From contig NZ_PPCW01000001.1 of the NCBI RefSeq assembly GCF_002959755.1, positions 434,001 to 498,000 on the forward strand: a stretch of 64,000 nt of DNA. The letters are read 5' to 3'. A model generated the notes under the pieces. The model did not search any database and was not told the DNA's origin. It was given only the letters and a program-made list of their open reading frames with translations. The position numbers and the translations under genes were made by a program. The stretch is from Veillonella sp. T11011-6. Lineage in GTDB: Bacteria; Bacillota; Negativicutes; Veillonellales; Veillonellaceae. Shown piece by piece: positions 1 to 64,000 of the stretch (positions are counted from its first letter, which is position 1; each line of letters begins with the position of its first letter).

Positions 1-718
1 CTTGACGCAATGCTTCATATTCAACAACCTTTTGGATAGCTGTTAAGGAGTTAACGTTCTTAGTTTCTGTACGTGTGCCAAACTCTTTAGTACCGCGCAA
101 ACGCACGGATACGTTACAGTCACCACGCAAAGAACCTTCTTCCATACGACCGTCAGATACTTCTAAGTATTGCAAGATAGAACGTAGTTTTTCAACATAG
201 GCTCTCGCTTCTGCGCCGGAACGAATATCTGGTTCGGATACGATTTCAAGAAGAGGTACACCAGTACGGTTATAGTCAACATTAGAAGATTTAGAATCGG
301 AAATAGTGTTACCACTATGAACGAGTTTACCAGCATCTTCTTCCATGTGAATACGCGTAATACCAATGCGTTTAGTTTCACCATTTACTTCAATGTCCAA
401 ATGACCATTTAAGCAAATTGGCAAATCATATTGAGATGTTTGATAGTTTTTAGGCAAATCAGGATAGTAGTAGTTTTTACGGTCAAATTTATTAAAGTTT
501 AGAATTTCACAGTTCAATGCTAAACCAACTTTGATAGCAAATTCTACTACTTGTTTATTTAACACAGGCATAGCACCAGGTAAGCCAAGGCAAACTGGGC
601 ATACATGTGTATTTTGATCGCCGCCGAATTCAGTGGTACAACCACAGAAGATTTTAGACTTAGTCTTAAGCTCTGTATGAACCTCTAAACCAACGACTGT
701 TTCGTATTTACTACTCAT
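1..718 (-). CDS. gatB: Aspartyl/glutamyl-tRNA amidotransferase subunit B (3' part missing)
   Basis: Kinase/transamidation subunit of GatCAB, which converts Glu-tRNA(Gln) or Asp-tRNA(Asn) to the amide form. The frame opens with ATG at 716-718, overlapping the gatA stop as ATGA, and runs off the window edge after about 239 codons. The N-terminal GatB core is visible: the start [14 protein letters not shown], then a zinc-type cysteine set C25, C27, C40 and C43, and the GCTTEF and CPVCLGLPG motifs. The C-terminal helical/YqeY domain lies outside the window. Last gene seen of gatC-gatA-gatB. Confidence 0.96.
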
Positions 719-2175
719 AGAGAAACCTCCCCAGTTGGTGCTACTAATTGACAGTCCGGACGTGCTTGTTCAAATGTGAAAGCAGCACGTAATAATGTTT
801 CTTCACCCATAGCAGGGCCAAGTAATTGTAAGCCGATTGGCAAATTGCTGCTACTCATACCTGCTGGAATGCTAATACCTGGAATACCTGCAAGGTTTGC
901 TGGTACTGTACAGATATCTTCTAAGTACATTGCCAATGGATCATTTGCTTTTTCACCAAATTTATAAGATGTATTAGGTGCAGTTGGTGTTAAAATCAAA
1001 TCCACTTTGGAGAATGCTTCATCAAATTCATTTTTAATGAGGCGGCGTACTTTTAATGCTTTCAAATAGTAAGCATCATAGTAACCAGCGCTCAATACAT
1101 AGGTACCTAACAAGATACGGCGTTGTACTTCAGGACCAAAGCCTTCTGTACGAGTTTTAGTAGACATATCTACTAAGTTATCTGCAGGTACCCGCATACC
1201 ATAACTTACACCGTCATAACGAGCCAAATTGGAGCTAGCTTCTGCCAATGCGATGATATAGTATGCAGACAATGCATATTTAGAATTAGGCAAGGAAACC
1301 TCAACGATTTCAGCACCTAATTTTTTGTATGTTTCGATAGCTTCTTCCACAGCTTTACGAACTTCGCTATTGAGGCCTTCACCAAAGAATTCTTTTGGTA
1401 CACCAATTTTTAGATTTTTTACATCATTTACAAGTGCTGTAGTGTAGTCTACACGAGTGCCTGGAATAGATGTGGAATCTTTTATATCATGCCCAGAGAT
1501 TGCATTTAATACTAACGCTGCATCTGTTACATCACGTGTAACAGGTCCAATTTGATCCAAAGAAGATGCGAAAGCAATTAAACCATAACGAGATACATTT
1601 CCGTATGTTGGTTTTAAGCCTACAACGCCACAGAAGGATGCTGGTTGACGAATAGACCCACCTGTATCAGAGCCGAGAGCCCAAATAGCAGACCCGCTGG
1701 ATACCGCTGCTGCACTACCACCAGAAGAACCACCTGGTACACAATCAGCATTCCAAGGATTAGATGTTTTAGCTAATGCAGAGTTCTCTGTAGAGCCACC
1801 CATAGCAAATTCGTCCATGTTAAGTTTACCAAGGCTAATATAATGATTGTCTTGTAAACGTTCAATAACTGACGCATTGTATGGAGGCACAAAGTGTTCT
1901 AACATTTTAGATGCACATGTTGCAGGTTCATCTTTAATACAAATATTATCTTTAATGGCACCAGGAATACCTGCCAATGGGGAAATAGCTTCACCTTTAG
2001 CAATTGCTTCATCTACAAGCTTAGCTGTAGCCAAAGCACGATCATGAGAATCGGATAAGTACGCATGTACAGTCGGTTCCACTTTCGCTTTATGTGCAAT
2101 AACAGCATTCGTCAATTCAACAGCGCTGATTTCTTTATTCACTAGTTTCTTGTGTAATTCATGAATTGTTGCCAC
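715..2175 (-). CDS. gatA: Aspartyl/glutamyl-tRNA amidotransferase subunit A
   Basis: Glutaminase subunit of GatCAB that releases ammonia for tRNA-bound Glu/Asp amidation. 486 aa, the usual length. Amidase-signature catalytic residues are all present: K75 in the PGAIKDN segment, cis-Ser S150 in [12 protein letters not shown] and nucleophile S174 in the TGGSIRQPA segment. The start codon is GTG at 2173-2175, with AGGAGG placed seven bases upstream. It sits 11 bp after gatC and overlaps gatB by 4 bp, so the three subunits are translationally coupled. Confidence 0.97.
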
Positions 2176-2186
2176 AGCGAAACCTC

Positions 2187-2477
2187 CTATTCTTGTACAA
2201 CGCGAGGTACTTTAAAGTACCCATCCTCTGCTTCTGGAGCATTGGATAAAGCTAAATCATGATCGAGGGATGGTTTTGTTTCATCCTCTCTAAATACATT
2301 GTGCAATGGTACTGCATGAGCCATAGGCTCTACACCATCAAGTTCTAATGCATCTAGTTCAGCAACATAAGTCAAGATGTCGGACAACTCTTTTTCTACA
2401 TGTGCCATATGTTCTTCCTTAACTTCCAAGCGTGAAAGTAAGGCGATTTTTTTAATTTCCTCTTGGCTGATTTTCAT
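2187..2477 (-). CDS. gatC: Aspartyl/glutamyl-tRNA amidotransferase subunit C
   Basis: Small subunit that wraps GatA and GatB together. Starting at the ATG of [19 protein letters not shown] it is 96 aa, the normal GatC length. A longer frame begins at 2495, but that ATG overlaps the AAAGGATG ribosome site of the inner one, so the inner ATG is preferred. The central DILTYV segment and the C-terminal FKVPRVV motif are typical of the family. First gene of gatCAB, with its own sigma-A-type promoter just upstream. Confidence 0.95.
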
Positions 2478-2503
2478 CGAGACACATCCTTTCATAATTA
2501 TTT

Positions 2504-2532
2504 ATTATAAAGCAAATAATATATATTTTCAA
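2504..2532 (-). promoter_or_regulatory. Predicted sigma-A promoter of gatCAB
   Basis: On the minus strand, TTGAAA (2527-2532), a 17-bp spacer and TATAAT (2504-2509) lie in the gap between ligA and gatC. The -10 ends about 27 bp before the preferred gatC start. This makes gatCAB independently transcribed from pcrA-ligA; no terminator was seen after ligA. Confidence 0.7.
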
Positions 2533-2551
2533 AATATTGTAGAATGTATGT

Positions 2552-4558
<2,007 letters not shown>

Positions 4559-4582
4559 CTATCCCTTTTATACAGAAAACAA

Positions 4583-6772
4583 TTAACCCTTTTTAACAGG
4601 TGCAAATTTAGCCATTACCACACGTACACCTTGTGTGGGGAATTCAATAGTTAGCTTCATACCAGCCCCTTCGCCGGCAACATTGATAACTTTACCATTA
4701 CCCCATTTACTATGAATAGCTGTGTCGCCAACTTTCCAATCAGCAATCACTTCATTTCGAACAATTGGTTTAGTGACAGGACGGCTAGTAACACTCATAT
4801 GTTGTGGTACATGGCGCTTAATATCATCAGGAACTTTACGCTTAGCACGCAAACCATCTACTAACTCTTCAGGAATTTCGTCGATAAAGCGAGATGGTAA
4901 ATAACTACTAGTACGACCAAATACGGTACGCGTAGTAGCATTAGAAATATATAATTCCTTTTCAGCACGAGTAATACCTACATAGGCAAGACGACGTTCC
5001 TCTTCGATTTCCTCAGGGTTCATCAAGGTGCGGCTATGAGGGAATAAGCCTTCCTCCAAGCCTCCTAAGAATACGATTGGGAACTCCAAACCTTTGGCAG
5101 CATGTAATGTCATTAATGTTACTTTAGATTCTTCTTGCTCGAAGGAATCTACATCATTAACAAGGGCCACTTGCTCTAAGAAATCCTCAACAGTACCCGT
5201 TGGATTAGTATCTTGAAAGTCTTTAGCTACAGATAAAAGTTCACCAATATTCTCAGCGCGAGCCTGGTCTTGTGGATCTGTACTTTCTTCCAACTGTGCC
5301 AAGTAACCTGTTCTATCAAGAATAGCTTCTAAAATATCGAGTACCGTTTTATCTTCCATTTCAGCTACAAGAGTAAAAATAAGGATGCCGAATTCTTCTA
5401 ACTTTTCCTTTGTTTTACCTTTAATCGTATCTACAAGATGCAACTGTGTTAATGTCATAAACAAGGATGTGCCATTTGCACGAGCATAATCTTGTAGTTT
5501 TGCCACTGTAGTTGCACCAATACTACGCTTAGGTACATTGATGATACGTAATAAGCTCAAATCATCGAATGGATTATATAACACGCGTAAGTAAGCTAAA
5601 ACGTCCTTAATTTCTTTACGATCATAGAACTTTGTGCCCCCTACCATCGTATATGGCAGCGCCCGTTTAATTAGCGCTTCTTCAAGTACACGAGATTGAG
5701 CATTTGTACGATACAAAATAGCCATATCGCCATAAGGTACGCCATGAATATCGTGCTTTTTAGCAATAGTATCGCCGATGAAAGCTGCTTCTTCATGTTC
5801 AGATTGTGCCGTAAAATGCTGGATTTTAGCGCCTTCAGTCTTGTCTGTCCATAAGTTTTTCTTTGGACGACCTTCGTTATTTTCAATTACCGCATTGGCT
5901 GCATCAAGGATAATCTTTGTAGAGCGGTAGTTTTGCTCCAACTTAATAGATGTACAGTTCGGATAATCCTTTTCAAAGTCTAAGATATTTTGAATATCTG
6001 CACCACGCCAAGCGTAAATACTTTGATCAGCATCACCTACAACGGCAATATTTTTCCAATGAGATGCTAATAATTTAGCCAATAAATATTGGGCATGGTT
6101 CGTATCTTGATATTCGTCGATCATGACATAACGAAAACGCTTACTATACTTATCTAGAACAGCTGCATTAGATTGTAATAACTTTACAGCAACCAATAAG
6201 AGGTCATCAAAGTCTAAGGCATTATTTTTGCGTAATTCCCGTTCATAATATTCATATACATCGGCTACCTTTTGTTGGTAAAAGTCTCGTGCTTGCTTTC
6301 TAAAATCAGAGGCAAATAACAATTTATTCTTTGCATCTGAGATAGCAGCAATCATAGCACCTACGGGATAGTATTTATCGTCGAGGTTTAATGCCTTTAA
6401 GGCAGCCTTAATAACCGCTTGAGAATCAGATGTATCATAGATTGTAAAGTTACTGTTATAACCTAAGAAGTTATCTAGCTCAAAACGCAAAAATTTCGCA
6501 CAGAAGCTATGGAATGTGCTGAGCCAAATTCGATTAGCTACATCACCTACTAAACCTTCTACACGACTTTTCATTTCTTTTGCCGCTTTATTGGTGAACG
6601 TAATGGCTAAGATTTCATAAGGATTAACACCTTGAGCCAATAAATGTGCAATACGAACAGTTAAAACCTTTGTTTTACCAGATCCGGCACCAGCTAAAAT
6701 TAATAAAGGGCCTTCCGTATGTTGAACGGCTTGTTGTTGCTCTTTATTTAAACCTGTTAATAATGAATTCAT
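4583..6772 (-). CDS. pcrA: ATP-dependent DNA helicase PcrA (UvrD/Rep family)
   Basis: 3'-5' SF1A helicase for nucleotide-excision and mismatch repair and for removing RecA or transcription complexes. 729 aa. Walker A GAGSGKT at residues 28-34, Walker B/motif II with DEYQDT, motif III with GDADQSIYAWRGAD, motif IV QNYRS, and motif V/VI LMTLHAAKGLEF and AYVGITRAE are intact. The C-terminal 60 residues form a Tudor-like segment (WKVGDTAIHSKWGNGKV) that in PcrA contacts RNA polymerase. Likely co-transcribed with ligA. Confidence 0.97.
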   Translation of the reverse strand: MNSLLTGLNKEQQQAVQHTEGPLLILAGAGSGKTKVLTVRIAHLLAQGVNPYEILAITFTNKAAKEMKSRVEGLVGDVANRIWLSTFHSFCAKFLRFELDNFLGYNSNFTIYDTSDSQAVIKAALKALNLDDKYYPVGAMIAAISDAKNKLLFASDFRKQARDFYQQKVADVYEYYERELRKNNALDFDDLLLVAVKLLQSNAAVLDKYSKRFRYVMIDEYQDTNHAQYLLAKLLASHWKNIAVVGDADQSIYAWRGADIQNILDFEKDYPNCTSIKLEQNYRSTKIILDAANAVIENNEGRPKKNLWTDKTEGAKIQHFTAQSEHEEAAFIGDTIAKKHDIHGVPYGDMAILYRTNAQSRVLEEALIKRALPYTMVGGTKFYDRKEIKDVLAYLRVLYNPFDDLSLLRIINVPKRSIGATTVAKLQDYARANGTSLFMTLTQLHLVDTIKGKTKEKLEEFGILIFTLVAEMEDKTVLDILEAILDRTGYLAQLEESTDPQDQARAENIGELLSVAKDFQDTNPTGTVEDFLEQVALVNDVDSFEQEESKVTLMTLHAAKGLEFPIVFLGGLEEGLFPHSRTLMNPEEIEEERRLAYVGITRAEKELYISNATTRTVFGRTSSYLPSRFIDEIPEELVDGLRAKRKVPDDIKRHVPQHMSVTSRPVTKPIVRNEVIADWKVGDTAIHSKWGNGKVINVAGEGAGMKLTIEFPTQGVRVVMAKFAPVKKG

Positions 6773-6831
6773 CGGAACACCCCTATCGCCCTTACATATA
6801 CTATAGTTTCATAATCATATAAATAGAGAAG

Positions 6832-6855
6832 AAGAACGTTGCAAGCAACGTTCTT
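6832..6855 (-). terminator. Hairpin after ppaC
   Basis: An 11-bp perfect stem (6832-6842 with 6845-6855) lies between the ppaC stop and pcrA. On the minus strand it is followed by a pyrimidine run (TTCTTCTTCTC) that is only partly T-rich, so it may be a weak or bidirectional terminator. Confidence 0.5.
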
Positions 6856-6876
6856 TTCCCTTTGTATACTACTATA

Positions 6877-7818
6877 CTATTTCATAGCACCAAGAATTGG
6901 TGGTACGATTTGTTTTTTACGAGACATAGTATTTGGCAAGAATACGCCATTGTCTTTAACTTCTTTTTCAAATGCTTTTGTTACTACTTCTTCCACATCA
7001 CCACTGAATAACAATGTAGTGCTTTCATCAAGAATATTTGTAATCATGATGTAAGATGCATCATAGTTATTAGCGCTGCGAAGAGCCTCTAATGCAGCTA
7101 CAAGTTCAGCTTGTTTAGCCAATACATCTGTTGTATCCATAACAGAAATTTGACCGATAGAAATTGTTTTACCTGCTTCGGAGAATTCTTTCATATCTGT
7201 ACGAACGATGTCGTCGTTAGTCAAATCAGAAATATCTGCACCAGCTTTTAACATATCAAGGCCATAGGACTCGATATCTACACCAGCGATTTCCGCCAAT
7301 TTATGTGCCATTTCTTTATCTGTTTCTGTGCATGTTGGAGAGCGGAATAAAACAGTATCAGAAATGATAGCGGACAACATCAAACCAGCAATAGTTTTAG
7401 GAATTTCTTGATTGTTTTCCATGTACAATTTAGTAATGATTGTATTAGAGCAACCTACTGGTTCTAAACGCATAAATACAGGACCATCAGTTTCGAAATC
7501 ACCAATGCGGTGATGATCCACAACGCCGCACATATTCATAGACTTGTAACCGTCAATGATTTGTTTAGATTCATTGTGGTCTGTTAAATATAAGTTACCA
7601 CCTTCTGGAGCAAATTCTTCCCAATTCTTAACGATTTGAGGGTGTTCAAAACCAAAATGATTCAATACGTATGTTGTTTCCTTATTTGCTTCACCTGCAC
7701 ATACTGGAGTAGCTGGTGTACCCATTTGTGTTAAGAAATTAGCAAAGGAAATAGCAGAACAAATAGAATCTGTATCAGGGCTTTTATGACCTGCTACATA
7801 TGTTTTTACATCACTCAT
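6877..7818 (-). CDS. ppaC: Manganese-dependent inorganic pyrophosphatase (DHH family)
   Basis: Hydrolyses pyrophosphate to two phosphates, driving biosynthetic reactions. 313 aa, typical of family II PPases. Metal-site motifs are seen in order: GHKSPDTDS (H11, D15, D17), the LTDHNE segment, VVDHHRIG (DHH motif), and the DHHA2 C-terminal substrate motif SRKKQ at 299-303. There is no CBS/DRTGG insert, so it is the simple, non-nucleotide-regulated form. ATG start with AGAGGT upstream. Monocistronic between two hairpins. Confidence 0.97.
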   Translation of the reverse strand: MSDVKTYVAGHKSPDTDSICSAISFANFLTQMGTPATPVCAGEANKETTYVLNHFGFEHPQIVKNWEEFAPEGGNLYLTDHNESKQIIDGYKSMNMCGVVDHHRIGDFETDGPVFMRLEPVGCSNTIITKLYMENNQEIPKTIAGLMLSAIISDTVLFRSPTCTETDKEMAHKLAEIAGVDIESYGLDMLKAGADISDLTNDDIVRTDMKEFSEAGKTISIGQISVMDTTDVLAKQAELVAALEALRSANNYDASYIMITNILDESTTLLFSGDVEEVVTKAFEKEVKDNGVFLPNTMSRKKQIVPPILGAMK

Positions 7819-7907
7819 AATATACCTCTTTTATATAAATTTCACACTTAATATCGACTTACGTCAATCCGATTTTTAACTCTATTATTATATCATAAAT
7901 TATATAA

Positions 7908-7942
7908 AAAAACACGCCACTACTAAGTAGTGACGTGTTTTT
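7908..7942 (-). terminator. Terminator of the acrAB-type efflux operon
   Basis: Hairpin with stems 7908-7916/7934-7942 and 7918-7923/7927-7932, loop TAA, one mismatch. The run of T on the minus strand after the stem ends the efflux operon. The A-rich other side would allow it to act in both directions. Confidence 0.85.
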
Positions 7943-7973
7943 ATCATTCTAAAAAATTATCTAATGTAAATGA

Positions 7974-10900
7974 TTAGTCGTGATTTTTTTTGCGGTTTGT
8001 AAACAAACCAGGTCCAAGTGTTTCAATGATGATGAACAGCATTGGAATGATAAAGATACCAAACAATGTTGCTGTTGTCATCCCTGCTACTACAGTAATA
8101 CCCATGGATGTACGAGCACCAGAACCAGCACCAGTAGATACTGCCAATGGCAATACACCAAGGATAAACGCAAAGGATGTCATCAAAATTGGACGTAAAC
8201 GAATTTTTGCAGCTTCGATAGCGGCATCAACAACGTTCATACCACGTTCGTCAACACGGATCTTAGCGTACTCAATAATCAAAATCGCATTTTTTGCAGC
8301 CAAACCAACAAGGGTTAAGAGACCAATCTGCATGTAAATATCATTAGCTAAGGAATATCTGCCTGTAAAGTTCAACAAGAATGGAACTAAAGAAGCACCA
8401 ATCATACCAGATGGTACGGAGAACAATACGGCAAATGGTACCTTCCAAGATTCATACAAGGCAGCCAAAATTAAGAATACAAATACTAGACCTAAACCAA
8501 GAATCATGATGGTTTGAGAACCAGCTTTCAACTCTTCACGAGATTGACCTGCCCAGTCATATGTATAACCGGCTGGTAATGTTTTAGCTGCCGCCTCTTT
8601 CAATGCATTAATCGCATCACCAGAGGAGTAACCATTCGCTTGAGAACCACCGATTTGTACAGCCATGGCATTATCAAAACGAGTAATACTAGACGGTGTA
8701 CCTGTTTGTTCCTTCGTAATATAGTTAGATACTGGAACCATAAGGCCCTTGCTATTACGAACAGCTAGCATATTAAGCTGTTCTGCATTTTGACGATAAG
8801 CGTCTTCAGCTTGAACTACTACTTTATAGTTTTTACCATATGTAGTAAAGTCATTGACTTGAATACTACCATAGAAACCTTGCAATGTAGTAAAGATATC
8901 AGCTAATGCCACGCCATCTTGAGCCGCTTTTTCACGATTCACATCAAATTGTAAGGATGGTGTAGATGTATCAAATGTAGTGTAAATAGATCGAATTGCT
9001 GGACTCTTACGAGCTTCTGCTAAGAATTCATTAGCACGTTCCGCCATAACTTGTGGGCTGTCACCAGCTTTGTTAATGAGGTACATGCTGAAACCACCTG
9101 TAGAACCTAGACCTGGAATAGATGGTGGGTTCATAGCAATTACAGTTGCTTCTGGTACCTTTTCAGCAGCAAAGCCAAATGTTTGACCAACCATGGCATT
9201 AATTGATGTTGCTTGTGTTGTACGATACTTCCAGTCAGACATAGTAGCAAAGATTACACCTGCACTTGATTTTTGACCACCACCTAAGAGGTCAAAGCCT
9301 GCTACAGTAAATACCTCTTGGAATAATTGCTCATCTTTTGGCTTTTCAGGATCATTTTTACCTTCTAAGAAGGAAGCAATTTTTTCAAGGGTCGCCATAG
9401 TACGCTCAGATGTGGCACCTGGCGGCTCATTAACAGCAATCATGTAATAACCGCTATCCTCTGCAGGTACAAAGGATGTTGGTAAGAAATGGAATACTAA
9501 ACCAGTACCACCAGCAAAGATTAACAATGCAATAACGGTTAAGCTCAAACGATGGCTTAAACGAGCCAATTGGATACCATACCAATTGCTGAAACGTTCT
9601 AGGCCTGCATTGAATTTATTTAACTGACAATGTACCAAATCTTCACGCTCTTTAGGTGTGTGAGGTTTTAACATCGTAGCACATAGTGCTGGTGTTAATA
9701 CAAGGGCAACAATCGCAGAAATAACAACAGATACAGCGATTGTTAATGCAAACTGTTTGTAAAGAATACCTGTCATACCACCCATGAAGGCAACTGGTAC
9801 GAATACAGCTACCAATACAAAGGCGATACCAATTACAGGGCCTTGTACATTTTCCATCGCTTTAATAGCCGCCTCTTTCGGAGGTAAGCCATTATATTTT
9901 AATTCATACTCTACCGCTTCTACTACTACGATAGCATCGTCAACAACGAGGCCGATAGCTAATACCATGGCGAATAATGTTAACGTATTGATAGAGAAAT
10001 CAAGTAATACGAAAGCACCAAATGTACCTAGCAAGGATACTGGAACAGCAATCATAGGAATAATTGTAGATCGCCAGGATTGTAAGAATACATATACTAC
10101 AAAAAGAACGAGTAGTAATGCTTCTACAAAGGTATGCTCTACCTCATTGATAGATGCACTTACGAATTTAGTATTATCTACAACTACGTTATATTGCATA
10201 TCTGGTGGGAAGGATTTAGATTGTTCATCTAGTACCTTCTTAACATTCGCAATAGTTTCTAATGCATTCGCATCATTTTGAAGAGAAATAGCAAAACCTG
10301 CTACCTCTTTATGCGCGGACTTAGCAATAAAGTCATATCCTTTAGCACCAATTTGAATGCGAGCAACATCTTTTAGATGCAATACCTTACCATTAGAGCT
10401 TTTAATAGCAATATTACCAAATTGTTCAGGTGTTACAAGACGACCTTCAATTTTGATAGGGTATTGAAATGCTTGTTCCCCATTAGTAGGATTTTGACCA
10501 ACTGTACCTGCCGCAGCCTGTAAGTTTTGTCCCTTAATAGCTGATGTTACTTCAGAAATAGTAACACCAAGATTTTGCATCTTCGCTGGATCCAACCAAA
10601 TGCGCATAGCATAATCAGAACCGAACTCTTGTACAGAACCGACACCCTTAATAGCTTTAATAGCATCCATCATATAGTTGGTAGCATAGTTCTTTAAGAA
10701 TGTAGAATCATAAGTACCATCAGGTGAGTTCAAGGAGAATACCATAGCCATATCACCAGAAGATTTAGTAGTTGTAACACCAACTGCTTGTACCTCTGCA
10801 GGTAATTGAGCAAGTGCTGCTTGTACACGGTTTTGTGTATTAACCGTATCCATATCGGCATCTGTGCCTTGATTGAACTGAACAGTCAAAGAGTAACTAC

Positions 10901-11156
10901 CATTACTAGAGCTACTAGATGTCATATAGTCCATATCTTGTACGCCTACGATTTGTGTTTCAATAACACTGGCTACCGTATCATTAACAACTTGAGCCGT
11001 TGCACCTGTATAGGCAGTGTTTACACGAACTGTAGGTGGAGAAATTTGTGGATATCGAGCTATCGGAAGGTTCATCATAGAAATGAGACCTACCAAGGTA
11101 ATAACAATGGCTATTACAATGGCAAAGATAGGTCGATTAATAAAGAATTTCGACAC
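7974..11156 (-). CDS. acrB: RND multidrug efflux transporter, AcrB/MexB (HAE1) type
   Basis: Inner-membrane proton-driven pump that exports drugs and lipophiles with a periplasmic adaptor and an outer-membrane channel. 1060 aa, normal for HAE1. Seen: N-terminal TM helix after MSKFFINRPIFA, TM4 proton-relay acids in GLVVDDAIVVVEAVE, the second half repeat with GLAAKNAILIIEYAK carrying the relay lysine, and a C-terminal TM block. GTG start at 11154-11156 behind GGGGG. It follows the adaptor gene by 14 bp. No TolC-type gene follows before the terminator, so the outer channel must be encoded elsewhere. Confidence 0.95.
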   Translation of the reverse strand: MSKFFINRPIFAIVIAIVITLVGLISMMNLPIARYPQISPPTVRVNTAYTGATAQVVNDTVASVIETQIVGVQDMDYMTSSSSSNGSYSLTVQFNQGTDADMDTVNTQNRVQAALAQLPAEVQAVGVTTTKSSGDMAMVFSLNSPDGTYDSTFLKNYATNYMMDAIKAIKGVGSVQEFGSDYAMRIWLDPAKMQNLGVTISEVTSAIKGQNLQAAAGTVGQNPTNGEQAFQYPIKIEGRLVTPEQFGNIAIKSSNGKVLHLKDVARIQIGAKGYDFIAKSAHKEVAGFAISLQNDANALETIANVKKVLDEQSKSFPPDMQYNVVVDNTKFVSASINEVEHTFVEALLLVLFVVYVFLQSWRSTIIPMIAVPVSLLGTFGAFVLLDFSINTLTLFAMVLAIGLVVDDAIVVVEAVEYELKYNGLPPKEAAIKAMENVQGPVIGIAFVLVAVFVPVAFMGGMTGILYKQFALTIAVSVVISAIVALVLTPALCATMLKPHTPKEREDLVHCQLNKFNAGLERFSNWYGIQLARLSHRLSLTVIALLIFAGGTGLVFHFLPTSFVPAEDSGYYMIAVNEPPGATSERTMATLEKIASFLEGKNDPEKPKDEQLFQEVFTVAGFDLLGGGQKSSAGVIFATMSDWKYRTTQATSINAMVGQTFGFAAEKVPEATVIAMNPPSIPGLGSTGGFSMYLINKAGDSPQVMAERANEFLAEARKSPAIRSIYTTFDTSTPSLQFDVNREKAAQDGVALADIFTTLQGFYGSIQVNDFTTYGKNYKVVVQAEDAYRQNAEQLNMLAVRNSKGLMVPVSNYITKEQTGTPSSITRFDNAMAVQIGGSQANGYSSGDAINALKEAAAKTLPAGYTYDWAGQSREELKAGSQTIMILGLGLVFVFLILAALYESWKVPFAVLFSVPSGMIGASLVPFLLNFTGRYSLANDIYMQIGLLTLVGLAAKNAILIIEYAKIRVDERGMNVVDAAIEAAKIRLRPILMTSFAFILGVLPLAVSTGAGSGARTSMGITVVAGMTTATLFGIFIIPMLFIIIETLGPGLFTNRKKNHD

Positions 11157-11170
11157 GATCTAGCCCCCTT

Positions 11171-12298
11171 CTATTTTGTAGCTTTTAATTGTTCTTTTGA
11201 AAGCAATTTAGCATTAACCTTCACACCGTTTTTAACCTTAGTTAAGCCATCAACGATGATTGTGTCTCCAGGTGCTAAACCGGCTTTAATAATTGTATCG
11301 CTACCACTTGTACCGCCAACTTCAACACTTTTTTGTTCTACTACACCATCAGCATTTACAACATAGATAAAGTTTTTATCCATAATTTGAAGAATGGCAC
11401 GACTAGGAACAAGAATAGCATCTTTGAGTTTTTGACCAGGAGAAATCACTGTAGCAAACATATTTGGCAACAACAAATGATCAGGATTTGGGAAAGATGC
11501 TTTCAACACAAGCTTACCTGTTGATTGATCAAGACTTTTTGCTGCTTGAACAATAGAACCTGGTTGATTATATGTTTCACCGTCTGCAAGTTTTAATTGA
11601 ATGTTTGGACCATTGGAATCATCGCCAGTTGGATTTTTCATGAAGTCAAGATATTCTTGTTCAGTCATGCTAAATTCAACAAAGATAGGATCAATGGAGT
11701 CAATTGTAACTAAAGTTGTAGAACCAGCTTGTACAAATGTACCCATATCAATATCGTCCATACGTAATGTACCGGAATATGGTGCATATACTATTGTGTC
11801 ACCCAAGTTATCTTGAGCAATTTTTACAGATGCTTCATATGCTTCATATGCTGCCTTAGCTTGTTCTGTAGTACTGCGTTGTGTATCTACACGTTGTTGC
11901 GCAATAGCATCTTGTTGCGCCAATGTTTCATAACGATTAAGATCTACTTCAGCATTTTTGTAAGTCGCATTAGCTTGAGCAGCTTGCGCTTCTGCATTAG
12001 CAAGACTAGCTTCGTACTGACGAGAGTCGATACGATATAATGGTTGGCCAGCTACAACTTGCTCCCCACCTTTAACATATTTTTCAACAACATAACCAGT
12101 TACACGAGCATGTACAGCTACAGAGTTTTCTGCAACTACAGTACCAGCATAGGTTTGGTTTACCTGTGCATCGCTGGCAGTAATTTTGTATGCATTGACA
12201 CTCACGTCGCCTGCTTGCTGTTGATTGCTGCCACATCCAGCAACCATTACAGCGGATACAACGAGAGCCGCTAACATACGGGAATAACGGAACTTCAT
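11171..12298 (-). CDS. acrA: RND efflux periplasmic adaptor lipoprotein (AcrA/MexA type)
   Basis: Membrane-fusion protein linking the RND pump to an outer-membrane channel. 375 aa. The signal peptide ends in lipobox VAGC with C22 as lipidation site. It is followed by a beta-barrel/lipoyl half (AVHARVTGYVVEKYVKGG), a coiled-coil hairpin at about 80-160 rich in Ala/Gln, the second lipoyl half (IVYAPYSGTLRMDD), and membrane-proximal barrel domains. ATG start. First gene of the acrA-acrB operon, with a good promoter upstream. Confidence 0.95.
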   Translation of the reverse strand: MKFRYSRMLAALVVSAVMVAGCGSNQQQAGDVSVNAYKITASDAQVNQTYAGTVVAENSVAVHARVTGYVVEKYVKGGEQVVAGQPLYRIDSRQYEASLANAEAQAAQANATYKNAEVDLNRYETLAQQDAIAQQRVDTQRSTTEQAKAAYEAYEASVKIAQDNLGDTIVYAPYSGTLRMDDIDMGTFVQAGSTTLVTIDSIDPIFVEFSMTEQEYLDFMKNPTGDDSNGPNIQLKLADGETYNQPGSIVQAAKSLDQSTGKLVLKASFPNPDHLLLPNMFATVISPGQKLKDAILVPSRAILQIMDKNFIYVVNADGVVEQKSVEVGGTSGSDTIIKAGLAPGDTIIVDGLTKVKNGVKVNAKLLSKEQLKATK

Positions 12299-12362
12299 TA
12301 TCTGTACTCCTTTACACGAAACTAATCATCTATGTGTCATAATTACATAAATATCTATATAT

Positions 12363-12391
12363 ATTTTACAGGATTCTATAGACAAAGTCAA
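12363..12391 (-). promoter_or_regulatory. Predicted promoter of acrA-acrB
   Basis: Minus-strand TTGACT (12386-12391), 17-bp spacer, TAAAAT (12363-12368). The transcript would carry a leader of about 55 nt before the acrA ATG. No adjacent TetR/MarR regulator gene is present. Confidence 0.65.
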
Positions 12392-12614
12392 TTTTTTTCG
12401 ATACCCTTACACCTTTATAAAACATAGATAAAATCTGATCAAATTCATATTCATTGTGCACAATCAAAACGATAAAAATTATTGACATTTTAGATTCTTT
12501 GTGTACACATTTTCTAATTAAATATCTGTGCTCCGTGGGGAAATCAAGGGGAAATAAAGGGGAAATTTCAAGCGAATAAATACGTATTTTAGCAAACATA
12601 TAGGAAAACTAAAA
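12392..12614. other. Non-coding stretch between the efflux promoter and the ssrA terminator
   Basis: No convincing gene is seen. A 77-codon minus frame across 12366-12599 lacks a ribosome site and runs into the acrA promoter. The stretch contains a copy of the near-palindromic 11-mer AGATAAAATCT at 12426-12436 and purine runs near 12537-12570. Confidence 0.5.
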
Positions 12615-12673
12615 AAAGCTAGAAGATTAGGTAACTACTGCGTTTGTACAGTAATCACGCCTCTTCTAGCTTT
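12615..12673 (-). terminator. Terminator of ssrA
   Basis: A 12-bp perfect stem, 12615-12626 with 12662-12673, has a smaller inner stem (ACTG/CAGT) in its loop and is followed on the minus strand by a run of seven T. It lies 12 bp after the tmRNA 3' end. Confidence 0.85.
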
Positions 12674-12684
12674 AGCTTTAATAT

Positions 12685-13026
12685 TGGTGGAGATGAGGGG
12701 AGTCGAACCCCTGTCCAGAAGTGTTGCCATATAGACTTCTCCGAGCACAGTCTATGATTTAAGTCTCAGGTTGCTACCGCTCACAGACAAGCTACACAAC
12801 CCCAGTTCATATTGTCTCGCCTAATTCATATGAACAACTGAATTAAGCCAGCCTACGGTTTGACGTCCATTCACACTTGGTAGGCACAAGTATGAGGGAC
12901 GTAGCTTATGCAGCTAATGCAAAATTTTCTTCTGCGTTTAAATGTTTTCCCACCGTTTAACGGCCTCATGGAACGCCGACTCGCTATCTATACCACACGC
13001 ACCCCTGTCGAAACCTTTACATCCCC
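12685..13026 (-). ncRNA. ssrA: Transfer-messenger RNA (tmRNA)
   Basis: One-piece tmRNA of 342 nt that rescues stalled ribosomes with SmpB. The 5' end GGGGATG pairs with CATCTCC before the discriminator A and encoded CCA, forming a 7-bp acceptor with one G-U pair. The AAAGGTTTCGACAGGGGT 5' region and the T-arm GGGTTCGACTCCCC are present. The tag reading frame is 12906-12935: resume codon GCA, tag AEENFALAA, stop TAA. With the tRNA-borne Ala, the added peptide is A-AEENFALAA. smpB lies 2.6 kb away in the same orientation. Confidence 0.97.
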
Positions 13027-13042
13027 GTGCGTCGGTCTCATA

Positions 13043-13071
13043 ATTATAAGCCTATTTATTAGTGCTGTCAA
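13043..13071 (-). promoter_or_regulatory. Consensus sigma-A promoter of ssrA
   Basis: Perfect TTGACA (13066-13071), 17-bp spacer and TATAAT (13043-13048) on the minus strand, with the -10 ending 16 bp before the mature tmRNA 5' end. Confidence 0.85.
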
Positions 13072-13105
13072 TTCAACCAAAACTTCACTAGACCAACATT
13101 CTTAT

Positions 13106-14263
13106 TTACCTTACTGTCTGCATCGCTTTATGCAATGTATGACATACATAATCTATTTGTTCTTTATTATGAGCGGCTGTAACGGTCAATCGAATTCTGC
13201 TTTCACCAATAGGTACTGTAGGCGGACGAATAGCGGTGCCTATAATGCCAGCCTCATATAGATAATCAGATACTGCAAGTGTATCTTCATTACTTCCGAT
13301 TAGAATTGGGAAAATTGGCGTTTCATTGGTCGCATCAATTCCCATAGAAATTAATTGATCTGCCATATAGTTTACATTTTCTTGTAAACGCCCTAAAACA
13401 GATGCATCTGTCTCAAGAACCTGTAGTGCAGCTAGGGCCGCCCCTATATCAGCAGGAGATAATGCGGTGGAGAATATAAAGCTACGACTCGTATTAACGA
13501 GATAATCTATGATAGTGCTATTTGCAGCTACATAACCACCAACAGATCCTAAGGATTTACTCAATGTACCGAGTTGAATATCTATCTCTTTCTCTAAATT
13601 GAAATAAGCAGCCGTACCATGACCATTACCGATTGTTCCAGTGGCATGCGCATCGTCTACCATGAGCAATGCATTATAGTCACGGCTTAATTCATATAGT
13701 TTATCAAGCGGTGCAATATCCCCATCCATGCTAAATACACCATCTGTGACAATAAGCTTTCTTGCATTACGATCTACTTGCTTTAATAAAAACTTTAGTT
13801 CGTCTACATCACAATGGCTATAAGCCTTTACTGCTCCTCTACTCAATCTACAGCCATCAATAATACTAGCGTGATTTAAAGCATCACTAAAAATGATGGT
13901 ATGTTTATCAGCTATAGCAGAAATAGTTCCTACATTGGCCATATAGCCTGTATTAAATACGAGGGCTTTTTCAGTATTCTTAAATTTTGCTAATTCGTTT
14001 TCTAGATCTGTAAATAATGGAAACGTACCAGATACGAGGCGTGAACCACCAGATCCAGTTCCATATTGTTGAGTCCCTTTCAGGGCCCCTTCTATTACAC
14101 GAGAATCAAAAGTTAAGCCCAAATAATTATTTGAAGCCATCATCAAATATTCTTTATCATCTCGTTTTACTCGCACTGCATCAATAGGGCAGTATTCTTT
14201 TAAGGTTCGTAGATTATGATTCTGTACCTTAGCATCTAATTGTCCTTTAAAATATTCGTACAT
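13106..14263 (-). CDS. bioF: 8-amino-7-oxononanoate synthase (KAPA synthase)
   Basis: PLP enzyme joining pimeloyl-CoA and alanine in biotin synthesis. 385 aa from the ATG of MYEYFKGQL. An upstream in-frame start at 14308 would lie inside bioW, and the inner ATG has GGAG at the right distance. Family motifs: SNNYLGL (44-50), GSGGSR, DALNHASIIDG, VDDAHATG (202-209) and PLP lysine K236 in GTLSKSLGS. It directly follows bioW, which supplies pimeloyl-CoA. bioA, bioD and bioB are not in the window. A related C-acetyltransferase (Kbl) is less likely given BioW. Confidence 0.95.
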   Translation of the reverse strand: MYEYFKGQLDAKVQNHNLRTLKEYCPIDAVRVKRDDKEYLMMASNNYLGLTFDSRVIEGALKGTQQYGTGSGGSRLVSGTFPLFTDLENELAKFKNTEKALVFNTGYMANVGTISAIADKHTIIFSDALNHASIIDGCRLSRGAVKAYSHCDVDELKFLLKQVDRNARKLIVTDGVFSMDGDIAPLDKLYELSRDYNALLMVDDAHATGTIGNGHGTAAYFNLEKEIDIQLGTLSKSLGSVGGYVAANSTIIDYLVNTSRSFIFSTALSPADIGAALAALQVLETDASVLGRLQENVNYMADQLISMGIDATNETPIFPILIGSNEDTLAVSDYLYEAGIIGTAIRPPTVPIGESRIRLTVTAAHNKEQIDYVCHTLHKAMQTVR

Positions 14264-14264
14264 T

Positions 14265-14996
14265 CTATCTCCGTTGAACAAGTACTGGAGCACACTCCAA
14301 ATACTCAATTACTCTTTCACTATCTATATCAGATTGAACAAAGAAAACGCGTCCCCCTATATTAGATCCTAATTCTTTCATATTAGGAATTCGATGATAT
14401 ACACCATTACAAGCCACATAGCCTACTGTATAATCTGGATCATCAGACCAACATAATTCTCCCACAACACCATCAGCGGATTGCACCTTAGAGGCTAATA
14501 CTAAGGCCTCTCTCATATGTTCATTATCACCTAATGCATGAGAGTCAAAGGAGTCCATATGACTCACACGTACACCGCGATTTCCTTCATCTAAGCGTTC
14601 ACCCGAAATAGCATCTACTAACATAGCACCGCGCATGGATCTATCTAAATTTTTTAACATACCGATAGCTTTTCTAACAGCAGTTTCAGTAATAGTAGTA
14701 CCTTGTAAAAGTTTAGTTGCCAATTGATGGGATTCAGGAATGCTACTAGTCCTATGTTCTTCTACCTTTAAACAATCTATGTATATAATCTTCTCTGATG
14801 GGATTAAATCTACTGTAATATTTATAAAATCAGCAGTTCCTTTGCTGTGATGCAGTGCACGTTCAGCTAAGGATTGTGCTATGGTGCCAACATCATCTAA
14901 TTTTACGATACGCTCTGCCCCAGAAATATGGTGGCCCCCGTTTTCATGGGGACCACCTTGTGCTGCACGCATGCGTACACTATATAATTCACTCAT
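14265..14996 (-). CDS. bioW: 6-carboxyhexanoate-CoA ligase (pimeloyl-CoA synthetase)
   Basis: Activates free pimelate to pimeloyl-CoA with ATP, the entry step of BioW-type biotin synthesis. 243 aa, typical. The protein opens with MSELYSVRMRAAQGG and GGHHISGAERIV. It has the conserved GAMLVDAISGERLD and RGVRVSHMD segments and a C-terminal GYVACNGVYHRIPN region. The ATG overlaps the preceding stop as TAATG. Using BioW implies the cell takes up pimelate or makes it free, which gives meaning to the membrane protein just upstream. Confidence 0.95.
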   Translation of the reverse strand: MSELYSVRMRAAQGGPHENGGHHISGAERIVKLDDVGTIAQSLAERALHHSKGTADFINITVDLIPSEKIIYIDCLKVEEHRTSSIPESHQLATKLLQGTTITETAVRKAIGMLKNLDRSMRGAMLVDAISGERLDEGNRGVRVSHMDSFDSHALGDNEHMREALVLASKVQSADGVVGELCWSDDPDYTVGYVACNGVYHRIPNMKELGSNIGGRVFFVQSDIDSERVIEYLECAPVLVQRR

Positions 14997-15496
14997 TATG
15001 ATACCTTGCCTTTTATTACATGATTTTGATCTGCTTGACTATGAATTTTACGGAATACCTTTACAAATACTGGAGCCATAATAACCGTAAAAATCATGCC
15101 AGGCACTGCCAAGGCAACCATAGGTAATGCGGCTTTACCAATATATACGGACAAGGTTAAACGCGCCAAGGCCGATGCAATTGGGCCTGAAATCATAATA
15201 CCGATCAAGTGATTATGGCACATCCAAAGGATTAGACCTACAATGAGACGGAATTGCATGGCAATCATAACATTTAAAATAGTTTGAGTACCTAGTGCTA
15301 GGCCAATTAAGCTAGATAGACATCCACTAATAATATACTTCTTAAAACCGAATACGGCACATATTGCTACCGCTAACGGGGCCGATAATTGAAACTCTAT
15401 ACCTGGAATAACATTAGGTATTTTAATAGCCCCTAATACAGTAATCATAGCAGTTAAAATAGCGACCTCAGTAATGTACCGAATGTTCTGATTCAT
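14996..15496 (-). CDS. Small polytopic membrane protein, ECF S-component-like, of the biotin operon
   Basis: 166 aa with about five or six hydrophobic segments (10-30, 38-58, 58-75, 77-95, 97-115, 122-148) and a short charged tail. The N-terminal pattern ITEVAILTAMITVLGAI and the size resemble substrate-binding S-components of energy-coupling-factor vitamin transporters. It lacks the motifs I know for BioY, so it is not called that. It is the first gene of the operon with bioW and bioF, under a BirA-type operator. Uptake of pimelate or another biotin precursor is an inference from context. ATG with GGAG upstream. Confidence 0.7.
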   Translation of the reverse strand: MNQNIRYITEVAILTAMITVLGAIKIPNVIPGIEFQLSAPLAVAICAVFGFKKYIISGCLSSLIGLALGTQTILNVMIAMQFRLIVGLILWMCHNHLIGIMISGPIASALARLTLSVYIGKAALPMVALAVPGMIFTVIMAPVFVKVFRKIHSQADQNHVIKGKVS

Positions 15497-15518
15497 GATG
15501 TTTCTCCTCTACTTAGAA

Positions 15519-15553
15519 AATGTCAACCACAAACACGACTCTTTGTTTACATT
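15519..15553 (-). promoter_or_regulatory. BirA-type operator, downstream copy
   Basis: Inverted repeat AATGTCAAC (15519-15527) and GTTTACATT (15545-15553), 8 of 9 positions matching, with a 17-bp centre. The form matches the BirA (biotin repressor/ligase) operator, TTGTnAAC with an inverted partner. It overlaps the -10 and the likely start of transcription of the bio operon. Confidence 0.65.
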
Positions 15554-15579
15554 ATAAATTCAATATACATATTTATCAA
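15551..15579 (-). promoter_or_regulatory. Predicted promoter of the bioWF operon
   Basis: Minus-strand TTGATA (15574-15579), 17-bp spacer, TATAAT (15551-15556). Both hexamers lie inside or at the edge of BirA-type palindromes, so the promoter is well placed for biotin repression. Confidence 0.75.
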
Positions 15580-15604
15580 CTAAAAATACAGAGTAAGTTG
15601 ACAA
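15573..15604 (-). promoter_or_regulatory. BirA-type operator, upstream copy
   Basis: Inverted repeat TTATCAAC (15573-15580) and GTTGACAA (15597-15604), 7 of 8 positions matching, with a 16-bp centre. It covers the -35 hexamer of the bio promoter. This is the better match of the two palindromes to the Firmicute BirA site. Confidence 0.7.
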
Positions 15605-15615
15605 ATATCACAAAA

Positions 15616-15640
15616 AAATCGAGCCATTATGACTCGATTT
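15616..15640 (-). terminator. Terminator of smpB
   Basis: 8-bp stem AAATCGAG/CTCGATTT (15616-15623, 15633-15640) followed by T on the minus strand. It closes the sigH-secG-rnr-smpB group before the bio promoter. Confidence 0.8.
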
Positions 15641-15647
15641 CTTTATT

Positions 15648-16118
15648 TTAATATTTTTGTTGTTCTTTAAGTCTCTTAGCAATATCTCGCTTAGCATCGC
15701 GTTCTGCCATATCTTGACGCTTATCATACAGCTTTTTACCAGTTACAAGACCAACGGTTACCTTTACATAACCATGACTGAAATGGAAATTGAGCGGCAC
15801 TAAAGAGAATCCTTTCTCCTTAACCTGAGCATGCAGTTTATTGATTTCAGATTTATGCATCAACAATTTGCGAGTTCGTTCAGGTTCATGATTAAAGCGG
15901 TTCCCCTGTTCGTATGGACTAATGTGAACGCCATACAATAAGAGCTCACCTTTATCAATGCGACAAAAGCTGTCTTTTAGGTTCAGCTTACCTTGACGTA
16001 TGGATTTAATTTCAGTACCTGTCAAAGCAATACCGGCTTCATAGGTTTCATGAATATTAAAATCATGACGCGCCTTACGATTATCAGCAATAAGAGATGG
16101 ACTAGATTGTTTCGCCAT
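15648..16118 (-). CDS. smpB: SsrA-binding protein SmpB
   Basis: Brings tmRNA to stalled ribosomes for trans-translation. 156 aa, family-typical. Conserved pieces: NRKARHDF near residue 13, GIALTGTEIKSIR, and the C-terminal GKKLYDKRQDMAERDAKRD tail that mimics mRNA in the decoding centre. ATG with AGAGG upstream. It follows rnr by 8 bp. The rnr-smpB pair is common, and RNase R degrades the messages released by trans-translation. Confidence 0.97.
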   Translation of the reverse strand: MAKQSSPSLIADNRKARHDFNIHETYEAGIALTGTEIKSIRQGKLNLKDSFCRIDKGELLLYGVHISPYEQGNRFNHEPERTRKLLMHKSEINKLHAQVKEKGFSLVPLNFHFSHGYVKVTVGLVTGKKLYDKRQDMAERDAKRDIAKRLKEQQKY

Positions 16119-16126
16119 ATATACCT

Positions 16127-18490
16127 CTATCGTTTACGTTTACTTTTAGATTTCTTAGATTGATTGCGCTTCGATGTTTTATTAGATTTCTTACGACTTG
16201 ATTTGCCTTTACCAGATTTTTTACTGAAAGTATCATATCTAGAATGGCCGGATTTACTGCTATCACGTCGGGAAGATTTTTTACTAGATTTGCCCGAAGA
16301 TTTACGACCTTTACGACTACCAAAGCTATCTCGACTATTTGCATAGTCAGAACCATTGCGCAATTGTTCTTGAATAGCCATTAGATTATTAACTTCACCT
16401 AGTACAAAGTCGATTTGTTTCTTTTCTACATCAGCTTTCACTAATGTAACCGTTACCTTTTCACCTAAGTGATAGGTTTTACCGGATCTCTTACCTACGA
16501 GCACAAAATGTTCTTCATCGAAGAAATAATAATCATCGTTCATCATGCTCATATGCACGAGACCATCGATACCATTTTCTAACTCTACAAACATCCCAAA
16601 GGACGTAATGCTAGAAATTGTTCCTTCAAAGACTTCTCCTACAAATGGAACCATATATTGCGTCTTTTTGAGATCTACTGTATCTCGTTCGGCCTCAGTG
16701 GCAACTTGTTCTTGTATAGAAGAATGTTCTACAGCCCCCACTAAGAAGGTTTCATCTACATCGCGTTTAGAATAGCCATTTTCCCAATGCATATCCGCTT
16801 TTAAAAGACGGTGAACCATTAAGTCTGGATATCGTCTAATAGGAGATGTGAAATGCGTATAACATGTGGATGCCAAACCAAAATGGCCCACATTGTTGGT
16901 ACTATATTTAGCTTGCTGCATAGAGCGCAAGGTCATAATTTGAGCTACTTGCTCAATATCTTGCCCTTTTACTACATCTAAGATCTTTTGGAAATCTCGT
17001 GGTGTTACACCATCAGTACTAAGTACTAAGTTTTGACCTAAATAATTAAGCACCTTTTGGAATAAATCTAGTTTTTCTTCACTAGGATTCTCATGAATAC
17101 GATATACCGATGTACGGTGTGTATGCTCTAAATGTGTAGCCACTGTTTCATTGGCAATGAGCATACATTCTTCGATAAGTCGTTCCGCCATAGTACGATC
17201 TCGTTTTACGATACGTAACGGTGTACCATCATGATCGAGTAATACTTTATATTCAGGAAAATCAAAATCTAAAGCACCTCTACGACGACGCATTCGATTC
17301 AAAATCTTAGAGATTTCTGCCAAATCATGCAGCATAGGCATAAAGTCTTGTAAGTCATGAGGAATAATATTTTCCTCTAATGCTTTATAGACCTCTTTAT
17401 AGCTACAACGACGTCCTACATGGATAATAGATGGACGAATACGATAATTTACAACCTTACCATCTTTATCTATTTCCATCATACACGTCATAGCATAACG
17501 GTCTTCATGAGCATTTAAACTACAAATTCCGTTAGATAGAACCTCAGGTAACATCGGTACTACACGATCTACTAAATACACAGATGTACCGCGTTTATAA
17601 GTCTCATTATCAATAGCCTGTCCGGATACTACATAATGACTCACATCTGCAATATGTACACCTAACTCATAATTACCATTTGGTAATTTTCGGCCACTCA
17701 CAGCATCGTCTAAATCTTTTGCATCTTCCCCATCGATAGTGACCATTTGTAAATCACGAAGATCCCAGCGGGCAGGGTCTTCATGAATAAAGGTATCAAT
17801 TTTCTTGCTCGCTTTGATAACATCATCGGGGAAATTAAATGGAATCTTATGATTAGCCATGATGCAGTTAATATCAAGACCTACATCGCCCTTATAACCA
17901 AGAATTTCAGTAATAATGCCTTCTGGCTTTTTATCGCCTTCAGGCCATTTAGTAATTTTCACTAATACCTTTGCGCCACTACGTGCATCTAATGTATTTT
18001 TTAAGTCTACAAAGATATCAGTCCCTATCCGTTCATCATCAGGGATAACAAAGCCAAAGTGTTGTTGTCTGTCATAGGTACCTACAACCGTCTCATTAGC
18101 TCGTTCAATCACATCAACGATAATGCCTTCTCGTTTATGCTTAGTATAGTTAGAATGTACAATGCGAACTCGAACCTTATCATTGTGCATAGCAGTCCCT
18201 TTATTTTGTTCTGCTACATATATATCTTCATCTTCAGGCATAATCACAAAGCCATACGACTTACGATAGCCCTTATAAATACCTTCATATTCTTCATTTT
18301 GTTGTTCTGCATATTGATATACATCAGGTCGAGAAGATGTTAGCACCCCTTCTCGAGCAAGCATTTTTGCTGAACGAATAAACATCTCAAGATCCTTACC
18401 ACCACGGATGTGATTATCCATAGCAGCATCTTCAATATGATATGCATGTGGTTGTATAGATTTATAAAAGTCTAATACTTTCTTCTTCAA
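16127..18490 (-). CDS. rnr: Ribonuclease R (VacB/RNB family)
   Basis: 3'-5' exoribonuclease able to unwind structured RNA. 787 aa. Order: N-terminal winged helix, two cold-shock domains (QQHFGFVIPDDERIGTDIFV), an RNB catalytic domain with the TIDGEDAKDLDDAV metal-binding aspartates and HIADVSHYV, and an S1 domain (FEGTISSITSFGMFVELENGIDG). The last roughly 75 residues are an unusually Ser/Lys/Arg-rich tail. The start is TTG at 18488-18490, with a full AGGAGGTGA seven bases upstream. A strong hairpin ends only about 30 bp before this start. Confidence 0.96.
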   Translation of the reverse strand: MKKKVLDFYKSIQPHAYHIEDAAMDNHIRGGKDLEMFIRSAKMLAREGVLTSSRPDVYQYAEQQNEEYEGIYKGYRKSYGFVIMPEDEDIYVAEQNKGTAMHNDKVRVRIVHSNYTKHKREGIIVDVIERANETVVGTYDRQQHFGFVIPDDERIGTDIFVDLKNTLDARSGAKVLVKITKWPEGDKKPEGIITEILGYKGDVGLDINCIMANHKIPFNFPDDVIKASKKIDTFIHEDPARWDLRDLQMVTIDGEDAKDLDDAVSGRKLPNGNYELGVHIADVSHYVVSGQAIDNETYKRGTSVYLVDRVVPMLPEVLSNGICSLNAHEDRYAMTCMMEIDKDGKVVNYRIRPSIIHVGRRCSYKEVYKALEENIIPHDLQDFMPMLHDLAEISKILNRMRRRRGALDFDFPEYKVLLDHDGTPLRIVKRDRTMAERLIEECMLIANETVATHLEHTHRTSVYRIHENPSEEKLDLFQKVLNYLGQNLVLSTDGVTPRDFQKILDVVKGQDIEQVAQIMTLRSMQQAKYSTNNVGHFGLASTCYTHFTSPIRRYPDLMVHRLLKADMHWENGYSKRDVDETFLVGAVEHSSIQEQVATEAERDTVDLKKTQYMVPFVGEVFEGTISSITSFGMFVELENGIDGLVHMSMMNDDYYFFDEEHFVLVGKRSGKTYHLGEKVTVTLVKADVEKKQIDFVLGEVNNLMAIQEQLRNGSDYANSRDSFGSRKGRKSSGKSSKKSSRRDSSKSGHSRYDTFSKKSGKGKSSRKKSNKTSKRNQSKKSKSKRKR

Positions 18491-18519
18491 ATCTTCACCT
18501 CCTTATTCTGAAAAAAGAA

Positions 18520-18540
18520 AAAGCCTGCAAAGCAGGCTTT
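18520..18540 (-). terminator. Terminator-like hairpin between secG and rnr
   Basis: 9-bp GC-rich stem AAAGCCTGC/GCAGGCTTT (18520-18528, 18532-18540) with a T/C tract on the minus strand. It ends just before the rnr ribosome site, so rnr expression must read through it or start within it. Confidence 0.75.
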
Positions 18541-18545
18541 CATCA

Positions 18546-18782
18546 TTAGAATTGATTAATCATTGCCCCTAACACTAAGCTCAACACAGCAAAGATAATC
18601 CCCAATATAATCGTACATTTAGATAAGAAAGCGTCTAAACCACGTTGCTTACCACCAAAAGAAGAGTCTGCCGCACCAGAAACAGCACCACCCATGCCTG
18701 CGTTTTTGCTATTCTGTGCAACAACTACTACGATTAATAAGATAGATACGATAACTTCTACAATCATTAAGAAATTTGTCAC
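18546..18782 (-). CDS. secG: Preprotein translocase subunit SecG
   Basis: Small SecYEG subunit. 78 aa from the GTG at 18780-18782, which has AGGAAGG nine bases upstream. An ATG at 18789-18791 overlapping the sigH stop would give 81 aa but has no spacing from the ribosome site. There are two membrane helices (FLMIVEVIVSILLIVVVVAQ, then TIILGIIFAVLSLVLGAMI) around the family loop with the NSKNAGMGGAVSG motif. Confidence 0.92.
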   Translation of the reverse strand: MTNFLMIVEVIVSILLIVVVVAQNSKNAGMGGAVSGAADSSFGGKQRGLDAFLSKCTIILGIIFAVLSLVLGAMINQF

Positions 18783-18787
18783 GACTG

Positions 18788-19462
18788 TCATCCTTCCTGT
18801 GTGGCTCTGGGAGAATCCAAAACCCGATGTTCTAAATACTTCTCTAATTTACGTTTAACCCTTTGTAACGCATTGTCTATAGATTTGACACTGCGATCTG
18901 TGACCTCAGCCATTTCTTGGTAAGAACGTCCATCTAGATATCCTTCCAAGACCTCCCACTCGAGTTCACTTAAAATATGACCAATATTGCGTTCAATATC
19001 ATCCAATTCCTCTTGGCTGATAATAAGATCCTCAGGATTGGTAACCTTTGCTGAGGATAGCATCTCGATCAACGTACGCTCTGATTCCTCTGTATATACC
19101 GGTTTATTTAACGATACATAAGAATTTAAAGGCGCATGTTTTTGTCTTGTTGCCGACTTAATAGCTGTAATAATTTGTCTAGTTATACAAAGCTCTGCAA
19201 AAGCTCTAAAGGACGCCAATTTATCATGTTTAAAATCTCGCGTAGCCTTATAGAGGCCAATCATTCCTTCTTGAATGATATCCTCTCGATCAGCACCTAC
19301 CAAAAAATAAGAGCGTGCCTTTGCACGAACAAAGTTTTTATATTTATTAACAATATAATCGATTGCAAACTCATTTTGCTCTTCTTGAGCTATGACCACA
19401 ACTTGCTCATCAGTCATTTCTTTGAAATTGTAATCGGACTTGCGTGTATGAATACTGTTCAT
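18788..19462 (-). CDS. sigH: RNA polymerase sigma factor, SigH/Spo0H type
   Basis: Sigma-70 family factor of the SigH group, here 224 aa from MNSIHTRKSDYNF. A longer frame to 19531 overlaps the promoter, and GGAGGAGCAT marks the inner ATG. Region 2 (EFAIDYIVNKYKNFVRAKAR, then DREDIIQEGMIGLYKATRDF) and region 4 with an HTH (YQEMAEVTDRSVKSIDNALQ) are intact. The yacP-sigH neighbourhood matches Firmicutes. Its role in this organism, e.g. competence or stationary phase, cannot be read from the sequence. Confidence 0.9.
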   Translation of the reverse strand: MNSIHTRKSDYNFKEMTDEQVVVIAQEEQNEFAIDYIVNKYKNFVRAKARSYFLVGADREDIIQEGMIGLYKATRDFKHDKLASFRAFAELCITRQIITAIKSATRQKHAPLNSYVSLNKPVYTEESERTLIEMLSSAKVTNPEDLIISQEELDDIERNIGHILSELEWEVLEGYLDGRSYQEMAEVTDRSVKSIDNALQRVKRKLEKYLEHRVLDSPRATQEG

Positions 19463-19502
19463 ATGCTCCTCCTTACAATTGAGCAGAAAAACCAATATAT
19501 TC

Positions 19503-19531
19503 ATTATACTGGAAGTATATGTGATTTTCAA
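19503..19531 (-). promoter_or_regulatory. Predicted sigma-A promoter of sigH
   Basis: TTGAAA (19526-19531), 17-bp spacer, TATAAT (19503-19508) on the minus strand, just inside the yacP-sigH gap. Confidence 0.7.
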
Positions 19532-19534
19532 CTA

Positions 19535-20068
19535 TCAATGGCCACGCCGTAATTTCTCTAGCTTTTCAGCTACTTCAGGAGATAATAAACCTCCTACTTC
19601 ATTACGTCGCAAGCTAAATTGATCTCGTCTATGTTCATGAGCGTATTGTAGTCGTTCCTCTTCCTTAGCTATGCGAATCATATTTTGCAATTCTCGAGCT
19701 GGAATCCGTAAGCCCCCAGATCCAAGAATTTGATTTTGTTCTGCTCCATCAGAGGTTACAACATATACATTGGTATATTTGCCTTTCCGCAAAAATACCT
19801 CTCGTTCAATAAAGGAATCCGCCGTCTCTCCATCCTCAGTATAGACTTCTAGAAATCCACTCGTAATAGCCTCTATAGAGCCGCCAGATTTTGTATACTT
19901 ACCATCAAACACAAGGATAACTTCGTATCCCTTGAATTTTCCGTAATTCAACAATTTATCTCTAAGCTCCATACGAGCATGTTCTAATGACTCATGAGCC
20001 AATTTCTTTAGATGAGTCCAGGCGAATATCACATTATATCCATCTACAATTAAGATATCTTTTAACAT
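19535..20068 (-). CDS. yacP: NYN/PIN-like domain ribonuclease (YacP/Rae1 family)
   Basis: 177 aa. Family members are NYN-domain endoribonucleases; B. subtilis Rae1 cuts mRNA in the ribosomal A site. N-terminal ILIVDGYNVIFAW carries the first acidic residue, ILVFDGKYT the second, and VYVVTSDGAEQNQILG the third. The C-terminal part is charged and helical. It lies two bases after rlmB and before sigH, as in other Firmicutes. The RNA target here is unknown. Confidence 0.9.
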   Translation of the reverse strand: MLKDILIVDGYNVIFAWTHLKKLAHESLEHARMELRDKLLNYGKFKGYEVILVFDGKYTKSGGSIEAITSGFLEVYTEDGETADSFIEREVFLRKGKYTNVYVVTSDGAEQNQILGSGGLRIPARELQNMIRIAKEEERLQYAHEHRRDQFSLRRNEVGGLLSPEVAEKLEKLRRGH

Positions 20069-20070
20069 AA

Positions 20071-20802
20071 TTATTTCGCTTGACGTTGACGTACCGCTTC
20101 ATACATAAGAACGGCGGCTGCCACAGATGCATTCAAAGAATTTAAATTCCCATACATAGGGATGGTAACAAGGAAATCACAAGCCTCTTTCACAACGCGG
20201 CTAATGCCCTTACCTTCATTACCGATAACGATAACTGTAGGAATTGTCATATCTGCCTCGTATAAGGTGCGATCCCCTTCCATATGAGCGCCCATGACCC
20301 AAAAACCTTGTTTCTGAAGTTGTTTAATGGTTTGGGCTACATTCCCAACTTGTACAAGTGGAATTTGCTCAATGGCACCTGCCGATGTTTTAGCTACGGT
20401 AGCATTAATAGGTGCATTGTGACGCTTAGGAATGAGAACGGCCGTAGCCCCTACACATTCCGCAGTACGGATAATTGCGCCCATGTTATGCGGATCCTCA
20501 ACACCATCTGTTAGGATAAGCAAAGGTACCTCATGATTCGTCTCTTGCAGCACTTCACCTAGTTCTTTAAATTGAACGGCAGATACAAGAGCGATAACCC
20601 CTTGATGTGGTACCTCTAAATCATATTTATTCATTTGTTTGATAGGTGTTGGACGCACTTCAATGCCTTGAGATTTAGCAAGGCCAACAATATCAGCTAG
20701 ACCAGTTTTTACCTTATCTTCACTGACCATAATGCGTTGAATAGAGCGACCACTTCTAAGGGCCTCTTTAACCGCATTGCGGCCTACAATATAATTATCC
20801 AT
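20071..20802 (-). CDS. rlmB: 23S rRNA 2'-O-methyltransferase RlmB (TrmH/SpoU family)
   Basis: SAM-dependent SPOUT methyltransferase expected to modify G2251 of 23S rRNA. 243 aa. N-terminal substrate-binding domain with MDNYIVGRNAVKEAL. Knot motifs: LTDGVEDPHNMGAIIRTAE (motif 1), IVIGNEGKGISR (motif 2) and IPMYGNLNSLNASVAAA (motif 3). ATG with ACGAGGTATG upstream, 1 bp after mrnC. Part of cysS-mrnC-rlmB-yacP. Confidence 0.95.
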   Translation of the reverse strand: MDNYIVGRNAVKEALRSGRSIQRIMVSEDKVKTGLADIVGLAKSQGIEVRPTPIKQMNKYDLEVPHQGVIALVSAVQFKELGEVLQETNHEVPLLILTDGVEDPHNMGAIIRTAECVGATAVLIPKRHNAPINATVAKTSAGAIEQIPLVQVGNVAQTIKQLQKQGFWVMGAHMEGDRTLYEADMTIPTVIVIGNEGKGISRVVKEACDFLVTIPMYGNLNSLNASVAAAVLMYEAVRQRQAK

Positions 20803-20803
20803 A

Positions 20804-21280
20804 CTACATACCTCGTAGAGTTATTGAAAAGGCTTGCTTCATAACATCTTGTAAGCGCTCATCTTGACGTGTTTCATAAAGAAATCCAAGTACGGCTTCA
20901 AAAGCTGTGCTACTACGATATTCTTGAACAGAACTACTTTTTGGCACATTTACATTACTATTTCTAGCACGTCGTGCAATAGCTTGTTCTTGTTCTGTGA
21001 AAGTATCCTCTATTTCAAGCAATACCTTCGCTTGTGACTTAGCACAAATAAACTCAGTAACAATGGTGTGCAACACTTGTACCTTAGATATATTCATTTG
21101 TACTACTCGCTCACGAACATACATGGAGTATACGGCATCGCCAATATAAGCAAGCATAACTGCATCTGCACTGAGGCACTCCTCTATAGTTCGTTTACGC
21201 AAACGAAGCGGCTCTTGTTCAAGAGCCGTCAACTTTTTTATTGCTTCATTCTTTAAGAATTGAAATTGTTTAAACTTCAC
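20804..21280 (-). CDS. mrnC: Mini-ribonuclease III
   Basis: RNase III catalytic domain without a dsRNA-binding domain, which matures 23S rRNA ends. 158 aa from GTG 21278-21280, overlapping the cysS stop. A longer ATG frame from 21316 would overlap cysS by 47 bp. Motif LSADAVMLAYIGDAVYSMYVR holds the conserved acidic residues, and the second catalytic motif is seen in STAFEAVLGFLY. Next to cysS and rlmB, the standard Firmicute position. Confidence 0.94.
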   Translation of the reverse strand: MKFKQFQFLKNEAIKKLTALEQEPLRLRKRTIEECLSADAVMLAYIGDAVYSMYVRERVVQMNISKVQVLHTIVTEFICAKSQAKVLLEIEDTFTEQEQAIARRARNSNVNVPKSSSVQEYRSSTAFEAVLGFLYETRQDERLQDVMKQAFSITLRGM

Positions 21281-22718
21281 GTTTTTTCCACCGTGCACCT
21301 TGAGGGGAATCCTCAATAGTAATACCGATTTCAGCCAAACGATCGCGGATACAATCAGCTAATGCCCATTGTTTTTGATCGCGACATGCTTGACGTACAG
21401 ACAAGATCACTTGCATTAATTCTTCATATTCAGCAGCATTAGCACCTGTGTTGCCTTCCCATGCTTTTTCAAGAATACCAATTACTTCTGTCATGAACTT
21501 GAAGATACGTTTAACCTCAGCAATAGCTTCTTGGCAAACAACACCTTCACGGCCTGTTACAACTTGATAGTAAATGTTGATTTCTTTAGCAAGACCGAAC
21601 ATGCTAGATGTAGCTAATGCAGTATTGAAGTCATCGCTCATAGCTGCTTCGAATTCTTCTTCATACTCTTTAGCTTTTTCTAATAAGTGTTGCGCTTCAT
21701 CACATGGACCTGGTTCACATTTTTCAAGGTACAATAGATTTTCAATAGCAGTGCTTAAACGTTCTAAGGATTTATTTGCTTCTTCTAAACGTTCATCAGA
21801 GAAATCTAATGGACTACGATAATGTGTACTCAACAAGAAGTAGCGTAATGCATCTGGACTATATTGTTCTAAAATATCTTTTACCAAGAAGAAGTTATTC
21901 AAGGATTTAGACATTTTTTCAGAATTAATAGTAATGAAACCATTGTGTAACCAGTAGCGTACAGATGGATGTTGACCAGAACAACCTTCAGATTGGGCAA
22001 TTTCGTTTTCATGATGAGGGAAGATCAAATCGCTACCACCACCATGGAAGTCAAACTCTGTACCTAAATATTTTTGGCTCATCGCAGAACATTCAATATG
22101 CCAGCCTGGACGACCATTTCCCCAAGGGCTTTCCCAATATGGTTCACCTGGTTTTGCTGCTTTCCATAATGCAAAATCCATAGGGTTTTTCTTACGGCCA
22201 TCAACTTCGATACGAGCACCTGCTTCCATATCATCTAATGTACGGCCAGATAACTCACCATAATGTTCAAATTTATCAACGCTATAATATACATCGCCAT
22301 CGAGTTCATAAGCATAGCCTTTTTCGATCAATGTAGAAATCATAGCGATAATGTCTTCGATATGTGTAGAAACACGAGGATAAATATCAGCACGTTGTAC
22401 ACCAAGTGCATCCATTACTTCAAAATAGCTATCGATATAACGGTTTGCAATAGTATCCCAAGATACACCTTCACCATTAGATGTATTGATGATCTTATCA
22501 TCTACATCAGTAAAGTTTTGTACATATGTTACTTTATAGCCTACATGTTTCATGTAGCGACGAATTACGTCCCATGTTACGAATGGACGTGCATTGCCAA
22601 TATGAGGATGATTATATGGTGTAACACCACATACGTACATCTTTGCCTCACCTGGTGTTACAGGATTAAACACCTCTTTTTGGCGCGTCATAGTATTATA
22701 AACTGTAATTTCTCTCAT
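21270..22718 (-). CDS. cysS: Cysteinyl-tRNA synthetase
   Basis: Class I synthetase. About 482 aa from the ATG of MREITVYNTMTRQKEVF. The frame is open upstream to 22850 but runs through the T-box terminator, so that extension is rejected. Zinc/cysteine site CGVTPYNHPHIGNARPF with HIGN, the second set with C-SAM near EC, HHENE and the KMSKS loop SEKMSKSLNNFF are present, followed by the DALR anticodon-binding domain. Controlled by an upstream Cys-type T-box. cysE, which often precedes cysS in Firmicutes, is absent here. Confidence 0.96.
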   Translation of the reverse strand: MREITVYNTMTRQKEVFNPVTPGEAKMYVCGVTPYNHPHIGNARPFVTWDVIRRYMKHVGYKVTYVQNFTDVDDKIINTSNGEGVSWDTIANRYIDSYFEVMDALGVQRADIYPRVSTHIEDIIAMISTLIEKGYAYELDGDVYYSVDKFEHYGELSGRTLDDMEAGARIEVDGRKKNPMDFALWKAAKPGEPYWESPWGNGRPGWHIECSAMSQKYLGTEFDFHGGGSDLIFPHHENEIAQSEGCSGQHPSVRYWLHNGFITINSEKMSKSLNNFFLVKDILEQYSPDALRYFLLSTHYRSPLDFSDERLEEANKSLERLSTAIENLLYLEKCEPGPCDEAQHLLEKAKEYEEEFEAAMSDDFNTALATSSMFGLAKEINIYYQVVTGREGVVCQEAIAEVKRIFKFMTEVIGILEKAWEGNTGANAAEYEELMQVILSVRQACRDQKQWALADCIRDRLAEIGITIEDSPQGARWKKREV

Positions 22719-22995
22719 CGTTACCGATGCCTCCATGTTCGTAAAATAAAAAAGACCCCTCATCTCATACAGAGACGATGGTCCGCGGTTCCACTCTGTT
22801 AGGTACCAATGTAGTACCCACTCATCGCATAACGGCGCGTCACCGGACAAACCTACCTATAATCGGAGTGTCAGCTCGTGAATGCATTTCGTCTACCTAT
22901 CCTTGAACCCTCCCACCATCGGTTCTCGCTAAAAAGTTAGTTGTAGAGTACTTCTTTCAGTCTTAGCTATTAGTAATAATCTATATTGAGATATG
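22719..22995 (-). promoter_or_regulatory. T-box riboswitch leader, cysteine-specific
   Basis: Leader that senses uncharged tRNA(Cys). The antiterminator T-box sequence GTGGAACCGCGG lies at 22783-22795. The Stem I distal region AGCGAGAACCGATGG and the GGTGGGAGGGTTC motif precede a specifier loop reading GAAATGCATT, where UGC at 22884-22886 specifies Cys. A terminator hairpin follows (about 22755-22783) with a T-rich run to 22741. The identity of the downstream gene agrees with the specifier. Confidence 0.92.
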
Positions 22996-23000
22996 TAAAT

Positions 23001-23029
23001 ATTGTATCAATTATCCTATAGAATGTCAA
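23001..23029 (-). promoter_or_regulatory. Promoter of the cysS T-box transcript
   Basis: TTGACA (23024-23029), 17-bp spacer, TACAAT (23001-23006) on the minus strand. Transcription would begin near 22995, giving a leader of roughly 275 nt. Confidence 0.8.
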
Positions 23030-23044
23030 TGAAAACAAGAAAAC

Positions 23045-23114
23045 CCTCATCTTTCAATATATCCAAATAATGTATTAGACATGCATATTTCGGATATAAA
23101 TTTGAAAGATGAGG
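23045..23114 (-). terminator. Long two-part hairpin after the BASS transporter gene
   Basis: Outer 13-bp stem CCTCATCTTTCAA/TTGAAAGATGAGG (23045-23057, 23102-23114) plus an inner 7-bp stem TATATCC/GGATATA (23058-23064, 23092-23098) with a 3-nt bulge and a 27-nt loop. The minus strand then reads GGGTTTTCTTGTTTTC. It is larger than the other terminators in the window. Confidence 0.75.
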
Positions 23115-23129
23115 ATGATGAATTAACTA

Positions 23130-24083
23130 TTAAGCATTTTCCAATTTTTCTTGATCATCATGTTTTCGGCAAATACCTGCAAAGATAGATCCTGTAAAGT
23201 TATGAATGATAGAGAATACTGCACCTGCTACTGCCGCTTGAGGAGTAAAATGTTTAAGTGCTAAAGATACGGATAATGCAGAATTTTGCATTGCTACTTC
23301 GATTTGCATTGCACGGCGAGAAGAAATATCGATGCTCAAAGCCTTACATATAAAGTACGTTACAATATAACCACTCACATTTTGTACTAAACAAGCAACA
23401 AAGATGATAAAGCCTGTTTCAGCAATTTGTTTTTGATTTACTGCTGTAACAGCAGCCAAAATGAGCAATACTGCAATAGCCGCAATTGTAGGACATACAT
23501 CTTTAACAGGTTCAATTTTAGAGCCAATGAAGTAATTCAATACGATACCTAAGATGATTGGTACCAATACGATTTTTACGATAGAAATAAACATCGGCAT
23601 GAATTGAATTTCAATAGAAGATGTGGCACCTGCATACAATACAACGAATAAAGGTGTTAATACTGGAGCCAATAATGTAGAAACAGTCGTTGCAGATACG
23701 GATAATGGAACATTACCATTTGCAAGGAATGTCATAACATTAGAAGCAGTACCACCAGGACATGCACCTAACAAGATGAATCCGATACCAATTTCTGGTG
23801 GGAAATTAAAGATTAGGGCTACCAAGAAACCTGCTAATGGCATCCATAAGAATTGGATAACAGATACAAGGATAACTTTCATCGGTTGCTTAAATACATC
23901 AAGGAACACTTGAGCTGTTAATGTTAGCCCCATGGCAAACATTACAAATTGTAGCATGTACGCAATGTACGGCGTCATCCAAGAAAATACAGTTGGTAAT
24001 AAATACGCTAACACTGCCATCAATAGCACTATCCATGAAAGATAGCTATTGAATAAGTGATTAAGAGAACGAATAATACTCAT
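23130..24083 (-). CDS. Bile acid:sodium symporter (BASS) family transporter
   Basis: About 317 aa from the inner ATG (MSIIRSLNHLF). The first ATG at 24101 has no ribosome site. It has nine or ten hydrophobic helices, and the family motif LGACPGGTASNVMTFLANGN is at about residue 105-125. The sodium/substrate crossover signature near the end includes EVAMQNSALSVSLA. BASS proteins in bacteria carry bile acids, pantoate or other carboxylates, so the substrate cannot be named. Single gene between gltX and cysS with its own promoter and terminator, apparently inserted into otherwise conserved synteny. Confidence 0.9.
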   Translation of the reverse strand: MSIIRSLNHLFNSYLSWIVLLMAVLAYLLPTVFSWMTPYIAYMLQFVMFAMGLTLTAQVFLDVFKQPMKVILVSVIQFLWMPLAGFLVALIFNFPPEIGIGFILLGACPGGTASNVMTFLANGNVPLSVSATTVSTLLAPVLTPLFVVLYAGATSSIEIQFMPMFISIVKIVLVPIILGIVLNYFIGSKIEPVKDVCPTIAAIAVLLILAAVTAVNQKQIAETGFIIFVACLVQNVSGYIVTYFICKALSIDISSRRAMQIEVAMQNSALSVSLALKHFTPQAAVAGAVFSIIHNFTGSIFAGICRKHDDQEKLENA

Positions 24084-24128
24084 AAAAGCACTCACTTTCA
24101 TAATAAATAAAAATAAAAGACGCCGATT

Positions 24129-24157
24129 ATTATAGCATTTCTATAGAATAATCTCAA
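24129..24157 (-). promoter_or_regulatory. Predicted promoter of the BASS transporter gene
   Basis: TTGAGA (24152-24157), 17-bp spacer, TATAAT (24129-24134) on the minus strand between the gltX terminator and the gene. Confidence 0.7.
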
Positions 24158-24166
24158 TATATATAA

Positions 24167-24200
24167 AAAAGCTCTCATAACCATAGCTATGAGAGCTTTT
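24167..24200 (-). terminator. Terminator of the radA-yacL-ispDF-gltX operon
   Basis: 13-bp perfect stem AAAAGCTCTCATA/TATGAGAGCTTTT (24167-24179, 24188-24200) with a run of T on the minus strand. It lies 16 bp after the gltX stop. Confidence 0.9.
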
Positions 24201-24216
24201 AAATTAACTTACGTTA

Positions 24217-25686
24217 CTATTTTGTTAAAGCACTGACATTATCTAAACGATGTAAGCATTTTTCTTTGCCAAGCAATGTAACAATATTATTCAAATCTGG
24301 ACCATGCATTTGACCTGTTAAGGCAACGCGGATAGGCATAAATACGAATTTACCTTTTAAAGCAGTTTCTTTCATGACTGCTTTAATTGTTGCTTTTACA
24401 ACATCAGGCGTAATTTCATCAAGTTCAGCCAATGCATTGCGGAATGCGCCGAGAACGGTTGGTGCTGTTTCTTCATTTAATACAGCACGCAATTCCTCTT
24501 CGTGACCTTCTTCAAGGAATACAGTTTCGCCCATGAACATGCCTACGTGATCTTTAATTTGAGCACCATAGCTAATATGGTCGCGGAATGTAGAGCATAA
24601 TAATGTCAACCAATCGATATCCGCCTGATTTAAGCTATCTGGTGCCAAACCAACCTCTTTCAAATGAGGCAAGCAAAGATGGAATAACTCTTCATCGCTT
24701 AAGTTTTTCATATAGTGGAAGTTGATATGGTTCAATTTATCAATATCGAATACAGCAGGGTTTTTAGCTACGCGATCCATGGAGAAGGCTTGAATCAATT
24801 CATCTTGTGTGAAAAATTCTTCTTCCCCTTCTGGAGCCCAACCAAGAAGCGCCAAGAAGTTTACAAGTGCTTCTGGCAAATAGCCCAATTGTTTGTATTG
24901 TTCAACAGATGTAGCACCATGGCGTTTGGACATTTTTTTGTAATCTTTGCCAAGAATCAAGGAAATGTGACCAAACTTAGGTATTTCCCAGCCTAGTGCT
25001 TCATAAATAGCCATTTGACGTGGAGTATTAGATAAATGTTCCTCTGCACGAATAACGTGAGTAATACCCATCATATGGTCATCCATTACTACCGCAAAGT
25101 TATATACAGGAATACCATCAGATTTTACAATTACAAAGTCACCTACACCATTGGATTCAAAGGATACATGACCACGTACCATATCATCGAAAGCATATGT
25201 TTTATTCAAAGGAACGCGCAAGCGAATGGTTGGTTTACGACCTTCTGCAATATATTTAGCCTTTGTTTCTTCATCTAAGTGTTGGCAATGGCCATTATAT
25301 TTAGGTGTTTCACCACGATCCATTTGTTCTTGGCGAACAGCATCTAATTCTTCAGGTGTGCAATAGCATTCATATGCTTTGCCTTCGTCCAACAAACGTT
25401 GTGTTACTTCTTTATATAAGTCAAGACGTTCTGTTTGACGGTAAGGACCATTATCGCCACCTACATCAATGCCTTCATCCCAGTTCATGCCAAGCCATTG
25501 CAAGGAAGCTTTGATATTTTCTTCACTTTCACGGGTAGAACGAGCCAAATCTGTATCTTCAATACGCAATACAAATGTGCCTTTTTCTTTACGTGCTAAT
25601 AGCCAGTTAAACAAAGCAGAACGAGCGCCACCAATGTGGAATGGACCCGTAGGGCTTGGAGCAAAACGAACTTTCATGGAACTCAT
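24217..25686 (-). CDS. gltX: Glutamyl-tRNA synthetase
   Basis: Class I synthetase charging Glu onto tRNA(Glu), and also tRNA(Gln) where GatCAB is used, as here. 489 aa. HIGH-type motif FAPSPTGPFHIGGARSAL near the N-terminus, a CYC-containing zinc-like region (YECYCTPEELD), KMSKS motif KKMSKRHGAT, and a C-terminal helical anticodon-binding domain. ATG with GAGAGGT upstream, 2 bp after ispDF. Co-presence with gatCAB means Gln-tRNA is probably made indirectly. Confidence 0.97.
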   Translation of the reverse strand: MSSMKVRFAPSPTGPFHIGGARSALFNWLLARKEKGTFVLRIEDTDLARSTRESEENIKASLQWLGMNWDEGIDVGGDNGPYRQTERLDLYKEVTQRLLDEGKAYECYCTPEELDAVRQEQMDRGETPKYNGHCQHLDEETKAKYIAEGRKPTIRLRVPLNKTYAFDDMVRGHVSFESNGVGDFVIVKSDGIPVYNFAVVMDDHMMGITHVIRAEEHLSNTPRQMAIYEALGWEIPKFGHISLILGKDYKKMSKRHGATSVEQYKQLGYLPEALVNFLALLGWAPEGEEEFFTQDELIQAFSMDRVAKNPAVFDIDKLNHINFHYMKNLSDEELFHLCLPHLKEVGLAPDSLNQADIDWLTLLCSTFRDHISYGAQIKDHVGMFMGETVFLEEGHEEELRAVLNEETAPTVLGAFRNALAELDEITPDVVKATIKAVMKETALKGKFVFMPIRVALTGQMHGPDLNNIVTLLGKEKCLHRLDNVSALTK

Positions 25687-25688
25687 GA

Positions 25689-26864
25689 TTATACCTCTCC
25701 TTCATATACAGAAACGACAGCTTGTGCAGCAATGCCTTCACGGCGCCCGATGGCACCAAGCATTTCATTTGTTGTCGCTTTAATACTAATACGTTCTAAT
25801 GGTATTTCTAAAACAGATTGTAAGTTAGCCTTCATCGTGTCGATGTGTGGCTTTAACTTAGGTGTCTCTGAAATAACCATAATATCTATATTATAGGCTT
25901 GTAACCCACGTTCTTTCAATAAGGAATTAACCTTTTCTAGTAAAAGCATGCTAGAAATCCCTTTATACTGGTCATCTTCAGGCGGGAAATAATATCCAAT
26001 ATCGCGCAAACCTGCAGCACCTAACATAGCATCCATCAATGCGTGAATGAGAACATCCGCATCGGAATGACCATCAGGGCCGAGTTCAGATTCGATATGA
26101 ACACCGCCAAGAATACATGGGCGACCTGCTTTTAATTGATGAATATCATAACCAAATCCAACGCGCATACGTGTATCCTCAATTCCTAAATATCGTTTAG
26201 CTACTGCAATATCATTTGGTGTTGTCACTTTAATATTACAATAATCCCCTTCAACTATATGCACAGGCTTACCTACATACTCAGCTAGTGATACATCATC
26301 AGTACCAAGATACTTAGTTTCATATGCCGCTTGATGAGCCTCTACAAATAACTCTTTTTGAAAGCCTTGTGGCGTTTGAATTTGGTATAACTCACTGCGC
26401 TGTAATGTTTCTAGAACATTATGGTCTGTATCAACTCGTTTAATGGTATCTGTAGCCGGAACACCTACCGTAGCAGCACCATAGGTATTAGCCGAGTCAG
26501 CAACATTATTAAAGATTTCTGTAGAGGCTAATGGCCGCGCTCCATCATGAACAAGGACAATATTGGTATCCTCTGATACAGCCTGTAAACCACATGCTAC
26601 AGAGTCTTGACGCTCTTTTCCACCAAGTACTATATGAATGGGAACAGTCAAATCCAGCTCTTGAATATGTTTTGTCATATATTCTTGTTCGCCTTCGGCT
26701 ACAACAAGAATAATCTCTTTCAAACCTTCAACATTTGCTACATTTTGCAATGTACGCTGAATGATAGAGAATCGTCCCAAAGGAATAAATATCTTATTTT
26801 CTTTGTATCCCATGCGACGCCCTGCACCAGCGGCGAGAACAATACAACTAATTACCTTGTCCAT
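25689..26864 (-). CDS. ispDF: Bifunctional IspD/IspF (MEP cytidylyltransferase and MECDP synthase)
   Basis: Two steps of the MEP isoprenoid pathway in one chain of 391 aa. Residues 1 to about 225 are IspD, with the nucleotide loop IVLAAGAGRRMGYKENK and the VHDGARPL and ATDTIKRV motifs. From about residue 232, IspF begins at RVGFGYDIHQL (metal D and H), followed by GGVHIE, GPDGHSDADVLIHALMDA and the TTNEMLGAIGRREG end motif. Start chosen at ATG 26862-26864, with GGAGG six bases upstream. It overlaps the end of the preceding gene by 17 bp. In most Firmicutes ispD and ispF are separate genes. Confidence 0.95.
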   Translation of the reverse strand: MDKVISCIVLAAGAGRRMGYKENKIFIPLGRFSIIQRTLQNVANVEGLKEIILVVAEGEQEYMTKHIQELDLTVPIHIVLGGKERQDSVACGLQAVSEDTNIVLVHDGARPLASTEIFNNVADSANTYGAATVGVPATDTIKRVDTDHNVLETLQRSELYQIQTPQGFQKELFVEAHQAAYETKYLGTDDVSLAEYVGKPVHIVEGDYCNIKVTTPNDIAVAKRYLGIEDTRMRVGFGYDIHQLKAGRPCILGGVHIESELGPDGHSDADVLIHALMDAMLGAAGLRDIGYYFPPEDDQYKGISSMLLLEKVNSLLKERGLQAYNIDIMVISETPKLKPHIDTMKANLQSVLEIPLERISIKATTNEMLGAIGRREGIAAQAVVSVYEGEV

Positions 26865-27999
26865 TTTGTCCTCCATCTACACGAGCAAAGATCATGCGAC
26901 CTGCACTAGTTTGTAAGATGGATGTAACCATAACCTCTACGGTTTGACCCACATAAGGTTTACCATCTTCAACAACAATCATGGTACCATCATCGAGATA
27001 CGCTACACCTTGGTGAATTTCCTTGCCTTCTTTCATGACTTGCACGCGAATCCATTCGCCTGCAATGAGGGCTGGTTTCAGTACATTGGCTAATTCATTC
27101 AGATTAAGGACCTCAATACCTTGCACTCGAGCCACCTTATTTAAGTTGAAGTCATTAGTCATCAACTTCCACTGCTTATCCAAAGCAAGACGCATTAATT
27201 TAGAATCTACTTCTGTAAGATCATCATAATCATCTTCTACCACTTCAATGGCTACCTTTTTAGCATCTTGCATCTCTTTCAAAATATCGAGGCCACGACG
27301 ACCGCGATTTCGCTTTGTAGCATCAGCAGAGTCAGAAATAATTTGTAACTCATTCAATACAAAAAGGGGAACCATTAGAGGTCCTTCAATAAATCCTGTA
27401 TTACATAGTTCCTTAATACGTCCATCAATAATAACAGATGTATCTAGTAGTTTTGGTGTGCTCGTAGTTTTATCAGATTTATGAGTAGAGAACATTTTAA
27501 AACGACTTGTTTTTTTAGTACCTTCTCCACCCCATTGTTGTACATAGTTATAGTATATTTCAGGGCCTTTACGAGCCATAATTTTAAGGCCACTATATCC
27601 AAAGATAGCACTCAATATAATAGGAATATAAGGTCCTATAATAGGTACTTGATGGAATGCAACACCAATTAAATTTGCAATAATAAGACCGAATAATAAA
27701 CCGATGGTGCCTGCAATCAATTCTTGATTTGGAATATGAGTAAGAATGCGTTCTAAGCGTTTAGCAATGACTAAGCCTTGTTTTAAAATAAATGAAGAAA
27801 TTAAATACCCAATAATAACGCCTAATAGAGTACCAAAAATTAATACTGAAATACGTGCAATGGTCAATGACATATCCCCAAAGGACTCAAATTGAGAAAC
27901 CAAATATGGGTCGATAATAGGTGCTAAGCTATCCATTCCAACATAGGCCGCTGTGCCCACAAGAATGGCTATTACATAGCGCAAAATCCGATAAATCAT
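26848..27999 (-). CDS. yacL: Membrane-anchored PIN/TRAM domain protein (YacL family)
   Basis: About 383 aa. Four hydrophobic helices in the first 145 residues, a linker, then a PIN nuclease domain with KLLDTSVIIDGRI (first Asp), FVLNELQ, a GLDIL segment and LMTNDFNLNKVA (later Asp), and a C-terminal TRAM domain (VKVM..GVAYLDDGTMIVVEDG). Family function is not firmly known; an RNA role is inferred from PIN and TRAM domains. AGGAGGTGA precedes the ATG at 27997-27999. It follows radA directly. disA, usual between radA and yacL in Bacilli, is missing. Confidence 0.9.
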   Translation of the reverse strand: MIYRILRYVIAILVGTAAYVGMDSLAPIIDPYLVSQFESFGDMSLTIARISVLIFGTLLGVIIGYLISSFILKQGLVIAKRLERILTHIPNQELIAGTIGLLFGLIIANLIGVAFHQVPIIGPYIPIILSAIFGYSGLKIMARKGPEIYYNYVQQWGGEGTKKTSRFKMFSTHKSDKTTSTPKLLDTSVIIDGRIKELCNTGFIEGPLMVPLFVLNELQIISDSADATKRNRGRRGLDILKEMQDAKKVAIEVVEDDYDDLTEVDSKLMRLALDKQWKLMTNDFNLNKVARVQGIEVLNLNELANVLKPALIAGEWIRVQVMKEGKEIHQGVAYLDDGTMIVVEDGKPYVGQTVEVMVTSILQTSAGRMIFARVDGGQNGQGN

Positions 28000-28014
28000 C
28001 AAATCACCTCCTAA

Positions 28015-29388
28015 TTAAGAAAATACCAATTGCATTGCCTCTTGAATAGATTTAACGCCTCTAATCTTGATAGAACTATCATTATCCTTGATCTGCTTAT
28101 AATTGCCTTCAGGGATAATAAACTTTTTAAAGCCTAATTTCTTAGCTTCATTGATACGCTGCTCGATGCGTGGAATGCTACGAACATTACCAGTGAGTCC
28201 TACTTCACCTAAAATGACCATATCCGTAGGAACAATGCGATTTTTTAAATTAGATACGATCGCAACGGCCATAGACAAGTCACAAGCGGGTTCATTTACC
28301 TTCAGACCACCAATAACGTTAACGTACACGTCCTTATTACCTAATGTAAAACCACAACGTTTTTCTAGTACTGCCAAAAGTACTATTAAACGATTAAGGT
28401 CATAACCGATTGCCGTCCTTCTAGGCATACCGAAAGCAGTCGTAACAACAAGGCTTTGTACCTCTACAAGGATAGGACGAACCCCTTCAAGATAAATCAT
28501 AACGGCGCTGCCGCTTTCCTCATCAGATCGTTCTGCCAATAAGGAAGCTGATGGATTAGATAACTCTTGTAACCCTTCCTCAACCATGGCAAAGATACCT
28601 GTTTCAGATGTAGAGCCAAAACGATTCTTAATAGAGCGCAAAATACGGAATTGGTAAGACCGTTCGCCTTCAAAGTAAAGCACTACATCCACCATATGTT
28701 CTAACATACGTGGGCCTGCGATATTGCCTTCTTTTGTGACATGACCAATTATAACCGTCGGAATATTGCGTTCTTTACAAAAGCGAAGAAGTCGAGATGT
28801 ACATTCTCGCACTTGACTAACACTGCCTGGGGCAGCATCGATATCTCCGGTATACATGGTTTGAATGGAGTCGATAACTAACAATGAAGGCGTCATTGCA
28901 TCAGCTTGCTCTAAGATATGATCTAAATCTGTATCAGCAATAACTTGTAGTCGCTCACTATTGATATGAAGTCGTTCTGCCCGAAGCTTAAGCTGTAATT
29001 GAGATTCTTCTCCAGATGCATATAGTACAGTACCTACCGTATCGGCCACCTTTTGTGATACTTGAAGAAGTAGTGTAGACTTACCTATACCAGGATCACC
29101 ACCTAAGAGCATAAGAGCCCCAGGAACAATCCCACCACCTAATACGCGGTCGATTTCACCAAAGGTAGTAGATACACGAGCGATAGATGAAATTTCAATA
29201 TCTGGTAAAGCTGTTGGTTTTGTTGTTTGATTTCCCACACCTCGTGAAGGTGTTCGGCTATGTTTAGTTTCTTTAATTATCTCTTCAACTAATGTATTCC
29301 ACTCACCACATTGTGGACAACGTCCCATCCACTTAGAAGATTCTGCTCCACAATTTTGACAGAAGAATACTGATTTTGCTTTTGCCAT
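28015..29388 (-). CDS. radA: DNA repair protein RadA (Sms)
   Basis: RecA-like branch-migration helicase in recombination. 457 aa. N-terminal zinc finger CQNCG..CPQCG (about C10-C30), Walker A GGDPGIGKSTLL, the RadA-specific KNRFGSTSE motif at about 252, and a C-terminal Lon-protease-like domain with the DVYVNVIGGLKV segment. ATG with GAGGT upstream. A strong terminator hairpin ends only about 30 bp before this start, so transcription must depend on read-through from clpC or an internal promoter. Confidence 0.96.
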   Translation of the reverse strand: MAKAKSVFFCQNCGAESSKWMGRCPQCGEWNTLVEEIIKETKHSRTPSRGVGNQTTKPTALPDIEISSIARVSTTFGEIDRVLGGGIVPGALMLLGGDPGIGKSTLLLQVSQKVADTVGTVLYASGEESQLQLKLRAERLHINSERLQVIADTDLDHILEQADAMTPSLLVIDSIQTMYTGDIDAAPGSVSQVRECTSRLLRFCKERNIPTVIIGHVTKEGNIAGPRMLEHMVDVVLYFEGERSYQFRILRSIKNRFGSTSETGIFAMVEEGLQELSNPSASLLAERSDEESGSAVMIYLEGVRPILVEVQSLVVTTAFGMPRRTAIGYDLNRLIVLLAVLEKRCGFTLGNKDVYVNVIGGLKVNEPACDLSMAVAIVSNLKNRIVPTDMVILGEVGLTGNVRSIPRIEQRINEAKKLGFKKFIIPEGNYKQIKDNDSSIKIRGVKSIQEAMQLVFS

Positions 29389-29417
29389 AATACCTCAAAA
29401 CTGTTATAAAAGATAAA

Positions 29418-29450
29418 AAAGGTCATGAATGATAACCATTCATGACCTTT
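29418..29450 (-). terminator. Terminator between clpC and radA
   Basis: 14-bp perfect stem AAAGGTCATGAATG/CATTCATGACCTTT (29418-29431, 29437-29450) with TTTTTTATCTTTT after it on the minus strand. Upstream there is a possible -10 TATACT near 29489 with no clear -35. Confidence 0.85.
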
Positions 29451-29556
29451 TATGCATAATTTTACTACATGGTTACTATCATTATTCTATAGTATACCAT
29501 TTAAGCCATATAATTTATATGAAAGGTAGTCATTAACTATTTATTTTGTATTTATA

Positions 29557-32004
29557 TTAAATCGTTACAACAATATTGTTATCCTTTGCATCTACTTTAA
29601 TAGTTTTTCCTGCTATCGCCTCTCCTTTCAAAATTAAATCGGATACAGGGTCCTCAATTAAACGTTGAATAGCACGTTTTAAAGGCCGCGCCCCCATAGT
29701 AAAATCGGAACCTTCTTTAACAAGTACTTTCATAGCTTCAGATGTAATTTCTAAATGTAAATCACGTTCTCCAAGACGTTTTATTAGATCACTCATCAAA
29801 ATTGTTACAATTTTTGTTAAGTCCTCTTCAGTTAATGGATGGAATACAATCATCTCATCAATACGATTTAAAAACTCTGGTCTGAAGTGACGTTTTACAG
29901 CATCCAGAACAGACTTCTTAGCCTCTTTAAAATCTATACCTTTAGTATCTTGTGCATGAGATCCTGCTTTTTTCGGTGCCAAGAAACCTAATTCTGTAGA
30001 GTTCTTATGTAATGCTTTAGCACCTAAGTTACTAGTCATGATGATAACCGTATTTCTAAAATCTACAGTTCTCCCTTGACTATCTGTAAGACGGCCATCA
30101 TCAAGAACTTGTAATAGGATATTAAAGAAATCTGCATGAGCCTTTTCTACTTCGTCAAGTAAAATAACGCTATATGGTTTACGACGAACTGCATCAGTCA
30201 ATTGGCCTCCCTCTTCATAGCCTACATATCCAGGAGGTGCCCCAACTAAACGGGAAACAGTATGTTTTTCCATATATTCAGACATATCAAGTCGAATCAT
30301 AGCAGATTCATCGCCGAACAAGGAGGATGCAAGCGCTCTTGCTAGCTCAGTTTTACCAACCCCTGTTGGTCCAAGGAATAAGAAGGAACCAATTGGACGT
30401 TTTGGATCCTTTAATCCAGCCCTTGCACGGCGCACAGCTTTTGCTACAGCTGTAACAGCATCATCTTGACCGATGACGCGTTTATGTAACTCATCTTCTA
30501 AATGAAGCAGGGTTTCTGATTCTTCTTCTCCGATTTTTGCAACCGGAATACCAGTCCACTGAGCTACTACAGCAGCAATATCATCTTCTGTAACAATTAG
30601 TTTTTGATCACTTTCTTCTTTAGCAACAGATTTTTTATCATCGATTTCTTTAACTAAAGCTTGCTCTTCATCACGAAGTTTAGCGGCCTTTTCAAAATCT
30701 TGTGATGTGACAGCTGCTTCTTTTTCCTTCTTAACCGAATTGAGTCTGTCTTCTAAAGCTTTAACATCTGGTGCCGCCGAAAATACCTTCATACGGACCT
30801 TAGATGCAGCCTCATCAACCACATCGATAGCTTTATCCGGCAAAAATCGATCTGTAATATATCTACTAGATAAAGTAACAGCAGCTTTTAATGCTTCATC
30901 TGTAATTTTAGCCTTATGGAAGGCCTCATAACGATCTCGTAAGCCTCTCAAGATTTCAAGAGCATCCTCTTCATTAGGTTCTCCTACTTGAACAGGTTGG
31001 AAACGGCGCTCTAAGGCAGCATCTTTTTCAATATGCTTTTTATATTCATCAAGTGTCGTAGCGCCAATAACTTGGAATTCACCGCGTGCCAAAGCTGGTT
31101 TCAAGATATTTGCCGCATCCATAGCGCCTTCAGTGGCACCTGCTCCAACTAATGTGTGAATTTCATCAATGAAGATAATCATATCATCATGTTGTTGAAC
31201 TTCATCAATAGCTTTTTTTAAACGCTCTTCAAATTCGCCACGGTATTTAGCACCGGCAAGCATAGCCCCTATACTAAGGGAAATAATTCTCTTATTCCGT
31301 AAAATCTCAGGTACATTACCTGTAACAATACGCTGCGCTAAACCTTCAGCAATGGCAGTCTTACCTACCCCAGGCTCACCAATGAGAACAGGATTATTTT
31401 TGGTCCTACGGCTTAGAATTTGAATAACCCGTTGAATCTCAGTGTCTCGACCGATAACAGGGTCAATTTTACCTTGTTTTGCAGACTCATTAAGATCTGT
31501 GGCAAAATCAGATAAATCACCTAATTCGCCATCTCCGTGAGAGCCTTCTTGACCATCATTATGGCCCTTGGAATTAGAACCAAGAATATTACGAATAGCA
31601 TCTACTATATCATTAGTTCTAACATCCATGGATTGTAATATGGCAGCTGCAACACCGCTACCATCACTTAGTAAGCCTAGTAGAATATGCTCAGTACCTA
31701 CATAATTATGGTTCATGCGGTTTGCTATTTGAACTGCAAGTTCAAGTATATATTTAACCCGAGGGGTCATGTATATAGAGCTCGCTTTTTTATTACCGCG
31801 ACCTACATGCTCCTCTACAGCTTCAAAAATATTTTCTGTAACTATGCCAAGCTCTTCTAAAGCCTTAGCAGCTACACTATTTTTAACCTTTGTAAGGCCG
31901 ATGAGTACATGTTCAGTTCCCACATAGTCGTGCCCTAGCTCTAAAGCAGCCTCTTGTGCTAAAGAAAGGACTCGCTGTGCATCGTCTGTGAACCGTTGCA
32001 TCAT
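29557..32004 (-). CDS. clpC: ATP-dependent Clp protease ATPase subunit ClpC
   Basis: HSP100 unfoldase that feeds ClpP and, with McsB, degrades phosphoarginine-tagged proteins. 815 aa. Two N-domain repeats (residues 1-145), D1 Walker A GEPGVGKT, a UVR/M-domain segment ([21 protein letters not shown]), D2 Walker A GPTGVGKT, and the ClpP-contact region in D2. ATG start. Last gene of ctsR-mcsA-mcsB-clpC, repressed by CtsR. Confidence 0.97.
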
Positions 32005-32113
32005 AATATCACCTCATCTATCTATGTAAATTGTAATTGTATCTCTTCAAATATATGTAAACAATGGTGGGAAACACCATTGGAATATCAATTGATTATC
32101 TGTAAAATCAATG

Positions 32114-33175
32114 TTATTTTGAAAGTTTTTGACGTATTACTTTAGCTCGATAGCTATCACGCTCAATATCTGTTAGATCATCATTTCCTGCATACTTTGA
32201 AAGGAAATTAGGTCTAGTTATAGCAATCAACTCATTAAAGGAATCCTTACCCCATTGAGGTAAAATATTCAAATCAACGCCTAACTGGATATCACTAAGC
32301 TTTGTTAAGGCCTCTTTACCATTTACACGGCGTGCATTCTGTAGAACCCCATAAGAGCGCCATAACACATCTTCTAAGCCTTCTTTATCATTATGTAATA
32401 ATAACTGACGAGATTTTCGCTCTTCTGCAATAATCCCTTCTACAATCTTTGTTAATTGTTCTATTGTATCTTCTTCACTAGTACCCATAGTACGTTGGTT
32501 AGAAATTTGATATATATTTCCTAATGCTTCTGAACCTTCACCATATAATCCACGCACAGAGTAGCCCAACTGAATAATACTACGAATGAGGCGTGTAATT
32601 TTTCCAGATATAGTCAAGGCTGGCAGATGTAGCATTACAGATGCTCTTAATCCGGTTCCCACATTTGTAGGGCATGCCGTCAAATAACCAAATCGTTCAT
32701 CAAAAGCATAGGGATGCTTTGACTCGATAGCCTTATCAATTTTCACTGCATGGTCATAGGCCTGTTGCAATTGAAGTCCAGAAGCCATTGATTGAATCCG
32801 TAAATGATCCTCTTCATTAACCATAATTACGATAGATGCATCATCAGATACAACCAAGTTACGATATGGTAATTTTTCTTCAAAAGCAGGGCTCATTAAG
32901 TGTTTCTCTACTAATACAGCCCGCTCACCTTGACTTAATTGCTCTAGGTTAATATTGGAATATTGATGTCCATCTACGTCTTTTAGGGGTTTAAGCAAAC
33001 TTCTAGAAATAGAATTTACTTTTTCTAATGACGACATATCATTTCGATTTGTAAAAAGCACACCATCAAAGTTTCTTGCTAATCGAATCCGACTAGAAAT
33101 AACAATATGATCAGTTGCATCTATATCATGCTGTAACCAAGGACTTAGAGGAGAGTCTAATATAACATCTAACAT
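32114..33175 (-). CDS. mcsB: Protein-arginine kinase McsB
   Basis: Phosphorylates arginine residues on damaged proteins and on CtsR, marking them for ClpCP. 353 aa. Phosphagen-kinase-like catalytic domain with VISSRIRLARNFDG (start of the ATP site), NEEDHLRIQ, GYLTACPTNVGTGLRASVMLHLP in which the catalytic Cys is present, and RGLYGEGSEA. 12 bp after mcsA. Needs McsA for activity in known systems. Confidence 0.96.
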   Translation of the reverse strand: MLDVILDSPLSPWLQHDIDATDHIVISSRIRLARNFDGVLFTNRNDMSSLEKVNSISRSLLKPLKDVDGHQYSNINLEQLSQGERAVLVEKHLMSPAFEEKLPYRNLVVSDDASIVIMVNEEDHLRIQSMASGLQLQQAYDHAVKIDKAIESKHPYAFDERFGYLTACPTNVGTGLRASVMLHLPALTISGKITRLIRSIIQLGYSVRGLYGEGSEALGNIYQISNQRTMGTSEEDTIEQLTKIVEGIIAEERKSRQLLLHNDKEGLEDVLWRSYGVLQNARRVNGKEALTKLSDIQLGVDLNILPQWGKDSFNELIAITRPNFLSKYAGNDDLTDIERDSYRAKVIRQKLSK

Positions 33176-33187
33176 AATAAGAACCTC

Positions 33188-33727
33188 CTACTCTTTATCT
33201 CTACCAATGATGGCTTCCAATTCTTTAATTTTGTCCCTTAAAATAGCTGCATCTTCAAATTTCTCTGCTTGAATTGCCATCTCTAATTGATTACGCAATT
33301 GTTTAACTTCATACTTAGCTTTAAACACATTATTACCATGACTAGGAACTGACCCTTCATATTCAGAACTACCTTGCAAACGTTGTAATAACGGTTTTAT
33401 TTCACTAGCAAAGGTTTCATAGCATGTATCACAACCAAACTTGCCTACCCGATTAAACTCATCATAGGTAATACCACATTGAGGACACCGTTTAGATTGA
33501 TGAGATTTTAATAAATTATCAGGATAGACCATATTTTTAAAGAAATCGTTAGTAAAAAAGCTATCATCCCACATATCATTCATAAAGGAACTATAGGGAG
33601 ATAATTTTCCCTCTTGTTGTAGTGCTGTAGCACAAGTATTGCACAAATGTTGTTCCGTTTTCTGATTATTTACAATATTTGTCATATGGATAGTAGCTTC
33701 ATTTTTATGGCAATGATCACATATCAC
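33188..33727 (-). CDS. mcsA: McsB activator protein McsA (UVR domain, zinc fingers)
   Basis: 179 aa. Two CXXC zinc-ribbon pairs: CDHCHKNEATIH with a later CNTC, and RCPQCG with a later CDTC. They are followed by a C-terminal UVR motif (QLEMAIQAEKFEDAAILRDK). Start is GTG 33725-33727 with GGAG nine bases upstream, 6 bp after ctsR. It activates McsB and helps control CtsR under heat and metal stress. Confidence 0.94.
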   Translation of the reverse strand: MICDHCHKNEATIHMTNIVNNQKTEQHLCNTCATALQQEGKLSPYSSFMNDMWDDSFFTNDFFKNMVYPDNLLKSHQSKRCPQCGITYDEFNRVGKFGCDTCYETFASEIKPLLQRLQGSSEYEGSVPSHGNNVFKAKYEVKQLRNQLEMAIQAEKFEDAAILRDKIKELEAIIGRDKE

Positions 33728-33733
33728 TGATCA

Positions 33734-34213
33734 TCACTCCTTCCGTAGTGTATCCACCATTGTTGCGTATAGCTCACGAATTGCATCATTACGATGTTCA
33801 ATATCGGTATTCTCAATCAATGTAGCAAAAGAATTATGCATTAATTGAGCCTCACGACGAGTAATTTTTTCTGCTTGAAGTAATTGAAATAATGATTGGT
33901 CTACATCTTTTATATCAATTAAACGATCCACTGTATTTTGACCTTCATAAATACGATAGGTTGTTACAGCTGGTAGAGAATCAGAACTTTCTGGATTTAA
34001 TTTTGTGATTCGAATATATCCACCTAGGCCACGTCTTGATTCAACATCAAACCCACGCTCATTGGAAAAACGCGTACTTAGAACATAACTAATTTGCGAA
34101 GGTGCACAATCTAACTCATCAGCTAATTCATTACGCTTTAAAATTAATTTCTCTTGTTCTTCACGCATACGATCCAATATAAACTTTTCTATTTTATCAG
34201 CTATCATACTCAT
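33734..34213 (-). CDS. ctsR: Transcriptional repressor CtsR
   Basis: Class III heat-shock repressor. 159 aa from the ATG of MSMIADKIEKF, with GAGG at seven bases (an earlier in-frame GTG is weaker). N-terminal winged HTH region with ELADELDCAPSQISYVLSTRF, wing FDVESRRGLGGYIRI (the Arg in this wing is phosphorylated by McsB in Bacillus), and a C-terminal dimer domain. It autoregulates through the operator in its own promoter. Confidence 0.95.
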   Translation of the reverse strand: MSMIADKIEKFILDRMREEQEKLILKRNELADELDCAPSQISYVLSTRFSNERGFDVESRRGLGGYIRITKLNPESSDSLPAVTTYRIYEGQNTVDRLIDIKDVDQSLFQLLQAEKITRREAQLMHNSFATLIENTDIEHRNDAIRELYATMVDTLRKE

Positions 34214-34277
34214 AAAAAACACCTCTTTAACATTTTATTTAATATATATTTTGACTATTTGCTTTTTACATATATCT

Positions 34278-34306
34278 ATTATATTTGACTTTTTGACTTT
34301 AGTCAA
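34278..34306 (-). promoter_or_regulatory. ctsR operon promoter with embedded CtsR-type operator
   Basis: TTGACT (34301-34306), 17-bp spacer, TATAAT (34278-34283) on the minus strand. The spacer is made of AAAGTCAAAAAGTCAAA: two AGTCAAA heptads in direct repeat with a one-base gap, whereas the known CtsR operator has a three-base gap. A further TAGTCAAAA half-site lies downstream near 34251-34258. Occupancy would block RNA polymerase. Confidence 0.8.
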
Positions 34307-35050
34307 TCAGAACCACCCGTAAAACGGGTGGTTTGCTCACGGGCTATAAGCCCGTAGTACTAGGCCAGCGTCTAAAGGCGCTGGCTTTCACTGCGTTCAA
34401 GCCGCATAGCCATTGACTCGTAACATTCCCCTTAAAGGGGATATGTATTACTTGCTACCCTTAAAAGGGTCCTCATATTCTTTTACACTAAGTTTATCTT
34501 TCATTTGGTCATGTAACTCTTGCTCACGTATATACTTCTTTACGGTAGCCTCATTTAAACCTACTGTACTAACATAATAACCCTCGGACCCAAAGTGCCT
34601 ATTTCCAAATTTATACTTTAAGTTTGCGTGTTTATCGAACATCATTAGTGCACTTTTCCCCTTTAAATATCCCATAAAAGATGAAACTGATATTTTAGGT
34701 GGGATTAATACTAGCATATGCACATGATCGGCCATAAGCTCCCCCTCTATAATCTTGACGCCCTTATATTCGCATAAACGTCTCAGTATTTCACGTAAAC
34801 TATTTCTGTATTGATTATATATAACTTTACGTCTATACTTAGGTGTAAATACTATGTGGTATTTGCATAACCATTTTGTGTGCGCAAGGCTCTGTGTCTT
34901 TGTTGCCATATAAAATCACCTTTCTTTTGCATATAATGCAGCTTGAACACCTACATTATACTTAAGCAAGGTGATTTTTTTGTATAACTTTCGTTGCCGC
35001 ACCCGCATAGCGGGTGGTTTAATGATTCGCGACTACGTCGCGAACCAGTC
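34307..35050 (-). mobile_element. IS200-type (IS200/IS605 family) insertion sequence
   Basis: About 0.74 kb with a single Y1 transposase and no tnpB. Both ends carry subterminal hairpins in the same orientation: 34312-34332 (ACCACCCG/CGGGTGGT) on one side and 35019-35033 (CACCCG/CGGGTG) plus 35028-35043 (TTCGCGAC/GTCGCGAA region) on the other. Three more hairpins (34339-34356, 34363-34384, 34430-34442) follow the tnpA stop. Exact cut sites are not certain, so the boundaries are estimates. The left edge touches the ctsR -35. Confidence 0.75.
34448..34909 (-). CDS. tnpA: IS200/IS605 family transposase TnpA (Y1 HUH)
   Basis: Single-strand DNA transposase. 153 aa, full length and apparently intact: HUH motif DHVHML (H62, H64), and catalytic tyrosine Y126 within KKYIREQ, fitting the YxxxQ pattern with Q130. 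The ribosome site AAGGTGATTT (about 34912-34921) is complementary to AAATCACCTT about 45 bases upstream in the transcript (near 34966-34975). The start region can therefore fold shut, as known for IS200 self-restraint. Confidence 0.93.
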   Translation of the reverse strand: MATKTQSLAHTKWLCKYHIVFTPKYRRKVIYNQYRNSLREILRRLCEYKGVKIIEGELMADHVHMLVLIPPKISVSSFMGYLKGKSALMMFDKHANLKYKFGNRHFGSEGYYVSTVGLNEATVKKYIREQELHDQMKDKLSVKEYEDPFKGSK

Positions 35051-35065
35051 TAAAGACAATAATAT

Positions 35066-35100
35066 AAAGGTCAAATTTCTATACTATACATTTGACCTTT
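35066..35100. promoter_or_regulatory. Inverted repeat of GGTCAAA heptads upstream of the SpeD-like gene
   Basis: AAAGGTCAAAT (35066-35076) faces ATTTGACCTTT (35090-35100), an 11-bp perfect inverted repeat with a 13-bp centre. It lies between two divergently transcribed units (ctsR to the left, the SpeD-like gene to the right), so it does not sit where a terminator would be needed for host genes. GGTCAAA matches a CtsR heptad, but the inverted layout is not the known operator. It may be a regulator site or a stray hairpin. Confidence 0.45.
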
Positions 35101-35118
35101 TAATACATTCCCCTATAA

Positions 35119-35148
35119 TTGGACTTAATCTTAAATTATAGGTATAAT
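35119..35148 (+). promoter_or_regulatory. Predicted promoter of the SpeD-like gene
   Basis: TTGGAC (35119-35124), 18-bp spacer, TATAAT (35143-35148). Transcription would begin near 35155, which excludes the upstream ATG at 35151 and supports the start at 35184. Confidence 0.7.
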
Positions 35149-35183
35149 AAATGAGATATATTTTTATGAAAGAAGGTGTTGTT

Positions 35184-35690
35184 ATGGCAGAAGCATTAGG
35201 ACAAGAACTGTTAATTGATTTATATTCCTGCGATGAAGATGCAATCTCATCCGCTACAGCTGTACAAGAAAGTGTAGCAACCGCATTTGATTTAGCTGAT
35301 CTTGATGTTGATGAAATCAGTTGTCAAGTTATGGACGAGGAGATCGCCCTCCTATCTGTTGCACCAGGCTTTCACTTTACATTGCACACGTATCCTGCGC
35401 TAGGTTATGTGGCTGTTGATTTGTATTCTTTTGAGCAATCCTTACCGCTCACATTAATTATGAAAGCATTGCGTAAATCTTTCAGAGCAGAAAAGGTAAA
35501 AGCAACAAGTGTACAACGTGGCGACTTTGGTAACGAACGCGATATGAAGCCACGTCGTAAAACAAAGATTACTACACTTGGTCGTGTTTCTCGTACACGT
35601 ATTCAACTCAAACAAACAGGCGGCAAATTGAAAAAACAAAGTGCTAAGGTTATCAAAACATTAGCTAAAAAAAGCGGCTTAAAAAAATAG
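35184..35690 (+). CDS. SpeD-fold (AdoMet decarboxylase-like) protein lacking the pyruvoyl serine, with basic tail
   Basis: 168 aa from ATG 35184-35186 with AAGGTG seven bases upstream. Residues 5 to about 115 line up by eye with prokaryotic AdoMet decarboxylase: LGQELLIDLYSCDEDAI at the start, and HTYPALGYVAVDLYSF where the enzyme has HTWPEYGYAAIDLFTC. At the autoprocessing site the usual E-S-H reads G62-F63-H64, so the serine that becomes the pyruvoyl group is Phe. The catalytic Cys83 is also Phe, while H68 is kept. Residues 120-168 are rich in Lys/Arg (at least 16), a possible nucleic-acid-binding tail. Activity as a decarboxylase is very unlikely; the role is unknown. The only plus-strand gene in the window. 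Confidence 0.8.
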   Translation: MAEALGQELLIDLYSCDEDAISSATAVQESVATAFDLADLDVDEISCQVMDEEIALLSVAPGFHFTLHTYPALGYVAVDLYSFEQSLPLTLIMKALRKSFRAEKVKATSVQRGDFGNERDMKPRRKTKITTLGRVSRTRIQLKQTGGKLKKQSAKVIKTLAKKSGLKK

Positions 35691-35695
35691 TACAA

Positions 35696-35721
35696 AAGGA
35701 CTGACCTCATGGTCAGTCCTT
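35696..35721 (+). terminator. Terminator of the SpeD-like gene
   Basis: 11-bp stem AAGGACTGACC/GGTCAGTCCTT (35696-35706, 35711-35721) followed by TCTCTATTT, 5 bp after the stop. Confidence 0.8.
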
Positions 35722-35732
35722 CTCTATTTACC

Positions 35733-35765
35733 AAAAAAGCTAGAGGTAATTCCTCTAGCTTTTTT
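35733..35765 (-). terminator. Terminator of the suf-HAD operon
   Basis: 14-bp perfect stem AAAAAAGCTAGAGG/CCTCTAGCTTTTTT (35733-35746, 35752-35765). A/T runs on both sides allow termination in either direction between the two convergent units. Confidence 0.85.
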
Positions 35766-35781
35766 ATGTGTTATTATCTAC

Positions 35782-36465
35782 TTATCTACGAACCATCATT
35801 TCTTCAAGATCGAGAACATCAGCAATTTCATCAACATCATCACAGATGTATTCTGCATCGGCTTCTTTTAGTTCAGCTTCTGTACCATAACCATAAGTAA
35901 CGCCGATAGAAATACAACCAAGTTCGTTAGCTGCCTCTACATCATACTTGCGATCGCCTACCATAAAGGCCAAACGACGACCATTTTCATCAGTTAAAGG
36001 ATTGCCACAAAGTTTAAGAGCTTTTTCGAGAATCTCTTTTTTATGCAATAAACCACTTTCATAATTAGCCCCCACAATTACATCAAAGTAAGGTTTTAAT
36101 TCAAAGTGATCTAAAATATCCTTAGCATAATGCTCAGGCTTTGCAGTAGCAACGGCAATAGTATATTGTTCTGTTTTGCATTTAGCCAACAAGTCTACAA
36201 TATTCGGATACACTTGATTTTCAAATTTACCGATTGTACCATATCGTTCGCGGAATTTAAAGTACGTTTCTTCCGCTTGCTCAAAGGTCATGCCACAATG
36301 CTCTTGAAAAGCATCTACCAATGGTGGTCCTAAAAACAATTGTAATGTTTCTTCATCTGGCACATCATAGCCGAAATGTTCTAAGGCAAACTTAATGCTT
36401 TTTAAAATACCTTCTTGAGAGTCTGTCAAAGTACCATCTAAGTCAAATAATATTGTCTTTTTCAT
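35782..36465 (-). CDS. HAD-superfamily phosphatase (phosphoglycolate phosphatase-like)
   Basis: 227 aa. HAD motif I FDLDGTLTDSQEG with both catalytic Asp, motif II around VATAKPEHYAK, motif III K with FMVGDRKYDVEAA as motif IV, and a helical C1 cap at about 18-85. Similar proteins are called Gph, PpaX or 5'-nucleotidase; the substrate cannot be fixed. The ATG lies 1 bp after the sufU stop with its ribosome site inside sufU, so it is part of the suf operon, which is not a standard suf gene. Confidence 0.88.
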   Translation of the reverse strand: MKKTILFDLDGTLTDSQEGILKSIKFALEHFGYDVPDEETLQLFLGPPLVDAFQEHCGMTFEQAEETYFKFRERYGTIGKFENQVYPNIVDLLAKCKTEQYTIAVATAKPEHYAKDILDHFELKPYFDVIVGANYESGLLHKKEILEKALKLCGNPLTDENGRRLAFMVGDRKYDVEAANELGCISIGVTYGYGTEAELKEADAEYICDDVDEIADVLDLEEMMVRR

Positions 36466-36466
36466 A

Positions 36467-36892
36467 TTACTTCTTTAAAGCCTCTTTTAATGTATGCCAT
36501 GCAAGAACCGCACACTTAACACGTGCTGGCATGTTAGAAATATTTTGCAATGCCATAGCATCTTCTAATTCTTCTAACTCATTTTCATCGGTAATTTCTT
36601 TTTTGATCATACCTAAGAAAATTTCTACCAAACGAAGAGCTTCCTCAACAGATTTTCCCTTAATAATATCAATCATCATAGATGCAGATGCTTGACTGAT
36701 AGCACAACCAGAGCCGGTATAAGCAGCATCTTTGATAATGCCATCTTCTACGTTGAGTTGTAATGTTAGATCATCACCACAACTAGGGTTATGGCCATGT
36801 TCAGAATTTGTAAAATGAGCTAACTCATGTTTATTACGCTTATCTTGGTTATGTTCCAAAATAAGTTCTGTATATAATTGATCCATTTCCAT
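36467..36892 (-). CDS. sufU: SufU sulfur-transfer/scaffold protein
   Basis: Zinc-dependent sulfur acceptor from SufS in Gram-positive-type SUF systems. 141 aa. Conserved ligands C38 and D40 (NPSCGDDL), C63 (GSGCAIS) and C127 (RVKCAVLAW) with the 18-21 residue insert typical of SufU versus IscU. ATG with AGGAG upstream. 14 bp after sufS. Confidence 0.95.
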   Translation of the reverse strand: MEMDQLYTELILEHNQDKRNKHELAHFTNSEHGHNPSCGDDLTLQLNVEDGIIKDAAYTGSGCAISQASASMMIDIIKGKSVEEALRLVEIFLGMIKKEITDENELEELEDAMALQNISNMPARVKCAVLAWHTLKEALKK

Positions 36893-36906
36893 TGATGGTA
36901 AATCTC

Positions 36907-38136
36907 CTAATCTTTAAAACCCATTACTGAACGAACTGTCTTTAATACTTCTAGGAATGCATCTAAATCTTCCTTACGAGTATATAAGTACATGCTTAGA
37001 CGAGTAGATGCAGATACATTGTAGAATGCACCTAATGGTTGTGCACAATGGTGTCCAGAACGAACACAAATGCCTTGAGAGTCCAAAATTGTAGCTACAT
37101 CATGAGGATGTACATCATCTACAGTGAACGCGATTACACCATGTTTTTCCTTAGGATTTTGAGAGCCAATCACGTGAACATGTGGCAATGCAACAATTTT
37201 AGGAAGAATATATGCTACTAGTTCCTCCTCATAAGCCTCAATAGCATCCATGCCAAAAGATTCTAAATAATCAATTGCCGCATGCAAGGAAACGGCACCA
37301 TCAGCATTTGGTGTACCTGCTTCGAACTTATATGGAAGCTCATTGAATGTAGCAGTTTGTTCTTTTACATATTCAATCATATCCCCGCCCAATAGGAAAG
37401 GTGGCATAGCCTCTAATAACTCACGTTTACCATAAAGTACACCAATACCTTGAGATGCACACATTTTATGACCAGAGAATACGAAGAAATCACAATCTAA
37501 TTCTTGGACATCAATTTTTTTATGAGGTGTAGATTGAGCACCATCGAGAACTACTACAGCACCTACGGAATGCGCTTTTTCAGTTAATTCCTTTACAGGG
37601 AATTCCATACCAAGCACGTTACTAACATGAGCAAAGGCTACAATTTTAGTGTTCTCATCAATTTTATTGATTTCACCATCTTTTAAATGCCCATGTTCAT
37701 CAAGGTACATATATTCTAAGGTTGCCCCTGTTTGTTCTGCTACATATTGCCATGTTACAAGATTGGCATGATGTTCCGCAACAGTAATGACAATCTTGTC
37801 ACCTTTCTTCACATTATGAAGACCATAGCTATGAGCAATCAAGTTCATAGATTCTGTACTATTACGTGTAAATACAACTTCTTCACGTTCACGAGCATTG
37901 ATAAATTCAACTACGCGATCACGTGCATTTTCATAGTCTTCAGACGCTTCAATAGCTAAAATATGAGAGCCACGATGTGGATTACCATTACGTTGTGTCA
38001 TATGTTCCACAACACGATCAATTACGGATTGTGGAATTTGTGCAGTAGCACCGCTATCTAAATAAATAACGCGGTGCCCATTATGCTCTTTATGTAGTAT
38101 AGGAAAGTCTTTGTATGCTTCTGCAATTGGTCTCAT
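36907..38136 (-). CDS. sufS: Cysteine desulfurase SufS
   Basis: PLP enzyme that takes sulfur from cysteine for Fe-S assembly. 409 aa. AEHHANLVTWQ, the PLP lysine in FSGHKMCASQGIGVLYGK, and the active-site cysteine in RSGHHCAQPL (group II desulfurase). 12 bp after sufD. It passes persulfide to SufU encoded next. Confidence 0.97.
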   Translation of the reverse strand: MRPIAEAYKDFPILHKEHNGHRVIYLDSGATAQIPQSVIDRVVEHMTQRNGNPHRGSHILAIEASEDYENARDRVVEFINAREREEVVFTRNSTESMNLIAHSYGLHNVKKGDKIVITVAEHHANLVTWQYVAEQTGATLEYMYLDEHGHLKDGEINKIDENTKIVAFAHVSNVLGMEFPVKELTEKAHSVGAVVVLDGAQSTPHKKIDVQELDCDFFVFSGHKMCASQGIGVLYGKRELLEAMPPFLLGGDMIEYVKEQTATFNELPYKFEAGTPNADGAVSLHAAIDYLESFGMDAIEAYEEELVAYILPKIVALPHVHVIGSQNPKEKHGVIAFTVDDVHPHDVATILDSQGICVRSGHHCAQPLGAFYNVSASTRLSMYLYTRKEDLDAFLEVLKTVRSVMGFKD

Positions 38137-38148
38137 AAAAACGCCTCT

Positions 38149-39195
38149 TTAAATTTTATTACGTACAGCTGCTAACGCTGCTTCTTCAATCGTTTCATCA
38201 CCAATGCGATCAATAATAGGTCGAATCATAGATTCTACAATGATATGTTTTGCTTCTACTTCACTAAAGCCACGGCTCATGATATAGAACAATTTATTAT
38301 GATCAATTTGGCCTGCACTCGCTGCATGATTACCCACTACATTATCTTCTTTACACAATAATAGAGGTAAAGAAATAGATTTTACAGTTGGATCTAACAA
38401 TAAGCAAGTATCTTCTTCCGCACCTTCAGAAGCTGTTGCACCATGAAGGAAATCAAGAGTACCACGGAAAGATTTTTTAGAATGCCCACTAAGAGCACCT
38501 AATGTATGAATATCACTGAAGGATTTTTTACCACCATGACTCATAATCATGGAGATATCAAATTTTTGTTCTTCGTTACCAAGATAAGCAATATCATGAA
38601 CCATACGAGATTCTTGACCTACTAAATCATGATAGTAGTTCAAAATATTTTCGCTACCACCAAGTTCAATGTTAATGTATTCTACATCTGCTTTATCTTC
38701 CAATTTTGTATAACGATGTTCGATATGTTGTACATGTTCAGGTAAAAGATTTACCTTTTTCACTACAACCTTACCAGTTTTTTTAACATCGTATTCGTTT
38801 AAATAGCTTACATTCGTGAGTGCATCACCAGAACCAGTTACATAGAATTGTACTTCTAATTCTGCACCTTCACCAACGATAAATTGGAAACGGTTTGCTA
38901 CACGAGCATTAGCATCAATGCGGATACCTACTACTTCTTTCGCTTTAGCAGGTACATTGATAGCATAGCCTTCCGCTTTTTCCACTAATTCTAGAACAGC
39001 TTCTTTATTGGCACCTTCATAATTACCATCTAGTAATGCTGTACCAGTAGGTAATGGTGAAAGAATATTTTGATTCGCTTCTACAGCGATGGATTGTACC
39101 GCTGTATCTTCTCCAGCTAGAGAGCTTACAGTATGATTAACACGTAACCATCTGAATGTCGGTCTAGGGAGTTCATTAAATAGTAATTCGCTCAT
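38149..39195 (-). CDS. sufD: Fe-S assembly protein SufD
   Basis: Beta-helix partner of SufB in the SufBC2D scaffold. 348 aa, somewhat shorter than the ~420-435 aa of Bacillus/E. coli SufD, mainly in the N-terminal part. C-terminal region with the DCLLLDPTVKSISLPLLLCKEDNVVGNHAAS pattern, including the conserved His, and the family end SRGFSEVEAKHIIVESMI. 9 bp after sufB. Confidence 0.92.
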   Translation of the reverse strand: MSELLFNELPRPTFRWLRVNHTVSSLAGEDTAVQSIAVEANQNILSPLPTGTALLDGNYEGANKEAVLELVEKAEGYAINVPAKAKEVVGIRIDANARVANRFQFIVGEGAELEVQFYVTGSGDALTNVSYLNEYDVKKTGKVVVKKVNLLPEHVQHIEHRYTKLEDKADVEYINIELGGSENILNYYHDLVGQESRMVHDIAYLGNEEQKFDISMIMSHGGKKSFSDIHTLGALSGHSKKSFRGTLDFLHGATASEGAEEDTCLLLDPTVKSISLPLLLCKEDNVVGNHAASAGQIDHNKLFYIMSRGFSEVEAKHIIVESMIRPIIDRIGDETIEEAALAAVRNKI

Positions 39196-39204
39196 AATTC
39201 CTCC

Positions 39205-40614
39205 TTAACCGATAGAACCTTCTAATTCAAGATTGATTAGATTGTTCATTTCTACTGCATATTCAAGTGGCAATTCTTTAGAGATTGGCTCTACGAAACC
39301 ACGAACAAGCATAGCGCGAGCTTCTTCTTCGCTGATACCACGAGTCATGAGGTAGAAAATTGCTTCATCGGAAATACGACCGATTTTTGCTTCATGACCT
39401 AAATCCACATTATCGTTTTCTACGATAATTGCTGGGATTGTATCAGATTGAGACTCAGCATCAAGCATCAAGGATTCACAAGAAACTGTTGCTTTAGAAT
39501 GTTCAGCTTTAGGACCAATTTTCAAAAGGCCACGGTAAATTGCAGCGCCACCGGATTTAGAGATGGATTTAGAGTTTACATTACTTGTTGTATATGGTGC
39601 ATTATGTACCACTTTACAGCCTGTATCAAGGAATTGGCCTTCACCAGCGAATGTTACACCTGTAAATTCAGCATGCGCACCTTCACCGTTAAGAATACTC
39701 ATTGGATACAAGCAAGAAACTTTGGAACCAAAGGAACCAGATACCCACTCGATTGTACCATTCTTACCTACTACACAACGTTTTGTGTTAAGGTTGTACA
39801 TATTTTTAGACCAGTTTTCAATTGTAGAGTAACGCAATGTAGCATTGTCTTTAACGAACAATTCAACAGCGCCTGCATGAAGGTTAGATACATCATACTT
39901 AGGAGCAGAGCAACCTTCGATAAAGTGCAATTTAGCACCTTCTTCTACAATGATCATAGTATGTTCAAACTGACCAGCACCTGGTGCATTCAAGCGGAAG
40001 TAAGATTGCAATGGAATCTCTACTTGTACGCCTGCTGGAACGTATACGAAGGAACCGCCAGACCAAACTGCACCATGAAGAGCCGCCCATTTATGGTCTG
40101 TAGGTGGAATCAATGTCATCCAGTATTTTTTTACGATTTCTTCATGTTCATGTAATGCTGTTTCAATATCAGTATAGATAACACCTTGTTTAACAAGATC
40201 TTCTTGAATACTGTGGTAAACAACTTCAGAGTCATATTGTGCACCAACACCAGCAAGAGATGTTTTTTCCGCTTCTGGAATACCTAAGCGGTCAAAGGTG
40301 CTTTTAATTTCTTCTGGAACTTCGTCCCAGTTTTCTTTCATATCTACTTTAGGCTTAACATAAGTATGGATATTAGCCATATCTAAGCCAGAAATATCAG
40401 GAATCCAGTTTGGAATCCCCATACGATTGTAGATTTCTAAAGATTTCAAACGGAAGTCAAGCATCCATTCAGGTTCATTTTTATTAGACCAAATTTCACG
40501 GATAATATCTTCTGTTAAACCGGCATCAGAAATATAAGAATATTCAAAGTCATTCTTAATATCATAGACACCACGGTCCATATCCGCGACTTGGGTTTTC
40601 TTTCTTTCTTCCAT
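39205..40614 (-). CDS. sufB: Fe-S assembly scaffold SufB
   Basis: Main SUF scaffold subunit. 469 aa. N-terminal helical part (YDIKNDFEYSY..EIWSNKNEPEWM), a central beta-helix with HTMIIVEEGAKLHFIEGCSAP, and the C-terminal core with the conserved EGQFLDTGCKVVH Cys and DLGHEAKIGRISDEAIFYLMTRG. ATG with AGGAGG upstream, 8 bp after sufC. Confidence 0.97.
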   Translation of the reverse strand: MEERKKTQVADMDRGVYDIKNDFEYSYISDAGLTEDIIREIWSNKNEPEWMLDFRLKSLEIYNRMGIPNWIPDISGLDMANIHTYVKPKVDMKENWDEVPEEIKSTFDRLGIPEAEKTSLAGVGAQYDSEVVYHSIQEDLVKQGVIYTDIETALHEHEEIVKKYWMTLIPPTDHKWAALHGAVWSGGSFVYVPAGVQVEIPLQSYFRLNAPGAGQFEHTMIIVEEGAKLHFIEGCSAPKYDVSNLHAGAVELFVKDNATLRYSTIENWSKNMYNLNTKRCVVGKNGTIEWVSGSFGSKVSCLYPMSILNGEGAHAEFTGVTFAGEGQFLDTGCKVVHNAPYTTSNVNSKSISKSGGAAIYRGLLKIGPKAEHSKATVSCESLMLDAESQSDTIPAIIVENDNVDLGHEAKIGRISDEAIFYLMTRGISEEEARAMLVRGFVEPISKELPLEYAVEMNNLINLELEGSIG

Positions 40615-40622
40615 TGTGCCTC

Positions 40623-41366
40623 CTATGCTAATGCTTTGTATGCGTCGTAACCTTTTTCTTCGATTTCACGTACAAGAGAAGCATCACCAGTTTTAACGAT
40701 CTTACCGTTGATCAATACATGAACATAGTCAGGTTTTAATTTTTGCAAGATTTGGTTGTGGTGAGTGATGATCAATACAGCATTGTCTTCGTTGTGGAAA
40801 CGTTGTACGCCTTCGGATACGATACGAACTGCGTCTACGTCAAGACCGGAGTCAGTTTCATCAAGAATAGCCAATTTAGGATTCAAAATGGACATTTGAA
40901 GAATTTCATTTTTCTTGCGTTCACCACCGGAGAAACCTTCATTTACATAACGTTGTGCATAGGACAAATCAAAGGATAATTCATCCATTTTTTCTTTCAA
41001 TTCTTTTTTGAAGGATAAGGCACGTACATTTTCGCCAGTAATTGTAGATTTTGCTGTACGAATAAAGTTTTCTACTGTAATGCCAGGAATAGAAATTGGA
41101 TTTTGGAAGGACATGAAAATACCAGCTTTTGCACGATCGTTTACTGCATCTTCTGTAATATCTTTACCATCAAAAATAATGGAGCCGCTGTCTACAGTAT
41201 ATGTAGAGTTACCCATGATAGCATTAGCAAGTGTAGACTTACCTGCACCATTTGTGCCCATTACAACGTGAATTTCACCTTTATTAATTGTTAAGTTGAT
41301 ACCTTTCAAGATTTGTTTATCTTCAACGGATACCTTTAAATCTTTTATCTGAAGTAATTCAGCCAA
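40623..41366 (-). CDS. sufC: Fe-S assembly ATPase SufC
   Basis: ABC-type soluble ATPase of SufBC2D. 247 aa from the TTG at 41364-41366 (MAELLQIKDL), with AAGGAG eight bases upstream; an in-frame GTG at 41373-41375 overlaps that ribosome site. Walker A MGTNGAGKSTLA, signature FSGGERKKNEILQM, Walker B KLAILDETDSGLD and the H-loop IITHHNQIL. First gene of sufCBDSU-HAD. Preceded by a leader with an internal terminator. Confidence 0.95.
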   Translation of the reverse strand: MAELLQIKDLKVSVEDKQILKGINLTINKGEIHVVMGTNGAGKSTLANAIMGNSTYTVDSGSIIFDGKDITEDAVNDRAKAGIFMSFQNPISIPGITVENFIRTAKSTITGENVRALSFKKELKEKMDELSFDLSYAQRYVNEGFSGGERKKNEILQMSILNPKLAILDETDSGLDVDAVRIVSEGVQRFHNEDNAVLIITHHNQILQKLKPDYVHVLINGKIVKTGDASLVREIEEKGYDAYKALA

Positions 41367-41520
41367 AATATTCACTCCTTTTTATTATGTATCCTCAATA
41401 TCGAGGCATACAATCGTTATATGTAAAACGTATATACTGACACATATAAAAAGGCGGTACGCACTAACGTGAATACCGCCGTAATTCTCGCCAACTTAGC
41501 AAGTATGTGCATAACAATCT
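41367..41520 (-). promoter_or_regulatory. suf operon leader with premature terminator (candidate attenuator)
   Basis: The predicted transcript from about 41520 contains, before sufC, a GC-rich hairpin GGCGGTA/TACCGCC (41453-41459, 41474-41480) with an inner CAC/GTG stem, then TTTTTATAT on the minus strand: a rho-independent terminator inside the leader. A smaller stem CTTGC/GCGAG lies 5' to it (about 41487-41503), and a CCTC/GAGG palindrome (41397-41410) lies 3', before the ribosome site. I recognise no known riboswitch or T-box here. Confidence 0.65.
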
Positions 41521-41526
41521 ACAATT

Positions 41527-41555
41527 ATTATACATTCTTATCTAAATGATAGCAA
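41527..41555 (-). promoter_or_regulatory. Predicted promoter of the suf operon
   Basis: TTGCTA (41550-41555), 17-bp spacer, TATAAT (41527-41532) on the minus strand, lying between lysA and the leader hairpin. Confidence 0.7.
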
Positions 41556-41662
41556 GATATTCCTACTAAAATATACAGGAATTAAAAGAATATCATATAT
41601 TACATATATTGATAGGCTTTTAATAATATTCATTCTCATCCTATTCGATTCTCAATATTAAA

Positions 41663-42919
41663 TTATAGGTTGGAGAAATCGAGAGTGCCAAACAAATCAT
41701 CATATGTTTCAGCACGACGAATTTGTGTAACAGAGCCATCTTTATGTAATAACAACTCAGCAGAACGCAATTTACCATTATAGTTAAAGCCCATAGAATG
41801 ACCATGTGCACCAGCATCATGAATGATGATACGATCACCAATATCAATTTTTGGCAATTCACGTTGGATAGCAAACTTATCGTTATTTTCACATAAGGAG
41901 CCCGTTACATCATATACATGGTCCTTAGGCGCATTTTCTTTACCCATTACAGTAATATGGTGATAAGAACCATATAATGCTGGACGCATAAGATTTGCCA
42001 TGCAAGAATCAAGACCAATGTAATGACGATAAATATCTTTTTTGTGAATCGCTGTAGAAACTAGGTAACCAAATGGACCTGTAACCATACGACCACATTC
42101 ATAAGCTAATGCTACATCACCAAGACCATTAGCTACGAGAATTCTATTGTAAGCCTCTTCTACACCCTTACTAAGCGCTTTGAAGTCTACAGGTGTTTGT
42201 TCTGGTTTATAAGCAACACCTACGCCACCACCAAGATCGATAAACTCAACATTGATGCCAAGCTCATTTTTAATATCTACGGCAAGATTAAAGCAAAGTT
42301 CAGCCGTGCCAACTAAGCCATCGATATCAAGTTCATTAGAAACAACCATTGTATGGATACCAAAGTGTTTTACACCTTTTGCTTGTAGTTGTTTGTAGGC
42401 TTCAAAAATTTGTTCACGAGTCATACCGTATTTAGCTTCTTCAGGAAGGCCAATAATTGTATTGCCCCCTTCTTTTAAGGAGCCTGGGTTATAACGAACG
42501 CAGAACGTATCAGGCAAAGAACCATGATTTTTTTCTAAATATTCAATATGAGTAATATCATCTAGGTTGATAATAGCACCCATTTCTAGTGCTTTTTTAT
42601 ATTCTACATATGGTGTGTCATTAGATGTGAACATAATGTCATGACCTGTAATGCCCACTTTTTCGCATAGCATCAACTCTGCCAAGGAAGAGCAGTCTGC
42701 ACCTACCCCAAGTTTTTGTAACACACGCATAATATATGGATTTGGAGTCGCTTTTACAGCAAAATATTGTTTAAACCCTTTATTCCAAGAAAATGCATCG
42801 ATGAAAGATTTCATATTTTCAATGATACCTTCTTCGTCGTAAATATGAAATGGTGTTGGATATTGGGCAATAATATTTTCTAATTGTTCAGCTGTAAACG
42901 GAACTGTTTTTGTATTCAT
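41663..42919 (-). CDS. lysA: Diaminopimelate decarboxylase-like PLP enzyme
   Basis: Alanine-racemase-fold decarboxylase, 418 aa from the ATG of MNTKTVPFTAEQ (ribosome site GCGAGG). PLP lysine in QYFAVKATPNPYI, an AELMLCEK segment, HTMVVSNELD, the glycine-rich FIDLGGGVGVAYKPEQ phosphate site, YECGRMVTGPFG and the DVTGSLCENNDKF cysteine loop. The last matches DapDC (final step of lysine synthesis). A lysine/ornithine decarboxylase role, relevant to the cadaverine-linked wall of this group, cannot be excluded by eye. Confidence 0.82.
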   Translation of the reverse strand: MNTKTVPFTAEQLENIIAQYPTPFHIYDEEGIIENMKSFIDAFSWNKGFKQYFAVKATPNPYIMRVLQKLGVGADCSSLAELMLCEKVGITGHDIMFTSNDTPYVEYKKALEMGAIINLDDITHIEYLEKNHGSLPDTFCVRYNPGSLKEGGNTIIGLPEEAKYGMTREQIFEAYKQLQAKGVKHFGIHTMVVSNELDIDGLVGTAELCFNLAVDIKNELGINVEFIDLGGGVGVAYKPEQTPVDFKALSKGVEEAYNRILVANGLGDVALAYECGRMVTGPFGYLVSTAIHKKDIYRHYIGLDSCMANLMRPALYGSYHHITVMGKENAPKDHVYDVTGSLCENNDKFAIQRELPKIDIGDRIIIHDAGAHGHSMGFNYNGKLRSAELLLHKDGSVTQIRRAETYDDLFGTLDFSNL

Positions 42920-42942
42920 AATAACCTCGCTACACAAATAAA

Positions 42943-42964
42943 AGACTCATCAATCGACGAGTCT
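42943..42964 (-). terminator. Terminator of the DoxX gene, abutting lysA
   Basis: 9-bp stem AGACTCGTC/GATGAGTCT on the minus strand (42943-42964) followed by TTTTATTTG. It ends about 24 bp before the lysA ATG, leaving no room for a promoter between them. Confidence 0.75.
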
Positions 42965-42977
42965 ATTATCCTAATTA

Positions 42978-43394
42978 TTATTTAAATAAAGCTTTATCTA
43001 GGCTATAGCGACCTGCACCTGCGAAGAATAACATAAGTACACCAAAGCCCATTTGAGATGGATAGTCCCAACTAAAGAAGCTGCCACTAAGATTTAATAT
43101 TGTGGCCACTGCTAATGTACCAATAAGTAACAAAGATCCAATCCGTGTAAATAGACCAATTGCTATAAGTACGCCGCCTATCATTTCTGCATATGCTGCC
43201 ATAGTGCCTAATATTTCATAACCACCAGGTACACCTAATGGTGCCAACATAGCTCCAACTTTATAAAGGCCTTCAGCACCGCTCAAATACTTTAAATATC
43301 CATGATAAAACATGGAAATACCAAGTGCCAAACGATAAACTAAGAGGCCAAAATTAACATAATTAGGTTTACTTTTAAAAATAAAGCTCAACAT
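42978..43394 (-). CDS. DoxX-family membrane protein
   Basis: 138 aa with four hydrophobic helices: residues 18-36, 55-80 (MAAYAEMIGGVLIAIGLF), 85-105 and 112-130. The family pattern GISMFYHGYLKYLSG is near the N-terminus. DoxX proteins are small quinone-related or stress membrane proteins without a settled function. ATG with AAGAAGGA upstream. It has two predicted promoters, one of perfect consensus, suggesting strong expression. Confidence 0.85.
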   Translation of the reverse strand: MLSFIFKSKPNYVNFGLLVYRLALGISMFYHGYLKYLSGAEGLYKVGAMLAPLGVPGGYEILGTMAAYAEMIGGVLIAIGLFTRIGSLLLIGTLAVATILNLSGSFFSWDYPSQMGFGVLMLFFAGAGRYSLDKALFK

Positions 43395-43443
43395 AGTAAT
43401 CCTTCTTTCAGGTTAAACAACATCGAAATAATTCGATAACCAT

Positions 43444-43472
43444 ATTATAAAGGTCAGTAACTACTGTGTCAA
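43444..43472 (-). promoter_or_regulatory. Proximal promoter of the DoxX gene (perfect consensus)
   Basis: TTGACA (43467-43472), 17-bp spacer, TATAAT (43444-43449) on the minus strand. Confidence 0.8.
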
Positions 43473-43500
43473 ACTAGACTCAATATTAAATTCTATAGAA

Positions 43501-43529
43501 TTATAACATATGTTGTATACAAAATCAAT
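43501..43529 (-). promoter_or_regulatory. Distal promoter of the DoxX gene
   Basis: TTGATT (43524-43529), 17-bp spacer, TATAAT (43501-43506) on the minus strand, 57 bp upstream of the proximal one. Confidence 0.6.
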
Positions 43530-43558
43530 TTTATCGATTTGATAATCCACATACAAAA

Positions 43559-43610
43559 ATAATCCTAATGAAAAAGTGAACATATAGTTCCTAATTCATT
43601 AGGATTATTC
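43559..43610 (-). terminator. Terminator of groESL
   Basis: 14-bp stem AATAATCCTAATGA/TCATTAGGATTATT (43559-43572, 43597-43610) with a 24-nt loop, after groEL. On the minus strand the stem is followed by TTTTTGTATG. Confidence 0.75.
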
Positions 43611-43642
43611 TAAATCTTATAGATTATGCACTAAGCAGTTGA

Positions 43643-45280
<1,638 letters not shown>

Positions 45281-45378
45281 CTAGATAGTAACACTATCCA
45301 ATGTATAGAAATATATGCCCTAAGGCAATATAGAATGTATCATTAATATGTATAGCCGTGAAAGCTATTAATCAGCTA

Positions 45379-45660
45379 TTATAATACTGCTAAAATATCG
45401 CGTTCGCTAATGATCAAGTGAGTAGCGCCATCGATTTCTAATTCGCTACCAGCATATTTTGCGAACATAACAGTATCGCCAACTTTAACTTCTGGAGCTA
45501 CACGTTGACCATTGTCATAAACTTTACCAGCACCTACAGCTACTACTACACCTTCTTGAGGTTTTTCTTTTGCTGTATCAGGAAGGAAAATACCACTTTT
45601 AGTTTTTTCTTCTTTTGCTTCTAAACGGATAAGAACGCGGTCAGCTAATGGTTTTAACAT
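45379..45660 (-). CDS. groES: Co-chaperonin GroES (HSP10)
   Basis: 93 aa. [23 protein letters not shown] start, the mobile loop [16 protein letters not shown], and the end [10 protein letters not shown]. Operon with groEL under a CIRCE element, plus a possible CtsR-type repeat. Confidence 0.98.
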
Positions 45661-45701
45661 ATGATGTCACTCCTTATTTACTAGTTATTATTTACAATTT
45701 A

Positions 45702-45728
45702 TTAGCACTCTAAGTTACCGAGTGCTAA
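45702..45728 (-). promoter_or_regulatory. CIRCE operator (HrcA-binding)
   Basis: Perfect TTAGCACTC-N9-GAGTGCTAA inverted repeat (45702-45710, 45720-45728), identical to the canonical element, located just downstream of the -10 of groES. Confidence 0.97.
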
Positions 45729-45739
45729 TTACATGTATT

Positions 45740-45767
45740 ATTATAACCGATGTCAAAATAAATGCAA
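45740..45767 (-). promoter_or_regulatory. groESL promoter
   Basis: TTGCAT (45762-45767), 16-bp spacer, TATAAT (45740-45745) on the minus strand, directly upstream of CIRCE. Confidence 0.75.
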
Positions 45768-45775
45768 GCAGAAAT

Positions 45776-45790
45776 TTTGATTTTTTGACT
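45776..45790 (-). promoter_or_regulatory. CtsR-like direct repeat upstream of groES
   Basis: Minus strand AGTCAAA (45784-45790), one base, AATCAAA (45776-45782). This is the same 8-bp period as the two heptads in the ctsR promoter, 9 bp upstream of the groES -35. Confidence 0.5.
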
Positions 45791-45823
45791 TTTTAGTTTT
45801 TATTTGATGTTAGACACAAAAAA

Positions 45824-45853
45824 ACTAGTATAAGTTTTGATTCTTATACTAGT
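45824..45853 (-). terminator. Terminator of the thiL-tsa-ANTAR operon
   Basis: 11-bp perfect stem ACTAGTATAAG/CTTATACTAGT (45824-45834, 45843-45853) followed by TTTTTTTGTG on the minus strand, 9 bp after the response-regulator stop. Confidence 0.85.
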
Positions 45854-45861
45854 CTTTGTAT

Positions 45862-46428
45862 CTATTTTGAAACTTGATTAATTAATGCTTTACAGATATT
45901 AACAATACTATCTCGTTTCTTCATACTTAGGGCGCGAATACGATTATAGGCTTCCTCTTCTGATATAGAGTATAGCTCCATCAATATACCGGTTCCTTTT
46001 TGAATGATTTTACGATCCTCTAATGATTGTTCTAATTCAGCCATTTTTTCGCGTAGCTCAGCATCACTATGATAACGCCCTAATGCCATTTCTAAGGTTG
46101 GAACCAATTGTTCTTCACGAACAGGCTTAATTAAATATCCATATACGCCAGATTCTCTAGCCTTATTTATTAAATCCTGTTGACTATAACTTGTTAATAG
46201 AACTACAGGTGCTTCATGGTGAAAGCCAATTTGTCGTGCTGCTTCGATGCCATCTAATTCTGGCATTTTTACATCCATTAGAACAATATCAGGTTTATAT
46301 TCTTTGCAAAGTTTAATGGCTTCTACCCCATTAGTGCCTTCTGCTACAACTTCATGACCACAGGATTCAATAATATCGCGTAGATCCATACGTATAAGGG
46401 ATTCATCATCCACTATTAAAACGCGCAT
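45862..46428 (-). CDS. Response regulator with ANTAR RNA-binding output domain
   Basis: 188 aa. Receiver domain: acidic pair VDDES near residue 8, phospho-acceptor Asp in IVLMDVKMPE (about 52), conserved Ser/Thr in VVLLTSYS, Lys in YLIKPVREE. A coiled-coil linker follows, then an ANTAR domain (about 130-186, ending ALSMKKRDSIVNICKALI). ANTAR regulators such as EutV bind paired RNA hairpins and prevent termination. It starts right after the kinase stop. Its RNA target is not evident in this window. Confidence 0.93.
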   Translation of the reverse strand: MRVLIVDDESLIRMDLRDIIESCGHEVVAEGTNGVEAIKLCKEYKPDIVLMDVKMPELDGIEAARQIGFHHEAPVVLLTSYSQQDLINKARESGVYGYLIKPVREEQLVPTLEMALGRYHSDAELREKMAELEQSLEDRKIIQKGTGILMELYSISEEEAYNRIRALSMKKRDSIVNICKALINQVSK

Positions 46429-47817
46429 TTACTTCTCCTTCTTCATATGTATTGTTACGAGTACACCAACACCCGTATTTGCTACAGATAATTTACCTTT
46501 TAGCTCATGAGTAACTAAATTATTAATGATAGTTAGTCCTAAGCGTTTGTTGGAGTTAATAGAAAACTCTGGAGGTAATCCTTTCCCCGTATCAGAAAAG
46601 GCTAATACAATATATTCCTCTGACTCTGTAACAGCTAAACGAATCTCTCCATTTTTACCATCTAAGCCATGTTCAAGGCTATTGGTAATTAGCTCATTAA
46701 TTATGAGGGATACATAACTTGCCATATGAGAGGAAATCAACATATCCTCTCCACTATAAGTAAAGGTAACATCTTGGTCTTGTTGAACCATACTCATACG
46801 CAATAAGCGACATAGCTCGTCATAAATTGATCGGATACCTATATAATCCTCGTCATAATGGGATACAATATCGTGAACTAATGCCATACTTTCAATACGA
46901 TTTATTCCCTCTTGCAAGGCTTGTTTAACCTCAGGTAAGCTAGAACGTCTAGCCTCCATACGCAACAATCCAGCTACCGTTTGTAAATTGTTTTTTACAC
47001 GATGGTGAACCTCTTTAATAATCGAGTTCTTTACCAGTAATTCTTGTTGCTGCTTACTTTCACGGGTACAATCGTGAAGCACGAGGAAACAACGTGTTTC
47101 ATTACGGCCCATAGCAATAGGAATCATATGTTGACGAATGACCATATCTTGATAGATTTCTTCACTAGTGTATATCGTTCTATCATCTAACACTTGTTGG
47201 ATGGCTGAAACTTTTAAGGTACTGCTATAAATCGACGAGCCCACAAGTCGTCGGTCAAATCCTAGCAAATCTACTAGTTGTACAGCCGCCTCATTACCAT
47301 ACAGAATTCTATGAGAATCATCAAAAATAATTAAACCGTCAAAATATGAGATTGGTTCATACGATTGTATTTGCTCATCCGTAGCAGTCAGCATGAGCCG
47401 TTGCATCGTATCTGACAAGGTATATTCTTGCTCATATTGCTCTATCTTAATAGACGGAGACACGGTAAAAGCTATGCCCCCAATAATACGACCACCATTA
47501 TCTACAACAGGAAAAACATGTTGTCGTTGATCATGTTCTACCCCAATAAGCGGTTGTCCATTTTCCATCATAGAATGCCATGTATTATTCCCTTTTAACT
47601 GTCGAGTAATAACACCTTGGTCACTTCGTTCAATACACAGCATATCGGCACGATGATGCATAGTACCTTGTGAGGACTCTAGAAGAGGTGTAAAAATCTG
47701 TATCCTTTGACGGGTCAATGACTCGCCAAAGGATATAAGTTTACTAATATGCTCTAATAATGAGGTTTGTAATGGACCTAATGGTGTTGTATTTAAAATA
47801 TCTTGACCGATATCCAC
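46429..47817 (-). CDS. Soluble sensor histidine kinase (HisKA_2 type, EutW-like)
   Basis: About 462 aa with no membrane segment, so a cytosolic sensor. N-terminal GAF-like domain (to about 150), a PAS domain (about 160-255), phospho-acceptor His in VHHRVKNNLQTVAGLLRME, then a HATPase domain with ELITNSLEHGLDG (N box) and DTGKGLPPEF (G1). Start chosen at GTG 47815-47817 with AGAGGA at six bases, just after the tsaD stop. A TTG frame from 47835 would overlap tsaD. Pairs with the ANTAR regulator. Confidence 0.9.
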   Translation of the reverse strand: MDIGQDILNTTPLGPLQTSLLEHISKLISFGESLTRQRIQIFTPLLESSQGTMHHRADMLCIERSDQGVITRQLKGNNTWHSMMENGQPLIGVEHDQRQHVFPVVDNGGRIIGGIAFTVSPSIKIEQYEQEYTLSDTMQRLMLTATDEQIQSYEPISYFDGLIIFDDSHRILYGNEAAVQLVDLLGFDRRLVGSSIYSSTLKVSAIQQVLDDRTIYTSEEIYQDMVIRQHMIPIAMGRNETRCFLVLHDCTRESKQQQELLVKNSIIKEVHHRVKNNLQTVAGLLRMEARRSSLPEVKQALQEGINRIESMALVHDIVSHYDEDYIGIRSIYDELCRLLRMSMVQQDQDVTFTYSGEDMLISSHMASYVSLIINELITNSLEHGLDGKNGEIRLAVTESEEYIVLAFSDTGKGLPPEFSINSNKRLGLTIINNLVTHELKGKLSVANTGVGVLVTIHMKKEK

Positions 47818-47819
47818 GA

Positions 47820-48851
47820 TTAATCCTCTTTCCAAGATACATGTCCAATTTCAACACTTGGTTTTGCATTCAATGTTAAATCTGCGAATTTACCCGCTTG
47901 AGCCATATAATAAGCGCGACAACCAATCATCGCTGCATTATCAGTGGACAAAATTTTATGAGGCTTGTAATAGGTAAACCCTTCTTTTTCGCACATCTTT
48001 TGTAATGCTGTTTGTAAACCTTTATTAGCCGAAACACCACCAGCTATAGTAATACGAGTTTCCCCCAATGTATGCGCTGCATCTCGTGTTTTCTCAACTA
48101 ATACATCTACAATCGCCTTTTGGAAGGATGCTGCAACGTCTGCTTGATTTATCGGCTCATTCTTTTGCTGCTTACTATTTAAATAGTTTAATACAGCAGA
48201 TTTTAAGCCACTAAAACTAAATTCGAAATTACCAGGTTCACTCAAAGCCTTTGGAAATTCAATAGCATCTGGATTGCCTTCAATTGCGAGGGCATCGATA
48301 TGAGGGCCACCTGGGTAAGGGAACCCCATAACACGAGCAATTTTATCAAATGCTTCCCCCGCTGCGTCATCGCGAGTCTGTCCAAGAATATCAAACTCTT
48401 CATAGCCTTTTACATGCACTAACATGGTATGACCACCAGACACAACGAGGCTTAAAAATGGAGGCTCCAATTCAGGATTGGCTAAGAAATTAGCAAAGAT
48501 ATGACCTTCCATATGGTGAACTGGTACCAAAGGAATACCTGTAGCAAAGGATAACCCCTTTGCAGCAGCTACACCAACTAATAATGCGCCCACTAGACCT
48601 GGGCCATAGGTAACGCCAATATGGTCTATATCTTGTAAGGTTACATTTGCATCGCGCAATGCTTGATCTATAACCGGTATAACTTGTTCAATATGATGAC
48701 GTGATGCGATTTCTGGTACAACACCACCAAATTTTCTATGAATAGGCACTTGGCTAGAAATTACATTAGATAAAACAGTACGCCCATCCTTTAGGACAGA
48801 TGCAGATGTTTCATCGCAACTACTTTCCAAGGCTAATGTGTAAATACTCAT
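47820..48851 (-). CDS. tsaD: tRNA t6A37 threonylcarbamoyltransferase TsaD
   Basis: Transfers threonylcarbamoyl to A37 of ANN-reading tRNAs with TsaB and TsaE. 343 aa. ALESSCDETSASV at the start, metal-site VPVHHMEGHIFAN (H..E.H), and the ASKH-fold phosphate motifs SLVVSGGHTMLV and ITIAGGVSANKGL. Overlaps rimI as ATGA. Confidence 0.97.
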   Translation of the reverse strand: MSIYTLALESSCDETSASVLKDGRTVLSNVISSQVPIHRKFGGVVPEIASRHHIEQVIPVIDQALRDANVTLQDIDHIGVTYGPGLVGALLVGVAAAKGLSFATGIPLVPVHHMEGHIFANFLANPELEPPFLSLVVSGGHTMLVHVKGYEEFDILGQTRDDAAGEAFDKIARVMGFPYPGGPHIDALAIEGNPDAIEFPKALSEPGNFEFSFSGLKSAVLNYLNSKQQKNEPINQADVAASFQKAIVDVLVEKTRDAAHTLGETRITIAGGVSANKGLQTALQKMCEKEGFTYYKPHKILSTDNAAMIGCRAYYMAQAGKFADLTLNAKPSVEIGHVSWKED

Positions 48852-49297
48852 TCTATTTCCTCTGAAACGAGAGACATAATATAAGCATCCTCTTTTGGCT
48901 CTGAATAATAATCTTTTCGAATTCCTTTAACAGTAAATCCTAGATTTCTATACATTGCCAAGGCAGGTAAATTAGATATGCGTACCTCCAAGAAGATTTC
49001 ATGCATCCCTCTATTCAAACATTCATCTATTAATTCTTTAGTAAGTTTTGAGCCATATCCCTTACCACGGGCGGAAGGTAGAATGGCAATATTCGTGATT
49101 TGTCCTTCATCGTATACGAGCCAAGCACCAGCATAGCCCACAATATGATTTTCTTCACAAATAACCATATATAACTTATTATCGGCCCCTTCAAGTTCAG
49201 CAAGTACCGATTCCAAGCTCCATGGAACAGAAAAGGACTGTTGTTCTATATCATAAATGGCTTGAGCATCATCTACAGTAGCTAACCGAATCTCCAT
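48848..49297 (-). CDS. rimI: Ribosomal protein alanine N-acetyltransferase RimI
   Basis: GNAT acetyltransferase, 149 aa. Acetyl-CoA motif ILPSARGKGYGSKLTKEL (R/QxxGxG/A) and the FLEVRISNLPALAMYRNLGF end motif typical of RimI. Placed between tsaB and tsaD with overlapping codons, the usual tsaE-tsaB-rimI-tsaD order. Confidence 0.95.
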   Translation of the reverse strand: MEIRLATVDDAQAIYDIEQQSFSVPWSLESVLAELEGADNKLYMVICEENHIVGYAGAWLVYDEGQITNIAILPSARGKGYGSKLTKELIDECLNRGMHEIFLEVRISNLPALAMYRNLGFTVKGIRKDYYSEPKEDAYIMSLVSEEIE

Positions 49298-50055
49298 TAT
49301 TCTACTCCTGCCGCTTCGGTGACAACAACTGTAGGATTTTGGTTTAACATGTCTGGATTATCCTTATGTCGTTCCTCCCATAAAACCTCTGCTTCAGAAC
49401 GACGGATATAATAAGGAACCATATCCATTGGATCACATATCTCTTCACGGATAACTAAGTCGCGTCCCTCTAAAAGTAAAGAACTGGCTTTAGGAATGCG
49501 TTGTGAAATATCTAGAATAGTCAAATTAGTATCGTTTTCGTCTAAAAGCTTTTCAATGCGCTTGAAACCATCACCTAAGAATAAGACCTCTTCCTTAGTT
49601 TCTCGGAACTTTTCTAATAAATCACTAGCTGCAATAACAAACGGTTCCTCTTTACATACTAGCTCATTGTTTTCATATCGATATAGACCAGCATATACAT
49701 GCTTTTTCTGAGCATCGATAACAGTACAGATAGTTCTATTTGTATATGAAACATTATGAGCCAAACTATCCATTGTCATCACACCATACAATGGAATTTG
49801 TAAGGCATAAGCCATAGCTTTTGCAGTCCCCATACCTATACGCAATCCCGTAAATGAACCAGGACCAATGCTAACTATAATACCTTTTAGTTCATTCTTT
49901 TTTACTTGTGAGGCTCGCAACAACATGTCGATGTGAGGTATTAGCTGCTCAGAATGAGTTAATCCCGCTTGAATAGTTAGTTCACCAATCAAGTTTGTTT
50001 CATCCATTAAGGCCACACTCGATACGAGCGAACTTGTCTCAATTCCCAACCACAT
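49297..50055 (-). CDS. tsaB: tRNA t6A biosynthesis protein TsaB
   Basis: TsaD paralogue without the metal site, forming the TsaB-TsaD dimer. 252 aa, slightly longer than E. coli TsaB. LGIETSSLVSSVAL, SIGPGSFTGLRIGMGTAKAMA and the TVIDAQKKHVYAGLY segment are typical. ATG with GGAGG. Overlaps tsaE by 17 bp. Confidence 0.95.
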   Translation of the reverse strand: MWLGIETSSLVSSVALMDETNLIGELTIQAGLTHSEQLIPHIDMLLRASQVKKNELKGIIVSIGPGSFTGLRIGMGTAKAMAYALQIPLYGVMTMDSLAHNVSYTNRTICTVIDAQKKHVYAGLYRYENNELVCKEEPFVIAASDLLEKFRETKEEVLFLGDGFKRIEKLLDENDTNLTILDISQRIPKASSLLLEGRDLVIREEICDPMDMVPYYIRRSEAEVLWEERHKDNPDMLNQNPTVVVTEAAGVE

Positions 50056-50533
50056 ATGGGCCTCCTATATCTACTAAATCATCTTTTGTAAGATAATCAC
50101 TACTTAACGTAATGGATCGGCTTGTATCATCAATACGAGTTAAATATATCCATAATGTTTCATCTGGTAATTCATCAGAAAATTTATCAGCCCACTCCAC
50201 AATGGATACACAGTCATCTGTATATTCGTAAAAGCCAATATTTTCTAATTCACTTATATCATCTAATCGATATACATCAAAATGATATAAATGTGTTCTA
50301 TCAACATCGTAAGTATTCATGATGGCAAACGTAGGGCTAGTAATCTCCTCTGTAACGCCAAACCCTTTCGCAATGCCTTGGGATAGATGTGTTTTTCCGG
50401 TCCCCAAATCACCAATTAAGGCAATACATAAAGGGTCACCACTTTGTTTGACCCATTTGCCTAATAATTGTCCAAATTGTTGTGTATCTTCAACTGTATG
50501 AGTCTCTAATTGAACCTGTGCCTTATGATTCAT
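50039..50533 (-). CDS. tsaE: tRNA t6A ATPase TsaE
   Basis: ATPase that resets the TsaBD complex. 164 aa. P-loop GDLGTGKTHLSQG, SPTFAIMNTY and HFDVYRLDD, and VEWADK as family marks. Overlaps the thiL end by 11 bp and the tsaB start by 17 bp. Confidence 0.95.
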   Translation of the reverse strand: MNHKAQVQLETHTVEDTQQFGQLLGKWVKQSGDPLCIALIGDLGTGKTHLSQGIAKGFGVTEEITSPTFAIMNTYDVDRTHLYHFDVYRLDDISELENIGFYEYTDDCVSIVEWADKFSDELPDETLWIYLTRIDDTSRSITLSSDYLTKDDLVDIGGPYVVGN

Positions 50534-51503
50534 GAAAATGATTATATCCTTTCGCTTCTATGGTCTTAATCGTTTTATCCGGTGTTACCATCTGCACCTG
50601 AGCTGATCCAGATACAACTTCACCAATTATTGTAATGCCTGCTAAATTCTCTAATTTAGGAAGCAATGATTTAGGAGCCGTGAATACTAGTTGAAAGTCC
50701 TCGCCACCATACAATGCATAATCTACTGGATTAGTCTGCAAATACTTAGCTAATTCATAAGTCTCCTCATGTAGTGGAATAGCTTTTTCCTCTATGACAA
50801 TAGATACATTGCTAGCCGATGCAATTTCATTTAATTCACTACCGAGACCATCACTTATATCATTCATACTATGAATACCTAATTGTCTCAATTGTTGGCC
50901 CAATTCTATTTGTGGATCTGGACGTTGATGACCAACCTTGGTCATATGATAACCATCTAAATTATATGATAAGGCGCCCAAACCTGTAGCAGCATAACCT
51001 ACGTAATTTGTAATACCCACAATATCACCTACTTGCGCACCGCTACGCATAATAGCAGTTCCTTTAGGGACATCACCAATAATTGTTACAGTCCACACCA
51101 TGGGCCCTTCCGTACGCACCGTATCCCCACCAAGTATATTAAGATGATATTTTGCGCATTGATCTTTTATACCTCTATAAACTTCATCAAGAATAGCCGT
51201 ATCAACATATTCAGGTGCCGCCACAGATAGCACAATTTGACGAGGAGTACCACCCATAGCAGCAATATCACTCAAATTGGCCGTCATGAGACGATAGCCT
51301 ACATCATAGGGCTTCATATAGTGAAAGCTAAAGTGAACCCCTTCCACCATCGTATCAGTACTAATTAATTGATCTGTTTCTTCCTTAGCACTATATACAG
51401 CACAATCATCACCAATTCCTGTAATCACAGTACTTGGATCATGTATCGTATTATCTTGAATGTGGCGAATGAAATTAAATTCCCCTACATCTTTTAATTG
51501 CAT
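50523..51503 (-). CDS. thiL: Thiamine-monophosphate kinase
   Basis: Phosphorylates thiamine monophosphate to the diphosphate cofactor. 326 aa from ATG of MQLKDVGEFNFIRHI with AGGTGATGAG upstream; a longer frame to 51548 lacks this. Motifs: GIGDDCAVY, STDTMVEGVHFSF, NLSDIAAMGGTP, NILGGDTVRT and DISDGLGSEL. First gene of the t6A operon. A TTGTCT-16-TACAAT promoter-like pair lies at about 51530-51557. Confidence 0.96.
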   Translation of the reverse strand: MQLKDVGEFNFIRHIQDNTIHDPSTVITGIGDDCAVYSAKEETDQLISTDTMVEGVHFSFHYMKPYDVGYRLMTANLSDIAAMGGTPRQIVLSVAAPEYVDTAILDEVYRGIKDQCAKYHLNILGGDTVRTEGPMVWTVTIIGDVPKGTAIMRSGAQVGDIVGITNYVGYAATGLGALSYNLDGYHMTKVGHQRPDPQIELGQQLRQLGIHSMNDISDGLGSELNEIASASNVSIVIEEKAIPLHEETYELAKYLQTNPVDYALYGGEDFQLVFTAPKSLLPKLENLAGITIIGEVVSGSAQVQMVTPDKTIKTIEAKGYNHFHES

Positions 51504-51566
51504 CTCATCACCTGGCTTCCGATTAGTATACATATTGTATTGTAACATATATAAAAGACAACAAAA

Positions 51567-51600
51567 ATAGCAGATAGTTGATATATCAACTATCTGCTAT
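51567..51600 (-). terminator. Terminator of the amidase-GerMN operon (34-bp perfect palindrome)
   Basis: The 34 bases from 51567 to 51600 equal their own reverse complement, giving a stem of up to 15 bp. The minus strand continues TTTTTGTTG. 17 bp after the GerMN lipoprotein stop. Confidence 0.85.
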
Positions 51601-51617
51601 CAATGAGCCTAACTTAA

Positions 51618-52178
51618 TTATTTTTTAATTAGGTTTGTCATCCGTTTAACAGGATCTTTCGTATCAAAGGAACCTACAGTAGGTACCTTTTTACCATTGC
51701 TAACGAAGAGAACACCATTAATATTATCAAAGGATGTCAATGTATTTACAATGGCAGCCATTTGTAATTGAACAGTTAAGTCCCCACCATTACCTTTTAC
51801 GAAAGCGTCATTCACTTCTACAGAAGCAATGCCGTCCTTTACAGTAACGGATGTAATTTTAATATCCTTGGAGAATACTGGATATTTTTGTGCTCTATCA
51901 GCTTTTAACATCGCTAGAAGAGCAGCTTTAGGCGTTACTTTGTCCGCCTCCATCTCAACGGTTGATTGTTTTACCCCTGAGCCATCCTCTGTTGGAACAA
52001 AGAAGGCCATCTTAACCATTTCTTGAGATGTTTTTGTTGTTTCTGCATCCTTATTGACTTTCGTCTCTTGCACAGGTTCACTTTTACCCGTTGTAGGTGC
52101 TTGATTAGGTGTACAACCCGCTGCAAATGCAAGCAAACCTACGCAGAGGATCGACAGAACTTGTTTACGTAATTTCAT
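51618..52178 (-). CDS. GerMN-domain lipoprotein
   Basis: 186 aa. Signal peptide with lipobox AFAAGC (lipidated Cys at about 22), a Thr/Lys-rich linker to about 55, then one GerMN domain: VKMAFFVPTEDGSGVKQ, KAALLAMLKAD, KDGIASVEVNDAFVKG and the end DPVKRMTNLI. GerM-like proteins act in envelope or spore wall remodelling. It follows the amidase gene by 3 bp, suggesting a joint role at the peptidoglycan. Confidence 0.9.
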   Translation of the reverse strand: MKLRKQVLSILCVGLLAFAAGCTPNQAPTTGKSEPVQETKVNKDAETTKTSQEMVKMAFFVPTEDGSGVKQSTVEMEADKVTPKAALLAMLKADRAQKYPVFSKDIKITSVTVKDGIASVEVNDAFVKGNGGDLTVQLQMAAIVNTLTSFDNINGVLFVSNGKKVPTVGSFDTKDPVKRMTNLIKK

Positions 52179-52181
52179 CGA

Positions 52182-53288
52182 TTAACCTCCAAAGTAACTA
52201 GCAATACCATTGGCAATGCGATTTGCAAAGTCTTCTTGTGTTTGAGGAGATTGCAATACACGTTCTTCATTAGGGTTGGAAATAAAACCAAGCTCTACAA
52301 GAACTGCAGGCATGTTAGAATGTCTCAACACATATAAGTTACCTTCTTGAATGCCACGGTCACCATTGAAACCTGGAACGCTAGCAATTTGAGATTGTAC
52401 CTTTTGTGCTAATCGAGCATCATTGCCTGTTTTACTATAGTAGTATGTTGCAATACCACCAACACTTGGGTTGTTGAATGCGTTAATATGCACACTGATG
52501 AGCGCATCAGAATTGCTACGGTTTGCTACGTTAACACGAGCACCCAATTCATCAACACCACTTGCATTAGGACCGTATACGTCTACGTCTGTAGTACGAG
52601 TCATAAGCACTTTAGCGCCACGATTTTCTAGAGCTTTTTTCAAGTACATAGAAATCGGTAGTGTAATATTTTTCTCTTGTACACCATGCGGCCCAACGGC
52701 ACCAGAGTCACTACCACCATGACCTGGGTCAATCGTAATTGTTTTACCAGATAGACCACCGCTAATAGAATAATTACCGGATCCTGTTGGCATATTTTTC
52801 GCAGGATGTGCAGAAGGAGATGGACGTTTGCCATAATAAGCAGGTTTAGGTGCCACACCTTTTTTCTGTACATCTACAACGATGCGATACGGTTTCTGAT
52901 TAACCGTATCTTTCTTTAGGGAAAATACCTTTACATCACTCGTATCGATAGATGAAGGTGTCTTGATTGTTACCTTCACATCTCTGCCATCTTCTGTGAG
53001 TCTAGCAGAACTAGCTATGCTAGAGTCCATATTGATATTCGCTTTAGCAGTTTTTAGCTTTGTGTTCTTTAAGGTAACAGTCGTCGTTTTCCCATCTTTG
53101 CTAATCGATGCAGACGCTTTTACCGGTGCTGACAAATCCATAACCATACGAACATATGGTACCGGTGCATCAGTTCGTGTCACCCATCGAGCATCTTCAA
53201 GATTAGCTGCCTTTGCTTGAGTCAAGAATAGTGGTATCGCCATCAAGACAGCAAGGCACATAAAAAATAGTTTACGCAATACATTCAC
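52182..53288 (-). CDS. N-acetylmuramoyl-L-alanine amidase with AMIN domain
   Basis: Zinc amidase that cuts the stem peptide from the glycan. 368 aa. Signal peptide (residues 1-28, ...TQAKA), AMIN domain at about 30-130 (targets the division site in AmiC), a Pro/Ser linker, then Amidase_3 with zinc ligands in ITIDPGHGGSDSGAVG (His), the glutamate in GVQEKNITL, SVHINAF (His), and the catalytic Glu in AVLVELGFISNPNEE. ATG start. Confidence 0.95.
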   Translation of the reverse strand: MNVLRKLFFMCLAVLMAIPLFLTQAKAANLEDARWVTRTDAPVPYVRMVMDLSAPVKASASISKDGKTTTVTLKNTKLKTAKANINMDSSIASSARLTEDGRDVKVTIKTPSSIDTSDVKVFSLKKDTVNQKPYRIVVDVQKKGVAPKPAYYGKRPSPSAHPAKNMPTGSGNYSISGGLSGKTITIDPGHGGSDSGAVGPHGVQEKNITLPISMYLKKALENRGAKVLMTRTTDVDVYGPNASGVDELGARVNVANRSNSDALISVHINAFNNPSVGGIATYYYSKTGNDARLAQKVQSQIASVPGFNGDRGIQEGNLYVLRHSNMPAVLVELGFISNPNEERVLQSPQTQEDFANRIANGIASYFGG

Positions 53289-53524
53289 TCCAATCTAACT
53301 GACATACGTAGTGTCCAAACCATAGAGATGAGTCGATGATATCTTTGTGAATCAAAGTCTCATCGTTCCAATCTATCCATAAACTAATGTTAGATTATAG
53401 ATAGATTATTTCATACAAACATGAAGATTAGTATGCCGATTATACATATTACTATATAAAGTCTTTATACAGTACACACAAAAATCAGTTGCTTAAAATT
53501 AATTTTTGTGCTATGCAATCGACG
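53289..53524. other. Non-coding gap before the amidase gene
   Basis: No gene is seen. It holds two possible -10 elements (TATAAT, minus strand, near 53395-53400 and 53440-53445) without good -35 partners. A stem GATGAG/CTCATC lies around 53327-53370. A weak hairpin with CACAAAAAT/ATTTTTGTG arms near 53475-53512 probably ends the upstream MBL gene. Confidence 0.45.
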
Positions 53525-54469
53525 CTAACGTTCAGTTGTAATTTGCCATTCATTCCCATCCGTACTAATGTGAATACGTCCCATCGTATCTGTACGGTAA
53601 ATGGCAATATTGTTCTCCTGCAAACGACGTAATGTTACATCGTGAGGATGACCATAACTATTATACATGCCATTTGAAATTAATGCACTTTCTGGTTTAA
53701 TAGATTTTAAAAAATCTTCAGAGCTACTTGTGCGAGAACCGTGGTGACCTACCTTAAGAACACGGGCAAACAGTCTAGAGTTCTGCTCTTTTATGAGTTT
53801 TTTCTCTTCTTGTAATTCTGCATCACCAGTAAAGAGCATAGAGAATTTACCAAAAATTAATTTACCTACAATAGAGTTATTATTAAGATCTGGCGCTCCT
53901 TTTTTATCTGTTAAAGGTTCAGTCCAAGGTGCATATACAACAAATACCGCTCCATGACCAAAATCTACTACATCACCACTACGCAATGTAGACCGTTGGA
54001 TTTTATTTTTATCAATCCATTTTTCATAGGTTTTATACATATTATTATCAACAGAAATACCATCATCATACACATGTTCAATAGGCATAGCTTTTGCAAT
54101 AGCATAAAAACCACCCATATGGTCAGCATGAGGATGTGTGATAATTACATTTTTTAGCTTTGTAACACCCATAGACTTTAACTGTGCCACAATGTTCTCA
54201 CGATGCTCTATGTCACCTGTATCGATCATACTATATTCATCGCCGACCTTAAGTAATATGGCATCGCCTTGACCAATATCTAGCATATATACATCTAGAT
54301 GACCTTCAGGATTCGTCTGCTTCGTATCAATTGAATAGCCTTCATTTACACTAGTGCTATTCTGAGATGCTGCATTAGCTACATCTTTATTCGTGCATCC
54401 CGCAATAGCAAAGATTGGAATACATAACACTAACAAAAAGGCTATAAATCGCTGTATTTTATTTGTCAT
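53525..54469 (-). CDS. Secreted metallo-beta-lactamase-fold lipoprotein (ComEC C-domain-like)
   Basis: 314 aa. Signal peptide with lipobox AIAGC (about residue 25), then an MBL domain: VYMLDIGQGDAILLK, MIDTG, metal motif ITHPHADHMGG, GDAELQEE, VGHHGSRTSS and the end NSYGHPH. This form is like the ComEC/Rec2 nuclease domain but free of the channel part. An extracytoplasmic nuclease or hydrolase role is possible; the substrate is unknown. 2 bp after nnr. Confidence 0.9.
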   Translation of the reverse strand: MTNKIQRFIAFLLVLCIPIFAIAGCTNKDVANAASQNSTSVNEGYSIDTKQTNPEGHLDVYMLDIGQGDAILLKVGDEYSMIDTGDIEHRENIVAQLKSMGVTKLKNVIITHPHADHMGGFYAIAKAMPIEHVYDDGISVDNNMYKTYEKWIDKNKIQRSTLRSGDVVDFGHGAVFVVYAPWTEPLTDKKGAPDLNNNSIVGKLIFGKFSMLFTGDAELQEEKKLIKEQNSRLFARVLKVGHHGSRTSSSEDFLKSIKPESALISNGMYNSYGHPHDVTLRRLQENNIAIYRTDTMGRIHISTDGNEWQITTER

Positions 54470-54471
54470 TC

Positions 54472-56043
54472 TTATTCTCCCAATAATTCACTAATGACAC
54501 AACCTATCGATGTACTTACATCACTAGGTGTATACCCCCAAGTTTTAGTATCACTTAGTATATCTGCACTGCGGCTATGTACATAGACACCTAAAATTGC
54601 ACCATCTTGTAAGGAATAACCTTGGCTAATAAAACCTGCAATAATACCTGTTAATACATCCCCCATTCCGCCAGTTCCCATACCAGCATTTCCGATAGTA
54701 TTAACATATACCGTACCATCAGGTAGTGCCACAACAGAAGGAATTCCCTTAAGTACTAACACTACTTGATGAGCCTTAGCAAATGCTCGAGCCAGTGTAA
54801 TATAATGACGTTCAATCCATTTTATTGGCAAATCTATAAGTCTACTAAATTCACCTAAATGAGGCGTCATTACACAGTATGGCAGATTTTTTTGCACCTT
54901 ATATACGGACTCAATATGGCCATCACGTAAAGCATCTTTATCGACAGAACCTACATGGCCTAATGCATATAACGCATCTGCATCAATGACGAGAGCGCCT
55001 TCACAGGAATCAATAGCTTGATTTACTACATCTGGAATATCTGTAGTGCGCCCCAAACCTGGCCCAATAGCAACTACTTGACGTCCGTCATAAAGGGATT
55101 CATTTTCATCGATAGATGTTACCATTACTTCCGGTATGATACGACCTTGCACAACTTGTTTAATTGTATCTGGAACGCCTAATGTAACCTTACCGGCTCC
55201 ACTATGAACAGCTGCTTCTGCGGCCAACATAGGGGCTCCCACCATATCACTAGATCCACCGATAATCAAGGTATTCCCATTTATACCTTTATGAGCCATT
55301 GGAACGCGATAATTGATTAACGTTTCTGCTAAATCCGAATCAATAGTGATGGTACTATCACGATTAATTAATACTTGTTGCCAAGGAGCACCTAGCGGTG
55401 CAACAATAGCTGTGCCACCTATGGCCTTACCAGGATATAACAATAAACCTTGTTTAATAGCTCCAAAGGTAACCGTATAATCATAGGTCAATGTTCCCTC
55501 TGAAATTTGACCAGAAGAAGCATCTAGCCCTGCCGGTACATCAATAGCCCACAAGTCAAAATTATATTGACTACGCATAGTATCAATATCATGCAAAACA
55601 TCGATGGTTAAATCCCGCAATCGGCCTGTTAAGCCTGTGCCCATAATGCCTTCTACAGCAATAGCCACATTAGACCAATCATTGAATTCGTCATACGTAT
55701 CAATGATACATCCCATTGCTTCACATCTTTCAAGTTGCACTGCAAAGAGGTCACTACACTTGCTCGTATCACCGACAAGTACAATTTGTACAGGTACGCC
55801 TTGTTCTAATAGATGACGAGTGGCTACAAGACCATCTGCCCCATTATTTCCTGTACCACAGATAAATAGTACAAAACTATTGATAGAACGTGCATTATCT
55901 AAAGAAAATAAGTCATATTGTCCCCATAAAGCATCTACAATGCCACGTCCTGCATTTTCCATTAGAATTTCCAAAGAAACACCTAACTGCTTAGGTACCT
56001 CTTGATCTATATATCGAGCATCCTCAGTTGTTAATATTTGCAT
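54472..56043 (-). CDS. nnr: Bifunctional NAD(P)H-hydrate repair enzyme (epimerase NnrE / dehydratase NnrD)
   Basis: Repairs damaged NAD(P)HX. 523 aa from ATG of MQILTTEDARYID (GAAGGAG six bases upstream, overlapping the acpS stop). N-terminal YjeF_N domain with ENAGRGIVDAL, the FICGTGNNGADGLVATRHL phosphate site and AIDVPAGLDASSG. C-terminal dehydratase domain with KGINGNTLIIGGSSDMVGAP, AIGPGLGRT, the LVLKGIPSVVALPDG segment and NAGMGTGGMGDVLTG. acpS-nnr is a common pair. Confidence 0.96.
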   Translation of the reverse strand: MQILTTEDARYIDQEVPKQLGVSLEILMENAGRGIVDALWGQYDLFSLDNARSINSFVLFICGTGNNGADGLVATRHLLEQGVPVQIVLVGDTSKCSDLFAVQLERCEAMGCIIDTYDEFNDWSNVAIAVEGIMGTGLTGRLRDLTIDVLHDIDTMRSQYNFDLWAIDVPAGLDASSGQISEGTLTYDYTVTFGAIKQGLLLYPGKAIGGTAIVAPLGAPWQQVLINRDSTITIDSDLAETLINYRVPMAHKGINGNTLIIGGSSDMVGAPMLAAEAAVHSGAGKVTLGVPDTIKQVVQGRIIPEVMVTSIDENESLYDGRQVVAIGPGLGRTTDIPDVVNQAIDSCEGALVIDADALYALGHVGSVDKDALRDGHIESVYKVQKNLPYCVMTPHLGEFSRLIDLPIKWIERHYITLARAFAKAHQVVLVLKGIPSVVALPDGTVYVNTIGNAGMGTGGMGDVLTGIIAGFISQGYSLQDGAILGVYVHSRSADILSDTKTWGYTPSDVSTSIGCVISELLGE

Positions 56044-56044
56044 C

Positions 56045-56416
56045 TTATGCTCCTTCAAGTATAACCGTGCTCATTGCATATTCTTTGCAATGGCTAATGG
56101 ACACATGTATATCAGTATAACCTAATGTTTCATAGATTTCTTTGAAAGTATCTTGTAGACGAATTAAGGGCGCCCCCAATTCATCATGATAAACTTCTAT
56201 ATCTTGCCATGAACCATGGCGCATTCCCTTTCCTAATGCTTTAATGAAAGCCTCTTTAGCAGCATATATGCCAGCATAAGACTCATAACGCCCTTTTTTT
56301 CGGCTTTCACAGTAATCAATCTCATGAGACGTATACACGCGTTCACGAAATGGTTTAGATTTCTCTATAGCACAACGGATACGGTCAATTTCAATAATAT
56401 CATTCCCTAATTTCAT
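56045..56416 (-). CDS. acpS: Holo-[acyl-carrier-protein] synthase
   Basis: Transfers phosphopantetheine to acyl carrier protein. 123 aa. GNDIIEIDRIRCAIEK (metal Asp), SYAGIYAAKEAFIKALG (metal Glu and the KEA..K motif), and VSISHCKEYAMSTVI. ATG with TAGGAG upstream. A -10-like TATAAT on the minus strand at 56446-56451 lies 30 bp upstream of the start. Confidence 0.95.
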   Translation of the reverse strand: MKLGNDIIEIDRIRCAIEKSKPFRERVYTSHEIDYCESRKKGRYESYAGIYAAKEAFIKALGKGMRHGSWQDIEVYHDELGAPLIRLQDTFKEIYETLGYTDIHVSISHCKEYAMSTVILEGA

Positions 56417-56484
56417 AATAACTCCTAAATTACCCTAACATTTATATTATACACTCTTAAAGTGGATAAAAACATAGATAAAAT

Positions 56485-57276
56485 CTAGGCATTTACTGAA
56501 AATGGTAATTTAGGTAAGCTATAAATTTCAACCTTACCCTTGCGATTAACGGCTACATACATTTGACCATTACGATAATCCATATCTTCTACTTCCATAC
56601 CTGACGTATAAGGAGTTATATTCTTAACAACACCTTCATTATCAACAGAAACAAAGGTTGTTAAGGTTGTAAATATAGTATTACCATTCGCTGCATAGGC
56701 GCCATTATTATTTAAATCAGTATGCTCTGCATCAATGGTAAAGCTACGAATTCGATTAAAATTAGCATCGTAATAATTAATTGTACGATGAGAATTTGTT
56801 AAAGGCACAATCGATACATATTCGTTGCGCTCTTTATCAAAGGCAAAGTTAAATACCTTTTCTTTTAATTTAATAGGTGCCTCTACAATCATGCTATCAG
56901 CTTCAATAGGTGTAACGATATATCCATCTACAACAGCGTTGGTTGTATAGTAGCGATTATTATTCGGATTATAGGTCAACGTATTCATATGGCCTAATAA
57001 ACGTTTTTGACTATATTCATACTTAGCAACAACTTGTAACGTTGTTGGATTTATTTCATACATAATTTGTTTTGTATTATCTGAGTTTATACAAGCAAGA
57101 ACAAATACATCTTTTTTAGAGTTATAACAAAAGCCTTGGCATTGATTAACAGAACTATCTAAGGGTATCTCAGCTAACCGTGTTAACGGTAAAGGCATTT
57201 GAACTACACTTACAGGTTGTGCTAGCTTTGGTATGTCAAAGACATTAGCAATATATTCAATTACACCTTGATCCAT
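56485..57276 (-). CDS. Uncharacterised cytosolic protein, probably beta-propeller
   Basis: 263 aa, not recognised. No signal peptide or membrane segment. Several blade-like repeats of the pattern YN-x-N/K-x-x-x-Y/F-x-x ... I-x-x-Y/I-D/N are visible at about 46-85, 95-130, 137-185 and 190-250 (e.g. LTYNPNNNRYY, FAFDKERNEYV, MDYRNGQMYVAV), fitting a small propeller. ATG with GAGGTGAAAGT. Alone between the tRNA-Leu terminator and acpS; no phage genes are near, although similar propellers occur in phage tail proteins. Confidence 0.7.
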   Translation of the reverse strand: MDQGVIEYIANVFDIPKLAQPVSVVQMPLPLTRLAEIPLDSSVNQCQGFCYNSKKDVFVLACINSDNTKQIMYEINPTTLQVVAKYEYSQKRLLGHMNTLTYNPNNNRYYTTNAVVDGYIVTPIEADSMIVEAPIKLKEKVFNFAFDKERNEYVSIVPLTNSHRTINYYDANFNRIRSFTIDAEHTDLNNNGAYAANGNTIFTTLTTFVSVDNEGVVKNITPYTSGMEVEDMDYRNGQMYVAVNRKGKVEIYSLPKLPFSVNA

Positions 57277-57344
57277 ACTTTCACCTCAAGCAAATAAAAT
57301 GTATACAACTGTATATTAATTCATAAATATAAATATATAAAAAA

Positions 57345-57374
57345 TAGGCGGTAAGACAAAAGTCTTACCGCCTA
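57345..57374 (-). terminator. Terminator after tRNA-Leu
   Basis: 13-bp perfect stem TAGGCGGTAAGAC/GTCTTACCGCCTA (57345-57357, 57362-57374) with TTTTTT after it on the minus strand, 4 bp after the tRNA CCA end. Confidence 0.92.
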
Positions 57375-57378
57375 AAGT

Positions 57379-57462
57379 TGGTGCCGGAGGTGGGACTTGA
57401 ACCCACACGGTGTTACCCGCTTGATTTTGAGTCAAGTGCGTCTGCCATTCCGCCACTCCGGC
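57379..57462 (-). tRNA. tRNA-Leu (anticodon CAA)
   Basis: 84 nt including an encoded CCA. Acceptor GCCGGAG/CTCCGGC; anticodon arm CTTGA-CTCAAAA-TCAAG gives anticodon CAA (reads UUG). A long variable arm (CGGGTAACACCG) is typical of tRNA-Leu, with T-arm GTGGGTTCAAGTCCCAC. Confidence 0.96.
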
Positions 57463-57479
57463 GTCTCGGAACATTTGTT

Positions 57480-57508
57480 ATTATACAGATATCCCAAAAC
57501 AATGTCAA
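57480..57508 (-). promoter_or_regulatory. Consensus promoter of tRNA-Leu
   Basis: Perfect TTGACA (57503-57508), 17-bp spacer, TATAAT (57480-57485) on the minus strand, 17 bp before the tRNA 5' end. Confidence 0.85.
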
Positions 57509-57516
57509 CATATTTT

Positions 57517-58278
57517 TTATATTTTATCTAAAATATTTTTAACCGCTTCCATACCTACATCACATTGCTGCTTCCATGTAAGTGCTACCCCTGTTATATA
57601 GCCCTTGCGAGCATACTCCACATCGGTAGGGACACTTTCAGCACCATAATCAAGCTCACCTGCTAACCAGTAATAATCTTGCCCTCTTGAGTTAATACGA
57701 GCATCAATAATATTACTATAGGTTTGTAAACCTTGACTAACCATTTTAAAATGATCCCAATCACATGCGCCACGCAATGGGAAGTTTATATTTAATAAGC
57801 CATCAAATTGACCTTTAACATAAATCTTTTCAATTAATTCAAGTATAAAGGGGTGCATTTCATCCCCTCGTTCAGGAGAATACCGTTCAACAGATAATGC
57901 TAACCCTGGAATGCCGTAAAAACAACTTTCCATGGCAGCAGACACCGTACCGGAATACAATACATCCGATCCCAAATTAAAACCATGATTAATACCTGAA
58001 ATCACAAGATCAGGCATATCATCACTCAATAAATAACTAAGACCAAACTTCATGCAATCAGAAGGAGTTCCCGTTAGAGCATAAAGGCGAGGATTTTCAT
58101 CCTCGCCATTGTACGCATCTAATTTTAAAGGAATCTCAGTCGTCAATGCATGGGATTTAGCACTTTGCTCATTTGCAGGTGCTACAACGGTAATTCGATA
58201 ATATTGACTTAAGTACGATGCAAGACGGCGTAAACCATCTGCTAAAATACCATCATCATTACACATTAAAATATGCAT
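57517..58278 (-). CDS. surE: 5'-nucleotidase SurE
   Basis: Metal-dependent nucleoside-monophosphate phosphatase. 253 aa from ATG of MHILMCNDDGI with TAGGAG five bases upstream. The NDDG metal motif at the N-terminus, VVAPANEQSAKSHALT, LTGTPSDCMKFGLSYL, SGINHGFNLGSDVLYSGTVSAAME and VTLTW-like end VALTWKQQCD. Last gene of the guaB-surE group. Confidence 0.95.
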   Translation of the reverse strand: MHILMCNDDGILADGLRRLASYLSQYYRITVVAPANEQSAKSHALTTEIPLKLDAYNGEDENPRLYALTGTPSDCMKFGLSYLLSDDMPDLVISGINHGFNLGSDVLYSGTVSAAMESCFYGIPGLALSVERYSPERGDEMHPFILELIEKIYVKGQFDGLLNINFPLRGACDWDHFKMVSQGLQTYSNIIDARINSRGQDYYWLAGELDYGAESVPTDVEYARKGYITGVALTWKQQCDVGMEAVKNILDKI

Positions 58279-58295
58279 AGTCACTCCTACAGATT

Positions 58296-59558
58296 CTATT
58301 TTTTATTCTTATTCATGTTTCCCATACGGGTCAATTTAACGTCATTTAAGCCAACAGCTCGCGTATGAACTGTATGAGACCACACCTTATTATGACGGCG
58401 GAACCAACCTAAAATATTTACAGGAATCCAAGAGTATACAAACAATGGATATAGTAAATAGTAGAACCAAATCTTTGGTGGTACCTTAATCTTCAATAAT
58501 ACGATAAGTGGGAATAAATATTGACCAACCCCAATGATGGTCCATACAGACATCGGTAAAATTTGATACAAAATGTTTGTATAGATTGGTGTGTATGCAT
58601 TGATATAAGACAATACCAAGTACACAGTAGTCAACAATAGGAAATATGGTTGACTCACTTGGAAAATACCATCCAAAATCATAATATTGCCAGTTTTAAT
58701 ACCTGTGGCAAACAACTTTGGAATGTAGCGGCCTGCACAGTCGAATTGACCTTGCGCCCAACGCAAACGCTGTTTACAAGACGCCATCATGGTTGTAACC
58801 TTTTCATCGTATACGATGGCATCATGAGCCCAACATGTGCGAATACCATGAGTTAATAACTTCATGGAGAATTCCATATCCTCAGTCAAGCTATTACAAT
58901 CCCAACCATATTCACGGATGATGGATGTACGTATACACATACCAGTACCGCCTAACGCTGTAGATAAACCAACGCGGTATTTTGCTAAATGCCACATGTG
59001 GTTAACCATCCAAAATGCGATAGAGAATGTACCCGCTACCCATGAGTCCGTAGGGTTTTTAGAATTTAAGTAACCTTGAATAACAGATTCACCTTTTTCA
59101 AGATGATCATTCATTTCTAACATGAATTGTGGATGTACTAAATTGTCGGCGTCAAAGATAAGAAATGCATCATATTTCCGATCCATTTGTTCCACGCGAT
59201 CAAACATCCACCCCATTGCATAGCCTTTACCTACTTCTTCTTTATTGAATCGTTCATGCACATTAGCACCAGCAGCTCTTGCTACCTCAGCAGTCTTGTC
59301 TGTACAGTTATCAGCTACAACAAAGATATCGTACAGCTCATCTGGATAATCTAGACTTCGTAAATTTTTTACTAATTCACCGACTACAGCTTCCTCATTA
59401 TGAGCACACACAACAATAGCAAAGGAATTTTTTGGGGTATAGTTTTTATGTACTCTAGACCGCCACATACCGATTACGGCGAGTACAAAATAATAAACCG
59501 TATAAATTACGATTATTACCTGCATAGGGATCAATATCAGATCCAGTAGGTAATTCAT
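58296..59558 (-). CDS. Membrane-associated family 2 glycosyltransferase
   Basis: About 420 aa from the ATG of MNYLLDLILIPMQ with GGAGG at eight bases. One N-terminal TM helix, GT2 fold with VVCAHNEEAVVGELV, D-x-D motif IFDADNLV, acceptor motif TED, and QRLRWAQGQFD (QxxRW); then three or four C-terminal TM helices. It resembles poly-N-acetylglucosamine/hyaluronan-type processive synthases. The product is not predictable; an envelope polysaccharide or lipid glycan is likely given the phospholipid genes beside it. Confidence 0.88.
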   Translation of the reverse strand: MNYLLDLILIPMQVIIVIYTVYYFVLAVIGMWRSRVHKNYTPKNSFAIVVCAHNEEAVVGELVKNLRSLDYPDELYDIFVVADNCTDKTAEVARAAGANVHERFNKEEVGKGYAMGWMFDRVEQMDRKYDAFLIFDADNLVHPQFMLEMNDHLEKGESVIQGYLNSKNPTDSWVAGTFSIAFWMVNHMWHLAKYRVGLSTALGGTGMCIRTSIIREYGWDCNSLTEDMEFSMKLLTHGIRTCWAHDAIVYDEKVTTMMASCKQRLRWAQGQFDCAGRYIPKLFATGIKTGNIMILDGIFQVSQPYFLLLTTVYLVLSYINAYTPIYTNILYQILPMSVWTIIGVGQYLFPLIVLLKIKVPPKIWFYYLLYPLFVYSWIPVNILGWFRRHNKVWSHTVHTRAVGLNDVKLTRMGNMNKNKK

Positions 59559-59577
59559 ACTATTATCCTCCACACAC

Positions 59578-60249
59578 TTATTTACGCACCATATTTAACG
59601 CCCCATTAATAAGGCCAAACACTACATAGCCAGCAAAAATCATCACGGCCCATGTATGCCAATCATAAACGAGACAAGCTATAACAAAAATAGCAGTGAG
59701 TACAATGGAAAGTTTATTAATATTAACCGCAGATTTACCTTTGAAGTCTGGATATTTTACTTCACTAACCATTAAGAAGCCTACACCTATCATACAAACT
59801 ACTAGTACAAATTGAGGTACCTCTACGCCACACAATACGTAAGTAGCTGCCAAGCAACCTGCTGCTGGAATTGGCAAACCTTCAAAGTAACCATGAACTT
59901 CTTCAGTTTTGATGTTAAAGCGAGCAAGACGGTATGCGCCTAATACAGCAAATGCTAGTAAAGGAACATAAGCAATCCAACCTAAACCGTATAGCTCTTT
60001 CATATATAACATATAAGCTGGAGCTACACCAAAGCCTACAACATCAGATAAAGAGTCTAATTCACGCCCCATAGGACCTGCTACACCTAATGCTCTCGCT
60101 ACACGACCATCTAAACCATCAGCGACTAAGGATAATAGTACGCAAATAGCTGCATAGAAAGTATTACCTGTAGCAGAGAATGTGATGCCTAGGACACCGA
60201 AGGCTAAATTAGCACTAGTAAATAAATTTGGAATAATAGATTTATTCAT
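59578..60249 (-). CDS. pssA: CDP-diacylglycerol-serine O-phosphatidyltransferase
   Basis: Makes phosphatidylserine, precursor of phosphatidylethanolamine. 223 aa from ATG of MNKSIIPNLFTSAN (GGGAGG upstream). CDP-alcohol motif DGLDGRVARALGV..MGRELDSLSD with all conserved Asp, and about six to eight TM helices. Overlaps psd by 8 bp, so the two PE enzymes are coupled. Confidence 0.94.
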   Translation of the reverse strand: MNKSIIPNLFTSANLAFGVLGITFSATGNTFYAAICVLLSLVADGLDGRVARALGVAGPMGRELDSLSDVVGFGVAPAYMLYMKELYGLGWIAYVPLLAFAVLGAYRLARFNIKTEEVHGYFEGLPIPAAGCLAATYVLCGVEVPQFVLVVCMIGVGFLMVSEVKYPDFKGKSAVNINKLSIVLTAIFVIACLVYDWHTWAVMIFAGYVVFGLINGALNMVRK

Positions 60250-60883
60250 GACGCAACCTCCCGATAACAGTGTCACCACCTGTAATATGTTGACCTTTTT
60301 CCACGAACAACTCTACATCCTTATCCATGTAGATTTCAGTACAGGAACCGAATTTAATCATCCCGTACAATTGACCGCGTTCAAGCACACTATCAAGATC
60401 CGTCCAAGATACTATACGACGCGCTAAAAGGCCCGCAATTTGTGTTACTAATACGGAAGTGCGATCATTTTCAATACAAATCGTATGACGTTCATTTTCA
60501 AATCCTACATCATCTTTAAAAGCAGGCAAGAAACTGCCCATTGTGTAATGGCGGTATGTAATTTTACCGTCAATAGGCGCACGATTGGCATGTACGTCGA
60601 AAACAGATAAGAAAATAGTTACCTTTTTACATTCTTTATGTAAGTAAATATCTTCGTATACATCAGAAATATCCATAATTTTACCATCTGCTGGAGATAA
60701 AATTAAATCTGGATCTTGAGGGATTACACGTTTAGGATTTCTAAAGAAATTGACGAAAAATAATGCCAGAATAAATGAAATAATCGCAATTACATAATGT
60801 CCTAAAAATCCTAACACCACAGTGATAATGAGCATAGCCCCTATCAGTGGAAACCCTTCCTTAATTATTGGTCCTGTAGGCAC
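60242..60883 (-). CDS. psd: Phosphatidylserine decarboxylase proenzyme
   Basis: Short (bacterial type 2) PSD of 213 aa. N-terminal membrane helix, LSPADGKIMDI, FLSVFDVHANRAPIDG, the HTI segment, and C-terminal self-cleavage site in IKFGSCTEIYM where G-S gives the pyruvoyl group. GTG start at 60881-60883 with AGAGGAG upstream. Acts after PssA to make PE. Confidence 0.95.
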   Translation of the reverse strand: MPTGPIIKEGFPLIGAMLIITVVLGFLGHYVIAIISFILALFFVNFFRNPKRVIPQDPDLILSPADGKIMDISDVYEDIYLHKECKKVTIFLSVFDVHANRAPIDGKITYRHYTMGSFLPAFKDDVGFENERHTICIENDRTSVLVTQIAGLLARRIVSWTDLDSVLERGQLYGMIKFGSCTEIYMDKDVELFVEKGQHITGGDTVIGRLRHE

Positions 60884-60897
60884 GATTCAACACTCCT

Positions 60898-61620
60898 CTA
60901 TTTATTTCTAATAACGGTCCACATAAACTTAGGAATAGCCAACATACGGCCAATCCGTTGAGGTTCTAAATATAATCGATACAACCATTCGAGACGATTG
61001 CGTTGCATCCATTCTGGGGCCCGAGGAATATTACCTGCCAAAACGTCAAAGGAACCACCAATACCAATGGCAACAACGCCATCAAGGTGACTCAATTTTT
61101 CTGAAATCCATTGTTCTTGCTTTGGTACGCCTAATGCAACAAACACTAATTTTGCCTTAGACTCCCCAATAGCTTTAACGATTTCTTGTTCCTCTACGCT
61201 ATCGAAGAATCCATCATGAATCCCTGCAATATTTAATGGTCCAACTTGGGCAGATAAATTATCAATTGCTCGTTGAGCAACACCAGGTGCTGCCCCTAAG
61301 CAGTATACAGGAATTTGCTGGTCAGCCGCAACTTTAAATAATCGTTTTGTTACGTCTACCCCCGTTACGCGTTCAGGCACATGTTCGCCTTTACGCTCTG
61401 CAGCCCACAAAATGCCAGCCCCGTCAGGAACGACGAGACTAGCATTATTCAATATGGTGTGCAATGTAGGATTTTCATTAGCCAACATAACCATTTCTGC
61501 ATTAGCCGTGGCTACTAGATGTAGCCCCGGCTCTTCAGTTAATTGCAAAATACGTTGGACTGCCTCATCCATTGTTACACAATCGATAGGCACAGATAAA
61601 ACAGAAATACGTTTATTCAA
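60898..61620 (-). CDS. WecG/TagA/CpsF family glycosyltransferase
   Basis: 240 aa, GT26 family. Conserved LHLVATANAEMV, VVPDGAGILWAAERKGEHVPERVTG in which the catalytic Asp lies, PVYCLGAAPGVAQRA, VFVALGVPKQEQWI and GVGGSFD-like GIGGSFDVLAG. Family members add ManNAc(A) to a lipid-linked sugar. TTG start at 61618-61620 with GGAG at seven bases. Probably acts with the GT2 protein in envelope glycan assembly. Confidence 0.92.
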   Translation of the reverse strand: MNKRISVLSVPIDCVTMDEAVQRILQLTEEPGLHLVATANAEMVMLANENPTLHTILNNASLVVPDGAGILWAAERKGEHVPERVTGVDVTKRLFKVAADQQIPVYCLGAAPGVAQRAIDNLSAQVGPLNIAGIHDGFFDSVEEQEIVKAIGESKAKLVFVALGVPKQEQWISEKLSHLDGVVAIGIGGSFDVLAGNIPRAPEWMQRNRLEWLYRLYLEPQRIGRMLAIPKFMWTVIRNK

Positions 61621-61635
61621 TGTAATACTCCATTA

Positions 61636-63165
<1,530 letters not shown>

Positions 63166-63166
63166 C

Positions 63167-63352
63167 TTAGCGTTCAGACCGCAAAATGCCGCCTTCCATA
63201 TAATCATCTTTTTTCATATCTACGAAGATAACTTTTACTGCGTCAGCAGGTACATTAACGATATCAACCGCAGCTTTAGTGATAGCTTCACCTAATTGTT
63301 TTTTTTGTTCTTTTGTGCGCCCTTCAACGAGCTCTACATGAATAAGTGGCAT
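63167..63352 (-). CDS. 4-oxalocrotonate tautomerase family protein
   Basis: 61 aa after Met from ATG of MPLIHVELVEGRTKEQ with GGAGG five bases upstream (a longer frame to 63421 crosses the promoter). Pro-1 is the catalytic base of the family once Met is removed. The family pattern EGRTKEQKKQLGEAITKA is clear. Physiological substrate unknown. Confidence 0.92.
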   Translation of the reverse strand: MPLIHVELVEGRTKEQKKQLGEAITKAAVDIVNVPADAVKVIFVDMKKDDYMEGGILRSER

Positions 63353-63394
63353 ATTGACCTCCATAGATGAAAATGAAATAAATTTGTTTGTTCT

Positions 63395-63423
63395 ATTATA
63401 CGGTATGAGGAACAGATACACAA
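63395..63423 (-). promoter_or_regulatory. Predicted promoter of the tautomerase gene
   Basis: TTGTGT (63418-63423), 17-bp spacer, TATAAT (63395-63400) on the minus strand. Confidence 0.6.
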
Positions 63424-63483
63424 GGGAAAAACCCAGATAAAATCTAATATTATCGCTACTTATGTACTTATTATTCCTACCTC

Positions 63484-64000
63484 TTAATTATACAATATTC
63501 TAAGAAATTTTTCACCAAATCTTTTTTCTAATTCTTCTTTCATTACAGATTCAAGTTTTTCCATTCCATGTTGGCTTGCAAAATCTAATACATCCTTGCG
63601 AGCCTGTACTAATATTTCAATATCTTTAATAATATTGGCAACTCGCAAATCAGGTAATCCTGATTGGGCTAAGCCAAATAATTGACCAGACCCACGCAAT
63701 AATAAGTCTTGTTCGGCAAGTTCAAAACCATCCTGTGTCTGCTCCATCAATTTCAAACGCTCTTGGCTCACATCATTTTTTGAATCACTTACAAGAATAC
63801 AATAGGATTGATGAGATCCACGACCTACACGGCCACGCAACTGGTGCAGTTGTGATAAACCAAATCGCTCGGCCCCTTCTATACACATAATAGTCGCATT
63901 AGGCACATTGACACCAACTTCGATAACGGTAGTAGAAACGAGTAGTGAAATCTCACCCTTATGAAAGGCATTCATCACTTCATCCTTTTCACTTGGCTTC
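63484..64000 (-). CDS. recG: ATP-dependent DNA helicase RecG (C-terminal part)
   Basis: The frame is open to the window edge, so only the last 171 or so codons are present. Helicase motifs V and VI are seen: [38 protein letters not shown], then the RecG wedge-facing end [24 protein letters not shown]. RecG reverses stalled forks. Confidence 0.95.

Follow-up and report, generated by a model that had tools for sequence, protein, structure and literature searches.

A conserved promoter, hairpin and terminator ahead of the suf operon in the Veillonella family: a candidate transcription attenuator

Control of the suf operon is usually described at the promoter, the regulators being Fur, IscR, SufR or OxyR. 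The region ahead of sufC in the window (this term denoting the whole 64,000-nucleotide stretch of DNA that was analysed) raises the question of whether transcription of the Fe-S cluster assembly genes is also controlled after it has begun, as a reading made from the sequence alone (the “sequence-only reading”) had placed there a premature terminator and had proposed from it attenuation by a novel cis-regulatory RNA. The window is carried by a genome of 2.05 Mb whose nearest named relatives are Veillonella, its SufC being 97% identical to that of V. infantium and 96% identical to that of V. denticariosi. For comparison a family sample of 28 genomes was used, which covers four GTDB genera (numbered 1 to 4) and includes V. 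caviae, V. ratti and Veillonella sp. VA137. The features of the locus are the following:

42937-41663, minus strand: lysA, the upstream neighbour of sufC
41556..41583, minus strand: upstream element AATTCCTGTATATTTTAGTAGGAATATC, which abuts the -35 and has a pairwise identity of 0.92-0.98 in genus 1
41527..41555, minus strand: promoter P1, TTGCTA-17-TATAAT, with a predicted +1 at ~41520, in the same place in 28/28 genomes
41506..41514, minus strand: leader segment near-invariant in genus 1, UUAUGCACA, with complementarity to the 3’ arm of the terminator
41487..41503, minus strand: hairpin 1 (CUUGCUAAGUUGGCGAG), a covarying helix with 4/6 pairs changed on both sides
41453..41480, minus strand: intrinsic terminator hairpin GGCGGUAUUCACGUUAGUGCGUACCGCC, -17.1 kcal/mol, with 6/11 pairs changed on both sides
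41448..41452, minus strand: terminator U-run by sequence, the predicted 3’ end of a terminated RNA of ~73 nt
41375..41380, minus strand: sufC Shine-Dalgarno sequence AAGGAG, assigned by sequence and common to relatives
40623..41366, minus strand: sufC (ABC_tran), its likely TTG start placed by alignment with relatives beginning GTG-SELL
36467..40614, minus strand: sufB, sufD, sufS and a SufU-like gene (named from its ORF sequence), the remaining operon genes

Read along the minus strand, the order between lysA and sufC is P1, hairpin 1, terminator with its U-run, Shine-Dalgarno sequence and sufC. The start codon of sufC is likely to be the TTG at 41366, which lies eight bases behind AAGGAG and is aligned with the start in relatives; the start called by the gene-finding tool (GTG at 41375) overlaps the Shine-Dalgarno sequence. 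With the TTG as start, the leader would therefore measure ~154 nt, close to the 155 nt estimated earlier, and its fold has a z of -3.5 versus dinucleotide shuffles. The terminator hairpin, in which the arms GGCGGUAUUCAC and GUGCGUACCGCC are joined by GUUA and followed by UUUUU, is located 183 nt past the lysA stop and 78 nt ahead of the sufC ORF as called, while the distance from the P1 start site to the terminator is short (~40-60 nt). The GC-rich hairpin with a T-run that the sequence-only reading had seen inside the leader is thereby confirmed, at 41480-41453 plus five U.

The TTGCTA-17-TATAAT promoter described upstream of this hairpin is likewise present, on the minus strand at 41555-41527, ahead of sufC. 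A promoter scan alone constitutes no evidence in this AT-rich window, 29 sites having been found versus 27.8 expected. Across the family, TTGC..17..TATAAT with the same spacing is located before sufC in 28/28 genomes, and P1 is the top-scoring promoter in every leader compared, from which we infer that P1 is the suf promoter. The core of the upstream element next to its -35, TAGTAGnAAT..(C)TTGC, is common to the other genera, and the element is possibly an operator or an UP element. No second copy of the core was found within 3 mismatches elsewhere in the genome, which encodes three Rrf2-type regulators; a second genomic match in L002 was dismissed as chance, being located inside a comEA-like coding region. 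Genus 2 (L024-L029) has an extra conserved promoter-like sequence upstream of P1, TTTACA-17-TATAAT, ~310-340 nt before sufC and preceded by an ATCCCT..GGGAAT palindrome.

P1, hairpin 1 and the terminator are conserved as a unit before sufC, on the same strand, in all 28 family genomes. The covariance model that had been suggested for suf leaders was built on hairpin 1 and the terminator from 11 of the leaders, and with its E-values, which are rough, it gave one strong match per genome, directly before sufC, in 28/28; second matches appeared in few family genomes at E 0.008 or worse, the one in L061 being an ordinary bidirectional terminator. A class-wide search of 380 genomes returned no other strong match (best outside the family, E 1.4e-4), and the model matched none of 46 sufC loci outside Veillonella at E < 0.1. 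The ten best of the weak matches elsewhere in the class were inspected and set aside, none being near sufC; these matches look like ordinary, often bidirectional terminators. V. agrestimuris, which was not in the model, has P1, hairpin 1 and the terminator before sufC, with a compensatory GGUGG/CCACC for GGCGG/CCGCC. In alignment A4, which was fitted to the model structure (A1 and A3, in which genus 2 or 3 arms are misplaced, were left out), 10 of the 17 pairs of hairpin 1 and the terminator are changed on both sides, and 90% of the cells are paired, versus 80% in shuffled and 38-61% in slid alignments. Both helices thus covary, and no strong match near sufC was found outside the family. Concerning the smaller hairpins reported on either side of the terminator, conservation and covariation were found for the upstream one (41503-41487); its downstream counterpart lacks conservation across the family, and the idea of a further conserved hairpin behind the terminator, in front of the Shine-Dalgarno sequence, was rejected as unsupported there. 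Judged by this comparison, the leader with its premature terminator is a real, family-specific RNA and more than a product of chance, and its organisation makes it reasonably probable that it attenuates transcription of suf (sufCBDSU) specifically in this family.

The main rival, which we regard as unlikely, is that P1 and the terminator form the gene of a trans-acting small RNA (~75-100 nt), with sufC transcribed from a promoter of its own behind the terminator. The anatomy alone is compatible with such a gene, and so is the pattern within genus 1, where identity amounts to 0.81-1.0 between the upstream element and the end of the U-run but to 0.16-0.78 past it, the conserved block stopping at the U-run as it would in a small RNA, and where the first ~30 nt of the transcript are near-invariant. 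Between genera, however, the 5’ part of the leader is not conserved, unlike the seed of a small RNA, and the unit always stands exactly before sufC. With respect to the second promoter, part of genus 1 has, behind the terminator, a recurring weak promoter-like GTGTCA-16-TATAAY, with p = 0.03 in two genomes, in favour of a separate sufC promoter, but in genera 2-4, and in the greater part of genus 1, no promoter that is conserved or significant was found in the interval from terminator to sufC, where the highest-scoring promoter-like match is better than shuffles in a small number of genomes only. A suf start downstream of 41453, which the sequence-only reading had named as the case that would count against it, is accordingly not suggested by any conserved promoter found in that interval. 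P1 being the sole conserved promoter found, its transcripts would therefore end at ~73 nt unless the polymerase reads through.

A further explanation would reduce the hairpin to the terminator of lysA, with P1 incidental and the suf start downstream. It draws on the presence of lysA upstream in all four genera, in some species with only ~60 nt from the lysA stop to P1, on the absence of any other good terminator after lysA in our scan, and on sister family f3, which has that ordinary arrangement: lysA is upstream there too, the terminator follows the lysA stop directly, at a distance to sufC similar to that of the suf-leader terminator, and the suf promoter is located behind it. We nevertheless consider this explanation very unlikely. 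At 183 nt, the suf-leader hairpin is the furthest from its preceding gene among the intergenic terminators found in the window, most of the others being 2-62 nt from the preceding stop, with one pair at 107 and one just behind a tRNA. Moreover, the lysA stop of genus 2 is located 520-690 nt before sufC and more than 300 nt ahead of P1, with a long AT-rich inverted repeat behind it, and still P1 and the terminator remain together beside sufC. Identity in genus 1 at the lysA end is 0.55-0.61, below that of the suf leader block. The distance and the joint conservation of P1 and terminator thus uphold the earlier statement that the hairpin does not lie at the end of lysA, and as the f3 arrangement differs, a promoter followed by a terminator is an arrangement characteristic of the Veillonella family.

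Other promoter-proximal sequences were observed around these loci. Between lysA and P1 (41624-41655, minus strand) there are two TTGAGAAT/TGAGAAT repeats, the second of which resembles a Fur box (TGAGAATGAATATTA); they go with suf, because an insertion in V. caviae (L014) separates lysA from them, and they were not seen in the other genera. Families f3 and f4 have another suf promoter in common (L031, L032, L157-L161, L165, L168, L173-L176), TTGACTTT-(about 13)-GGAGTAAYCT-like; this promoter, whose -10 is odd, probably represents a separate kind of regulated promoter. Family f2 has a third suf promoter type, TTTACA..ATATAAAATGGAATAAG.

Returning to the attenuator, the loop region of hairpin 1 is the 5’ strand of a putative antiterminator in related genera, CCAAAGUGG in hairpin 1 being complementary to CCACUUUGG at the terminator tip. 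Genera 2 and 3, together with the deep genus-1 lineages L015 and L020, show this complementarity in perfect form, with a dG of -11.5 to -16.9 and p 0.000-0.004 versus shuffled tips, and genus 4 shows it in an imperfect one, with one bulge. In folds of the growing transcript, the pairing forms as the tip emerges and yields once the terminator 3’ arm has been made, and by this modelling an antiterminator role is plausible. Covariation of the putative helix is no better than in shuffles, as there is very little variation in the segments wherever they pair. In crown Veillonella, including the window, the same pairing is eroded (dG -3.5 to -8.0, p 0.08-0.42), and the predicted nascent folds of the window’s group contain no antiterminator. 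Complementarity between the leader segment UUAUGCACA and the terminator 3’ arm has a dG of -9.6 to -10.5 and p 0.007-0.03, these p-values being modest and the pairing having been found post hoc on related sequences. Both complementarities are present in L015, and from the sequences it looks as if the antiterminator has turned over within genus 1. At the same position (41506-41514, minus strand), a short distance past the suf promoter, the sequence TTATGCACA agrees with the DnaA-box consensus, TTATNCACA, and shows no change in almost all of genus 1; this agreement may be a coincidence with the proposed RNA pairing.

The erosion of the antiterminator in the window’s group, where hairpin 1 and the terminator are left, is what would be expected if the terminator were a fixed dampener, its constant partial read-through lowering suf expression with no switch involved. 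Such a dampener would have no need of hairpin 1 and a leader that are conserved and covarying, nor of the strong complementarity in other genera, and we judge it distinctly improbable. The earlier proposal stands in part: conservation of the unit in 28/28 genomes and its absence from Rfam fit attenuation by a new cis-regulatory RNA, whereas the sensing of iron, sulfur or cysteine put forward by the sequence-only reading is conjectural, nothing in the sequence pointing to a ligand, a protein or a condition.

With regard to known systems, the Rfam search of the suf leader gave no family near threshold and chance matches only (IS102 with 17.6 bits versus 46; CRISPR-DR40), as anticipated by the sequence-only reading, which had recognised no known riboswitch or T-box. 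A T-box (RF00230) is likewise built of an antiterminator 5’ strand followed by a terminator, and GUGG/UACCGC in the suf leader bears a superficial resemblance to it, but the leader has no room for stem I or a specifier loop, no Rfam T-box match is obtained there even at E 10, and the UGG of the UGGN that would meet the tRNA end is UAG in L014 and L080 (GUGGC being GUAGC in V. caviae and V. agrestimuris). Elsewhere in the window, a T-box leader (RF00230, 110.9 bits) is located at 22768-22973 on the minus strand. In an ANTAR-type leader one would expect a pair of hairpins whose hexaloops carry A1 and G4 and of which the second overlaps the terminator. This type was rejected here: hairpin 1 has no hexaloop, the loop in the window no G4, and the terminator tip is a tetraloop. 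Pairs of ANTAR regulators and HisKA_2 kinases usually control leaders by antitermination, and the window encodes an ANTAR-domain response regulator beside a HisKA_2 histidine kinase at 45862-47835 (minus strand). It also contains, at 34448-34909 (minus strand), an ORF that, judged from its sequence, resembles an IS200/IS605-type TnpA transposase. The 31-codon frame that had been noted across the hairpin exists in the window, but stops after 9 codons in L013 and after 5 in L015 and is absent in genera 2 and 3; a leader peptide was therefore rejected, there being no conserved short frame with a ribosome site.

The suf leader shares with terminator/antiterminator attenuators, such as riboswitch expression platforms and protein-controlled leaders, the sequence of promoter, short leader and terminator before the first gene, and in several genera an upstream strand able to pair with the terminator tip. 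It differs from them in being very short, in having no recognisable aptamer or known regulator, and in preceding suf genes; it is new as an RNA family and ordinary in kind. PMC8632094 describes, from Veillonella-type genomes, the gltD, ldh2, ilvD and potE motifs as candidate leader RNAs; these concern other genes, the ilvD motif also comes with a possible terminator, and the main text of the paper names no suf motif. Our literature search found no suf attenuator described in the Veillonella family. Suf promoters controlled by IscR, SufR or Fur regulate the same operon, but on DNA at the promoter, whereas the present proposal adds a step at the RNA level.

In the proposed mechanism, RNA polymerase would start at P1 and meet the intrinsic terminator within ~75-100 nt, terminated P1 transcripts reaching up to ~95 nt in other genera, and sufCBDSU mRNA would be made only by those polymerases that read through. 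Transcription of suf would thus probably have to pass a built-in brake before the Fe-S genes are made. In a form that is probably ancestral, CCAAAGUGG would pair with CCACUUUGG as the tip emerges and delay the terminator, so that anything stabilising or freeing hairpin 1 would set the read-through; genera 2 and 3 and the two deep genus-1 lineages would have kept this form, and genus 4 would have kept it imperfectly. Within the window’s group, pairing of UUAUGCACA with the 3’ arm may have assumed the antiterminator role. The larger idea of a miniature RNA sensor, restricted to the Veillonella family, that directly couples Fe-S-cluster, iron or cysteine status to suf transcription, its antiterminator having been rewired within one genus from pairing of hairpin 1 with the terminator tip to pairing of the leader with the 3’ arm, is speculative, and we think it improbable. 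The swap of antiterminators between lineages, if real, would constitute a natural experiment on attenuator evolution. A terminator conserved in the suf leader of the whole family would add RNA-level control to an essential pathway of common human oral and gut anaerobes.
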